NCBI GenBank assembly: GCA_903813345.2
Contig: CAIIXF020000001.1
Coordinates: forward strand, 58,421,885-58,485,884
Source of the DNA: Owenia fusiformis
Taxonomy: Eukaryota; Annelida; Polychaeta; Sabellida; Oweniidae
Direction of reading: 5' to 3'
DNA length: 64,000 nucleotides
Each line of letters starts with the position of its first letter. Within the stretch, counting starts at the first letter, position 1. Below are positions 1 to 64,000 of the stretch, one piece after another. Both the position numbers and the translations under genes were made by a program. The notes beneath the pieces are model-generated. The model ran no database searches. It saw nothing but the letters and a program-made list of their open reading frames with translations, and was not told where the DNA came from.

Positions 1-77
1 GTCAGAATATTAGTGTTCTGCCAAAGTAGATTGATGAAGGGTCAAATCTCCTAACTCTCTCAGTGACCTTGTAATTT

Positions 78-500
78 GGTAACAGCTGGAAAATAACCAA
101 TTTTGGTAGAAAATTGCTATACCTGCACATGTTATTTTCTGGTACAAAATTAAGTATGAAGGCATGTGTGTATTTCCTTGCTTTTTTTCAGGAAAGTATC
201 ATTACATTGTCTTCTTTTAGTATACATTGTTGTATATATATGGTAAGAGGTCAACGGGAACTCCAGGAAATTCTGATATTTCACACTTCCTATTTTTCCA
301 AATTTTCTTTCAAAGTTTCCAGACAACACAGGAGCTACCATTGACCTGTTTCCAGGTTTACTAAAAGTAGACAATGTAATGATATTTTCCTGAAAAAAGC
401 AAGGAAATTGTCACATGCCTTCAAACTTAATTTTGAACCAGAAAATAACATGTACACGTATTGCAATTTTTTACCAAAATGTTACTTTCCAGCTGAACCT
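78..500. repeat. Fold-back (inverted-repeat) element
   Basis: The left arm (about 78-180) and the right arm (about 395-500) are imperfect reverse complements: GGTAACAGCTGG on the left mirrors CCAGCTGAAC on the right, and further blocks match inward. This is typical of a non-autonomous MITE. Family not identified. Confidence 0.6.
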
Positions 501-2371
501 TAACTAAATGAGGAGGGGTAGAAAAACGAAATTACTTTCACATTAAATGACACCTGATCGAGCCCCTAAACATAAGTTAGGAGGTCATTCAAGTGCACTG
601 TTGAGGTTCACTTGTTATAAATGAACAATGATGAACAAATACGATGTAAATATTCCCCATTCTAGATGACACGCTGAAGATTTTTTTTTGATATTTTTAT
701 GAAGTATTTGTAGGTTATGTTTAATATGTTAGAAATGATGTTGAATTCAATCTAGACTTGAGTGCACATTCAGTACTTATATTAAAGACCCCTTGGGGGT
801 ACTATGAGTATACATGTACATATAAACTAGAGGGTTGATTGATAAAACATAATCGTTAAATTCTATCTAATAGAAGTAATTGTCGTTGATAATAAAAAGT
901 TGTATAAGTATCTATATCTGGATTATCATGAGGTATCAATATATAAGAGACCTGAGACCTCACACTCTGTTTTCAGAAAATCATGTGGTCAAAAGTTTCA
1001 CTGGAATCGTCAATTTACATTAATTATACATAGTTTTAACAATGTGCCAATGCCATATTAGGATACTAGAAATCATCCACTGAAGAATTTCATTTACTAT
1101 AAAATATGTTATATCCAGGGTATTTCATTACAATATCAAGACATGAATTTAAATGACCTGGTGGTCTTCATGCTTGTCTTTTACCTAAAACTACTGGCTC
1201 AACTACAGTAGCTTGTGTAAGTTAACTATCTAAGTTTATGTTTTGTGTTCTTGGCACACATAGCTTTAAGATACTTTTTATTAACATTTTTCCCAAGCAC
1301 AACATCTCTATGTTAATAAAGTCATTGATGCAAAAATGAAAAATCATATCAAAGATTGTTTCAATACATGTACAGTCTTATCAACTGCTGAAAAGGGTCT
1401 TGTGATACTGTAATGGCACAATATGTGATAGAACTGAATATATGCAATACGTTTATATAAACTGGGCCTAGTCCTTTATTAACATTCCAATTGTCTTAAA
1501 TATTGATGATTTTCTCAATAGATGTCCACCCAATGATGTATAATTTGTTTGAAAATATGATTCTGATTCTTTATATTTCAAATATTTTTTGTAAATCAGA
1601 ATAGGTTGTAAGATTTTTGAATTGAAAAACCTAAGGGATTAAGCTGGCAAGTTTTAAACATTTGTTCAGATATTGAAAGAGGTTTTGATTGTTGAAACAT
1701 TGAGAGATCTAACCAGCTCACTTCCTTAACATTTCTCCATGTATATTATTTTGAAACATTATTTACACTGAAAACTGTTATACATAGTGATATATAAAAG
1801 CAAATATTGTATGATGTTTGATGCAGCTATTGATAATATACAAATACACATGTTTTTCAAATAGAAATATTATATTTTGTTTATTTGTTTAAGAAATTGG
1901 GGTGGAAAATACCTGAAAAAACCCACTGAATTTCAAGTTTTGGAAGAGTATGCAGACAAAGATTCATATAGAATTCATCCACAATTACTTTGGATTTATC
2001 AAATATTGAAGAATTTCCTGTTTTGTAAAAATGCACCATATTTATTTTTCATGTAGAATTTTACACAGAATTTGCATTTTTTCAATGGAGGAAATTACTA
2101 TGTCTCAGGTCAGTATGTTAACACTCTTGCAGTACATACTTCCCAGTGTTCCTGTTTCAAGCTATATCACTAAGCTCATACATATTCCCACACTCAGTCT
2201 CTGAGCCTGAACACCTATAATGTTTCAATGAATACTCCTTCCTTTAACACTCCTTGTGTGGAATTTCAACTCACAGAAAACTTGTTGGAGTGCTTTATAA
2301 AGGCTTATGAAGTTCACCTGTCTCCGCTATTAGCTCCCTCTATTGACCCAGAAATTGCTTCTATCTTAGGA
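501..2371. other. AT-rich intergenic / SETD9 downstream region
   Basis: No coding exon, RNA gene or clear repeat is recognised. The part next to 2371 should include the SETD9 3' UTR, but I could not choose a polyadenylation site. Confidence 0.5.
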
Positions 2372-5300
2372 TCAATGTACCACTGTGAAATATGAAGAAA
2401 AGAGTTCCTCATCCTCTGATATATCCCTAAGTGAAACCAGGGCCACTGTTCTACACCTGAAATAAAAGAATTACATTCATGATCCAATAGAGGAATTGCT
2501 ATATCAAGGGTTGGATCGAGAGATTTGGGTTTTGATGCAATAGAGTGCTTTTATGAAAAATTGCATACTTTCCACGGCGGACAAATCTTTCGATCTCAAC
2601 ACATTTGTATAGATGGATATTGCTTTCTACATCATAATTGCTTTCTATATCATAACTTTACACACAGTGAAACCTATTAAAGTGAACACAACTTTTCCCT
2701 CTAATCCATGATGCAATATGTTAGCAGCAATGGACTGCATGATCAAAACTATTGACAAGTCTGACCAATCAGAATTCAAAGTTAAAACAAATACAATACC
2801 TGTAGTCTGAGTAGCCTGGAGATTGGTACCATGCATGAGGAATATACTGACGAAGGTGGAATTGTAGACTATCCCCAAGATCAACCTCCTGGTATGCTAC
2901 ATTGGCCGGGTGATCTGTAAACACAAAACAAAACATGTGCATAATCAAATACAGTAAAACCTGTCTGATGGCACACACATCTGTAAAGAACACCTCTCTA
3001 TATGGAATAGTTTTAAAAGCTAAGTCCCACCTACTTACATGTTAATGAACCCTCTCTGAGAGGAACACCTGTCTACAAGAAACGATTTTGGTTAAACAAA
3101 GGATGTTCCATATCCATAGGTTTTACCATGAGCTTTCATCTAGTTGAAAGCCTATGGTTTTACTGTGTTCTTTACAGTCACAAAACCTGACCTAAAGCAC
3201 TGCCGTAAATGATGGATTGAACCAGTGTGTGTAAAATCCCACTAGAACATTTCTCATCCTCTCTTGCTATGGTCTAGCAATATATACCGTTACCTCACAA
3301 TACTGAATATAAAAACTATTTTTTACTCTCAAAAATACTGTACAACTAAACATTGCGGGATACTGTTAAATTTAAAATACAACATGGGAAACACGGAGTG
3401 ATGAAGCAGACAAACCGTTTGAGCGATTGTTGATGTACTGTCCAATGCCGAGGGGATTGATGGGAAAGTCAGTCAACCATGACATATCACATGTGTAGAA
3501 TGGACCAATCCTTTCTCTTCCATGACAAGACCTGAAACAATTAAAGCCGATCACTGTCAACAAAGAAGTTGGAGACTTCAACAACATGCAACTAACTGTA
3601 GTGGTGACATTAAAATGCAGAATGAAACGAGTCAAATCACTCAAATCAATACATTCCAAATGCAACAGGTAGAATAAGTATAATTCAAACTGAAATAAAC
3701 AACCACAATTTGTAACTGGAGCACTAGTCTTACTTGAAGATGAATTTGGACAAGCCACTATCATTGCCATCAATGAGGAGACCATCAATGCAGCGGAAGA
3801 TGAAAGGATTGTTGATAGACTGGAAGAGTATTGGATCTTGGGGCTGATACAGGGTACCTGTAAGAATACAATGAAATAATGGTATCATTTATGGTTGCAT
3901 ATATTTTCTTGATAGCACGGTTTGATTTTTTAGATTTTGCTTAAATGAATTATATATAGCAAGTCTGTAATGATTTAAAACTAATTAACATACGAGGTAA
4001 AATCAGATAACACAAACTATTGAAAAAATAGACATCTTAGGCCCTAAATATACCTGGATACAATGCGACAAGCGAGTGCTTAGGTATCTTTCCTCTTGTG
4101 ACAGCCACACCTCTTCCTCCACCAATCAGCTGACTGGGACACCTGTCAATCACAAATCCTGTTGTATCATACAACTTCTCCATGTTCTTCATATGTAGAG
4201 ATCTCACATCCTCAAATGACCTTGGTTTGTATAACTCATACATTTCATCCATAGACATGGCCTCCTCATGGTGCTGGCTCACATTTAGGTGATGGGTGGT
4301 GCGTGATGATGGTTCATTATCAAAGAGTGCATGTAAGATTCCAAGTAAACTGTCAACTAACTGTTCATCTGGGATTATTTTGTCATGTTCACCTGTTTTG
4401 ACTTCTCTCACAGACCTGAAATGTAGAAATTAAAGTGAGATACATGATTTACCTCTGGCACTTTTATGTGCTGTGATAAGTGTAAATAAGGGTAGATGTT
4501 TAACATAACAGACTATGTTGTGATAAAGTTTCAGAACGAGAGCAAGTAACCCTCTTGTAATAAAGCAGGGTGTTCAAGCCTTCAAGGTGCGCTCAATGTA
4601 CAACTCAATGCACACTTTCAGTCCAGATGAAACCTATTGCAAATCACCTTAACTGTACTTAAAACTTGTACTACAAGTTCATCCCCCCTCAAAATAATAG
4701 GTGCTACGCCCATGCTCTTGTAATAAAGCAGGGTGTTCAAGCCTTCAAGGTGCGCTCAATGCACGACTCAATGAAACCTATTGCGAATCAGCTTATAGTT
4801 AAAACTTGTACAACAAGTTGTAGACTATCAGCAGATAACATCTTCCTGGAAATATAAAGAGGTAAATAGGAGGCTGGTAGCCAGGGGGGGGGGCTCTGTC
4901 AACCATGGGGGCGGATGCTCAAGTCGCTCCATCCCCCCCATGGCAAGAAATCCTTTCAAAATCATTTTCACCATTCTGAGCACTTTTCGCATGCTTTTTG
5001 GCAAAACTGTCAAAAAGCTCCCCCCCCCTTGGCAACCCCCCCTTTGGTAAAACTGCTCCCCCTCCACTGGTAAATCCTGGCTACGGGCCTGTATTATTGG
5101 TATTTCTTCTTTCCAGGTATCCTGGAAAAATGGTCAGGTAACTGGTTGTCACTGTTCTTCCAGGTGGGCCACAGCAGATGTCAGCTGTAATATCTTCTAC
5201 ATGTAATTGCAATATATTAATCTTGACACAGTTACTTTCACTTTCATTTTAGAACACTTTATCTAGGTCAAACTTTATCTTGCCTTTCTTTTAAATTCAG

Positions 5301-6272
5301 AGATATCCATGGAACAAATCTGTATCTGTATTGCCTCCACTTCTTAATGAACTCTTTGAACATCGAAGTAAAGTGATATGATACGCTAAATGTTGCCTAA
5401 TTAGGTGAAAATACACTAAATAGCCTTCATTTTAATATGTCAATTTAACTTCAGATGCTCACTAAATTACAAACTAGTCAACAAGTGACTTCTATGAAAA
5501 GAAACGACAAATGTGCTTTTTATTACTAATAAATACATATTAGGTTTAATTAGTTTTATTATATCATAATAATGATAATATCTCAAAAAATAAAATGAAA
5601 TTATTTTCAAATATCTTTGAGATAAAATGCAAATTAAAAGTTATCGTTTTCCGTTAGGCCAAGGAGTTTGAAATCTAGATAAAACATTGAGCCAAATCGA
5701 CAAAATTATCACCTCACATAAAACATATAATTAAACGTAAAATCGTCCGGAAAAAATGATTGTGTATGTTTAGGTAAGTGTATGATTAATGTATCACTTA
5801 TTTGTTTGTGAAATCAACTCGATATTGCCTATATTACCTGAGATATTGATCTTTGATTTATTCATTTATTTTTTTATTTTTTTCAGTTCAACATTTGATC
5901 AATACTTCTTTACAAGACCATTATCTTGTGCAGTTGCAATGATATTCTTCATTCTTGTTTCTTTAGGTTAGTGTGTTCATGTAAAGGTTGGCACTGACTG
6001 TTATGCTGCTTTCCACTCTAGAAACTTTTCACTTGATCAAAATGTCAACCATCCATACCACAGGGGCTTGTCTCGAGGCGTCGGGCAAGCCCTTTGATGA
6101 GTGTACTGCTTATTAAGAGTAAAAGGGGAGCTCGGTTTTGATGCTTCCTGAAATTTGTAGAAAATGATTGTTAGATAATATCCAGTAAAAACATAAGGAA
6201 TCCTTTCAATAATCGACATGCTGATTCAAACAACACTACAGAGTAAACTTACCTAAAATGGTAGCAATCCAT
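2372..6272 (-). CDS. SETD9: SET domain-containing protein 9 (SETD9), six coding exons
   Basis: Coding exons on the minus strand: 6272-6253, 4415-4054, 3857-3734, 3531-3416, 2914-2800 and 2456-2372 (stop). All have AG/GT borders and phases agree, giving 822 nt and 273 residues (human SETD9 is about 299). The protein matches SETD9 along its length. There is a GGRGVAVTRG motif at the start of the SET region, then FRCIDGLLIDGND, then the SET core NPLGIGQYINNRSN. After that come YQEVDL and a C-terminal block ending EELFSSYF. SETD9 is a poorly characterised putative lysine methyltransferase. The first exon (MDCYHF, only 20 coding nt) is chosen because its phase fits and an in-frame TAA lies upstream; the vertebrate N-terminus is longer, so a further upstream exon is possible. 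Core exons are near certain, the start is tentative. Confidence 0.88.
2951..3166. repeat. Short interspersed element with ACAGTAAAACC ends
   Basis: It opens with ACAGTAAAACCTG and ends with GGTTTTACTGT, a short terminal inverted repeat, inside a SETD9 intron. Related ends occur near 6856, 21640, 25704 and 26050, so this is a dispersed MITE-like family. Confidence 0.5.
4551..4850. repeat. Direct duplication of about 154 bp
   Basis: The block starting CTCTTGTAATAAAGCAGGGT at about 4551 recurs at about 4705 with few changes. It is in a SETD9 intron, just upstream of exon 2. No coding potential recognised. Confidence 0.6.
4871..5091. repeat. MITE with GTAGCCAGG / CCTGGCTACGGGCC ends
   Basis: Inverted ends (GGTAGCCAGG and CCTGGCTACGGGCCT) flank a C/G-tract-rich body. 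Related copies occur at 12692-12892, 14971-15072, 52157-52246 and 52329-52459. Confidence 0.65.
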
Positions 6273-6619
6273 CCACTTGTTGCTGAGAAATCTGAAGAAT
6301 ATGTAAAGAAGTGATTACACTGCAAGTACCGAATTTTTTTGAAGCCAAATTATTACCTCCAGAGTCGATTTCTTCCCCAAGACACGTCCACTGTTAAAAA
6401 TTGGTAGTTCCTAGAGTTCTTTGTTTCCTTAGGTTCATTCCCGTATGTTATTTTTAACGAAGGACAGCCTATAACGACTGCTATACGCAAAAAGATGCAT
6501 GAAATTAAGTTTCGAAACTGAAAGTTGAAAAATGGCGACTTTCCCGTGTTCTATGCGCAGGTGCGTTCAATCCAGCAATTGGATTACTTCATATTATATG
6601 AACGCATGCGCAATAACTA

Positions 6620-7060
6620 CACATATATTTTTAGATAGATGTCACTTGCGTTCATTATTTCACAGCAGTCCCTTCCCATGATGCACCTAATATTGCGGAA
6701 ATATTTTCCTTTAGTGATAAAACAATCAACCTTGTAGCACCGCTTCTTTTTTGGCTTTGAAAAAATGTTTTGGCTGGTGTTTAAAATCGATTGAGGTGAG
6801 AAACATGTTTGTGGACTATCGCCGCTTTTTTCCCATGATGAACAGTTCAAATTACAGTAAAACCTGTCCAATCCGAACACCCATGGGACCAGCCAAAAGC
6901 GTTCAAATTGGCAGGTGTTCAAATTTCGAGGATATTGTTGGTCGGGGGGGGGGGGGATTTCAAATTACATATACATGGAATAGTTGATACATGCTTTTAC
7001 TACCCATAAGCTAGACTTTCATGAAAACATGTAACCATTCTCTAACTAGGATCCAGTTTA
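6620..7060. repeat. Non-coding, with an ACAGTAAAACC repeat copy and a poly-G tract
   Basis: A copy of the ACAGTAAAACCTG family starts at 6856. A run of about 12 G follows near 6944. No gene seen. Confidence 0.4.
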
Positions 7061-7065
7061 TTATG

Positions 7066-7240
7066 TCACCATCACAAGTGGTGACATATTGTTAAAGTCT
7101 CAAACTTTTTTGGATTATCTGTAATAAATCGTGTATGTAACAAATGGCAACTGTAACAAATGGCAGGTGGTGACATTTTGCATGTTTATGCCTCACTATA
7201 GCTAAGAAGTGAATAATAGCAAACTCAACTCTGACCTGAT
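7066..7240. repeat. Dispersed repeat starting TGTCACC...GGTGACATATT
   Basis: The block opens with the short palindrome TGTCACCATCACAAGTGGTG and contains AACAAATGGCAGGTGGTGA. Two further copies are in this window, at 16483-16640 and 32558-32700. Confidence 0.6.
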
Positions 7241-7265
7241 ACTTTGAAATCGATACTGCTCTTTT

Positions 7266-8156
7266 TTGGCTCACACAGTGAGCCTATGGGATCGACCAGG
7301 CGTCCGTCCGTTGATCCGTCCGTCCATCCGTCAACATTGGCCGCACAAATTAAAACTGCTATTCAGATTGAGTCATATCCACATTCATTTTATGCATATC
7401 CATAATGCCTATTTGACCTATCATCGCCATTTCCCAAGTTCGCCCGGTTTCTAAGAAATTGCTGATTTTGACGTCAAAAAGTCTAATTTTCTGTAAATAC
7501 TAGACACTTTGTTGAAGTCGAACTTTCAAATAACTTTTAGTAGTTGCTGTATATGCAACTTATGTCCTCTGAAGATTTCAAAGCTCTTGGAATTACACTT
7601 TTTGGTATTTACTCTATAAAATTTGACAAAAAGTAGGACTTGCGTCATTTTCAGGAAACTTTATCATGTATAAAGTCAGTGGCAAGTTTCTCAAAGTTTG
7701 CCTTATACTTGATCATTTCTTGCAATGAATTACATCATAACTAGATTTAAGCATTCCCTACATATTGCACAATATATGTCAGCATCAAATTTTTACCGTT
7801 TTTGAGATATTTGACGTCAAAGAACAGTAAAAATAAGTTATTTTTCAACTTGCTTCAATTTGACCAATTTTTTGGAAAATTATCTACAACCTTTGAAAGG
7901 TCAAAAAAGTTGATTTTTCAAATTCATTTTTGGATGTAAATTTTGGTCAGCTTAATCACAAAAGACCTTACTGAGCTCTGAATAAGTAAAATTTTCAAGG
8001 TCAGATATCATCAAACTAGGTCACACAACTGTGCTATCTAAGTTTCTTAAAGTTTGAGACTACAAATCCAAATTAATATTTTTGTTTGAAAGTCAGGATA
8101 TACATTCCTCTGAAGGTTCCAAACTGTGTGAGCACAGGACCGTGGGTCCTTTATCT
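7266..8156. mobile_element. Non-autonomous DNA element with GGCTCACACAG ends
   Basis: The left end has GGCTCACACAGTGAGCC followed by repeated CCGTCCGTCC-type motifs. The right end has CTGTGTGAGC and GGTCCTTTATC. About 0.9 kb, no transposase seen. The internal sequence (GACGTCAAA motifs, ATTTTTGGA) is non-coding. Confidence 0.5.
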
Positions 8157-11100
8157 AATAATCATTATAAGACAGGTAGATTTGAACATTATCCCTTATC
8201 TGTGATAGGGACATGAAAATTATATGGGATTTGCTACACCTTGGTGTTTCTGTTTTCTAGTTTTCAAATAAAACTTGACGTTCATCTGAACTTATCGATC
8301 TTATTTATTTTATAGGGGACCATTGTGGTAATTCCAGAATTTACACCATTTACACCATGTCTCTACTTTATCAGCTTTTTGTTGTCAAAATAGCACATTT
8401 AGCATATAAGAATCATCATGTGAGGCTTGTGAGCCAACCTAATGGTGACTTTTTCTTAGAAAATACGAAAGAACCTGTGAGTTTGCAACAGTTTAAATTT
8501 TTAAAATGTTTTGCATTATTTGCAGTGTTCAAATTCAGAATTTTAGACATCATTTTAATTTAACAGTACACTGTTAAATTAGATTCTATTGATATTCTAT
8601 TTATAAGAACTTCTGATGTATCACAACAACATATTTATATCATAACAGCCAAAAGTCAAAAGTTATAAATTATTATTTGTTTGGTATAATTAATAACTAA
8701 CCATAAGTTGTTATCAGATGTTATCTGAAATTCTCACATGTCCTTATACTGGTCAGAGGTTCAAAATGATATGTATTAACTATTAAATACAATATATTGT
8801 TGTACATTTTCAATAAAACCTACGCAACTTCAGTGAATTCATGAAATAATTAATTTACTAAGCGACTTATTATCTTATCAATCCATGTACAACCGCTCCA
8901 CTGACATTGAATTGATTGTGACAAAATAAAATGACCTTTATCGTCACCTTCAAAAAGTGGCATATTGTCACATTTTTCTGTGACCAGTGTTCAGTGGTTG
9001 ATATCTGTGACAAATTGTCACCTTTTTGTTATCATTTGAAGCATTTTGTGATATTCAAGTAATATATTAGTTCAGCTTGAAATATGCGTAGAGAAAAACA
9101 AAACTTGTTTTAGTCATATTACATAAAATCATTTCTTTAATTCATTTCAGTATAACATACTGCATAAAGGTTTTTACTTTTTTCTAACATAATCAATAGT
9201 AAAGGTTTGATTTAAAGCTTGCTTAATGTGTTGGTTTAAAATGTCAGTTAACCCTTTGGATGAAATAATGTGAAAAACATTTTAATTCATGTTTTGTTAA
9301 ACAATTTTGACTGATTGGAAATCATTTACTGAAATTAGAACTTTTTAAACAAAGCATTTGAGACAAACCTCTGAGCTCGCAGAGCCATTACTTCAGGTCC
9401 ATATATTTCTATGCGCTGGACAACATTTTAATAAGATGAGAAAATAAACTACCAGTTTAAAATGAGGGGGTATGTTATCTTCTTTCCTTTAAGTATCCTC
9501 CTCAGCACCATGAATGAAATTCCTGGGGATTGGCTCAAAAAGGGTGTTTGGTCACACCTAATGCACCCCCGCCTTCCTGCGGAGGCCTATGGTGCCTAAG
9601 GTGGCATAGGTAGAAAGTATTGGGTCATGTCTGTAGCTGTTTTAAACATATACTGTATGGCACAAATCATCACTATATTTGCTGCAATACATTAATATCA
9701 AAAATGTAATTTCATTTATTGGACAATACATGTTTCTATCTTGCATACACATTGTGCCTATTTATTGAAATACAGATAAGTGCAGTAACTCTATATTAGT
9801 AATTAAGTATACATGTGGGAGTTGATATTGATCGTTATATTAAGACTCAATAGAACACAGTAGTCGCTACATTCATCTACGAAGGATGTTATTTGAAATT
9901 CAAAATAGGATTGAATTATGTTATCTGCGCACTCCAGCCTTGCAGCATAATTCCTGTTGAATTTCTACCCAGTATATGAACAGTATGCATTATTTTTATG
10001 CCAAATTTTCATGGAATTTACAATTCCTTGAGAATATTCAGGCGTACTTGAGCAATGTCCCCTAAATCCATGTATATAGAATTCTTGTCAAAATATTTGT
10101 CAACAAATTGCAGACAATAGAATACACTTGAAGAGTTCTTTGATTTGTGATTTTCATGGAAAACAGTGTGATTGTTTTATAAAAGATCCCATGTTATTTT
10201 ATCACAGGTTTTATCACTTGTTTTTGAGAGATACGTTTTACATTCATTTTAGTTTGCTTCATCTACACTTAACTCTGTGTTTAAAGAGGAACCTCAAGAC
10301 TGACTAAGCCAACCGGAGCTTGTCATCGCCAAAAGGGTGATTTTCTATATATGGCCATCTCCCCGTCCCCACAAACGTTGAAATCACAATATTGACTATC
10401 CAGTAATGACTGTCAGGAAAAATATATTTATTTGATTTTGACAACCTGAAAAAACAAAACTATGAATCACTTTATAGATGAGTTTATAAAAATTAGATGA
10501 CATTTTGATGAATGTTCTAATTATCGATTAAAAAATATATGATAGTATTTATTTGCTGTCTCTCTGTTCAGGTCGTTATGCCATTCAAGTGCTTTATGGG
10601 GTGAAATTAAAATTCTAGTTGATTACAAGAAATGTTATACTGTGTATTGATTATAATGAAAACTGCATCATTCAATACATTTCAAAAGATTGAAGATTGA
10701 TTTTATAAAACTTGCCTGGATAATATTAAAGGAATGTCTGTGCTTCAGACGACCTTGTTTGCCCTCTGATGTTATTGCGATTAATGTGTTCTTTGTTTTA
10801 CCTTATAATTCATGTTTTTCATATGTCATTATTTGGTAGATTTTTATTGTAGAATTAGTAAAACTATTACAGTCTGCCATTATTCATCTTGGTTTATTCA
10901 TGGCCCCATGGTTTATTTTCCCAATCTAAAGGTAAATTTTAATCCCTTGAAAACCAACATGAATTTATGACAAACTATCATGAAATAACCAATTTTAAAT
11001 ATCGATAAATAGCAATAAATATTTTGTATTAAGTAAACGTTTGATGATGGTCATTACATTTATAAATATTATTCACAGTTTTTTTGCACTGTAATGACAA

Positions 11101-12037
11101 GTGGTATTTAAAAATGATACGAAAGTCTGAATTCTTTAACTTCTGCATGTAATCCCTCTGGCAGATTCAACATCGGCATACATCAGCAACAATGCATGCA
11201 AAATCATCAAATGATTTATGATAATATTCAAGTTTGCAGAATTGAAACCATTGTAGGAAATCAATTCCTCCATATTTCTCAAATGATTCTGCAATCCCAT
11301 ATATATCCACCTCTTGCATTTTATTTTTTACTGGAGGTTTATAAAAAGAGACAATATTTTAGAATCAATTCCTTTAAGTCTTTTTCACAGATTTTATTAT
11401 ATATGTTCTGTACATGTTAATTCATATTTTGATATTTGTCAAAAATGACACCCTTATTGTGGTTATGCTTTCAGATGAACAAGAAAGATGCAGGAAATAA
11501 ACAAGAAGCCATAAATCTTAACACATCATAACAGTTTATTAATATCAGAAGGATAAAACAAAAGCTGGACTTGAGCAAGGATATATACTGCACCGCTACA
11601 GAGATACTGTGTTGACAATTTACAAACAAGAAAATCCAAGCAGTAAGCTTATGTAGCGGGAGAGAGTACGAAAACGAAGAGGTTCGTATTGATTTTTACA
11701 CAAATTGCTACATATGAGGTTTATTTTATTTTCCTAGGCATCTACAGACATTTACAGCGATCATTTGATCAGATTCAGTAGGCATATTATGGCCTAAATT
11801 GACTTCAGCTATGATGTTGAATAATAAATGTTCAATGTTATATCCTTTCTAAAAGGGATTTACTATGTTTAAAATTACTGGATGCAGAGATCTTTCAGTA
11901 TTAAAGTAAATAGGTACTGCACCCACTTGATATTTTGAAAATAAGCTAGTAACACCCACCTATATCCCACTTGCAACTACCTGGGAACCTATTTGTACCT
12001 ACTTGAAAACCTATTTGCACCTACTTAAAAATTACAG
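8157..12037. other. Long non-coding stretch upstream of SLC12A8
   Basis: AT-rich sequence. Open frames here (for example 8357-8563 and 11196-11420) lack homology that I recognise and have low-complexity composition. An SLC12A8 5' UTR exon may lie here or further left, but I cannot place it. Confidence 0.4.
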
Positions 12038-12139
12038 AAATAGTGAAAAATTGTGATATTTTGACAAACGTTGGTCAGAATTGTGAAAAATAGTGAAAAA
12101 TTGTGATATTTTGACAAACGTTGGTCAGAATTGTGAAAT
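12038..12139. repeat. Two-copy 51-bp tandem repeat
   Basis: AATAGTGAAAAATTGTGATA begins two successive copies, at 12038 and 12089, each ending TTGGTCAGAATTGTGAAA. The copies are practically identical, so recent. Confidence 0.8.
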
Positions 12140-12691
12140 GTGAATTTTTCAATGACTTGATAGATAAATCCTAGGTCGAATATTGTCATAGAGTGTAATG
12201 TTTTCACTGTAAATCTTGCAATATTTACTCTTCAGTATACATGCTTTATCATGGTTTCTTTATCAAAGAGATCACTTGATTAGAAAGGTTTTATTAATCA
12301 TCAATCATTCATAATGTTCAACCTTACTTCAGATGATAGACTACGTTTGATGAATATTATTATATCCAGTACAACAAAATGATATTGAATTCACATGACC
12401 AGCATTGTATTGATGTATCTCCATTGTAGAGTTTCAATTTTGCTTTATATTAGCATTCTGATACTTGTAGCATCCTTCTGTTTCACCATCAGGGCTGAGA
12501 AGAAATGAGATGTCATGGTTTATCATGTTGTTATATTAGAGAGTTCTAATAACAGTGCAAGTGATAAGCAAATTTGTGCAGTTTTTGATCAAGCCCATGT
12601 GTATTGTAGTCACCCTAACATACATATTTCTGGAGGTTAGGAGGGGATGGAGGGCTTTGAAACAGATGAACATATGTGAGAAGATACATGG

Positions 12692-12892
12692 CAGGCCCGT
12701 AGCGAGGATTTTCCAAGGCGGGTTCACTTTTTCAAAAACTCCAGGGAAGTTTACTTTTGTCAATTTTGGTCCAAAAGTGGCCAAAATCACTTAAAAAAGT
12801 GCTCAGAATGATGAAAAGGTGCATGTTTTTGAGAGAATTTTTGGCCAGGGGGGTTTGCTCAAACCCATCGAATCGTCCTGGCTACGGGCCTG
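12692..12892. repeat. MITE of the GCCCGTAGC family
   Basis: CAGGCCCGTAGCGAGG at the left and CCTGGCTACGGGCCTG at the right are inverted copies. The body is 200 bp and non-coding. Confidence 0.7.
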
Positions 12893-15681
12893 CGTGGAGT
12901 AAAAAAATGCGATATCATAGACATAAACTTCCAATCCTACTACAAATAGTGCTGGCCTATGTAACAATATAACATTAGGTTCAGAACAGTTGATTTTCTC
13001 TTACTTTGACATTCAGAACCTACATTCATGCCAGTCCATGTTATACTCTTTTGACCATTTTGTTTACAAAGGATATATTAATTCCAGGACCTATTTATTG
13101 ATTTGTTACCTGGATTGTTCATATCCAGGCCAATGTTAATTCCAAACCTGTCAACATAAAGGATCTTTAGGCTCTTTATTGTTATTTGTGTTATTTGTGT
13201 ACTTGTTTCAGAACTTATACTGTTTCTCTTCTAAATGATAATAGAGCTCTTAACAGTATCAATGTCAAAAACAGAACATGTTCAATTCCATTTGTTTTAA
13301 TGCAATAACCCATACATCAATCTCTCAGAAAAAATTGAAAAAATGATATTTTTGTTAAATGATTGTTCCAATAGAATACCAGAATGATGATATGATGATT
13401 TGATCACATAAATTTTATAAAAAATAGGTTTCTTTTACATAATTTTGTACTTTTAATTGACTTTTGAGCAAAATATTCATTCTGTTTTGGTGAATATTTG
13501 TAAGGTAGAACAAAAACATGATTTTGTCAGTTATGGTATTCAATAACATTGGATTGTTACATGGATAAACAAAGAAGTGATATTAATAAGAGAATCCATT
13601 GATCGAGGTAAATTACGATAGCATGCAATGAGATAACCATAAGACACAGCTAGAATTTCCAGATCAGCTGCGAATAATGTTATATTCTCTATGAATAATC
13701 GTTTATTTTCTGTCATTCTATAAGATGAAAGTCTTGCTTTTGATTGAAATCACAAGAGGGTGGAATAGCACATCAATAATTTGAAGATTCTTGCGAAATG
13801 AGTTTTATGATAGTTTACATTTAGAAAACATAAAACAATGTTAAATCATGCAAGGAATTTTTTGCAAGAGAAAGGAGGTCTCCTGAGAGTCTAAGAGTGA
13901 CTGAAGCCAATATCATGACATATAAGGCTTCTGGCTCTCATGTAGGCGCTACATTCAATATCTCTCATAATACACGCTTCTAAGTGGGATTTTCTAATAA
14001 ACCAATATCAAAAATGGATAATCATTATGATTTCTGGATTACAAATGCTTCAGTATTCCAATATTTGGTAAGCTGTGTTTATACTTTATTGCAGAAAATG
14101 TATAAAATGTAATATTATTTTACCATATGGTACATAAGAATATTCTTGCTATGCATTGATTTTTTGGAGTCAGCTGGTCAGGTAGATAAATAGCAATTCA
14201 ACATAAAATAATATAGCATTCAAATCACTTATCATCAGATATGTAAAGCTATGATTCATTTATAGTTAACCTCGATCAAGGATGTCAAAGTTTAAGATGG
14301 ATATGTTTATATGGAGTCTGTTTTAAATTGTATTATACCTGGCGATGTTGCTGATTTATTGATAGGGAGCATTAATTATGTAAATACCACCCTTCAATGA
14401 ATTTCTATGTTGACATCACTGCAAGTAAGAATTGTTTTAAGATTGTATTGATGTATTCATTTTGGTTAAATAGAAAGCATATAGTTTATAAATTCAACAA
14501 ACATTTTTGCCTTTGAATGCTCCTAGTTATTTGTTACAAGGAGAATTTGATGATCGTACACGCTATTACAAGGTCTTATATTGCTTCTATATTTGCAGTA
14601 TTGATAATATAGCCTCATAAATAATCACCACGATTGTTTATACTGTATAGTCTAATTCAACAGATGTAATAATTAGTCCTGTTCATTAGTGTTGCATTGC
14701 CATGACAACAACACAGAAAAATGTTATCGAACGTGACACAATTGAAAGTATATTAGAAATGTTTCACATATTCAAGGGTCTTCATTCAGTATTGTTGGAT
14801 GTGTTTAATTTTGTGTACTGTATTTATCATATCAAATAGAATTTCAGACAACTTTCCATCATGTTAGTCTAATCTGGGATTAACATTCTAGCTTTAGTCT
14901 CACCGGTGTATGACTGAACATAAAAATACTTAAATCCAGTTTATGATCATTTGCACATTCAATTGACAATTGCCAGGGGGGTTCTTTTAACAGTTTTGAC
15001 CCAAAAATGGCCAAAATCACTTGTGCTCAGAATTGACCAGAGGGTTCTACCAACCCCTTGCTATGGGCCTGACTATATAGGTAGAAATATTTGCAAATGT
15101 CCTTACTTTTGCTGAACATGATTTTAGCAAAATTTGGTTAAAACATAAGTTAACATGATCTCAATTCAAATCCAGCTATATTTTGAAAATACTTATTCAA
15201 TGAATCTTACACATATCACATTAAAAGCCCCATACTATAATAATTGTGTTATTTTACATGATACACATCAAACATTTCAAAATGTATTATGAGAGATGTA
15301 ATACGTTGCTAAATATCCAGATACATACCAAATTGTTAACTGTGCAAGAGTTCAACTGTTATTTACTTACATAAGCATATCTTGCCTGCTCATTTTAGAT
15401 ACCACCTGCTCTGTCTACTTATTGAAATAATATCTAATATGAAATGAAATGATAGGATGAACATTTTATAAACTAAAATGATTACTTTCAGTTATTGTCT
15501 CCTAATGGCAGAGGCATAATAAATATTGAAGGATCATAATTCATGAATGTTATTGTGCCTCTTAATGGAACCATTCCATAGCTGATGACAGTTAAAGGTT
15601 TGCTCATTACACAATGATGGGTTATTTCAAAATATCAATGCATAAATGGACTGCTTTTACTTTTATGGTCTGATTTTTCAG
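12893..15681. other. Non-coding region just upstream of the first SLC12A8 coding exon
   Basis: No exon recognised. It contains a decayed GCCAGG...TATGGGCCTG repeat (14971-15072). The acceptor TTTTTCAG at 15674-15681 closes an intron whose 5' UTR exon I could not find. Confidence 0.45.
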
Positions 15682-15694
15682 ATATGGCGTGACG

Positions 15695-18600
15695 ATGGAC
15701 TATCAAGAGAATGAGACAGAGACTCTACTGACTCAAAATATGAAGAAGGAAGCGAAGAAACCTGATTGGAGCAAGTTTGGTCTCGCTACCGATGACCAAC
15801 ATGAGACAGAGCCATCTAAACCACTGTATCAGAGTGGGGGAGACGAGGGAGGTTACCATGGTGACCCGGGACAACATAATGAATTATATACTGAAGATGA
15901 GGTAGAATATATCTCTTTATTTTCTCATCTTTAATACACTTTGACATTTTGTAATGTATTGTACAAACAACGCAACTGTGATATTTAATGTTGAAGTATT
16001 TAACAAATGGTGAAATAATCCGAATGAAGTTTTATGCTAGCTGTAATTTGTTATGTTTTAAATGGATACAACTAATTTCAATTGATGATTATTAATTAAA
16101 CAAATATGATTTTGAGATAGATTTATGTATGATTAAAGCCTGATGTAATTGCCCATGAATGAAACATTCATACTCCAGGTCTTTATATACTGAAATATAG
16201 TTGAAGCTGCACCAAAGAAGAACAAGAAAATCCGAAGTAAATGCGTGACATATGCGCAATTTGCGTGAAAGTTCCCAATGAACTGTTTTCTTTTTTCAGC
16301 GTTTATTTTTCAGCGATTGTTTTTTTGATGTTCTTCTGAAATATTTTTGCTTGACAATAATCTGGAAAATACGTATTTACGTGACATATTGTGTCATGCA
16401 AAAAGACAGGCTTGACATCAAATTACAGATTTGATATATTTAACCTTTATTTCTAATCAAAATAACTTTTTAGCTCTCTTTATGTCACCACAACAAGTGG
16501 TGACATATTATTATAGTCTCCTAACTTCGCAGCTGGTGTTCAGTGTCTGTAACATTTTTCGTAGGTCGGTTCTGTAACAAATGGCAGGTGGTGATATTTC
16601 GCATGTTAATGCCTTGTTCATTTTTCAAGTATACAGCAGACAGTGTAATTGAAATAGTATGTAGGTTGCCATAGTGATACATGTATTTAGTATTTGATTA
16701 AGCAGCCTGCTATTCCCAGCATCTTTTATGAAATGATTAGCTGTATGATATATTATTAGTTTCAAGCATCCGCTTCATAATTAGAAACAAACATGAACTT
16801 CCTTATGTTTTAAATGAGTTCTTGTACATGTGATTAAGTGAAAATATACACTCACAATAAGTAGACTTGAAACATAATATACATGTACCTATTTTTATTT
16901 AGTACAGGAATGAAAAAAATTTTAAGTATAGCCATTCAAAGACAAGGTGGCTTGCCGCTTTATCCTGTTGCAGAAATTTCCAATAACTCTATTATCCTAA
17001 ATGTCAAAGCCAGTGTAAAACTATGATGCAATTGATATGTAATGCCCATGTATTAAATACGAACAACTTCAATGGTTCAAAACGATGTATATTGTGTAAC
17101 CTCTGTGAAACTGAAACAATTGAACATTTTATATTAAGATGCCCTATGTATGAACCATATAGGCATAACATATTTGAAGCCCTTGGCTGTCGTGGTGACA
17201 GTATGGGTGTTATTATGAAGAAAGTTTTAGGTCTCTCAGATGTTTCATGTGAGACGTCACAAAATGTACAATCACAGAGCCAACCTGTTGGCTCTGCTTG
17301 ACACATAATTTCTCTATCACTTTATTTTTATGTTTTCCAAAACAACAACTTTTTTATCACATAATTTAATCTTATCCTTGTATTTTATATTTTATGTGTA
17401 AACCACATGTATACTAAAATGTATTCTCTCATATAAATGAGGCAATAAATATACAATACAATACAATTAGGCTTTTCTCCAATTTCTCCAATTTCTTTAT
17501 TTTACATGGCTTAATCTTTGAATATAAACTAGATATTGTTTTAGAGATAAAAAAGTGATACCCATGAAATATTATCGTGTTTCCTTGTTGGATTAGTATG
17601 AAATGCATTTGAAAGATGTGATTGTTTTTTTCTCATGGTGAGCTAGGGAATTAGTCAACCATTTATCTCTTCATCCAACTCTTGCTTCATCCATGAACAA
17701 CTTTTAGACAAACGATTGTGCTCATTTCTATTTTATGGGCCCAGAGTAGGAATTTACATCATTGGTTCTGACTACTACTTTACCTCAATTGGTGGAAATT
17801 GGCTTTTTGTTATCTAAATCACCACACAAGGCCACTAAATAGAGGCTGAGGTGTACTGAGCTTAACTTACCTTGAAACCTCACCCATAAATGCATGCAGC
17901 ATGTATAGTAAAGATGATATTCTGTATTTTCAGCAAATCCACAGAAAGCCATGGTACAAGGCCAACTTCTTTGTGACAGAACCAGTGTTGTTTGGAGCAT
18001 GGGACGGTGTGTTCACGTCATGTATGATCAACATATTTGGTGTTATTATCTTCCTAAGGACAGGATGGGTTGTGGTAAGTCAGACTAGAACAGATTTTGT
18101 TAGAACGCTCTGAATTTTAAATATTTGATACACTATCAATCAAGCATGGATTGAAAGCACATGTGCCACTGTGCATTTTGTCACACTTTGTTTAATATCC
18201 TGCTTCATGTAATGTGTTGTTTACCTTTATAATTGATTTGCTACAGAATTCATTGTGGGTTTTAAGCCTCAGTCACATTTGCTCTACAATGGCCATACGG
18301 CAACCGTAGTTTCACAAAATCAATATAGAAAATCTACACTGTACTTCTTATCCTTATATTTTGTGCTGCATATTTCACTCAATTTTAGGAAGTTACAACC
18401 GCCGTACGGTTGCAGTAGATCAAATGTGACTACTCTCTTATAGAGGTCCTTACATATTCCCACTTCTATACACAGATAGTGTGGGCAGACAGAGATAGAT
18501 TTGATCCCCAAGAAAATTTAATTATTTGAAATTAGTAAATCATGTAAGGATGATACTTGATGCTGGTTTAGCATAGACTGATACATAGCTCAAATCCCAA

Positions 18601-21600
18601 AATCTGAAACTTCATTCCGAGAAAAGACACTAGTACTGTTTTTGTGCCTCAAGTTTTAAACTTTATCCCATACTTAGATCAGTATTTCCATAATGCTCAA
18701 TAAAAAGAAGACACCCCTTAAGAAAAAAGCCATGGTAACCATGGTATTCCATGGTGCGTCCATGGTAATCCATGGTTTTCCATGGAAATTCATGGTTTTT
18801 CATGGTATTTTCCATGGAAATTCATGGATACCCATGGTAATCTTCCATGGATATTTACCATGATTTTCCGTGGTAATTGGTGGTTTGGTAATTGTTTTTT
18901 CATGAACATGCCAAGTTTTTACCATGACACTTGAGTTGTAAAATCAACAATTTTGGCAGGTTTTGTTTTTACCAAAATCTTCAAAATTGAATCAATATTT
19001 TAACGAATGAATCCAAGCTGGATTGAGAATTAGTCTCATTAATCATAGATAAAAGAATAATATGACACCCCCCCCCCCCCACCCCAAAATCTTTGAGAAA
19101 GTCAACCTTCTTGACAAAAGCTGGTTTTTACAATCTGAATATATGTTTAGTACATTCTGTACATAGTGTCATATGACAAAGAACTGTTTACTTAATATTT
19201 TTTTAATTGATGATTTGACCCCACAATTAAAAGTAATAATTTGTTTGCTGGGATTTGCTATCATTTAACTTTGGCACTTATGTAAAAAAAGACAAAATAA
19301 GTGATAAAATCAGCTCACTGGATTCCCTTATTGCAGACTGAATAAACATTTTTACTTGGAGTAAATCCTATTTGGTTTTATTTGATCAACAATGAGTTTT
19401 TGACTTGCACTGTCTACACTCACAGACAATAATAATTACTGAAGAGGGAGCATTAGAAAGAGTAAGATTATCATATATAATAACAATTAAGATCAGAATA
19501 TTTAAGAATTATGCAAATGAACTCTTATAATCTGTTGTAAAGAGATTAATCTCTAAGACACCTAATTAACATAGAATAATGGCAACCAAATATTTAAAAA
19601 TTATGCAAATGATTATTTATTCCTATTCAAAGACATCAATTTTAATTACTTATACTATGTTTCATGTTTTAAGCCAAACGGTGTTGTTAACCCCCTCCCC
19701 TTCCTTCATGCAACTTCTTTTTAAATATAATATTCTTACATAGACAAATTGAATTTTTATCACTTAGGTATAACATTTCAGTTTGCAGCCATAGGCTTGT
19801 GTTTAATCCCCCATCCAAATTTCAAGTCAAAATTCTGTAAAAGTATATACTTTTCTGTGGATTTTTTCAGATAATATGCTTATAAAAGTTGAATGGGACT
19901 TAATTTGGAGAAGTTCATTTAGAAACATAATGTATTATTCATTTTTCTGCTTCCAAAAGACCAAACAAATAGCCCATGGAAAACCATGGACTTTCAAAAG
20001 ATCAAAAGAATAATCATGGAAAACCATGGCTTTTGATTGCACTTTCCAAAACATCAAAGAAATAACCATGGAAAAGCATGGCTTTCGATTGCAATCAACC
20101 GTCTTCCATGGCTTTTGATTGCAGTTTTCTCAACTTCAAAGAAAGAAACCATGGTTTTTGATTGTATTCTCAAATACGAAATGTAATTTAAGAAAATGAG
20201 TTATTTATTTCTTAAATTACTTCATATTGATTTTTAAAACTGAAAATTAAAGAAAGTATTGAAATAAAACAGAGCTTGGGCTAGTTTGACTTAATCTTTT
20301 TCAAAGGAAAGAAGTGTTTGGCCTAAAAAATAAGCAATCTCTATCTAGTCTTGATCTACACAAAAGACCTTTGCACAATTGTTTTTGAAATCTTGTGGCC
20401 TACTCTCTGCTCTGCTGTTTCACATATTTTCTCATTTGTAAGCTGAGTCTAACATTCGATGAATGTTCTTGCTATACCTTCACAATGAAATGTCCACCCT
20501 TTTTTCTCAATGATAAGTCTCAGTCTAACTGGGATATATCATCAAAACATTCATTTTGGAGATTTTGGTAAATACAAATCCTACCAAAATTGTTGATTTT
20601 ACATCTCCATGACACATCCATTAAAACCAATTACCAAACCAACAATTACCACGGAAAATCATGGTAAATATCCATGGAAGCTTACCATGGGCGTCCATGA
20701 ATTTCCATGGAAAATAACATGGAAAACCATGAATATCCATGGAAAACCATGTATTACCATGGGCGCACCATGGAATACCATGGTTACCATGGCTTTTTTC
20801 TTAAGGGACATCATGTATTATTTCAGGGCAATGCTGGTATAGGGCTAGCAATCTTAATTATGATGATGACAATAGGTGTCGCTCTAGTAGCTGCCCTAAG
20901 TGCAATAGGGGTCTGTGAACGTTGTAAGATGGAGAGTGGGGGTGTATATTTTCTTATATCCCACGTCCTTGGAGCCAGGATTGGAGCGGCTGTTGGCATT
21001 CTGTATTGTTTTGGCCAGGTAGGTTTATAATATATATTATTTCTCATATTTAAAGGAATACATTTCGAGGTTTTATAGCTTATGGTATAATAGAGGACAG
21101 AAGATTTTTTCTGGTCATTGTGTAAAGAAAGAAATTCCGTTTGATGTCTATCACTCATCAATGTTCCAATGTTGTATTCCAGGCTGTATCCTGCTCTCTC
21201 TATTGTATGGGCTTTGGAGAGTCAATCTCAGCCTTGATCAACCAAGACAATCCATGGGTGTCGAGGGGAATTGCTGCCGGGGTCGTATTCCTCCTTTTAG
21301 GTATGTCAACACATTGAAATATCGTAACCACCATGGATTAGATTTTCTTTTGAAATGAAAGTTATAGCAGTGGAACATTATTACATGTTCAAACAGTAAT
21401 TCAGGAGTGCCTTTTGCTTGAGATAGCACACTAGATATGGAAATTTTTCATCACTTGTGAAATTCGATGTTCCATAAAATCTGTATACAGTATCTGAACA
21501 CCTCTCTAATCCAATCTCTCAGTGTGAATACCTTTGTTCTGTCCCATTTTGTTAATCTGTCTTAAAATGTCATGTTAACCTTGAAATATGAACACCTGCC

Positions 21601-24600
21601 ACTCTGAATATATTCCAAGTGGCATTCAGATAAGACAGGTTTTACTGTACCCTCCACATAGAGAATAACCTACTAATGTTTTCTTCATTAAATTACATCT
21701 TTTCACCTTTTAATGAATTCTTATGTTTAACCTTACACTTATTCGTATTTGCATTAATGGTTTCTATGACAATGAATGTGCCATATCCAGGGTGTTAATA
21801 CTTTTTTCAAATGAGTATTTTATTTCCAACAAGGAATACACATTCAACTGTAGAGAATCATTTATTTACAGCTATAAATCAAAATATTCCATTTTGTTGT
21901 ATAATAACTATTGGAAACCACTTTATACTTGATGGGTTATTATGTCCTTATGGCAAATGCCTTCTGAAGATTTATTAGATCATTTTGGAGAGAGTTTTAA
22001 AACCTTTCTGAAGAATTATGGTACCAATCTCAAGATTTATGGTATCTATCTCAATATTTATTGCACCAATCTGGAATCTTGATGAGGCCTTAAAACTATG
22101 AGACTGCTAGGTGATCTTGCACAGAAAATGTGATTGATGAACATTTTTGATGGGGTAATTTTCGAAGTCCCAAATTATTGCAACATAAAAGTATGAATGT
22201 ATCATTTGTGTTTGTATATTGGGCTCGATGTAGCTAGTTATACTGCATCTGTAGTTCTTTTATGAATAAATTAAAAGATGAAACTGGGGTTAAGCGGTTA
22301 TAACTTTATAACAGGTATAAATGTAGCTGGAGTGAAGTGGGTGATCAGACTTCAGCTGTTACTACTTATGGTTTTACTTCAGGTATAAATGTAGCTGGAG
22401 TGAAGTGGGTGATCAGACTTCAGCTGTTACTACTTATGGTTTTACTTCAGGTATAAATGTAGCTGGAGTGAAGTGGGTGATCAGACTTCAGCTGTTACTA
22501 CTTATGGTTTTACTTCAGGTATAAATGTAGCTGGAGTGAAGTGGGTGATCAGACTTCAGCTGTTACTACTTATGGTTTTACTTCAGGTATAAATGTAGCT
22601 GGAGTGAAGTGGGTGATCAGACTTCAGCTGTTACTACTTATGGTTTTACTTCAGGTATAAATGTAGCTGGAGTGAAGTGGGTGATCAGACTTCAGCTGTT
22701 ACTACTTATGGTTTTACTTCAGGTATAAATGTAGCTGGAGTGAAGTGGGTGATCAGACTTCAGCTGTTACTACTTATGGTTTTACTTCAGGTATAAATGT
22801 AGCTGGAGTGAAGTGGGTGATCAGACTTCAGCTGTTACTACTTATGGTTTTACTTCAGGTATAAATGTAGCTGGAGTGAAGTGGGTGATCAGACTTCAGC
22901 TGTTACTACTTATGGTTTTAATTCAGGTATAAATGTAGCTGGAGTGAAGTGGGTGATCAGACTTCAGCTGTTACTACTTATGGTTTTACTTCAGGTATAA
23001 ATGTAGCTGGAGTGAAGTGGGTGATCAGACTTCAGCTGTTACTACTTATGGTTTTAATTCAGGTATAAATGTAGCTGGAGTGAAGTGGGTGATCAGACTT
23101 CAGCTGTTACTACTTATGGTTTTACTTCAGGTATAAATGTAGCTGGAGTGAAGTGGGTGATCAGACTTCAGCTGTTACTACTTATGGTTTTACTTCAGGT
23201 ATAAATGTAGCTGGAGTGAAGTGGGTGATCAGACTTCAGCTGTTACTACTTATGGTTTTACTTCAGGTATAAATGTAGCTGGAGTGAAGTGGGTGATCAG
23301 ACTTCAGCTGTTACTACTTATGGTTTTACTTCAGGTATAAATGTAGCTGGAGTGAAGTGGGTGATCAGACTTCAGCTGTTACTACTTATGGTTTTACTTC
23401 AGGTATAAATGTAGCTGGAGTGAAGTGGGTGATCAGACTTCAGCTGTTATAACTTATGGTTTTACTTCAGGTATAAATGTAGCTGGAGTGAAGTGGGTGA
23501 TCAGACTTCAGCTGTTACTACTTATGGTTTTACTTCAGGTATAAATGTAGCTGGAGTGAAGTGGGTGATCAGACTTCAGCTGTTACTACTTATGGTTTTA
23601 CTTCAGGTATAAATGTAGCTGGAGTGAAGTGGGTGATCAGACTTCAGCTGTTATAACTTATGGTTTTACTTTAGGTATAAATGTAGCTGGAGTGAAGTGG
23701 GTGATCAGACTTCAGCTGTTACTACTTATGGTTTTACTTCAGGTATAAATGTAGCTGGAGTGAAGTGGGTGATCAGACTTCAGCTGTTATAACTTATGGT
23801 TTTACTTCAGGTATAAATGTAGCTGGAGTGAAGTGGGTGATCAGACTTCAGCTGTTACTACTTATGGTTTTACTTCAGGTATAAATGTAGCTGGAGTGAA
23901 GTGGGTGATCAGACTTCAGCTGTTACTACTTATGGTGCTATTTATTGCTGCAATGGACTTCCTAGTTGGATCATTTGTCCACACAGATCCAGGTAAGTAC
24001 TCTCATTGAATGGAAATCCTCAGACATAATGAACTTATGAAGTCAACTGATGAAGTCCCTGATGATGTCTCTTCCTGTTGAAGACACATTTGTTTGTTAG
24101 ATTTATTGAACGTGCAAAGGACTAACATCATTATAACATAAAATTGACTCATATTCCCTTTGATTGGCAATCAACTATGCATTGAAACTGCTGCAGATGA
24201 TACCAACTAAACAACATAACCTCAAATCTAATAGAGGGTTTGCATGCTACATTATAAGCTTTAAATTAAGTGACTCTTGTCAGGTGTCTCCATATTATGA
24301 ATAGTATTCTGGGCTGAACAAGCCCCCTACTGCCATCTATTTATTCATCCATATAGGAACTCCTGTACTTTTTCAGAACATGGTATAACAGGTTACAGGT
24401 GGTACCACTTAGTCAATAACACAGGTCCAAGCTACCTCGAGGGCCAATCATTCTTCTCAGTGTTTGGTGTGTTCTTCCCCACGGCAACTGGTGTCTTTGC
24501 TGGGATTAACATGAGTGGAGATTTACATAATCCTAGTCGAGACATTCCTGTTGGCACTTTATCAGCTGTTGGTGTCAGGTAAGAAGTACCCTTTTCAAAA

Positions 24601-27600
24601 CTTTGATTCATCCACACTCTGAAAATTAATGATCATTCTCCAATCTTACTTGTATTTTATCAGAATACATGTATGTAGTTAAAAATTATGACACAACATT
24701 TTCTGCCTTTTAGAAGTTAGCATTCGTAATACATCAACACTTCCATAAGTAACATGAAAGTTAGATTTGAAATTATTAAGATGTGAAAAAAATTATTTGT
24801 AACTAGTCAGAGGGTTGTAGGATTAGTTCATTGAAATACAGAAATACTATACATTTAAGGACAAATCAATAACTGTAATAAACCTTACTAAATTTGAGAG
24901 TTGTCCAAAATCAAGTCTTTTGCTCCAGTTTCATTCCTTAGACTTTGACTACCAAATCATGTGATTGTGTCAGATAGTTAAAGGAGATAGTGAAATTATA
25001 GTTCCATGATACATCATTTTCAGCACAGTCCTGTATCTAGCATTTGGCGTTGTATTAGGAGCCACTTGTGACAGAACATATCTACAGCATGACTATATGA
25101 TAGCTGAAAAGGTAAAGCAAACATTCCTAAATATACTGAATAGGTTAAAAGTAGTTTTCTTTGCATACAAAGGTTACAAATTTATAATAAAAATATTAAC
25201 ACAGAATTTGTTTTCAAAACAATCAACAAATTCTAATTCTGGATAAGGAATAGTTAATATTTATCTTTTATTGATTTTTTGAAATTAAAAGTTGATAAAT
25301 GCTAATGTAATGAACGGAATGAACTTTTACTCTTATCCACTTAAAGTAATCAATTGTATTAATGATCAATCATGATTGACAACGTTTATTAGCATTCATC
25401 AATATTTTGACCTTATCCTAAGGTAAATGACCATGTCAGTGACAATACTATACTGTCATATTTTTTCCATAATTATTTCATTTTTTCACATTGGTAGTTC
25501 TTTGTATTTCAATAATCAATATTGATCCAATAGTTTCACCTTGGTAATGTCATTCAGGTCAGATGTTCAATATTTCACATTACACGATAAACTGTAGAAC
25601 TATATTACATGTACATACACATGTACATGTACATGATGTATTATAAAATGCTGCACAGCATAGCAATCAAAACTCAGCACTTTGCTTACTTTATACTTGA
25701 TGTACAGTAAAACCTGAATAGTGAACACCTTTTTATTGTAAACAAATTTTTGTTATAATCTGGGTACAAGCTACTTTTTTCCAGTTACAATATCATTTTT
25801 TCTATTGAATCGGATCAGTGGCTATTAGAAATGATAAGGAGTGCAGGTACACCTTATAATTTATACCTATCTGGCATGCCTATTACCAGATCAGCAAATG
25901 TTAATATCTGTTGATGGTTTAAATTACAAGCTGTTGAAAGAGCCATTTTAACCTTCCAAATGACAATGTAAGCCTGTCTGTATCATTTTAACCTTGCACT
26001 TGGTGATACAACCTAGCAGAGAGGTGTTCACTAGAAAAGGTTTTGCTGTATTGCTTGAATCCAATATAAAGCTAGCAGTTAGACAATATTACAATTATGG
26101 CAATAAAACATATGTACAATTGATCAATTGGTGATTATTTATGCAAAAAATAGAATGAGAGAAAATTTTCGCTGAAGAATTTTTGATTTTAAACTGATGG
26201 CTGAATCTTGAAGAAAATCGGTGTGATATTGAATGATTTCTAAACAATCAAGCAAGTTATAATTGACAATGCTTAGAAATTATGGTATCTTGAAGATGTG
26301 GTTCTTTACATTTAATTCAACTGCATGTATACAATTTGTACTACGGATCCTTAAACATGATACATGTATTATTGTGTTTAATGAATGCCCGCAAAGTCCT
26401 GTTTTGTGTCACAGAGCACTATGTGGGGCAAGTTTCCTGTCCCACAAAGAAATTGACCTGAGTCACCCATACAAGTACAGTAGTACAGTATACCTGATTC
26501 TTTTCTGTATTATTTGTTATGACTTCAACAACCCATCTACTTATGATTGCTTTATTGTCAAGTCTTTGGTTTGATTAAATATGGTCATTTTTACCGTACA
26601 CACCAAGATAAATCTCGATATTTTGCAATTGGATCTTAGAAATAGATCTTCAGGTGTAACTACAGTCCTACATTTACATGTTTAGGATTTAGGTCCTACT
26701 CAAGTGAAATAGGTCCCACCCAAGTGATTTAGGTCCTGTTCAAGTGATTTAGATCCCACCCAAGTGATTTAGGTCCTTCCAAACCCTGTGCACATAGCTC
26801 CCTAGTATTGTACTGCATCATTGTATCACATAAAATGTACCACTTTCTTCCAGGTCTCAATACTTGGTGTACTATGGTTGGCCGGTTTATATATTTCCTC
26901 GGTCTCGTCATGCATGGGAGCCCTCTATGGGAGCCCCAGGATACTACAATCCATTGCCAATGAAAATGTTATCCCTGTTATGAAATTTCTAGGGCAGGGG
27001 GTGAGTGCCTTATATCACCCTATAGATGTGCCACCATCATTTGGTTAATATATTTATATTTACATATTTTGGTTGTGTTGTGTTTTGTTGTATTTAAACA
27101 TTCATAGTTAAGTTTAGGATTAATCTGATTTAACCCTTTGCTTCTGTTATTCTAACAACTAGTGAAGTAAAGGGTTAATCTACTCAGGTGTGGTGAATTG
27201 AAGCAACATATCTGGACAATGGAAGGATTTGACATGAAATATTAGATTGAAACATTTTGCTACACAATTACATGATAATACATTTCTGATATTGCTTCAA
27301 ATCAATTTATTAATTATTATGAAGATTTAGTTATTATGCTTTTAGATATCATGTGATTGCTTTCTGGCTTTTCTGGTTCTTAATCCTTCATGTCCTAATA
27401 TCATGATAGAATATACGACCACACTAATCACTTCAATATAATTCTCCCAGCATGTTTGTCTTGCTTGCTTGTTTACGGCATGCTTGTTTTCTACATGCTT
27501 GTTTACTCCATCTTTTCTTGCACATTTCATACTTTCTTTAAATCATCTAAAACCTAAACTTTTTTAATGCATCATTGCCACTAGGTGTCTCTAGTAGGAG

Positions 27601-30051
27601 TATTGTACGTGTGCGGGCTCTATGTGTCGACGTTGTCTGCGGCCTTAGGGATCCTGTTAGGAGATCCCAGGGTCCTTCAGGCAATTGCGGCCTCAAAGGT
27701 ATTCCACGGTAGATTCTTTGAATATCTTGCTCAGTCGGTAAGTATCCAGTAACTATAGTAAAAATATGCCATTTAGGATTGGCCTCATTAGACAACATGC
27801 ATTCCATTGAATACACTCTTCATAGAGACATTCTCTATTTGTATTGAATATGAATTCATTAGTCGTTAAGTTTTAATATGATAAAACTATAGAATAGACC
27901 ATTTGTTTATGTGCACACTATTTTATTTATTTATTCTATAAGGCTGCATGTTTCTATATAACCCAACTAATATTTGATATAACCCATTTAACAGCCACTA
28001 ACTTTACAATTATTAAAGTGTACTTGCTCATCTGTTTTATTTTCTACAGTATAGATACAATTCATATTCTTATGATTCAAGGAAGCACAATTGACAATAT
28101 TTAAGAAATGCGATTAGATACGAAGCCCTATAAATCATATACATTTCAATGATATCTTTTGTCAGCTCCAATTAAGAAGAATCATTTATTAAATAAAATC
28201 CAATATATTCGCTCCATTTTATATACAAATAAAAAAATTATTAAGATATACAACTGGTTGATTTTGTATCATTTCAGCGAGGGCCTAACAAGGTGCCAGT
28301 GTTTGCTCTGATAGTGATCACGCTGATAGCTCTCGTGTTCATCATGATTGGCCAGGTCAATACTCTGGGCCCAATAGTCACAATGCCTTTCATGATAACA
28401 TACGCTGCAGTCGACTACGCCTACTTCTCGCTGGCTATGTCATTTGATCAGCGGAAAAAGCGTGAGGCTCGTTTCCATGACAGTGCAGGTAGAAGTCTCC
28501 TAGAGTCAACCATTATTAAAGCTAAGTCTGAAGGACAGAGTCAAAATGGTGGAGGTACGGTGAATTATGGTACGACAGATAGCAAACAAACGGGAAGTAC
28601 AACAGCTGCTGATACAACGAGGCCTCAGAAATCTAGCGATTTAGATAAGTTATTTCCTGAGAGGCTGCAGCATGATCAGAGGATGATTGCCCCTGGAGAT
28701 CAGACCAGTCCTACCTTTGATGTCAGTAAAGGTTACCCGGGTGATCAAAAGGGGGTTACACAGGATGATGGAAATGATACACAGGAGTTATTGGGCAAGA
28801 AACCTCAATGTAAGTTTAGAATGTTTGAATTACAATGTATGTGTACATACATATACTTGACAATTTTGAGGTACAGTAGTTAGAAATAAATATTATAATA
28901 AAAATAAAATAATGCAATAGATGCTACACTCATACCACATAACTGTGTCACCTATTTATATGTTTATTTTTTTATTTCACATATCCAGTACAGAGGCAGG
29001 CCAGTCAGCCAGAAATCTACCACATGCCCAGAAGTTGGTATTCAGTTTTCTGCAATAGATGGCTGTCAATTATTGGGGTGAGTTACAAATTTACTTTCCA
29101 ATTAAAAGTAATATCCCTACACTATGTTAACGTAGAATGCTGGAATGTCATACTAACATCTTGGGTTTTAAAATCAGTTTAAATTCTGTTTCAATGCAAT
29201 TTTCTTGTTATTTAAGAATTCTAAACATGATTATTTTGATTAAATTCCACCTATTCCTTTGCAGCTGATTGGCTGTTTAGTGATTATGTTTGCCATACAA
29301 TGGATCTACGCTCTAGCTAATATAGCAGTAGCGTTCATAGTGTATATCTACGTGGGTAAGGCCAACCCAGGGGTGTTCCCAGGTATAGCAATTTCTTTAC
29401 TATGTTATTTACTAGAATCACCAATATGTAATTTAAGGATATCTACTCTCAGTACATGTTTGATTTAAGCATTTCATAAGTTAAATGTGAAAACTTGTTT
29501 TTATTTTTCAGGAATTGCTGAGTTTAATTTGTGGCAATGGGTAAAAGGTGGCGTCCTAGGTTGCTTCAGGTATTTCATTCCCTTCTTATATGAATATTAC
29601 TTTATATAAAGTGAACCTCTGTAAGTGGAACACCTCTCCTCCCATGTGGAACATTTTTTTGAGGTACCAAAAGCATTCCATCACAGGTTGTACATGCATT
29701 TTAGGCAGTCCAATGTGTATTGCAATATCTGCATTGAACAGGTGATTTCCCATTTCAAATACATGTACTTTTAATATTATTATAATACAGGAATTCATAC
29801 TGTAACATATTTGTTGTTACAAATTATCCCTTTGAATATTATCTATACAAATATAATTATTTGTCTATACATTATGTTTTAGGCGTGGTCCTCCTCCCCC
29901 AGAGCAGATAGTTGTCACCCCTAATACCCCTGCCATGAATACAATGGCCGCACAACTCACTGAAGAAAATGATGACTTTGCCGCTAGGGGGCGATACCAT
30001 CAATCAGAGGTCGTAAAAGGCCAAAACTTTGATGACCTTGACAGTGACTGA
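15695..30051 (+). CDS. SLC12A8: Solute carrier family 12 member 8 (SLC12A8/CCC9), thirteen coding exons
   Basis: Coding exons: 15695-15901, 17934-18074, 20827-21018, 21183-21300, 23879-23992, 24377-24578, 25024-25111, 26854-27000, 28278-28809, 28989-29077, 29265-29382, 29512-29569 and 29883-30051. Phases agree and give 724 residues (human 714). Recognisable blocks are [19 protein letters not shown] (first membrane segment), [61 protein letters not shown], and a C-terminal pair of membrane segments ending in a polar tail. A long hydrophilic loop of about 130 residues comes from exon 9. This is a multi-pass membrane protein of the cation-chloride cotransporter family. Mammalian SLC12A8 has been linked to polyamine/amino-acid and, with dispute, nicotinamide mononucleotide uptake; the substrate here is unknown. 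A two-codon upstream frame (ATG GCG TGA, 15684-15692) ends just before the chosen ATG. Confidence 0.93.
16205..16445. repeat. Dispersed repeat related to 57750-57950
   Basis: Shares AATGCGTGACATAT, a GCGTGAAA block and AAATATTTTTGCTTGACA with the inner part of the element at 57506-57993. It is a truncated relative lying in SLC12A8 intron 1. Confidence 0.5.
16483..16640. repeat. Second copy of the TGTCACC...GGTGACATATT repeat
   Basis: Contains AACAAATGGCAGGTGGTGA and the TGTCACCACAACAAGTGGTG opening seen at 7066 and 32558. Confidence 0.6.
16900..17467 (+). mobile_element. 3' end of a non-LTR retrotransposon (LINE), 5'-truncated
   Basis: A frame ending at 17301 encodes [20 protein letters not shown], followed by PMYEPYR. 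The C-x2-C-x8-H-x4-C arrangement is typical of the region after the reverse transcriptase in LINE ORF2 proteins. A short 3' UTR follows and ends in a (CAATA)-like tail at 17440-17467, as in CR1/L2/RTE-type elements. No reverse transcriptase core remains, so it is a dead fragment in SLC12A8 intron 1. Confidence 0.7.
18715..20807. mobile_element. 2.1-kb palindromic DNA element with CCATGG-rich terminal inverted repeats
   Basis: The left arm (18715 to about 18985) begins CCCTTAAGAAAAAAGCCATG. The right arm (about 20557-20807) ends with its reverse complement, CATGGCTTTTTTCTTAAGGG. Both arms carry a dense series of CCATGG and ACCATGG motifs, with a further group at 19970-20165. No transposase frame is visible, so it looks non-autonomous. 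No clear target-site duplication was found (ACA on both sides is the only candidate). The right end stops 19 bp before an SLC12A8 exon. A C tract lies at about 19069-19084. Confidence 0.8.
21480..21652. repeat. Copy of the ACAGTAAAACC repeat family (reverse orientation)
   Basis: It contains GAACACCTCTCTAATCCAAT and closes with AGACAGGTTTTACTGTA. It lies in SLC12A8 intron 4. Confidence 0.5.
22315..23936 (+). repeat. 68-bp minisatellite made from the SLC12A8 exon 5 splice acceptor and exon start, about 24 copies
   Basis: The unit starts GTATAAATGTAGCTGGAGTG and ends GGTTTTACTTCAG. The period is exactly 68 bp from 22315 to 23879. The first 58 nt of each unit are the first 58 nt of the real exon (23879-23992), and the last 10 nt (TTTACTTCAG) are its intronic acceptor. 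The 24th unit runs on into the real exon. Units differ at few sites: some have AATTCAG, some have GTTATAACTTATGG, and one has TTTAG. Because 68 is not a multiple of 3, the array has stops in every frame and cannot be coding. Confidence 0.97.
25704..26055. repeat. MITE of the ACAGTAAAACC family
   Basis: The left end has ACAGTAAAACCTGAATAGTG followed by AACACC. The right end has GGTGTTCACTAG and AAAAGGTTTTGCTGTA, an inverted match. It lies in SLC12A8 intron 7. Confidence 0.6.
26686..26780. repeat. Short tandem repeat of about 22 bp
   Basis: Four or five imperfect units of TTTAGGTCCCACCCAAGTGA sit about 75 bp before the acceptor of SLC12A8 exon 8. Confidence 0.75.
27585..27737 (+). CDS. SLC12A8: Duplicated, probably mutually exclusive SLC12A8 exon (8b)
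   Basis: This open block has an acceptor (CCACTAG) and a donor (CGGTAAGT), is 153 nt long, and is phase 0 at both ends, like the 147-nt exon 26854-27000. It encodes [20 protein letters not shown] followed by [20 protein letters not shown] and an 11-residue end. About 20 of the first 39 residues match the product of 26854-27000. Either exon can join the same neighbours in frame. Including both would insert an extra membrane segment. The TLSAALG and DPRVLQA segments look closer to other cation-chloride cotransporters than exon 8a does. Use in transcripts is inferred from sequence only. Confidence 0.8.
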
Positions 30052-30354
30052 TCTGTCTTAGAGACGAGAGACTTTTACTTGATTTTACAGTCTGAGCGTT
30101 TCACATTTTGCCAGTCCCAAGTATGAACTGTAATGGTGTTACACTTAGTCTCAAAAAGCCTCCTAAGTTTTGAGTTGATCTGTTATCCAATTATTATTCC
30201 CAGGTACATACAACTGCCTGATATTGGCCATGGAGGCTGTGCACTTGATACATAACTATGTGCTATTGTGTGAGATGTTTCAAATTTGGTAATGGGAGAA
30301 TGAATAATACTTTTTGCTTTTTATGAAATCCTAATTTAATTGCATTCTCTCTAT

Positions 30355-30677
30355 AGTTACTGTGGGGTAAATGTTACCATTACTGTAGTTATAGTCAATG
30401 GAGTAAATGATACCATAAAAACAGTTATAGTCGCTATGGAGTAAATAATACCATAACTACAGTTATAGTCTCTGTGGAGTAAGTGTTATCATAACAACAG
30501 CTATAGTCACTATGGAATAAATGCTACCATATCTACAGTTAGTCATTATGGAGTTAGTGTTACCATCACTGTAGTTATAGTCACTCTGGAGTAAATGTTA
30601 CCATAACAACAGTTATAGTCCCTCTGGAGTAAATGTTACCATAACAACAGTTATAGTCACTCTCTACCATTACTGGA
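30355..30677. repeat. Imperfect tandem repeat of about 39 bp in the SLC12A8 3' UTR
   Basis: About eight units of ATGGAGTAAATGTTACCATA plus ACAACAGTTATAGTCACT follow one another with scattered changes, starting about 300 bp after the stop codon. Confidence 0.8.
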
Positions 30678-31394
30678 GTTTTAGACAGTTATGGAAAACG
30701 GCAAAACACACACATACATGATATGGTATTGCATCCATTTCATATCTATAATATCATTTACTCCCTGGTGAAGCAGGTATTGGATTAGAATATAACTTTT
30801 CATTTTCATTCTTGATTTATTTCTAGGCAAGCAGTATATTTTGTGCAGTAGTTTATATGCAAAATCTTCATGAATTCCAGTAGATGTAGCTATTAGTTAA
30901 GCTTGCTGTTGAGTAAATGACAAATGTTGTCATGGATACAAGATCAAGATTTAAAATGTGTGACATGACAAAGAATTCACAGGAACAATCAGGAATATTC
31001 CAACGTGTTGATGCGTGTACCATTTCTGAATAAGTTATATTGTTATATTTGTATGTTCACATACAGTTTGTTAAAATTATAATTTGTAGCTAGTCTACAT
31101 ATGTTATGCTATATTGTATAGCTTAAACACATCTGTTTCCCAGAGACCATAGTGTATACATTCTATATCTTTATTAATGTACTGTAATGTATATAAATAT
31201 ACTGATATATACAAATTGAATATGCACATCTGCTGAGTGAACATGTTATATTAATATTTATTTTATGACATTTTCACTCAATGTTATGTAACAAATTAGT
31301 CAATATTCAATCAAAATCTGTTTTTGGATTTGATATGCCAAAGTCGATTTAAACCCATTTAAACATAATACATCCATCTTCTCATATACAATAC

Positions 31395-31400
31395 AATAAA
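31395..31400 (+). terminator. Candidate SLC12A8 polyadenylation signal
   Basis: AATAAA in ACAATAAAAGATC, about 1.35 kb after the stop. Other weaker AT-rich candidates exist, so the choice is tentative. Confidence 0.35.
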
Positions 31401-31420
31401 AGATCTCTTTAAAGATCTGA

Positions 31421-32554
31421 AGGTGATATTTGGCTGTAAGTCTAATGCAAAGCTCCGTGAATTAACCTGGGATCCAGTTTATTCTATTTGTGTGTGGTTC
31501 CATGTAGCTTTACATTTGACTCATATTATGGAGTCCATTAAATAATTGAGATATGGCTTTACAAAAGAATGTTTTGAGGCTAAAAATTAACCTGGAGACA
31601 TCAATTTCTATTAATTCCTTTAGAGAATTAATTATTGCAGGAATAAACATTGAACTTTTTGGCTTTTTGACTTGAAGTTCTTTTATTCTGTAACATGTCT
31701 GGTTAAAACTTACCGATACATTACCGATAATGTGAAATGTTGTGTATCAATGTATAGTGAAGTCTGAACTTGTATATTAATGTACATGTATACAAAAAGT
31801 GTATAATTATTTGTATATAGTATAAATGGTATATTAAATTATATATTATGTTACATAAAACATATGTATATGTAGATAGGGGTGACTTTATGTGAGGATG
31901 CATTTCAAAATAGGCATTGTATTGATATTTGATGAAATCCATGATATCCCCAGGTGGCCATTTCAAACAGAACACGACAAATTGTGAACATAATTTTTTG
32001 TGAATGTAGTATCTCTAGAATTACACAAGAAAACTCACTAAACTTCAGTCATAATTAAGATTGTTATTCCACAAATCAGTATTGCATTTTTGTCACCCTG
32101 GGCATTTTTATGTAAGTATGAGGATTGTTCAATAAATACTGATATTTCCATATTTTCCAAAAATCAAGTTGAAATGTCCAGAGATTGTAGATGACATTCA
32201 TATTCATACTTGAAAATGTGAAAATATGAAATGAACGATTTTGTATTAGTATTTATTGAATAACCCTCGTAAAACACTAGTGTTTGTGTGAGAAATGGTC
32301 TCCAGTAGATTTTCAGATGAATCCAACATTTTAACATATTGAAATCTAGATTTTACATTTTATTATGCTTACAAGACTAAAAGTAAATGTAGATTTATAT
32401 GATGAAATTCAAATCATGATCATGGCTGAGCTATATCATATTAAGAATGTATATAATCTTTAATTTATTTTCATGAATACGTACAATAACATTGAGTGCA
32501 ATAATAATGAATGATTGGAATGCACCATTCTACACTGATTATCTACAAATTATT
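31421..32554. other. Non-coding spacer between convergent SLC12A8 and MICOS genes
   Basis: AT-rich sequence without a recognisable gene or repeat. Confidence 0.4.
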
Positions 32555-32557
32555 TTT

Positions 32558-33009
32558 ATGTCACCAAAAGTGGTAACATATTGTTATAGTCTCCAACTTT
32601 TTTGTGGACGGTGTTCTGTATCTGGCAGTCGGAGTTCAGAATCTATAACAAATGGCAGGTGGTGATATTTTGCATATTAATGCCTTGTTTTAATTTTTAT
32701 TTAGAACATAGATGGTTTTTAAAGATTTTGCCAAGTGCTGTTTCAAAAGCCAATACATATGTTTTGTTAACAGATGTGTGCAGCTGGGTCATACAGATTT
32801 CAAACTTTTTTGTCAAAAATGAGTCCACCAATTGTCATGTTTTTTCCTACTGTCAAAAATTATTTTATGATGGATTAAAAGTTCAATGTAAATTGTCTAA
32901 ACACCCTGTATGCATTAATAATGTGCCAACTGAGTTTGAAACTACCCAAACTATTACATTGCCACATCATGCATTTAAAATAGGAGACCTCTTAGAAGTA
33001 AAATTATAA
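32558..33009 (+). repeat. Third TGTCACC...GGTAACATATT repeat copy followed by an unexplained open frame
   Basis: The repeat head (32558-32700) resembles those at 7066 and 16483. A frame of about 100 residues then runs from the repeat to 33009, ending HAFKIGDLLEVKL. I recognise no domain. It could be a remnant of a mobile-element protein or chance. Confidence 0.4.
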
Positions 33010-33174
33010 AAAATCTCATGTGAAACACATTACTTATGCATTACATAGTGTAGAGTTGTGATGGGTTATTTTATTTGACTGATAATAATTTAGGCATATT
33101 ATTTTTGGAACGTATCTCATTCTAACATGAAAGAACAAAGATATTCTTCAATGCAGATTGTCATAGCAATTATC

Positions 33175-33740
33175 AGGGAGTATATAGCACCTTATATGGT
33201 AGGGTTTGATAGTATATAGCACCTATATGAAAGGGCTATATAGCACCATATATGGTAGGGCCATACAGAATCATACATAGCATCTTAATACTACAAGGAT
33301 GATTGGCTCCCAGAACTCAATCTCGATATTTTCCATCAATGAAACCGATCTTCAAGGATGTCAATGATAGCAAAATTCAAAATCAACAGCCACCATTTTT
33401 TCACTTAAAAATTTGAATCGCAGTTTCTGTCTTATATCAGAAAAGAATTTCAAAACACAAGATCACAATCAAGGTAAATCTTTTGGATCGCTAATTATGA
33501 ATTTATAGTCAGTTATAATGCCTGAAAATAAAGATACTGAAGGCATTTTCAATGTTGATATCGATCAATGACAAGGTCTAATATCGAGTTGTGTCCCTGG
33601 GAATCAATTCTCCTTGTTATACTATATAAAAATATAGCACCTTAGATGGTAGGGTCATTTAGAATATAGCACTTATATAGAAGGGCTATATGAATAAAGC
33701 ACCTTATATGATAGTATAGAGTATAGTACCTTACATTGTG
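33175..33740. repeat. TATAGCACCTTATATGGTAGG repeats split by an inverted-repeat insertion
   Basis: Short units such as ATAGCACCTTATATGGTAGG recur at 33181-33270 and again at 33630-33730. Between them, 33306-33600 has partly inverted ends (CCCAGAACTCAATCTCGATA and ATATCGAGTTGTGTCCCTGG), suggesting a MITE inserted within an older tandem repeat. Confidence 0.5.
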
Positions 33741-33806
33741 TTGTATTTTGTAATAGGACAATTAATTACAATCAATGAAAACTAATAAATTATGTGTAGC
33801 ATAAAT

Positions 33807-33812
33807 AATTTA
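33807..33812 (-). terminator. Candidate polyadenylation signal of the MICOS gene
   Basis: TTTATT on the plus strand reads AATAAA on the minus strand, about 490 bp past the stop codon. Another lies at about 33964. The choice is uncertain. Confidence 0.3.
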
Positions 33813-34298
33813 TTTCAATCATGTAGTCATATAGAAATTATTGACTGAATCAAAGTAGTGCAATGATGTCTATAACAGTGTATAATTGACTGTATACATG
33901 TTTTCTGTGATGAATAAAAGTAATAATATTTTTGAAATGTAGAAACACGAGTAATTCTGTTGATTTTATTACCATGTATATATAAGTTAATGATTTGACT
34001 GTGTGATTCCACTTTGGCAAAAAGTTTAAAATTGTATCTCTCTTATACAAGTATGAAGCATTTAACAAATTACTTAACAATAATCCTACTCTCTTGATGG
34101 AAACATTCTGAATTGTTGTGTTGTTCAGGAGTCCCTTTTAGACATTAACCAAATGACAAACACAATCTGCAGTATAATAAGACGCTAAACTCAATCCCAA
34201 ACCCATTTAGTGTCCAAACTATAGTTTGACAGATTTACATATTAACAATTTCCTAGCTATCTACATTTGAAGTCTACATAACAGTTCAGCATTTAACT

Positions 34299-37200
34299 TC
34301 AACTCCTAGTTGTGTACATATCCTTATCTTCATCCTTACTCTGTCCCTTGTCACCTGTGATGGGGGTAGTGGCTGAAGTTGGAGGTGGCACTATGGTGTC
34401 CTTGGCAGGGGTACCTGGTTTACTCTCACTCTGGAAGGTAGGGACAGAAATTAGGTTTGTAAATCAAAACAGTGACCCATAGCTAAAGAGACCCATTCCA
34501 TATATACCAGTTATGACAAAATGCCAAAGGTTCAAAATCTGAGTCAGTGGACAGAACCACCTCAGGTCTGTAGCCAGGATTTCTCGGTTCTCGGTCTCGG
34601 TTCTCTTTTTGTTAAATTTACATTCAGATTTAATGCACCGCGCTTAATACCTAATTCAGTAATTGACTTAATTATCATTGTATCATTTCCCTCAGATATT
34701 GAATGGATCATAAAGATATGCCTATCTAGGGGGGCCAATAATGCTATATAGCCTTGGCCCCTCACAATCTATGTAAATAATTATGTTGAATAATATGGAA
34801 ATAAATAACAATAACCCCAAAAAAAAAAATGCCTATCTTCGTGGTCAGAATAGCATTATAATTCAAGATATAACTGTCTAATATTGTTTGCAATAACCTA
34901 TATGTCTTGCAAATTCTGCTACAATATTAACTTTTAATGTCAATTAAATTATGTTTTTGTCACTAGTTTGTCAAATATTGATCATAAAAGAGTATAACGT
35001 TCCTTCATTTCTCTTTTTAATTGTTATATGTCATCCATTCATTCTGACACTAATCCTATTTTATTAAAGATTTAAATTTTAAAAATACACTTCATTATAA
35101 AATATTGATTCTAAAAGATACACTGTTGCTTCATTGTGAATTCGTAACTTTTCAGAAAAAATCTATTATTAAGATTGAATTAAATGGCCAATTACTATGT
35201 TTTAATATTCTGATGTTGAAATGATTTTGCTCCTACTAGAAATCCCGTCCTTGTGATAGTTTCGAACAGGACTAATACGTTACATAGCCCCAGTGAGCAC
35301 AGTAAATTGTTTAATCCATTCTGATACTCATCACATTCTGCCTTTGTTCAACGAGAAATATGAAGGCCATGCTTCCTCAATGATGGGGTACAATTTAAGG
35401 CATTATAGAGAGAATGTAATTTTTTCATAATAATGTGTAGACCAATGAGCGAGTGGGGAATATGACAGCGATATAATAACTGTCACTTGGAAGAAATACA
35501 TTGTTTCCAATCAGTTTCACCAATCAATGGACAAGAGGTGTGGTCTAATCAGCCTATAAATGGTTTGACAGAGTACCTTGCAATGTTCACACTCTTCATC
35601 TTCCTTCTTGTTGTCATAGAAACCTTTAGGTGCTACTTGAGATGTTGTCTGGGGCTTTAGTAACTCATCAGGTTGAACAGCTGGCTCTGAAAGTACAAGG
35701 GGACAAACATGAGTTAAGATGGATAGAATTTCATGACGGTGACAATCCAGGCCCCATATATCACGGGCAAGATCCCGCTTACAACACGAGCAATGAGCTC
35801 ATGTTAAAATATAGGTTGAAGAACGATGTTGCCCTGTAATTGAAATAGCTATTGTACTATGAAATAAAATTGTACTAAGTTTCACTTACTAAAGTTCCAT
35901 AGAAACGTTTATATTTCAATTTTATCATATCTCTCAAGGCCCCGCTTCTAACATGAGCTCATTGCTCACAATGTCAGCAGGGCCTGGATAGTGGATAGAC
36001 ACTATGCTGATTGTATGATGCCAAATCAGAGATTAAGAAATAATGATCAATGCCACCAGTAACCTTATGGGTATCCAACTACTATACAAAAAAGAACATA
36101 TGAGTTAAGATCAAATGGATCAAACAAACAATTACAGATCACTTCATTTGTGCTTTGAAAATGTCCCCATCATTTTTCCTGATCTTTTGGTCCATAAAAT
36201 ATAAAATATTAATTCCTTTTGGGATGACAAATTACAGATTATGGATGATAATCTTCGTTGATCTAAATGGTAAGATTCATACAGAGAAGTTTAGATCAAA
36301 GAAAGTCAAAAGCGATCAATTAGATTACTGCCTTTCTACTGATTTAAAACAATACAAGTTGAAAATAAAGATTGCAAATGATAATCTCATTAAAGCTTAC
36401 TCATGTAGAGATAAATTAGGATCAAAAAGAAACAGTAACAACCAATCAGATCCCTGCATTTGTATGATGAAACAGATATAAAACAGAGAATGAATGCCAC
36501 CAGAATACCACAGAAGATAATCTTCCTTGATCTTAATCCTTAAAGTTGATTATTCCCAGGGGTGATTCACATAGAGATAAGGTAGGATCAAAGAAAAACA
36601 GTAACAACCAATAAGAACACTGGATTTGTGTGATTATACTGATATAAAACATTACCTGCTGAGAGGATAGATAACAGAAGATAATCTCCATTGATCTTAA
36701 TCTTATAAGCTTATAACCCCAGGGGGTGACTCAAGTTGAGATAAGTTGGATCAAAGGAAAACAATTACAACCAATCAGATCACTGCAATTGCTAGATCCT
36801 ACTGTTAAAAAACATTACCTGCTGAGAGGTAAGATCATAGAATATAATCTCCATTGATCTTAATCCTTTAAGCTTATTAACTCTAGGGGGTGATCAGAGA
36901 GATGATTTAAGATCAAGAGGATCAAGGGAAAACAATTAACTCCAGGGGGTGATTCAGAGAGATGATTTAAGATCAAGAGGATCAAGGGAAAACAAAAGCA
37001 ACCAATCAGAATGCAGGATTTCTGCAAAGAGGTATATAAGTCAGAATTTTTCTGTAGAACATCAGACTTATGTCAATGATCTATACAGTGAATACAACAG
37101 TGAAATAAAATTTGATATATATTAAGTATGGCCTACGAATGTGATACTCCAGCAAGACATGCTATGTTTAAAACTGCTACTCCAGTCAGCAAGAAGACTA

Positions 37201-40200
37201 CAAACACATTCGGGTCACCATTCTCAATTCGTAGCCTGCTGAATCTGAGTGATGAGACATCATTTGAATCTACACCACAATCTAAAGTAGCAACCTGCAG
37301 CAGCAGCATCATGTCAAGCCTCTCCTCGCATCCTGCTGACTTAACCAGGACTCTAGCTGCTGATATAAACACTCCAGCTAAGATGTCACAGTCGCCCAAG
37401 ACTGTATCGCCTCAGCTGATCCCAGTACCAGCCTGTATCTCTGCTCTGGAGGAACACTTCTACTCACTCAAGCACCAGATGCGTGATCCTACCAAGCTGC
37501 TGGAACTAGAGGTCTACTATCGTCAACAGGTCCATCAGCTGGAATATGGGCGATATGCCCATTTGACAACCTGCTTACCCATGTATCAACATGCCATCAA
37601 CATCCAGTTCGACCATCAGCTCCGCCAGCTGGTTGATCAAGTGGAATGCAGCATGAGAATCTTGGAGACATCTACCATCACTAAGGACAGCATTCGCAAC
37701 AACCTTACCATAAGAGAGGCTGGGAATTCACTGGAAAGCTATCTGCCTCAGCCGATAATGACATCAACTCCAAAGAAGAAATCTGGGATTCTCAAGAAGA
37801 AATATCGTAACCGTGGAGTATACAGCTATCACGCTAAAGAAGTGCTCGAGACTTGGTACGCAGTCAACAGCCCCTACCCCACTACCGACATTATCCTCTC
37901 TCTCGCCACCAAGGCTGGGCTCTCCACGTCCCAGGTTCGCAAATGGTTCTGCAACAAACGACACCAGTGTGGACATGTCAACAGGAAGCTTGTTCGCCAT
38001 CTACATCAGCATAATGAACCCGTTCCCAACAGCTCTGTGCAGTCTTGGATGTAACATTACACATTCACCAGTGGACTTACAGTGAATGCAATATTAAATT
38101 GCCAAATTGTATAAAATGTGTACATATATTTGTAAATATAGTTTGTCGATTAAATAATTTGTTTTTATAAAATAAAGTATATAAAAATCAAATACTTTTT
38201 TCTGTTGTAATTTGTTTGGTTAGCCTGTTTGGTTAAGTGAAACATAAATACAAGTTCTCCATTGTACTCTAAATATTCTTTATTCATAACTCTATGCAAT
38301 ACCCTAAAAATCAATTTGAAAACCGAGAGAAAATACACAGTCAGTTGTAAAATGGTACAATTCACTTTATTTTTGAAATTGTAGTAAGTAACATGTATAA
38401 TCATCTTATTGTTGAGATTTTAGATCGCAAAATATAATCTTTCTTGATCTTTTAAGCTTATAACCGCAGGGAGTGATTCATGTAGAGATATAAGTTAGGA
38501 TCAAAGGAAAACAATTACAACCAATCAGATCACTACATTTGTTAGATCCTACTGTAAAAAAACATTACCTGCTGAGAGGGACGATCATAGAATATAATCT
38601 CCCTTGATCTTAATCCTTTAAGCTTATAACCCCAGGGGGTGATTCATTTAGAGATATAAGTTGGGATCAAAGATAACAGTAACAACCAATCAGATCACTG
38701 CATTTGTTAGATCCTACTGTTAAAAAACATTACCTGCTGAGAGGAAAGATCACAGCACACAATCTCCCTTGATCTTAATCCTTTAAGCTTATAACCCCAG
38801 GAGGTCACTCCTGTAGAGCTATGAGTTGGGATCAAAGATAACAGTAACAACCAATCAGATCACTGCATTTGTATGATCAAACAGGTATAAAACAGATATC
38901 TCAGCTGAAAATGAATACCACCAGAATACCATAGAAGATAATCTTCCTTGATCCTAATACTTTATGCTGATTATCCCCAGGGGGTGATTCACCTAGAGAT
39001 AAGGTGGGATCGAATGAAAACAGTAACAACCAATAAGAACACTGGATTTGTTTGATCATACTGATATAAAACATTACCTGATGAGAGGATAGATCATGGA
39101 AGATAAACTCCATTGATCTTAATCTTATAAGCTTATAACCTCAGGGGGTGACTCAAGTTGAGATAAGTTGGATCAAAGGAAAACAATTACAACCAATCAG
39201 ATCACTGCATTTGTCAGATCCTACTGTTAAAAAAACATTACCTGCTGAGAGGAAAGATCAGAGAGGATAATCTCCCTTGATCTTAATCCTTTAACTCCAG
39301 GGGGTGATTCAGAGAGATGATTTAAGATCAAGAGGATCAAGGGAAAACAAAAGCAACCAATCAGAATGCAGGATTTCTGCAAACAGGTATATAAGGCAGA
39401 CAATTTCTGTTGAACATCAGACTTCTGTCAATGATCTTTACAGTGAATACAACAGTGAAGTACAATTTGATACATCTGAAGCATGGCCTACAAATATGAT
39501 ACTCCAGCAAGACATGCTATGTTTAAAACTGCTACTCCAGTCAGCAAGAAGACAACAAACACATTCGAGTCACCATTCTCAATTCGTAGCCTGCTGAATC
39601 TGAGTGATGAGACATCATTTGAATCTACACCACAATCTGAAGTAGCAACCTGCAGCAGCATCATGTCAAGCCTCGCCTCGCAGGACTCTAGGACTCTAGC
39701 TGCCAATATAAACACTCCAGCCAAGATGTCACAGTCACCCAAGACTGTATCACCACAGCAGATTCCAGTACCAGCCTGTATCTCTGCTCTGGAGGAACAC
39801 TTCTACTCACTCAAGCACCAGATGCGTGATCCTACCAAGCAGCTGGAACTAGAGGTCTTCTATCGTCAACAGGCCCATCAGCTGGAATATGGGCGTTATG
39901 CCCATCTGTCAAACTGTCTACCCATGCATCAACATGCCATCAACATCCAGTTTGACCATCAGCTCCGCCTACTGGTTGATCAAGTGGAACACAGCATGAG
40001 AATCTTGAAGACATCTACTATCACTAAGGACAGCATTAGCAACAACCTTGCCACAAGAGAGGCTGGGAACTCACTGGAAAACCGTCTGCCTCAGCCGATA
40101 ATGACATCAACTCCAAAGAAGAAATCTGGGATTCTCAAGAAGAAATATTGTAACCGTGGAGTATACAGCTATCATGCTAAAGAAGTGCTCGAGACTTGGT

Positions 40201-43200
40201 ACGCAGTCAACTCTCACAGCCCCTACCCCACTACCGACATTATCCTCTCTCTCGCCACCAAGGCTGGGCTCTCCACGTCCCAGGTTCGCAAGTGGTTCTG
40301 CAACAACCGACACCAGTGTGGACATGTCAACAGGAAGCTTGTTCGCCATCTACATCAGCACAATGAACCCGTTCCCAACAGCTCTGTACAGTCTTGGATG
40401 TAACATTACACATTCACCAGTGGACTTACAGTGAATGCAATATTAAATTGCCAAATTGTATAAAATGTGTACAAATGCTTGTAAATATAGTTTTTTGTAA
40501 ATTAAATAATTTGTTTTAATAAAATAAAATATATAAAAATCAAATACTATTTTCTGTTGTAATTTGTTTGGTGGTTAGCCTGTTTGGTTAAGTGAAACAT
40601 AAATACAAGTTCTCCATTGTGATCAGGATATTCTTTATTCATAACTCTATGCAATACCCTAAAAATCAATTTGAAAACTGAGAGATAAAACACAGTCAGT
40701 TGTAAAATAGTGCAATTCACTTTATTTTTGAAATTGTAGTAAGTAACATGTATAATCATCCTATTGTTGGGATTTAAGATCGCTAAATATAATCTTTCTT
40801 GATCTGTATATTTTAAGCTTATAATCCCAGGGGGTGATTCATGTAGAGATATAAGTAAGGATGAAAGGAAAACAATTACAACCAATCAGATCACTGCATT
40901 TGTTAGATCCTACTGTTAAAAAAACATTACCTGCTGAGAGAAAAGATCACAGCATACAATCTCCCTTGATCTTAATCCTTTAAGCTTATAACCCCAGGAG
41001 GTCATTCCTGTAGAGCTATGAGTTGGGATCAAAGATAACAGTAACGACCAATCAGATCACTGCATTTGTATGATCAAACAGGTATAAAACAGATATCTCA
41101 GCTGAGAATGAATACCACCAGAATACCATAGAAGATAATCTTCCTTGATCCTAATACTTTATGCTGATAATCCCCAGGGGGTGATTCACCTAGAATGGTG
41201 GGATCAAATGAAAACAGTAACAACCAATAAGAACACTGGATTTGTTTGATCATACTGATATAAAACATTACCTGATGAGAGGATAGATCATGGAAGATGA
41301 ACTCCATTGATCTTAATCTTATAAGCTTATAACCTCAGGGGGTGACTCAAGTTGAGATAAGTTGGATCAAAGGAAAACAATTACAACCAATCAGATCACT
41401 GCATTTGTTAGATCCTACTGTTAAAAAAAACATTACCTGCTGAGAGGATAGATCAGAGAGGATAATCTCCCTTGATCTTTATCCTTTAATAGGGGGTTGT
41501 TCAGAGAGATGATTTAAGATCAAGAGGATCAAGGGAAAACAAAAGCAACCAATCAGAATGCAGGATTTCTGCAAACAGGTATATAAGACAGACAATTTCT
41601 GTGGAACATCAGACTTATGTCAATGATCTTTACAGTGAATACAACAGTGAAGTACAATTTGATACATCTGAAGCATGGCCTTCAAATATGATACTCCAGC
41701 AAGACATGCTATGTTTAAAACTGCAACTCCAGTCACTAAGAAGACTTCAAGCACATTTGAGTCACCATTCTCAATCCGCAGCCTCTTGAATCTGAGAGAG
41801 GAGACATCACTTGAATCTACACAACCGGCTAAACTCGCACCCAGCAGCATCATGTCAAGTCTGACTCTAGCTGCCAATATAAACACTCCAGCCAAGATGT
41901 CACAGTCGCCCAAGACTGTATCGCCTCAGCTGATCCCAGTACCAGCCTGTATCTCTGCTCTGGAGGAACACTTCTACTCACTCAAGCACCAGATGCGTGA
42001 TCCTACCAAGCTGCTGGAACTAGAGGTCTTCTATCGTCAACAGGCCCATCAGCTGGAATATGGGCGATATGCCCATCTATCATCCTGTCTACCCATGCAT
42101 CAACATGCCATCAACATCCAGTTTGGCCATCAGCTCCGCCTACTGGTTGATCAAGTGGAACACAGCATAAGAATCTTGGAGACATCTACCATCACTAAGG
42201 ACAGCATTTGCAACAACCTTGCCATAAGAGAGACTGGAAATTCACTGAAAAACCGTCTGCCTCAGCCAATAATGACATCAACTCCAAAGAAGAAATCTGG
42301 GATTCTCAAGAAGAAATATCGTAACCGTGGAGTATACAGCTATCACGCTAAAGAAGTGCTCGAGACTTGGTACGCAGTCAACTCTCACAGCCCCTACCCC
42401 ACTACAGACATTATCGTCTCTCTCGCCACCAAGGCTGAGCTCTCCACGTCCCAAGTTCGCAAGTGGTTCTGCAACAAACGACACCAGTGTGGACATGTCA
42501 ACAGGAAGCTTGTTCGCCATCTACATCAGCATAATGAACCCGTTCCCAACAGCTCTGTGCAGTCTTGGATGTAACATTACAAATTCATCAATGGACATTC
42601 AATGTTTACATTATTAAATTGTTCAAAATGTGTAAATATACTTGTAAATATAGTTTTTTGTAAGTTAAATAATTTGTTTTTATAAAATAAAATATATAAA
42701 AATCAAATACTATTTTCTGTTGTAATCTATGTGTTTCGCCCTGTTTAGTCATGTGAAACAAAAATACAACATTCCCCATTTGTGGAACTTAAGACAACCT
42801 ATAAATATAATCTTCCTTGATATTTTCTCCAAGGTGTGACTCATGTAGAGAGATGAGTTGGGATGAAAGAACAGTATCAACAAACAAGAATGCTGCATTT
42901 CTGAGATCAAACAATAAATACTGTAGAACATTTTCCACTGGGATAACTGTATATAACCCAAGACAATCAGATCACTACATTTCTAAGATCCTCTAAACAT
43001 ATGTGCTTGGAATCAAAGACAAACAGCAACAACCAATTAGATCACTGTATTTCTAAAATCCTACTAATATATAACACTAGCTGTTGAGAGGAAAGATCAT
43101 GGAAGATATTCTACCCTTGATATTAATCCTTTAAGCTGATTATCCCCTGGGGATGATTCATGTAGCGATAATTTGGATCAAAGGAAAACAGCCAATCAGA

Positions 43201-46200
43201 TCACTGCATTTGTTAAATCCAACAGATCAAAATCAAACATTACCTACACATTTCATAGATGCTTATCTCCTTTAAGCTGATTATCCCCAGGGGGTGACCC
43301 ATGTAGAGATATAAGTTGGGATCAAAGATAACAGTAACAACCAATCAGATCACTACATTTGTTAGATCCTACTGATAAAAAACATTACCTGCTGAGAGGA
43401 AAGATCATAGAATATAATCTCCCTTGATCTTAATCCTTTGAGCTTATTACCCCAGGGAGTGATTCATGAAGAGATATAAGTTGGGATCAAAGATAACAGT
43501 AACAACCAATCAACAGCTTTTCTTAGAATTCAATAAAAGTAAAACATTACCCTGTAACATTAAAGATCACAAGATATCCCCTGAACTTCATCTTTCCCCA
43601 AGGGGTAACTTGTGTAGAAGTGCCAACAGGGATATACCAAAATGGGGTAAAAAACAGAGCAAGAAAATGAAGCATTTACTACTATTATACTTACATCTAC
43701 TATTATCTAACAAGTAAAGAAGCAAGGTCTAATACCCCTCTCCACTACCATTTAAGAACCTTATCAAAATCCAAGACCACAAGCTATATTTTTGATAATG
43801 ATTTTGACCAGTTAATAAAAGAACCAACAAGAATCACACCAACATCTGCTACTTGCATTGATCTCACAGTCACTAATGTCCCAGGTCTTATAAATTCTTC
43901 TACTGTAATTGAACCTATAGGCTCATCAGACCATTGTTCAATTTTTACTCAACTCGATGTACTATTAAATAGAGAGGAAGATCAATTTAAACTTATTTGG
44001 AAATATGATACTGCAAATAAAGATGCCTTGAACCTTGAAATTGAAAAAATAAATCTGGGATTCTCAAGAAGAAATATTGTAACCGTGGAGTATACAGCTA
44101 TCATGCTAAAGAAGTGCTCGAGACTTGGTACGCAGTCAACTCTCACAGCCCCTACCCCACTACCGACATTATCCTCTCTCTCGCCACCAAGGCTGGGCTC
44201 TCCACGTCCCAGGTTCGCAAGTGGTTCTGCAACAACCGACACCAGTGTGGACATGTCAACAGGAAGCTTGTTCGCCATCTACATCAGCATAATGAACCCG
44301 TTCCCAACAGCTCTGTGCAGTCTTGGATGTAACATTACACATTCACCGGTGGACTTTCAGTGAATGCAATTAAATTGCCAAATTGTATAAAAATGTGTAC
44401 ATATATTTGTAAATATAGTTTGTCGATTAAATAATTTGTTTTTACAAAATAAAGTATAACTAGATTTGTAAATTGAACAAAGTTCAATTTAAGACTCCAG
44501 ATTGATTTACTTGAGTAGGTAGCTGAGTAAGTAACTGAGTAGCAAGCTGAGTAAGTAGATGATTAAGTAATTGAGTGAGTAGCTGAGTAGGTAGCTGAGT
44601 AGGTAGCTGAGAAGGAAGCTGAGTAAGCAGCTGAGTAGGTAGCTGAGTAGGTAGCCGAGAAGTAGGTAGCTAAGTAGGTAGCCGAGTAGGTATGTAGGTA
44701 GGTAGGTAAGTAGGAATTTTTGACCGAAAGTCGGATTGAAATTTGGTTTGCAGATTCAGATTCCTGGGAAAATTCTACCCTTATTTCATAACTCATACAT
44801 TAAATTTGGAGATTTTTTATTTTGACCCACTTTTAGGACGCCATATCTCAAAAATGGGTCAAAATACTTTCTGACGGCAAAAGGCTATCACTATTAACAC
44901 ACTCTTTTCTACCTGTATACAAAATTTTGAAGCAAATCCTAAAAGTGTAGTGCCAGAATCGTAAAAATAAGGAAAAACTAGGAATTTGACCTAGATTTTG
45001 ACCTAGGCATTTTGGTGTCCAAATATTGAAACTAGGTAGCTTTTGAGGTCCCCTTCTTTTATAGGAATTCATTATCTTAAGCTGTACTCAGTCTATATCT
45101 CGTATTTTACACTTCGAAAAAATCTTTTTTCCTTGACTTTCTATCAGAATAACATCAGATCGATTTTCTGAAATTTCAAAACGCCATAACTTCCGAACCG
45201 GAAGTCGGATAGAAATTTGATTTAAAGATTAGGATTCCTGACAAAATTCTACCCCTAATCCATAACTCATACGTTAAATTTGGCGAATTTTTATTTTGAC
45301 CTACTTTTTGGACACGCCATAACTTTGGAACCGGAAGTCGGATCGAAATTTGGTTTGCAGATTCGGATTCCTGATAAAATTCTACCCCTAATTCATAACT
45401 CATACGTTAAATTTGAAGAATTATTTATTTTGACCTACTTTTGGGACACCATATCTCAAAAGTGGGTCAAAATACTTCCTGACGGCAAAAGGCTAACACT
45501 ATTAGCACACTCTTGGCTACATGTATACACAATTTCGAAGAATATAATTAAAGTGTAGTGTCAGAATCGCAAAAATAAGGAAAAACTATGAATTTTAACT
45601 AGATTTTGACCTAGGCATTTTTGTGTCCAAATTTTTAAGCTAGGTGGCTTTTGAGGTCCCCTTCTTTAAAAAGCTTCCATTATATTTAGCTGAACTCAGT
45701 CTATATTTCGTATTTTTCACTTCAAAAAAATCTTTTTTCCCATTGACTTAACATGGGCACCAAGTTTAGCGATTTTTGAGCTTTCAAAACGCAATAACTT
45801 CCGTACTAGATGTCGGATCGAAATTTAGTTTGCAGATTCAGGTTCCTGAGATCATTCTACGCTTATTTCATAGCTCATATGTTGAATTTGGAGAACTTTT
45901 TGTTCTGACCTACTTTACGGACGCCATATCTCAAAATCGGTACGAGTAATTAAAAATCTGATGGCATATCTTTGAAAGAGCTGTTTCTATGCTACATGAT
46001 GAAAAAAAGACAAAGTTGTTTCAATAAATAACGATGAAGATAATTGAAAGAATGTTGAAAATGCAAGATTTGACCTAGTTCTTGACCTTTGACCTAGATA
46101 AAAATTTGACCTAATTTCCCATCATCCCAGATGCATTCCCTAGTTTATCATGTAAGCAGCTTAAAGTAAGCTCTTCTAGTTGGTGAGAAATCTTGTAAGG

Positions 46201-49200
46201 AGGAAGATTCTGAAAGAAAAATAATAATAATAAGAAAACTGGCAAAAGCAATAGACTCCAGATTTTCATCTGGAGTCTAATAAAGTATAAAAATCAATCA
46301 CTATTTTCTGTTGTAATTTATGTGGTTCGCCCTGTTTAGTCATGTGAAACAAAAATATAAGTTTCCCATTGGTGGACCTATAAATATCATCTTCCTTGAT
46401 CTCTATCTTATAAGCTTATTTTCCCCAGGGTGTGACTCATGTAGAGATATAAGTGATGAAAGGGATAAAAGAACAGTATCAACAAACAAGAATGCTGCAC
46501 TTCTTAAGATCAAACAATAAATAGAACATTTTCCACTGGGATAATTGAATATAACCTCCCCTTCAATCAGATCACTGCAATTCTAAGATCCTCAAAACCT
46601 ATGTTCTTGGAATCAAAGACAAACAGCAACAACCAATAACCTAGAAGCGAGTAGAAATACTCTTGAGTTACGTCATTAAAAATTCACAATTCAAAATTGA
46701 TGTCATATTTGGAATCTACATGTAAAATTACACCTAGAAATGTGGTTTTGAAAAGAGTTTATCAACTTTGAAAAATTAATTTTCTTTGAAAATGTGACTT
46801 CTTGGTCGGGGAGATTCCCCATAGACCCCATGCTGTAAAACCACAAAAAGTGAAACTGGTAACTACCTACTCGCATCTGAGTAATATCCCAGATGCGAGT
46901 AGAAATAATCTTGATTTATGTCATTAAAAATTCACAATTCAGTCAAACTGATGTCATATTTGGAATCTACATGTAAAATTACATCTAGAAATGTGGTTTT
47001 GAAAAGAGTTTATCAACTTTGAAAATTTAATTTTCTTTGAAAATGTGACTTCTAGGTCGGGGAGATTCCCCATAGAGCCCATGTTGTAAAACCACAAAAA
47101 GTGAAATATCTTTTCTTGTGTTGGGCAGATAATATTTTCTTTTACTGGACATATTTTAATTTGTATAATTATCAGATACATAAAGGTAATATGAAAAGTG
47201 AACCATTAAAACTGATGCATATTCAAGTTTAAGGGAATTTTGTAATACCCTGCCATGTTAATTCCCCCGAATCAGCCACCTGGTGGCGAAACTGGTAACT
47301 ACCTACTCGCATCTGAGTAATTAGACTCAATTATTACTGGACATATTTATAAGTTTCCCATTGGTGGACCTATAAATATCATCTTCCTTGATCTCTATCT
47401 TATAAGCTTATTTTCCCCAGGGTGTGACTCATGTAGAGATATAAGTGATGAAAGGGATAAAAGAACAGTATCAACAAACAAGAATGCTGCACTTCTTAAG
47501 ATCAAACAATAAATAGAACATTTTCCACTGGGATAATTGAATATAACCTCCCCTTCAATCAGATCACTGCAATTCTAAGATCCTCAAAACCTATGTTCTT
47601 GGAATCAAAGACAAACAGCAACAACCAATAACCTAGAAGCGAGTAGAAATACTCTTGAGTTACGTCATTAAAAATTCACAATTCAAAATTGATGTCATAT
47701 TTGGAATCTACATGTAAAATTACACCTAGAAATGTGGTTTTGAAAAGAGTTTATCAACTTTGAAAAATTAATTTTCTTTGAAAATGTGACTTCTTGGTCG
47801 GGGAGATTCCCCATAGACCCCATGCTGTAAAACCACAAAAAGTGAAACTGGTAACTACCTTCTCGCATCTGAGTAATATCCCAGATGCGAGTAGAAATAA
47901 TCTTGATTTATGTCATTAAAAATTCACAATTCAGTCAAACTGATGTCATATTTCGAATCTACATGTAAAATTACATCTAGAAATGTGGTTTTGAAAAGAG
48001 TTTATCAACTTTGAAAATTTAATTTTCTTTGAAAATGTGACTTCTAGGTCGGGGAGATTCCCCATAGAGCCCATGTTGTAAAACCACAAAAAGTGAAATA
48101 TCTTTTCTTGTGTTGGGCAGATAATATTTTCTTTTACTGGACATATTTTAATTTGTATAATTATCAGATACATAAAGGTAATATGAAAAGTGAACCATTA
48201 AAACTGATGCATATTCAAGTTTAAGGGAATTTTGTAATACCCTGCCATGTTAATTCCCCCGAATCAGCCACCTGGTGGCGAAACTGGTAACTACCTACTC
48301 GCATCTGAGTAATTAGATCACTGTATTTCTAAAATCCTACTAATATATAACACTAGCTGTTGAGAGGAAAGATCATGGAAAGAACATTACATACACATAT
48401 CATAGATGCTTATCTCCCGTTGATCTTAATCCTTTAAGCTGATTATCCCCAGGGGGTGACCCATGTAGAGATATAAGTCGGGATCAAAGATAATCGACCA
48501 ATCAGATCACTGCATTTGTTAGATCCTACTGTTAAAAAACATTACCTGCTGAGAGGAAAGATCATAGAATATAATCTCCATTGATCTTAATCCTTTAAGC
48601 TTATAACCCCAGGGAATGATTCATGGTGGATATTGAAAAACAATATCCACCAATCAAATCAAAGCTTTTGTTCAATCCAACTGGTATTCAAATTTACCCG
48701 TGAGAGGAAATTTTACAATAGAAAATCTTAAAATAAAATAAAACACACCTCGTGAGACTATTTACTGTATAGTGAAACAAAATGCATATTTTAAAAATAT
48801 ATGCTTTCACTTATGAGTGAAATCTCTCTATTACCAGGGTAAGACACTGAAAATATTCGCTCAAGACATTTATCGTTGACTGCACACATTAGAACAATTT
48901 TAATTGAATGCAACATCCACATGCAAATAAATCTACACCAGGATGAAGATGTGGCCGATGGGATCTTGTTTATAAAGCATTGAATATGGGTGAAGAAAAG
49001 TGGGAGGGAAACCATGTAGACTATGAAAAATAATTTGTCAGTAAGCTCAAGCATGATTACCACATAAATACATAATAAAACATAAGATTATAATTTCATT
49101 TCCCAATTTTATTACACAAATATATGAGAAGGTTATGCACAATTTCACAATTATATATACAATTATATTTACATTAATTTATACATTTGGCAGATTCATT

Positions 49201-52200
49201 AAGAGTTCATTTCAACTGAAAACAATACTAAATCCAAGATTGCACAGAGCTGCTTGGCACAAGTTCATTTTGATGATGTAGATGATTAAGCAACTTCCTG
49301 CTGACACGTCCACCTCGGAGTCGTTTATTGGAGAACCACTTGCGAACCTGGGATGTGGTGAGATCAGCCTGGTTAGCGAGAGAGATGATAATGTCAGTGC
49401 TTGGGTAGGGATTGTGAGAGTTGACAGCGTACCAAGTCTCCAACACAGCTGTAGACTGTTGGCGATACACTGCATGGCGATGAGATTTCCTAGGATTCCC
49501 AGATTGCTTCTTAGGAGTTGAAGTCATTATTGGCTGTGGAGGAAACTCTTCGAGAGAGTTCCTAGACTCAAATGCAGCGAGGTTGTAGCTGATGTTGTCT
49601 TGGGTGATGAGAGATGTCTCCAGGAGTCTGATGCTGCGTTTTACTCGACCAATCAGAAGGCGGAGTTGATGGTCACACTGGATGTTGATGGTGTGTTGAT
49701 GCATTGGTAGACAGTTGGAGAGATGTGTGTAACGCTCAGACTCCACCTGGCGGGTCTGATGATGGTAGAAGGACTCTAATTCCAGTAGCTTGGTAGGATC
49801 AGATAACTGGCACTTGAGTGAGTAGATGCGCTCCTCCAGGGCAGAGATACAGGCTGGCACTGGGATCAGCTGAGGCGATACTGTCTGGATCAGCTGTGAA
49901 GGCATTTCTCGAGTGTTGATATCTGCAGCGAGAGCTTTGCTTAGCTCATTGAAGCTAGGATGTGAGGCCAGGCTTGACATAATACTCCTTGGAGGTACTT
50001 CAGTTGGTTGTGTAGATTGTGATGAAGTCTCTTCCCTCAGATTCAGCAGGGTACGAATTGAGAATGGTGACTCAAATGTGTGTGTAGTCTTCTTAGTGAC
50101 TGGAGTCTTGGTATCCACACTGCAGGCTGTTTCAAACAGAGCACGTCTTGCTGGAGTATCATATTTGTTAGCCATGCTTAAGAATTTTTAGTATTTATCG
50201 AGATGTAGTCACTGTATAGAGCATTGACATAAGTCTGATGTTCTACAAAAATATTCTGTCTTATATACCACTGCGCAGTAATCCTGCAGTCTGATTGGTT
50301 GCTTTTGTTTTCCCTTGATCTTCTTGATCTTAACTCATCCCTGCATGAGTCACCCCCTGGAGTTAATCAGCTTAAAGGATTAAGATCAATGGAGATTATA
50401 TTCTATGATCGTCCCTCTCAGCAGGTAATGTTTTTTAACAGTAGGATCAAGCAAATGCAGTGATCTGATTGGTTGTAATTGTTTTCCTTTGATCCAACTT
50501 ATCTCAACTTGAGTCACCACCTGGGGTTATAAGCTTATAAGATTAAGATCAAGGATGATTATCTTCTGTGATCTATCCTCTCGGCAGGTATTGTTTTATA
50601 TCAGTATAATCACACAAATCCAGTGTTCTTATTGGTTGTTACCGTTTTCCTTTGATCCAACTTATCTCAAATTGAGTCACCCCCTGGGATTATAAGCTTA
50701 TAAGATTAGGATCAAAGGAGATTATTTTTGTGATCTCTCCTCTCAGCAGGTAGTGTTTTATATATGTGGGTTTTGAGAAATGCAGTGATCTGATTGGTTT
50801 TTATGATTTAAACTTAATTCTACATCTGGATCACCCACTGGGGTAAATCGACTTTAAAGATTAAAATCAAGGAGAGATCGGGTTCTGCGATCTATCCTCT
50901 CAAGTCTCAGTATATGCTTTCGATCTGATGAAGCTTACAAATGCTGTGATCTGATTGGAAGATTTTCAACTTTAACCTCAACTTATCTTTACACGAGTCA
51001 TCCCCTCGATCTGATCTAACATGTTTTTATTTGACCCAATCATCAAAACCAGTTTACAATTGAAGATTTCAGACTTATATTTCATCATTTTATACTTAGT
51101 ACGGCATGTTTCTCAAGAATAAAATCGGTTATAATGAAAACACGCGCTACGCGCTAACGCGCCACGCGCCAATGCGCTAATAGAAAATGATCCTTCCCCC
51201 ACGATGTGTGCGCATGTTTTAAGCACATGTTTATGATTGGTCTATACCCTTGGCCCAGGGACATGTATAATTAGGGTTATGACTCCCTGGGAACTTGTCA
51301 AAACATTGACACTTCAAAGACTGTATAAATCACCGCTAACCTGTCAATCAGACTTTGATGTGAACTTTGCGGCCGCAGGAAATAAACAAAGCCTCTCGAA
51401 AATTACACTTTTCAAGTTACGATTTCTCTAAAAATATAAGACCAATTAAGATGTTCTTCACACCGTTAAAAAACAGAATTCAACTTCAATTTAGGAAATA
51501 ATTCCAAAACTAAATGAACGTGTACTTTTCTCTGTATTTGACCTGAAAGAACATGAGTAACTTAGAATTAATAAATATTTACGGCCAATTACCGGACAAT
51601 GATAAAACACGCTGGTGGGTTAAATCGTCTCTTATTTAAAACTTTAATTCCAAATGAAATACAATCCTGTTTTCAACAATATTCCTGGTAAAATAGGTAA
51701 TACAATTCACTGGGACTGACGTAATTCAAAACTTTTTACTTTTTAAATCTAAAATCAAATTGAGAAAAACGAAAGCAAACATGAAAGGGGGGTTCATAGG
51801 GGTCTTGGAAATCCATATACACTATTTTTCACAAGCCCTTCAGTCTTATACCATTTACAGCATTTTTCACCCCTTTTACATGTATAACATACAGCGTATG
51901 CAATATTTTTCACATCTCCCTATATAGACGGTGAACCAACACGATCCTCAGAGAACCAGAGGGTGCATGAATGCACCTACTCCCTATAGTACTATATTTT
52001 ACAAAAAGGTCGGGTAAATAATATATCTGTACGATAATTTTGAAATTACCGTTGAGAAAAGTTTGGATAATATTCAGAAGGAATTAACATAATTATTTGC
52101 ATTTGCAAGAATCCACGTAGTACCAAATGTAATCATACGGCAAATAGGCAGTACACAGCCCCGAAGCCAGGGGGGTTCGGAGGGTGACTTTGGAATTTTT

Positions 52201-55200
52201 GAAAAAGTGACCCCCCCCCCTGGGAAATCCTGGTTACTGTCCTGGCATATGGCATATAGAGACTACTATATAGATATCTGGATTACCCCCATAAACGTGG
52301 GACTGATTTTTCAAATCACCCCCACAACCAGGCCCGTAGCCAGAGGGGGAGCTGGGGGAGCGGAGCTCATGCAGTTTTTCACCATTCTGAGATTTTTTTT
52401 CATGATTATTAGCCAAAATTGTGAAAAAGCTTCCCCTGGAAAAAAGCTGGCTACGGGCAAGCCCCCACAACTACTTGTGTATTGAAATCCCAAATTTATG
52501 GGGATAAGCTGGATCTGCAGTATTCGTTCAAACTGCCTTTAAATTTCATAATAGGCTTCTTTAATTCTTTTAAAACATATGTTTATTTAACTTATACGAT
52601 GCCATATACGATAAATGTTGCCCCCTCTTATGCGGCCATACACAATAGATTTTCACCCTCCTCTTATACGATAACCCTATACACCCCCCCCCCCCATGAA
52701 AGCGAAAGAGAGTAACCGGGCACGAAAAGAAAAATGGAAAAATATAAATGCGACGCCTGAATTATTCCACCGTTTGGTAAGTCATGTGAGATATAACTTC
52801 AAATACAAAGAGTAAAGATATAGAGGTAACATGCGACAAATAAACATTATATTAAGTCATTAGTCAAGTAGTCGGGCCCCCGGGTCAGATTTCGAAACGG
52901 GATTTTTCTCGCCGATGGATGGACCCAAAGAATGCAATGAAATAGGGAGCATATTCGCATATCTGCGACCATTCATCTTGTAAGGTGCTACTTTCTATCT
53001 TCCTTTTAAATCAGATAAAACACACTGACAATCGATAATCTTTGCACAGTTAACGATCAAACATTGGGCTTCTTCATACTTCTGCTTTCTGATGCGCCAC
53101 CTAATCTCTTCACTCACTCGATTTTTATACATGTTCCCGGGCCTATGGGAACGATCATTCTGAACAGTGCGCTAGTGCGCTAGCGCGTTAGCGCGTAGCG
53201 CGTGTTTTCATTATAACCAATAAAATCATTCTGAAACTTCCTCTTCAACATGATTTTTTATCAATCTATCACTCAATACACATTTATATACATTGTTCCT
53301 TTTCATCAATCATGACAATAATACTCATACTCAATCATACTCATACTCATTCATACTCAGCACTCATTTATTCACCACAGAGTATTCCATTCATGATTGT
53401 CATCACTCTGAAATTCAAAAATTGTTTAAAATTCCGAATGGTGCTGACCACTTTTCATGTATTTGTGAACCAATGAATATTATGTAAAAATGTTTCTATT
53501 TAGTTCATAAAGTTTTGAAAAAATCCACTGCCTCCACTCTGAATTCATCAACATACATAACCAAATCATTACACATACCTGAAAACAGGGGGTTAAAGTT
53601 CAGGTGGAAATCTTGCGTCAACCCTCTGGCCCAACCCCTATCTAATTCCCTACTTAGAGAAGTTAAACAAAGCCTTGATCCAAGACTAAATAAATATCTA
53701 ACTTACTTTCTGGGATGTTTAAAACTTGTCTTGCCTCCAGAATGACTCTCTTGTAGCCTCTCCTGGTGATGTCCACAGCTTGGTTTGGGTAGCAAAGTGA
53801 CAGGGCAGCCGTCATGGATATAACACTATAGGTGCCCTTCTTTAAAACACCACCTAAATCATAATGTATGTACATGTAAAGGCATCAATGTAAAAAGCTA
53901 ATAAATATTGTGGTTAAACTCAAGTGTATAGAATTGTCACTTATATTCAGGTATGATTGGTAATATGATCCTCTATTGTCTTTTTAAGATCATAGCAATT
54001 ACTCAGATGCGAGTAGGTAGTTACCAGTTTCGCCACCAGGTGGTTGATTCGGGGGAAATAACATGGCAGGGTATTACAAAGTTCCCTTAATCTTGAATAT
54101 TCATCAGTTTTAGTGGTTCACTTTTCATATTACCCTAATGTATCTGATTAAAATATGTCCAGTAAAAGAAAATATTATCTGCCCAACACAAGAAAAGATA
54201 TTTCACTTTTTGTAGTTTTACAACATGGGGTCTATGGGGAATCTCCCCGACCTAGAAGTCACATTTTCAAAGAAAATTGAATTTTCATTCTTTGAATGGT
54301 AGAATATCAACAACAAAAGTATTTATCCTATCTGGTCAGAGTGTAGCAAATCGGGTGGTGAGCTCAGGGTACATACAGTACTACATACCTTTATAACCTG
54401 CCACTATTCCTCCCAAGCCAGCTACTGTAATAACACCTGCTCTTGGTAGGATGCCAGGGTCATTCTGGATGTAATATATTGTACCTAAGGATGAGTATAC
54501 GAGTCATGGTTAAAAACGAAATCCATGCATGCATGCAAAATTCAAGCCAAGTAACCAGCTTCATCTATTTGACAAGGCAAACTCTATTGATACATTTACA
54601 CATCAAATATGAGCAATGAAGTATCATTGCAGTTGAGAAATAGCCCAAGAGGGACAATCTCTTGCTGATTTGACTTGGTTGTGGTCATTTTGTAGCAGAA
54701 GTTGTTCAGGTAATAAGAACTCACAAGATGACATATTTTGACTTAATGACAAGATACAAGTACCAAATATGAAAAGATACCTTGAGTGTGGGCCTTCCCA
54801 GTTTCATATATTTCTTTTATTCTGTCAGTTGTTTCCTAGATTATAAACAGAAGAAACAAATATATAATTATTTACATTCTGGCATTAAAAAAGTAACAGC
54901 ATTTCTTTAAAAAAAGTGGTGTTTTTTGGCCCACCATGTATGTTCATGCAATCTTGATAGCATGCACTTCCTCTACACAGTATTTAAATTTGAATACTAA
55001 TCTTTTTACATAAGCACACAACTTCATTCTTTGTTTACAAAGCTTACATGTAGAACAACTTTTAAGGTGACTCCCAAAGAAGTCCTTAACTCACCTTAAA
55101 TCTAGCCATATAGGTCCAAACTTGACGTCTTACTGTTGAAACATTTTCTCGAAAGCCAGATATATGTTCATCAACATATTCATACTTTGCGTCATCATTG

Positions 55201-58200
55201 CTGGGAACATCATAGATTGGGAGCTGCAAGATTAAGGTAATTTACATGTGGCTACAACATGTGTCTACTAAATTAATGAGTTGCTATTACATGTGGCTAC
55301 CAAATTAAGAATACTTGACTAGAGCAACATCATTAACCCTTCCCCCGCCTTTGAGGATGGAGAGGGGGTAATGTTCAAGTGTCTCTTATCAAATTCATAA
55401 AATGTTCAATCATAAAAACTAAAATATGAGTAGAAATAACTTAGAATACAAGTAGTTGCCAGTTACCATCATCGCTACATTGTGCACTATATACACATAT
55501 ACACATCCTTATTGTATGATCTGTAAAATTAAGCCCTCTGATTGGACAGTTCCTATGCTGTACCAATCTGTATTGCTACTGAAATTGTCCCCATTGATCA
55601 CCTCCGAAGCAATACAGAAAATATTGGTATGGATGTCTCAGTAGCAATATAGAGAATACAAAATATTTCCAAAGGATTATCTCCTAAGTAAAATGTATTG
55701 GCCTAAGATCACACGATAAATCGTTATAGAACGATTTGAAGTGCAATACAGGATATATTGTGCTCTCGATATTCTGTATTGGCACTCGACTTCATCTCGT
55801 GCCAATACTGAATTTTTCGAGCACAATATATCCTGTATTGCACTTCAAATAATTGAATAACTTATACATGCAGTAAAGTAGTGTAAACCTACTTCATTTC
55901 TCTTCACCAACTGTTTATCTTCTGCAGCAAAGACCTTGTATGAAAGAGTTGTAGGGACGGCAAACAGCAAGCCAGCTCGGGCCACACGTACCCACACTCC
56001 CTATAATGGGTATAACATTGATTGATTTGTTTGCCAACATTTGAGCTGAGAATACTAAACAATAGGAATGGCAACTCATTTCTCCCCAGCTCCTGTATCA
56101 CACCTAATACAATACTACTATACTTGTCTACTTCCGTGATGTCACATCCAACATGATCAAAGGTACATTTTGTCACCATATTGAATTGAAAAACCTCCAC
56201 TCTCCAGAGATTTACTGTATTTAGGTAAGAAAATGTCTAAGCATAAGACATTTACGCATAGAACGCTATAAACTACAATTGTATAGTTATCTATGTGTGT
56301 TTACTCAACTTAACTGTTGTTGGGAACTCAATACACATGAAATGCAATGCTAGTAGTAATATAGCAAAATAACTGAGGAGTTCTTTTGTAAAACACAAAT
56401 TCCAAAGGAATGAAAAAAGACTAGAGAAAACATTGCACACATGCGCATGAGTGATTATAAGGTCAGTGTGTACTTTTTTTGCAATTTTGAAAAGTAGTTT
56501 TGGCTGTGTGGTGGGTGTAATGGTTAGAGCTCTGGGCTTTTGGTTCCAAAGTCTGGATTCAAATCTCACGAGTGGAATAATCAAGGTACACTAATGCACC
56601 TTTTGTGCAAAAATGAAAGATGTAGACCATGTGTGGAATGAGTTATGTTTATCTGAAAACAGCACATGATGGTTATGAAATTTCATTGAAGTACACACTG
56701 ACCACCAACCAGATCATTTGATACCCTTTGCATTCGTTCGACTTCACTTCTTAAAAGAGAGCTTCCAGTTCACTCTTTCAATTACAATAAATCTCTGATC
56801 TCACCGAGCCAAACAGAGTTGGTTGTCGAAATACAGACAAATTTCTATATGGCCATTTCCATGTAAGTAATAATATGATACTGAACAAATATTTCACTCT
56901 ATTGAGGTGAATACCTGTACATCTTTCACAAGTGATATTCCACGAAGCCCGAAGGGCAAGTGGAATATCACCTTGTGAAAGTGCTACAGGTATTCACCGA
57001 AAATAGAGTGAAATATTTGTTTTATTATATCACTGTCTAGCTAAACATCTCTAATATTATTAAGTCATTAAGTCTTCGGATATTTTTACGAATCTACTCG
57101 GTTCGTCTGCCATTTTGACTTAACTGAACTAAATTATTTACACTGAACGAAAACAAATTCTTTGAAAATTCCCGGGAGCGTGGGATATCGCTAGATATCT
57201 CACGGTTGTCTTATCTGATTAGCATTGCCATTGAATATCGCCAGATATCCCACGACATGTGACCCGGTTTTGACCAATCATACTGTCGCTAGCTAGATAG
57301 TGATATAATAATTCTAGTTACTTCATCAAAATAAGCTTTAAGGAATTCTAGGCGATAAAAATGAACAAAATATTGCTTCTGGGACAAGATCAAACGACTT
57401 TTACATATTCTTTACCCTACCTATTTTGTAATTTAACAATCAACACAAGTATACATCAGTGGTAGACTATATCCTATTTAGTCTGAATTATATTCAGACT
57501 ATAAGCAGGCCTGTCAACTTGGGAACACCTAACATGAGTGACTCGGAAATGTTGAACACCTCCCCTCAAAATGTGGACACCTTGGTCCAAAACTGGACAC
57601 CTTGATCCAAATTTTGAACACCTTGGTTTAAATTTTATTACATCTTGCCAAATTTTGAACACCTCAAATTTTTCGCGCTCGCTACGCTCGCGTTTCGAAC
57701 ATCCGTCAACGGGGGGGGGGGGGGGGGGGGGGGGGGGTAGGTACGAAAAATTTAGAACAGAATGCGTGACATATACGTAATTCGCGTGAAAAGTCCGAAC
57801 GGAATGCGTACATTTTTTTCCAACGTTCGTCATTTTTAGAAATTTTTCTACAGAAATATTTTTGCTTGACACTTACCAGGTAAAATGCGTATTTGCGTGA
57901 CATTTTCTGTCACGCAAAAATAACTGGCGTGACTTCAAATTCTTCAGCAAATGCGTGACAAATACGCAAATTGCGGGACAGTTGACAGGCCTGTATAAGG
58001 CACCTATGTTAAAGTTTGGTAATTCTAAATATTTGTTTACATAGGAAGTGCTATTCAAAATGGCCGATTGGGTAAAATTAATTTGCACATTTGTTCCTTC
58101 AACTAGCTTTATTTCCACTTGACAATATGCTGTGTTACTTTTTATTGCATTTAATTGTACCTTACTATTTAATTGAAATTTTGTAATGTTTATTTTATTG

Positions 58201-60054
58201 AAGAAATGGTTCCTCTAATTGATATTTTTGTGCAAAAAATTTCACTGCAATTTCCACAGGAAAGTAGTACATCATAACAGACTGACTTCTAGTCAGTCTG
58301 TTGGATACATACTAACATACTTACATCAGTGGCATAACCAGGATTTTGATTGTGAAAACTTGGGGTCCGGGGACATCCCCCTCGGAAAGGGGCCAGAATC
58401 ACTTTTGGCGATGAATATTGCGATGTATCGATTAATCACGACAACACTATCAATGTCTAGTATTGACAAAAAGTTACTGAAGCACTCTAGAAGTGACATT
58501 CCATGCTTAAAAATGATATTTTGTAGGATTTGAGTGATTGGATGACATTTGCAACAGTAGGTCCAATAAGATCTTTTGTAAATTAGCAAATCTAAATGAA
58601 AATAAACGCTAACGGTATGATAATTTATTATACACCAATACAGTTTAGTTTTTGCAGATCTGAAAGGTGGGCGATAATATATTATTTTTCTTGTTGAAAT
58701 TTTGACACCGACTTTACAGGAATCTGGAATACAATAAAGTAATAATGCAATCTTAAATGTAAGAGAAATAACATTATCTAATAAAAAATATACAAAATAT
58801 GTGATATAACTCTAAACATTACACCAAAAATGTTAAAAATTGAGACAATTTTTTTGAGATTTTACCTGCATATTTCTAAATTCTCAACTTGTTTCAGTGA
58901 AACGAAAATGTAATATAGAAAATGTTTGGCACTGCCTTTGCCATTTTCATGAACTAGAGCTTTTGATGATGATTATTTCTCATATTTGACATTACATTTT
59001 CAATTATATTTATTCAGGCAGATGAAGTTCACACATTCAATTGGTAAACTGAAGATATATGACTTTTAGTTCTACACTGAGCTCAATAGTACTTCGTTAG
59101 CTTATGGGTCTGTAAGAGGTACCTGCCTTTTGTAACACATGATTGCCACAAATTCAACATTGTAAAGGGAACTTTTGAATTGGCTTACATTGTATCTTAT
59201 AAATATACAGTCAAAACAGTAATGTTTGTGAGTACTTTGAATTTAAAAAATAAGCAATCAAATGACCATATTGAAACAGTTTATGTAAAAATAGAAAAAT
59301 TTTATTTTTCCTAACTTTTGTTTGTTTGTTTTCTAGTTTAGCTATCATATCTGTGTCCCCTTATATTTTGATACTTCTCTGCCATGTTATTATCGGAAAA
59401 ATTAACATGGCTGAAACTCCCTAATTTACAAAAGGCCATAGCTTTGCTGCACATTATACATTACTATCTGGAATATACAAAAGTTAGGATAAATATAAAT
59501 GTTTCTATTTTTACATAAACTGTTTCAAAATGGTCATTTGATTGCTTATTTTTTAAATTCAAAGTACTCACAAACATTACTGTTTTGACTATAGTGCAAT
59601 AAACAAAATACTTTGCACATTTGGGTCTTTACAGTATTCCTTCCATGCAAGAAGAATGTTCATAGGGTGGGTTCATTAAAGCTTTGAAATAAAGAATACT
59701 TGAAAAAGTAGCTGCGAAATTGACAAGTGTATATTTAAGAAAAGGGGGTCATATCAAACATTGACTAGTTTAATGCATTAACTTTGTCGTTTGTACCTAC
59801 AAACTTTACATCAGAGAGATAGTGACTGAACTATGCTCAGTGAAATTTTGGTGCATTTTAGAGGAAAAATAAAGGTTTTGTGTTCAAAAAACAAATGTTC
59901 CGATTTTTTTGGACCACCCTGTATATGGCAGATTTAAAAGTTGGACCAAGTGTTCACATTGACAGGTGTGCAGATAAGATGTGTACAGATACACAATCTT
60001 ACAACATAATCATTCCATTCAATATGACAATATCTTACTCACTTCGAGAGCCAT
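34299..60054 (-). CDS. APOOL: MICOS complex subunit MIC26/MIC27 (APOO/APOOL-like), eight coding exons over 26 kb
   Basis: Exons on the minus strand: 60054-60043, 56000-55893, 55223-55095, 54835-54781, 54484-54389, 53853-53707, 35686-35577 and 34430-34299 (stop). Phases agree and give 262 residues (human APOOL 268). Landmarks are LSYKVFAAEDK, LPIYDVPSND, PRAGVITVAGLGGIVAGYKG (first membrane segment with glycine zipper), VISMTAALSLCYPNQAVDI (second segment), and a C-terminal DKDMYTTRS that resembles the end of vertebrate APOOL. The family sits in the inner mitochondrial membrane and supports crista junctions in the MICOS complex. The first exon (MALE) is only 12 coding nt and is chosen from phase and a GTGAGT donor, so it is the least certain part. 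Intron 6 (35687-53706) carries the homeobox cluster. Confidence 0.9.
36120..37000 (+). repeat. Promoter-like module array upstream of homeobox gene 1
   Basis: CCAAT boxes lie at 36442, 36608 and 36771, about 165 bp apart. The first two are followed by TATAAAA exactly 35 bp later (36477, 36643). Modules also share CTTGATCTTAATCC, CCAGGGGGTGA and GGATCAAAG. A 60-70 bp piece starting near AGGGGGTGATTCAGAGAGAT is duplicated at 36890-36995. The left part (36120-36440) is more decayed. Confidence 0.85.
37002..37039 (+). promoter_or_regulatory. Core promoter of homeobox gene 1 (CCAAT and TATA)
   Basis: CCAATCAGA at 37002 and TATATAAG at 37033, 31 bp apart; the same spacing occurs at the other three intact homeobox genes. 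The start codon follows at 37128. Confidence 0.8.
37128..38054 (+). CDS. TALE-class homeobox gene 1 (SPILE-like), intronless
   Basis: Single exon, 308 residues, between a CCAAT/TATA promoter and AATAAA at 38171. An FSIRSLL motif at residues 32-38 fits the eh1 consensus for Groucho/TLE corepressor binding. A central helical block (about 100-190) has no recognised domain. The homeodomain (about 223-283) has LETWYAVN in helix 1, PYPT in the loop and VRKWFCNKR in helix 3 with the invariant Asn. The tail is VPNSSVQSWM. The PYP loop identifies the TALE superclass; the divergent, multiplied form suggests the spiralian SPILE group, which is an inference. This copy has NSPYP where its relatives have NSHSPYP or NSHNPYP, a 6-bp loss in the TALE loop. 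Probable nuclear DNA-binding repressor. Confidence 0.9.
   Translation: MAYECDTPARHAMFKTATPVSKKTTNTFGSPFSIRSLLNLSDETSFESTPQSKVATCSSSIMSSLSSHPADLTRTLAADINTPAKMSQSPKTVSPQLIPVPACISALEEHFYSLKHQMRDPTKLLELEVYYRQQVHQLEYGRYAHLTTCLPMYQHAINIQFDHQLRQLVDQVECSMRILETSTITKDSIRNNLTIREAGNSLESYLPQPIMTSTPKKKSGILKKKYRNRGVYSYHAKEVLETWYAVNSPYPTTDIILSLATKAGLSTSQVRKWFCNKRHQCGHVNRKLVRHLHQHNEPVPNSSVQSWM
38171..38176 (+). terminator. Polyadenylation signal of homeobox gene 1
   Basis: AATAAA about 120 bp after the stop. The same position and context recur after genes 2 and 3. Confidence 0.7.
38430..39355 (+). repeat. Promoter-like module array upstream of homeobox gene 2
   Basis: CCAAT boxes at 38521, 38686, 38851, 39030 and 39193, spaced 163-180 bp, lead to the gene's own CCAAT at 39357. 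TATAAAA follows 35 bp after those at 38851 and 39030; other units have the decayed form TTAAAAAA. Each unit also holds TTGATCTTAATCC, an AAGCTTATAACC block, CCAGGGGGTGA and a GGATCAAAG block. Confidence 0.9.
39357..39394 (+). promoter_or_regulatory. Core promoter of homeobox gene 2
   Basis: CCAATCAGA at 39357 and TATATAAG at 39388, 31 bp apart. Start codon at 39483. Confidence 0.8.
39483..40403 (+). CDS. TALE-class homeobox gene 2 (SPILE-like), intronless
   Basis: 306 residues in one exon, nearly identical to gene 1 in both coding and flanking DNA, so a recent tandem duplicate 2,355 bp away. It has the eh1-like FSIRSLL at residues 32-38, a helical central block, and a homeodomain at about 219-281 with the full loop NSHSPYPT. 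Helix 3 reads VRKWFCNNRHQ, with Asn instead of Lys after the invariant Asn. The tail VPNSSVQSWM is kept. AATAAA lies at 40523. The truncated copy at 44051 shares this gene's distinctive changes (KYCNRG, FCNNRH), so it came from this copy or its close ancestor. Expected role: nuclear transcription factor, probably a repressor. Confidence 0.9.
   Translation: MAYKYDTPARHAMFKTATPVSKKTTNTFESPFSIRSLLNLSDETSFESTPQSEVATCSSIMSSLASQDSRTLAANINTPAKMSQSPKTVSPQQIPVPACISALEEHFYSLKHQMRDPTKQLELEVFYRQQAHQLEYGRYAHLSNCLPMHQHAINIQFDHQLRLLVDQVEHSMRILKTSTITKDSISNNLATREAGNSLENRLPQPIMTSTPKKKSGILKKKYCNRGVYSYHAKEVLETWYAVNSHSPYPTTDIILSLATKAGLSTSQVRKWFCNNRHQCGHVNRKLVRHLHQHNEPVPNSSVQSWM
40523..40528 (+). terminator. Polyadenylation signal of homeobox gene 2
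   Basis: AATAAA about 120 bp after the stop, within the conserved 3' UTR that all copies share. Confidence 0.7.
40750..41547 (+). repeat. Promoter-like module array upstream of homeobox gene 3
   Basis: CCAAT boxes at 40882, 41048, 41224 and 41387, then the gene's own at 41549. TATAAAA follows at 35 bp for 41048 (41083) and 41224 (41259). One fewer module than at gene 2. Confidence 0.9.
41549..41586 (+). promoter_or_regulatory. Core promoter of homeobox gene 3
   Basis: CCAATCAGA at 41549 and TATATAAG at 41580, again 31 bp apart. Start codon at 41675. Confidence 0.8.
41675..42574 (+). CDS. TALE-class homeobox gene 3 (SPILE-like), intronless
   Basis: 299 residues in one exon, 2,192 bp after gene 2. 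It keeps the eh1-like FSIRSLL (residues 32-38), central block, homeodomain (about 212-274, NSHSPYPT loop, VRKWFCNKRHQ) and VPNSSVQSWM tail. Relative to genes 1 and 2 it has short in-frame losses in the linker after MSSL, and more substitutions in the first third (TKKTSSTFES, LREETSLES), so it diverged earlier than genes 1 and 2 did from each other. AATAAA lies at 42686. Expected to be a nuclear DNA-binding repressor like its neighbours. Confidence 0.9.
   Translation: MAFKYDTPARHAMFKTATPVTKKTSSTFESPFSIRSLLNLREETSLESTQPAKLAPSSIMSSLTLAANINTPAKMSQSPKTVSPQLIPVPACISALEEHFYSLKHQMRDPTKLLELEVFYRQQAHQLEYGRYAHLSSCLPMHQHAINIQFGHQLRLLVDQVEHSIRILETSTITKDSICNNLAIRETGNSLKNRLPQPIMTSTPKKKSGILKKKYRNRGVYSYHAKEVLETWYAVNSHSPYPTTDIIVSLATKAELSTSQVRKWFCNKRHQCGHVNRKLVRHLHQHNEPVPNSSVQSWM
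42686..42691 (+). terminator. Polyadenylation signal of homeobox gene 3
   Basis: AATAAA about 115 bp after the stop, in the shared 3' UTR context. Confidence 0.7.
42750..43620 (+). repeat. Promoter-like module array upstream of the truncated homeobox copy
   Basis: Several CCAATCAGATCACT-type modules (for example near 43192, 43340 and 43506) with CCAGGGGGTGA and GGATCAAAG motifs, more decayed than the others. The array leads into a LINE fragment, not into an intact promoter. Confidence 0.75.
43717..44050 (+). mobile_element. Non-LTR retrotransposon endonuclease fragment
   Basis: An open frame reads FDQLIKEPTRITPTSATCID followed by LTVTNVPG, then IGSSDHCSIF. The SDH motif and EPTRIT-type block are hallmarks of the C-terminal part of APE-type LINE endonucleases (CR1/L2-like). 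The fragment stops at the point where homeobox sequence begins (44051), with AAATCTGGG-type sequence at the joint. Neither end of a full LINE is present. Confidence 0.75.
44051..44332 (+). pseudogene. 5'-truncated copy of a SPILE-like homeobox gene
   Basis: From 44051 the DNA matches gene 2 from the KSGILKKKYCNRG position through the homeodomain (LETWYAVNSHSPYPT, VRKWFCNNRHQ) to the VPNSSVQSWM tail and stop, and then the 3' UTR to about 44458. The N-terminal two thirds, including the eh1-like motif, and the promoter are missing. An in-frame stop lies a few codons before the joint. An isolated frame could start at Met 44114 only by using a non-ATG codon. Most likely not functional as a full factor, although the homeodomain half remains open. 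Confidence 0.85.
44459..46280. mobile_element. Unclassified 1.8-kb insertion with internal repeats, in the 3' UTR of the truncated copy
   Basis: The host sequence AATAAAGTATA is present on both sides (about 44448-44458 and 46279-46291), an apparent target-site duplication of about 11 bp. The left part has AAGACTCCAGAT and the right end has GACTCCAGATTTTCATCTGG, a terminal hairpin. Inside, blocks such as GAAGTCGGATCGAAATTTGG and CGCCATATCTCAAAA recur three or four times. No transposition gene seen. Confidence 0.6.
44511..44712. repeat. GAGTAGGTAGCT minisatellite
   Basis: About sixteen imperfect 12-bp units (GTAGCTGAGTAG and variants) in a row, ending in GTAGG repeats. It lies within the insertion at 44459. 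Confidence 0.85.
46359..48314. repeat. Recent 992-bp tandem duplication
   Basis: The block starting AAGTTTCCCATTGGTGGACC at 46359 recurs at 47351, and the two copies differ at only a few bases (for example near 46866/47858 and 46961/47953). Each copy contains a homeobox-type promoter module segment and a MITE with CTACTCGCATCTGAGTAAT ends. Identical 75-residue open frames on the minus strand inside both copies are by-products. Confidence 0.95.
48315..48665 (+). repeat. Orphan promoter-like modules
   Basis: Modules with CCAATCAGATCACTGCATTT (48498), CCAGGGGGTGA and GGATCAAAG lie here without a homeobox gene downstream on the plus strand. The next coding sequence is the 3' end of the opposite-strand gene. 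Confidence 0.8.
49107..49112 (-). terminator. Polyadenylation signal of homeobox gene 4
   Basis: TTTATT in CAATTTTATTACAC reads AATAAA on the minus strand, about 115 bp past the stop, the same distance as in the plus-strand copies. Confidence 0.65.
49228..50175 (-). CDS. TALE-class homeobox gene 4 (SPILE-like), intronless, divergent
   Basis: 315 residues in one exon on the strand of the host MICOS gene. It shares with genes 1-3 the start (MANKYDTPARRALFETA), the eh1-like FSIRTLL at residues 38-44, the IPVPACISALEE block and the tail VPSSSVQSW. The homeodomain (about 228-290) has NSHNPYPSTDI, very close to the classical TALE loop, and VRKWFSNKRLR in helix 3, with Ser before the invariant Asn where the other copies have Cys. 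It is clearly the oldest split in the cluster. The promoter has the same CCAAT-31-TATA layout on the minus strand, so duplication included an inversion. Confidence 0.9.
   Translation of the reverse strand: MANKYDTPARRALFETACSVDTKTPVTKKTTHTFESPFSIRTLLNLREETSSQSTQPTEVPPRSIMSSLASHPSFNELSKALAADINTREMPSQLIQTVSPQLIPVPACISALEERIYSLKCQLSDPTKLLELESFYHHQTRQVESERYTHLSNCLPMHQHTINIQCDHQLRLLIGRVKRSIRLLETSLITQDNISYNLAAFESRNSLEEFPPQPIMTSTPKKQSGNPRKSHRHAVYRQQSTAVLETWYAVNSHNPYPSTDIIISLANQADLTTSQVRKWFSNKRLRGGRVSRKLLNHLHHQNELVPSSSVQSWI
50261..50298 (-). promoter_or_regulatory. Core promoter of homeobox gene 4
   Basis: On the minus strand CCAATCAGA begins at 50298 and TATATAAG at 50267, 31 bp apart as in genes 1-3. 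Start codon at 50175. Confidence 0.8.
50300..51010 (-). repeat. Promoter-like module array upstream of homeobox gene 4
   Basis: Reverse-oriented CCAAT boxes (ATTGG on the plus strand) lie near 50470, 50631, 50790 and 50950, about 160-165 bp apart, with TTTTATA 35 bp after the one at 50635. The same TTGATCC, CACCCCCTGG and TAAGCTTATAA motifs occur in each unit. Confidence 0.88.
51127..53218. mobile_element. Non-autonomous Mutator-like element with perfect 9-bp target duplication
   Basis: Terminal inverted repeats begin GGTTATAATGAAAACACGCG and match perfectly for about 36 bp. They continue into GCGCTA-rich sequence. AATAAAATC flanks both sides (51118-51126 and 53219-53227). A 9-bp duplication and GC-rich ends fit Mutator-like elements. 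The 2.1-kb body has no transposase frame and contains two GTAGCC-type MITEs. Confidence 0.85.
52329..52459. repeat. GCCCGTAGCC-family MITE nested in the Mutator-like element
   Basis: CCAGGCCCGTAGCCAG on the left and AGCTGGCTACGGGC on the right are inverted. A more decayed copy lies at 52157-52246. Confidence 0.65.
53998..54290 (-). repeat. Inverted copy of the CTACTCGCATCTGAGTAAT MITE
   Basis: TTACTCAGATGCGAGTAGGT, CAGTTTCGCCACCAGGTGG and GGTCTATGGGGAATCTCCCC match, in reverse, the MITE within the duplication at 46359-48314. It lies between two MICOS exons. Confidence 0.8.
55734..55850. repeat. 117-bp fold-back palindrome
   Basis: ATTTGAAGTGCAATACAGGA on the left is exactly mirrored by TCCTGTATTGCACTTCAAAT on the right. 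Inner parts (ATTCTGTATTGGCAC and GTGCCAATACTGAAT) also pair, leaving a loop of only about 20 bp. Confidence 0.8.
56502..56582 (+). repeat. tRNA-derived SINE head (tRNA-Gln-like) or tRNA pseudogene
   Basis: GGTGTAATGGTTAGAGCTCTG resembles the A-box half of a tRNA-Gln, and GGATTCAAATC (56555-56565) is a B-box. The acceptor stem does not close, so it is not a functional tRNA. SINE-like sequence may extend to about 56690. It lies in an intron of the MICOS gene. Confidence 0.6.
56884..57021. repeat. 138-bp fold-back palindrome
   Basis: AACAAATATTTCACTCTAT pairs with ATAGAGTGAAATATTTGTT, and the inner GGTGAATACCTGTA and TGATATTCCAC pair with their reverse complements around CGAAGCCCGAAGG. Confidence 0.8.
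57022..57311. repeat. MITE with TTATTATATCACTGTCTAGC ends
   Basis: The left TTATTATATCACTGTCTAGC and the right GCTAGATAGTGATATAATAA are inverted copies about 290 bp apart. It directly abuts the palindrome at 56884, so both may belong to one element. Confidence 0.65.
57506..57993. mobile_element. Non-autonomous DNA element with CAGGCCTGTCAACT ends and a poly-G tract
   Basis: CAGGCCTGTCAACT at the left and AGTTGACAGGCCTG at the right are perfect inverted ends, flanked on both sides by TATAAG (57500-57505 and 57994-57999). A run of 27 G lies at 57711-57737. The right half shares sequence with 16205-16445. No protein frame is convincing. Confidence 0.75.
58000..59208. other. Non-coding part of the first intron of the MICOS gene
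   Basis: AT-rich. A degraded GTGGCATAACCAGG repeat piece lies near 58329. Nothing else recognised. Confidence 0.4.
59209..59594. repeat. Inverted repeat with arms of about 95 bp
   Basis: AGTCAAAACAGTAATGTTTG at the left is mirrored by CAAACATTACTGTTTTGACT at the right. The arms extend to AAACAGTTTATGTAAAAATAG, with about 190 bp between them. Confidence 0.85.
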
Positions 60055-60094
60055 GTTAGATTTTGAAACTTATTATATCAAAATCCAAATAGCT

Positions 60095-60160
60095 TTCGCA
60101 GGAAGTAAACAATATCGTCTTGAAATACGAGTATGGTTTACTGTGCTGCCATCTTTATAG
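60095..60160 (-). promoter_or_regulatory. Possible promoter elements of the MICOS gene
   Basis: Just upstream of the proposed first exon are CAGGAAGT (an ETS-type core, near 60100) and GCTGCCATCTT (a YY1-type core on the minus strand, near 60141), both frequent at nuclear genes for mitochondrial proteins. No start site is defined. Confidence 0.3.
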
Positions 60161-60652
60161 CGGCCCAGAACCTATGGTTTACAAAAGGGTGAATGGATTT
60201 TTTTTCCAAAGCGATAATTTATTCCTCCTGTACCCAAGAATATACATGTAGTGGTCAGGAACACTTTTGTATCAAAAGATTCAAGAGACTAATGCATCAG
60301 AATGTTTTGTCAATCCTTAGTGATTTGCAACTGCAAAGATCTACTCCATCCAAATCCTTGATCATATTGTTTTATCTACAAATATTTTATATGAAGTTAA
60401 TATTATGAAGTGACATGTGTTCTAGGATGAAGTCACAATTGGTTTAGAAATCCCCCAAATTGGGTCCTGGTTCTGCTTAATATGTAATATCTATCCTATA
60501 TGGCAAAAGAACAGATTCTTAGCTTTTATGACTCCAAATAAGTTGATTTTCTACTAGTCATGAAAATGATGAACACGTGGGAATTCTTCAGATATGTTAA
60601 AATAATATAGATGGCAGGTCTTCATATTACCAACAATGCCAATGATCACAAC

Positions 60653-61043
60653 TAGGGGTCCCACGATACAGTATCTTCAATTTCGATACGAGCAACGATA
60701 TTTACCTCACGATACGATACAAACAATACGAGCAATGTAAGTGCATAACAAATAAATTTATTTAATAAAAACAAATACGTTAACAAGACAAATGTCTTTC
60801 TTTTTCTCCATTTATTACCGGAAACTGGAAATACATTCTACGCCGGATTATGCTAGGCGGATAACAAAATGGAAACAGAACAATGGGTAGATACAATCGT
60901 ATTTAAGCTGCTTTGGAGCATGATTTTGCTGTTTTGGGGAGTTAAAAATGATACAATTTTTTAACTGATATTCAAGGTGAGTATCGATACGCTCGTATCG
61001 TGGCGTATTGCTCGAGCAAATCCGAGCAATTGCGGGACCCCTA
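60653..61043. mobile_element. 391-bp hAT-type MITE
   Basis: TAGGGGTCCCACGATAC at the left and GCGGGACCCCTA at the right are inverted ends. The flanks ATCACAAC (60645-60652) and ATCTCAAC (61044-61051) match at 7 of 8 positions, an 8-bp duplication as made by hAT transposases. The arms carry ACGATAC / GTATCG repeats. Confidence 0.75.
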
Positions 61044-61128
61044 ATCTCAACACATCAACAGATCTCAAACATAATGGCATAATCACTGAACTAAAAGTAC
61101 ATTCTTTTGGTATATATTTTTGCAATTT

Positions 61129-61134
61129 TTTATT
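61129..61134 (-). terminator. Polyadenylation signal of NACA
   Basis: TTTATT reads AATAAA on the minus strand, about 100 bp past the NACA stop. Confidence 0.6.
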
Positions 61135-61233
61135 CATGGCTTGGGAGATATGGTACATATATTAGCATTGTTCATAGAAAATCAAGTAAAAACAAAACAG
61201 AATACAAATGAGATATCAATCAGTCCATCAAGA

Positions 61234-63482
<2,249 letters not shown>

Positions 63483-63971
63483 GATTATTATTCTGAAAAT
63501 ACCACGATTGATTATTAGACTAAACGACAAATCAAGATATTTTTACAAATAAGCAAGCTGAAAGTCACATTCCAAGACATCCTTGTCTGTCAGACATGAC
63601 GATCAAAACCTGGATAACCTGAAAATGAATGAACATTATTTCTACTTCAAACTTTTCCTTTTGTTGACTATTTCATATATAGAATACACCAATTTATTAA
63701 TTAGTATCTAATTATACCGACAAATCTATTACCGGCTCTAGTACATTGACTATATTCGTCAGACTAAAACAAATGTGATGGAATGTCAGAATCAACAAGA
63801 ATTTGAAGTTTGACAACATGCCTATTTTGAAGGAAGAATATGAAAGATTTATCATAAATAAGACCACAAAAATCAATCAAATCCATTAATAATATACAAA
63901 AGTTCTTTATATAAGCCTTATATACTGTAACAATGGGGGATAAAGCTGATGTAAGACGATTTTTTACATAC

Positions 63972-64000
63972 CTTCACTGAGACTTTTGTCACAGATTCCA
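63972..64000 (-). other. NACA: Possible NACA 5' UTR exon at the window edge
   Basis: On the minus strand CTCAGTGAAG is followed by GTATGT (63971-63966), a good donor site that could pair with the acceptor at 63493. The upstream part is outside the window. Confidence 0.35.

Follow-up and report, generated by a model that had tools for sequence, protein, structure and literature searches.

Homeobox genes and CCAAT ladders in the window

The window, i.e., the whole stretch of 64,000 nucleotides analysed here, holds a cluster of four TALE homeobox genes (A1–A4) together with the remains of a broken fifth (Table 1). These were compared with further members of the family, giving 17 genes in five groups (A–E) with intronless reading frames. 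The TALE class is defined by three additional residues in the loop joining helices 1 and 2, and the family belongs to it by this measure, A1 having one of the three. The distance from Leu16 to Trp48, which is 32 residues in a typical homeodomain, is 35 residues in 16 of the 17 proteins and 33 in A1. Three of three proteins scanned scored above the cut-off for the Pfam families Homeodomain and Homeobox_KN.

The genes resemble the SPILE genes, a spiralian TALE homeobox expansion (PMC8524836; PMC6118893), in that this, too, is an enlarged TALE family of a spiralian whose proteins have a conserved stretch ahead of the homeodomain. Most SPILE clades have a conserved region of ∼90 aa in this place, termed PADRE (PMC8524836), and the A/C and B clades are expressed zygotically in molluscs from the 4- to 16-cell stage (PMC8524836; PMC6118893). 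In our alignment of the 17 proteins the conserved stretch ahead of the homeodomain is of roughly this length.

Table 1. Genes, ladders and proximal promoters of cluster A, in positions of the window.
Feature	Position	Strand	Details
A1 ladder	36274..36847	+	modules 36274-36378 (decayed), 36359-36518, 36521-36684, 36685-36847; profile scores 26, 81, 146, 158 bits; CCAAT at 36442, 36608, 36771
A1 proximal promoter	36848..37127	+	partial module; CCAAT 37002, TATATAAG 37033, TCAGACTT 37062; 5′ leader
TALE homeobox gene A1	37128..38054	+	single open frame, 308 aa; lacks two of the three loop residues
A2 ladder	38442..39270	+	five full modules: 38442-38597, 38598-38761, 38763-38922, 38942-39105, 39108-39270; profile scores 126-162 bits
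A2 proximal promoter	39271..39482	+	CCAAT 39357, TATATAAG 39388, TCAGACTT 39417
TALE homeobox gene A2	39483..40403	+	306 aa
A3 ladder	40793..41465	+	four full modules: 40793-40958, 40960-41120, 41139-41299, 41302-41465; profile scores 127-157 bits
A3 proximal promoter	41466..41674	+	CCAAT 41549, TATATAAG 41580, TCAGACTT 41609
TALE homeobox gene A3	41675..42574	+	299 aa
Ladder of the broken gene copy	42809..43575	+	five modules or part-modules
Broken fifth TALE gene, 3′ part	44045..44356	+	homeodomain end; tblastn
Two single decayed modules	46390..47584	+	46390-46592 and 47382-47584, 992 bp apart; without CCAAT
Orphan ladder	48311..48711	+	directed at the 3′ end of A4; not followed by any homeobox match
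TALE homeobox gene A4	49228..50175	-	315 aa
A4 proximal promoter	50176..50395	-	CCAAT 50298, TATATAAG 50267, TCAGACTT 50238
A4 ladder	50396..51028	-	modules 50396-50557, 50559-50721, 50725-50875, 50880-51028; profile scores 158, 149, 103, 87 bits

The first-pass annotation of this DNA had described CCAAT boxes recurring every 160–180 bp upstream of each of the A genes, and the ladder is present where it had been placed. Within 1.1 kb ahead of the four genes, 15 CCAAT pairs have this spacing, compared with a mean of 0.18 and a maximum of 3 in 300 dinucleotide shuffles, and with two pairs in the 44 kb that make up the remainder of the window, counting both strands. A single 231-bp gap in the A1 ladder, which holds a 60-bp duplication (36876–36995), is an exception. 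The seven CCAAT/TATAAAA pairs that had been listed with a 35-bp spacing were all recovered, and there is an eighth at 50797/50762. These pairs are not independent units, being mostly two module types that are common by position to several genes; in other modules of the same ladders the TATA position is occupied by TTAAAAAA. The distance of 31 bp from CCAAT to TATATAAG likewise holds in all four A genes.

Core promoter and ladder modules

The start element TCAGACTT precedes all 15 genes of groups A–D, and in each of the 14 genes that have both elements it is located 31–32 bp after the TATA box. The arrangement CCAAT–TATA–CAGACTT has 17 matches in the genome, 15 of which lie at the TALE family (at 14 of its 17 genes and at the short C gene), while the control has two. 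CCAAT was detected in 50 of the 55 ladder modules, a count biased toward its detection because CCAAT guided the cutting of the seed profile. TATA is present in 9 of the 55, every one in cluster A, and TCAGACTT in none, nor is it found there with one of three positions left free and up to 60 bp beyond the module. Exact GATCAAAG is absent from all 13 proximal units. The counts of TATA and TCAGACTT show that the modules are not copies of the promoter.

If the ladders were tandem alternative promoters, every module would be able to start transcription, with up to six starts per gene, and each copy should contain TATA and the start element. Two observations would fit such a role: the proximal promoter amounts to a partial module, and 9 of the 26 ladder modules of the window cluster have TATA 25–50 bp after CCAAT. 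The same TATA is, however, found in 0 of the 29 modules of groups B and C. We therefore reject TATA as a ladder feature outside the window cluster. Because most of the 55 modules lack TATA and all of them lack TCAGACTT, which is nevertheless so regularly placed in the genes, the earlier suggestion of tandem alternative starts is weakened and we regard it as very unlikely.

Genomic distribution, spacing and divergence of the modules

In searches of the 498-Mb genome, in which the best candidates were scored, the full ∼165-bp module was found solely in TALE homeobox clusters: in cluster A, in the unlinked cluster B (three genes) and, in a diverged form, in cluster C (six genes and a fragment). 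One search placed 38 of 38 matches in A and B; a second placed 28 of 30 in C and the other two in B. A pattern for the first part of the module, allowing up to two mismatches, gave 27 matches, 25 of them in A and B. The two outside matches are on C58 and at C5:31333728, and the locus on C58, when read, contained no module, no ladder and no homeobox match. Three mismatches added 27 matches, three of them in cluster A, compared with 17 in all for the control. For GATCAAAG closely followed by ACCAATCA, 20 of 30 genome matches fall in clusters A, B and D, and the control has four.

These searches bear on the possibility, raised in the first-pass annotation, that modules spread through the genome without homeobox genes would mark the ladder as an ordinary repeat. 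The 22-bp CCAAT core alone is indeed common elsewhere, at about a thousand places in the genome and several times in dispersed repeats, as might be expected of a satellite or transposon lying here by chance. However, 20 sampled outside loci with this core have 0–3 TTGATC per 1 kb and no ladder, and the full module was found in the TALE clusters only. From the searches and the outside loci read, we reject a satellite or transposon origin, to which we would assign next to no probability.

The spacing of the modules had also suggested an array that positions nucleosomes with a period of ∼165 bp. Gaps of 130–179 bp are seen in most of A and B; those of group A are mostly 161–179 bp and gaps of about 166 bp reappear in C1, C2 and C6, as would suit phased nucleosomes. 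A phased array should have a constant repeat length, however, and among these related genes the spacings extend from 96 to 284 bp: the gaps of group B are 130–176 bp and the CCAAT copies upstream of D2 are 96, 104 and 284 bp apart. Furthermore, the repeat unit with the TTGATC-type site is about 120 bp in group D and 21–22 bp in group E, and nucleosome-size spacing is therefore not the rule. A strict 165-bp spacing is rejected as a conserved feature, and nucleosome phasing appears highly improbable as the role of the ladders.

Parts of the ladder are old. The module is common to A, B and C despite the A and C proteins being about 50% identical, and several modules group with their counterparts at the same position in other genes. 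In several gene pairs the modules have also diverged less than the synonymous sites: the gene-nearest module of A1 and A4 differs by 0.045 compared with a dS of 0.535 (12-fold lower), and the corresponding values are 0.181 and 0.583 for A1–B1 and 0.425 and 1.364 for A2–C1. This is not seen in every pair, as module divergence is about equal to synonymous divergence in B1–B3 (0.125 vs. 0.123) and above it in C1–C2 and C1–C3 (0.142 and 0.134 vs. 0.080), although the modules compared in these three pairs may not be matched copies. The low divergence within A could be due to gene conversion.

It is conceivable that unequal crossing-over in the gene clusters has simply multiplied functionless upstream DNA. 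Tandem duplication is evident, both in the 60-bp duplication at A1 and in two closely similar B1 modules that group together, i.e., a within-gene duplication; the clusters contain orphan ladders and a broken gene; and the B1–B3, C1–C2 and C1–C3 values are those of sequence diverging at least as fast as synonymous sites. Such a neutral by-product is at odds with the positional identity that several modules keep across genes, and with module divergence below dS both for A/B genes and for A/C genes on different chromosomes. Module scores drop with distance from the gene (rho = −0.47, n = 40, ten genes), as they do at A4 (Table 1), and groups D and E carry the same site in other repeat units. We consider a neutral origin quite unlikely.

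The shared TTGATC site and a putative enhancer array

The site common to all five gene groups is TTGATC, with CTTTGATC as its best extension. CTTTGATC, which by its letters is the textbook form of a TCF site, ranks first among the 17 8-mers that every one of the five groups contains, and occurs 1.5–5.5 times per kb compared with once in 44 kb. The sites are repeated well above background: in 14 of the 17 genes (not in three) TTGATC is more frequent than in any of 200 shuffles, and the same is true of CTTTGATC in 10 (not in seven). The E genes have TTGATC arrays without a CCAAT ladder. Many of the A and B sites read CTTGATC, and this C before TTGATC differs from the textbook TCF form. Other sites are enriched as well, namely TGASTCA and AGATAA in groups A–C and TAATCC in groups A, B, D and E.

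Expression of many foxQ2 genes, though not of every one, goes up at 3 hpf (PMC9539403). Forkhead matches fall on nine of the contigs C1–C12; on the assumption that these are numbered by the text order of chromosome numbers, the nine are exactly chromosomes 1, 2, 3, 5, 6, 7, 8, 11 and 12, as listed in PMC9539403, in keeping with Owenia fusiformis. We inspected seven forkhead genes that we take to be foxQ2 by the chromosomes given in that paper and that form two tandem groups, on C8 and C10; for one of them the fetched piece includes 441 bp of upstream sequence and the start codon is uncertain. CTTTGATC was found in none of the seven upstream stretches and TTGATC 0–3 times in each, while the looser CTTTGAWS is present in two of the genes, with one copy and two copies, respectively. 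These seven genes give no support to an architecture shared by the genes active at that stage.

TALE homeodomains often read TGA-containing sites, and TTGATC might be bound by the TALE proteins themselves, in which case the ladders would hold the family in a loop of feedback or cross-regulation. TTGATC clusters accompany the family in all five groups and the site is near background in the seven forkhead genes, which would be in agreement with autoregulation. However, the classical TALE sites (TGACAG and TGATTGAT) are not enriched, the best common extension of TTGATC is the TCF form, and the group D proteins have an arginine at what we take to be the usual Asn51 position. Autoregulation is therefore unlikely in our estimation.

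Homotypic clusters of TCF/LEF sites occur in early Wnt target genes. The present loci are similar in that multiple CTTTGATC-type sites lie immediately upstream of putatively early zygotic regulators, and differ in their tandem modules, the CCAAT box in A–C, the many paralogues and the different periods; TCF binding is putative here. Early-embryo NF-Y/CCAAT sites are single or paired in general promoters and are not known to form ladders. What they share with the A–C genes, putatively early themselves, is a CCAAT box close to a gene with early embryonic activity (PMC11802806). For the rDNA spacer promoters, which belong to RNA polymerase I, the likeness is that a gene stands behind several units related to its own promoter. 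The spacer repeats include the core promoter, which is duplicated in the intergenic spacer (PMC1215480), whereas the ladder modules lack the start element and mostly TATA, and the genes are protein-coding. In open-access titles and the starts of abstracts, no account was found of promoter or enhancer modules repeated ahead of these genes, and the word “promoter” does not occur in the main text of the SPILE papers PMC8524836 and PMC6118893.

We consider it probable, at roughly two in three, that each ladder is a tandem gene-specific array of TCF-type and NF-Y-type enhancer units for early zygotic TALE expression. The enrichment of TTGATC above all shuffles in 14 of the 17 genes supports the enhancer multimers proposed in the first-pass annotation, while the tandem starts and phased nucleosomes that it offered beside them have lost ground. 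Against the enhancer reading stand the genes in which the shuffles are not all exceeded, the CTTGATC form of many A and B sites, the other enriched sites, the proximal units lacking exact GATCAAAG, the E genes with no CCAAT ladder, and the B and C pairs whose modules diverge as much as synonymous sites or more. The multiplied enhancer would lie directly ahead of one core promoter. Its unit, about 165 bp in cluster A, carries the TCF/LEF-type sites CTTTGATC and GATCAAAG, further TTGATC and AACCAATCAG, a CCAAT box of the NF-Y type. One core promoter per gene, made up of CCAAT, TATA and TCAGACTT, would start the TALE transcript. We further infer which proteins bind, when in development these particular genes are active, and that a high copy number is of benefit: maternal NF-Y would open or load the array, a maternally controlled reader of TTGATC, with beta-catenin/TCF as the best candidate, would determine which blastomeres fire, and the many copies would give a strong and sharp response within the short period of early cleavage. 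The ladders may explain how the genes are activated once the embryo begins to draw on its own genome. In O. fusiformis more than ten unclassified TALE homeoboxes, candidate counterparts of the genes described here, rise at zygotic genome activation, 3 hpf (PMC12550047).

The same enhancer arrays could be the direct input of maternal polarity to the spiralian TALE code, with a maternal beta-catenin/TCF gradient and NF-Y being read by homotypic arrays whose copy number and site quality set the blastomere tier of each paralogue. We put this forward tentatively and on balance doubt it. On this view the 165-, 120- and 21-bp arrays in separate paralogue groups would reflect repeated selection for array-type control. 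Were the ladders the receiving elements, the way in which maternal polarity leads to differing TALE expression in successive blastomere tiers of spiral cleavage could be tested with small reporter constructs for each paralogue. The occurrence of one short site in different repeat units of unlinked paralogues is also a clear record of array-type regulation evolving repeatedly in one family.

TALE homeobox genes and ladder geometry

The four homeobox genes of the window, A1–A4, are single open frames of 299–315 aa, and all three window proteins that were scanned matched both Pfam Homeodomain and Homeobox_KN. A protein search of the genome found relatives at four further places (groups B–E in the table) as well as two additional weak matches on contigs C11 and C3. 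Among the 38 matches listed by a Homeobox_KN search, the 17 genes of groups A–E are the only large TALE expansion. By residue counts, 16 of the 17 proteins have the three-residue loop of the TALE homeodomain. The frame of gene C6 starts at a later ATG than those of its paralogues. Both D proteins carry an Arg at what we take to be Asn51 in homeodomain numbering, and judged from sequence this may alter their DNA reading.

The coordinates given for the ladders in the first-pass annotation were all correct. Each of the seven CCAAT/TATAAAA pairs named there is spaced by 35 bp, and in each of the four window genes 31 bp separate CCAAT from TATATAAG. The claimed recurrence of CCAAT holds inside the ladders, where the spacing is 161–179 bp, but is broken by one 231-bp gap before A1. 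The ladder regions contain 15 CCAAT pairs 160–180 bp apart; 300 shuffles averaged 0.18 such pairs and reached 3 at most.

Two orphan ladders, in unlinked clusters, each point at a gene of opposite orientation, toward its 3′ end; they may reflect either lost genes or a 3′ enhancer.

Coordinates of gene groups and individual features (C with a number denotes a genome contig in the location column; L and G handles denote genome pieces outside the window)
Feature	Location	Content	Identity to window genes
Group B	C4 25.5 Mb	3 genes	~68%
Group C	C5 39.47 Mb	6 long frames and one shorter	~50%
Group D	C1 50.7 Mb	2 genes	~38%
Group E	C8 11.18 Mb	2 genes	~32%
A1	window 37128-38054	two of three TALE loop residues gone, frame still open	
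D proteins	L005 645-1652; L006 618-1625	Arg at a normally invariant homeodomain position	
B2 promoter	L001 8697-8812	start element kept, no TATA; CCAAT-ATG stretch 9 bp shorter than in B1/B3	
Orphan ladders	window 48311-48711; G000:C4:25514434-25514955	no homeobox match behind	
Decayed modules	window 46390-48098	two, separated by 992 bp; a 251-bp repeat (~two copies) follows each	
68-bp repeat	window 22312-23936	24 copies, 98% alike, strong GC skew; TCAGACTT 24 times	
CCAAT-TATA-CAGACTT sites outside the family	G000:C4:3192963 and 3208489	15.5 kb apart, identical over the matched 78 bp	

Module content and the core promoter

A profile of the A and B modules covered the ladders of these genes nearly end to end and also found the diverged C modules; the ladders of B2 and B3 are limited to one full module and one part module. 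Conservation across groups A–C is highest in AACCAATCAG and its continuation, which reads GATTGCAGCATTT in groups B and C; conserved TTGATC and AAAACA stretches adjoin this block. The CCAAT box is covered by 55 ladder modules of groups A–C, including those of orphan and broken-gene ladders. CCAAT is present in 50 of them, a count favoured by profile seeds cut around CCAAT, and CCAATCA in 44. At least one TTGATC is found in 51 and exact GATCAAAG in 33, and only nine, all in cluster A, have a TATA 25–50 bp after CCAAT. All 13 proximal units found (that of gene C4 was missed) have CCAAT and 12 have TATA; none contains exact GATCAAAG.

The start element TCAGACTT lies 49–123 bp upstream of the ATG in all 15 genes of groups A–D and is absent upstream of the E genes. 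Gene C5 has a second copy 1.5 kb up in the 2-kb stretch, at a neighbouring short gene. None of the 55 ladder modules contains TCAGACTT, nor was it found there with one of three positions free and the search extended to 60 bp beyond the module. In the 14 genes having both, TATA and the A of TCAG are 31 or 32 bp apart. TATA follows CCAAT at 31 bp in group A and in B1, B3 and E1, at 40 bp in C, 42 bp in D and 22 bp in E2. The arrangement CCAATCA-TATAWA-CAGACTT occurs 17 times in the genome (control 2), 15 times at the TALE family: at 14 of the 17 genes and at the short C gene. The units of the ladder are therefore upstream regulatory units that lack the start element. The modules had been called promoter-like; factor sites are present, but the start is absent from the repeated unit and "enhancer" fits instead. 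Among the roles first proposed, enhancer multimers are favoured.

Distribution of the module in the genome

Modules spread genome-wide without homeobox genes would point to an ordinary satellite or transposon, a reading that we rejected as, among the best candidates scored, full-module matches lay only in TALE clusters A–C. The 165-bp module query gave 38 matches, all within clusters A and B, and a cluster C module gave 30 (28 in C itself, two in B), in a search that scores the best candidates only, so that stray modules could escape. When a pattern covering the module's first part was searched with at most two mismatches, 25 of 27 matches fell in clusters A and B; the others lie on contig C58, where reading the locus revealed no module, and at C5:31333728. 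At three mismatches the number of matches was close to the control level. GATCAAAG followed by ACCAATCA within 5–18 bp gave 30 genome matches, 20 of them in A, B and D (reversed control 4).

With up to three mismatches, a 22-bp CCAAT core was listed 1,049 times per strand (oddly, the same figure for both strands) vs 6 and 4 in the control. Among 20 outside loci examined, nine have flanks that match on visual inspection and resemble a dispersed repeat. TTGATC occurs 0–3 times within 1 kb ahead of the core, and a TATA 31–42 bp after the core is absent from all 20 (one has TATA at 21). Compared with the module searches, this indicates that the core is common and the ladder is not. This extended core (AACCAATCAGATTGCAGCATTT and variants; examples are genome pieces L009-L028) is >100 times commoner than its reversed control and is located in dispersed repeats, some listed as pairs separated by 5.6–6 kb. 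A possible explanation is a strong NF-Y site dispersed by transposons. The ladder is a real, gene-specific architecture.

The shared site, probable early expression and module divergence

With no motif assumed, the 6-mer with the strongest common enrichment within 1 kb upstream of the genes in the five groups was TTGATC, at 7- to 12.6-fold relative to 44 kb of the window. CTTTGATC, the textbook TCF/LEF site, ranked first among 17 8-mers found in all five groups, with 3.0, 2.3, 2.2, 5.5 and 1.5 per kb vs one in 44 kb. Counts exceeded the maximum of 200 dinucleotide shuffles per gene in 14/17 genes for TTGATC and 10/17 for CTTTGATC. The latter accounts for 17–44% of the TTGATC sites within the five groups and ~2% of those in the background. 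Many TTGATC sites in A and B are preceded by C instead, which would allow for a different factor reading TTGATC. TGASTCA and AGATAA (A–C) and TAATCC (A, B, D, E) also exceed background.

Phased nucleosomes had been suggested from the ~165-bp spacing, but D and E have other periods. Upstream of D2 we found a different unit with a period of 120–121 bp, carrying CTTTGATC then TTAATCCC or TTGATCCC, and a separate CCAAT unit repeated ~100 bp apart; D1 carries the 120-bp unit twice, and E2 and E1 have 21–22 bp arrays rich in TGATC. What is constant across ladders is the site, not the period, which argues against phasing as the purpose and for more than one episode in which the same binding site was multiplied. 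From sequence, we put at about two in three the probability that each ladder would be a homotypic array of TCF-type and NF-Y-type sites driving a strong zygotic burst of its TALE gene.

A study of O. fusiformis reports that the expression of >10 unclassified TALE homeoboxes rises at 3 hpf, the time of zygotic genome activation, as does that of many foxQ2 genes (PMC12550047). As the 17 genes are the only large TALE expansion seen, most of these TALE genes are probably among them. Forkhead matches lie on nine of contigs C1–C12; if the contigs are numbered in text order, they correspond exactly to the nine O. fusiformis chromosomes given in PMC9539403, and the tandem groups on chromosomes 5 and 7 agree with that paper. 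Seven forkhead genes of the two tandem groups, taken as foxQ2, had neither the ladder nor CTTTGATC upstream (0/7), so the ladder does not look common to all genes active then.

The farther a module lies from its gene, the lower its score tends to be (rho -0.47, p 0.002, n=40 non-independent points from ten genes; C3–C5, D and E left out). We compared the divergence of the gene-nearest module with that of synonymous sites in 15 gene pairs. Values were 0.045 vs 0.535 for A1-A4, 0.181 vs 0.583 for A1-B1 and 0.425 vs 1.364 for A2-C1, on different chromosomes. The pair B1-B3 gave 0.125 vs 0.123, and C1-C2 and C1-C3 gave 0.142 and 0.134 vs 0.080, perhaps from unmatched modules or homogenised coding parts. 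These B and C values favour a neutral by-product, repeats without function; we weighted this explanation slightly up and the TCF/NF-Y array slightly down for them, and still consider the neutral explanation improbable. When the A and B modules were placed in a tree, with 10/19 inner branches unresolved, several clustered by position rather than gene (-3 units of A2/A3, -2 units of A1–A4, -1 units of A2/A3), so that those ladder parts predate the gene copies. Within B1, two modules instead pair with each other in the same tree.
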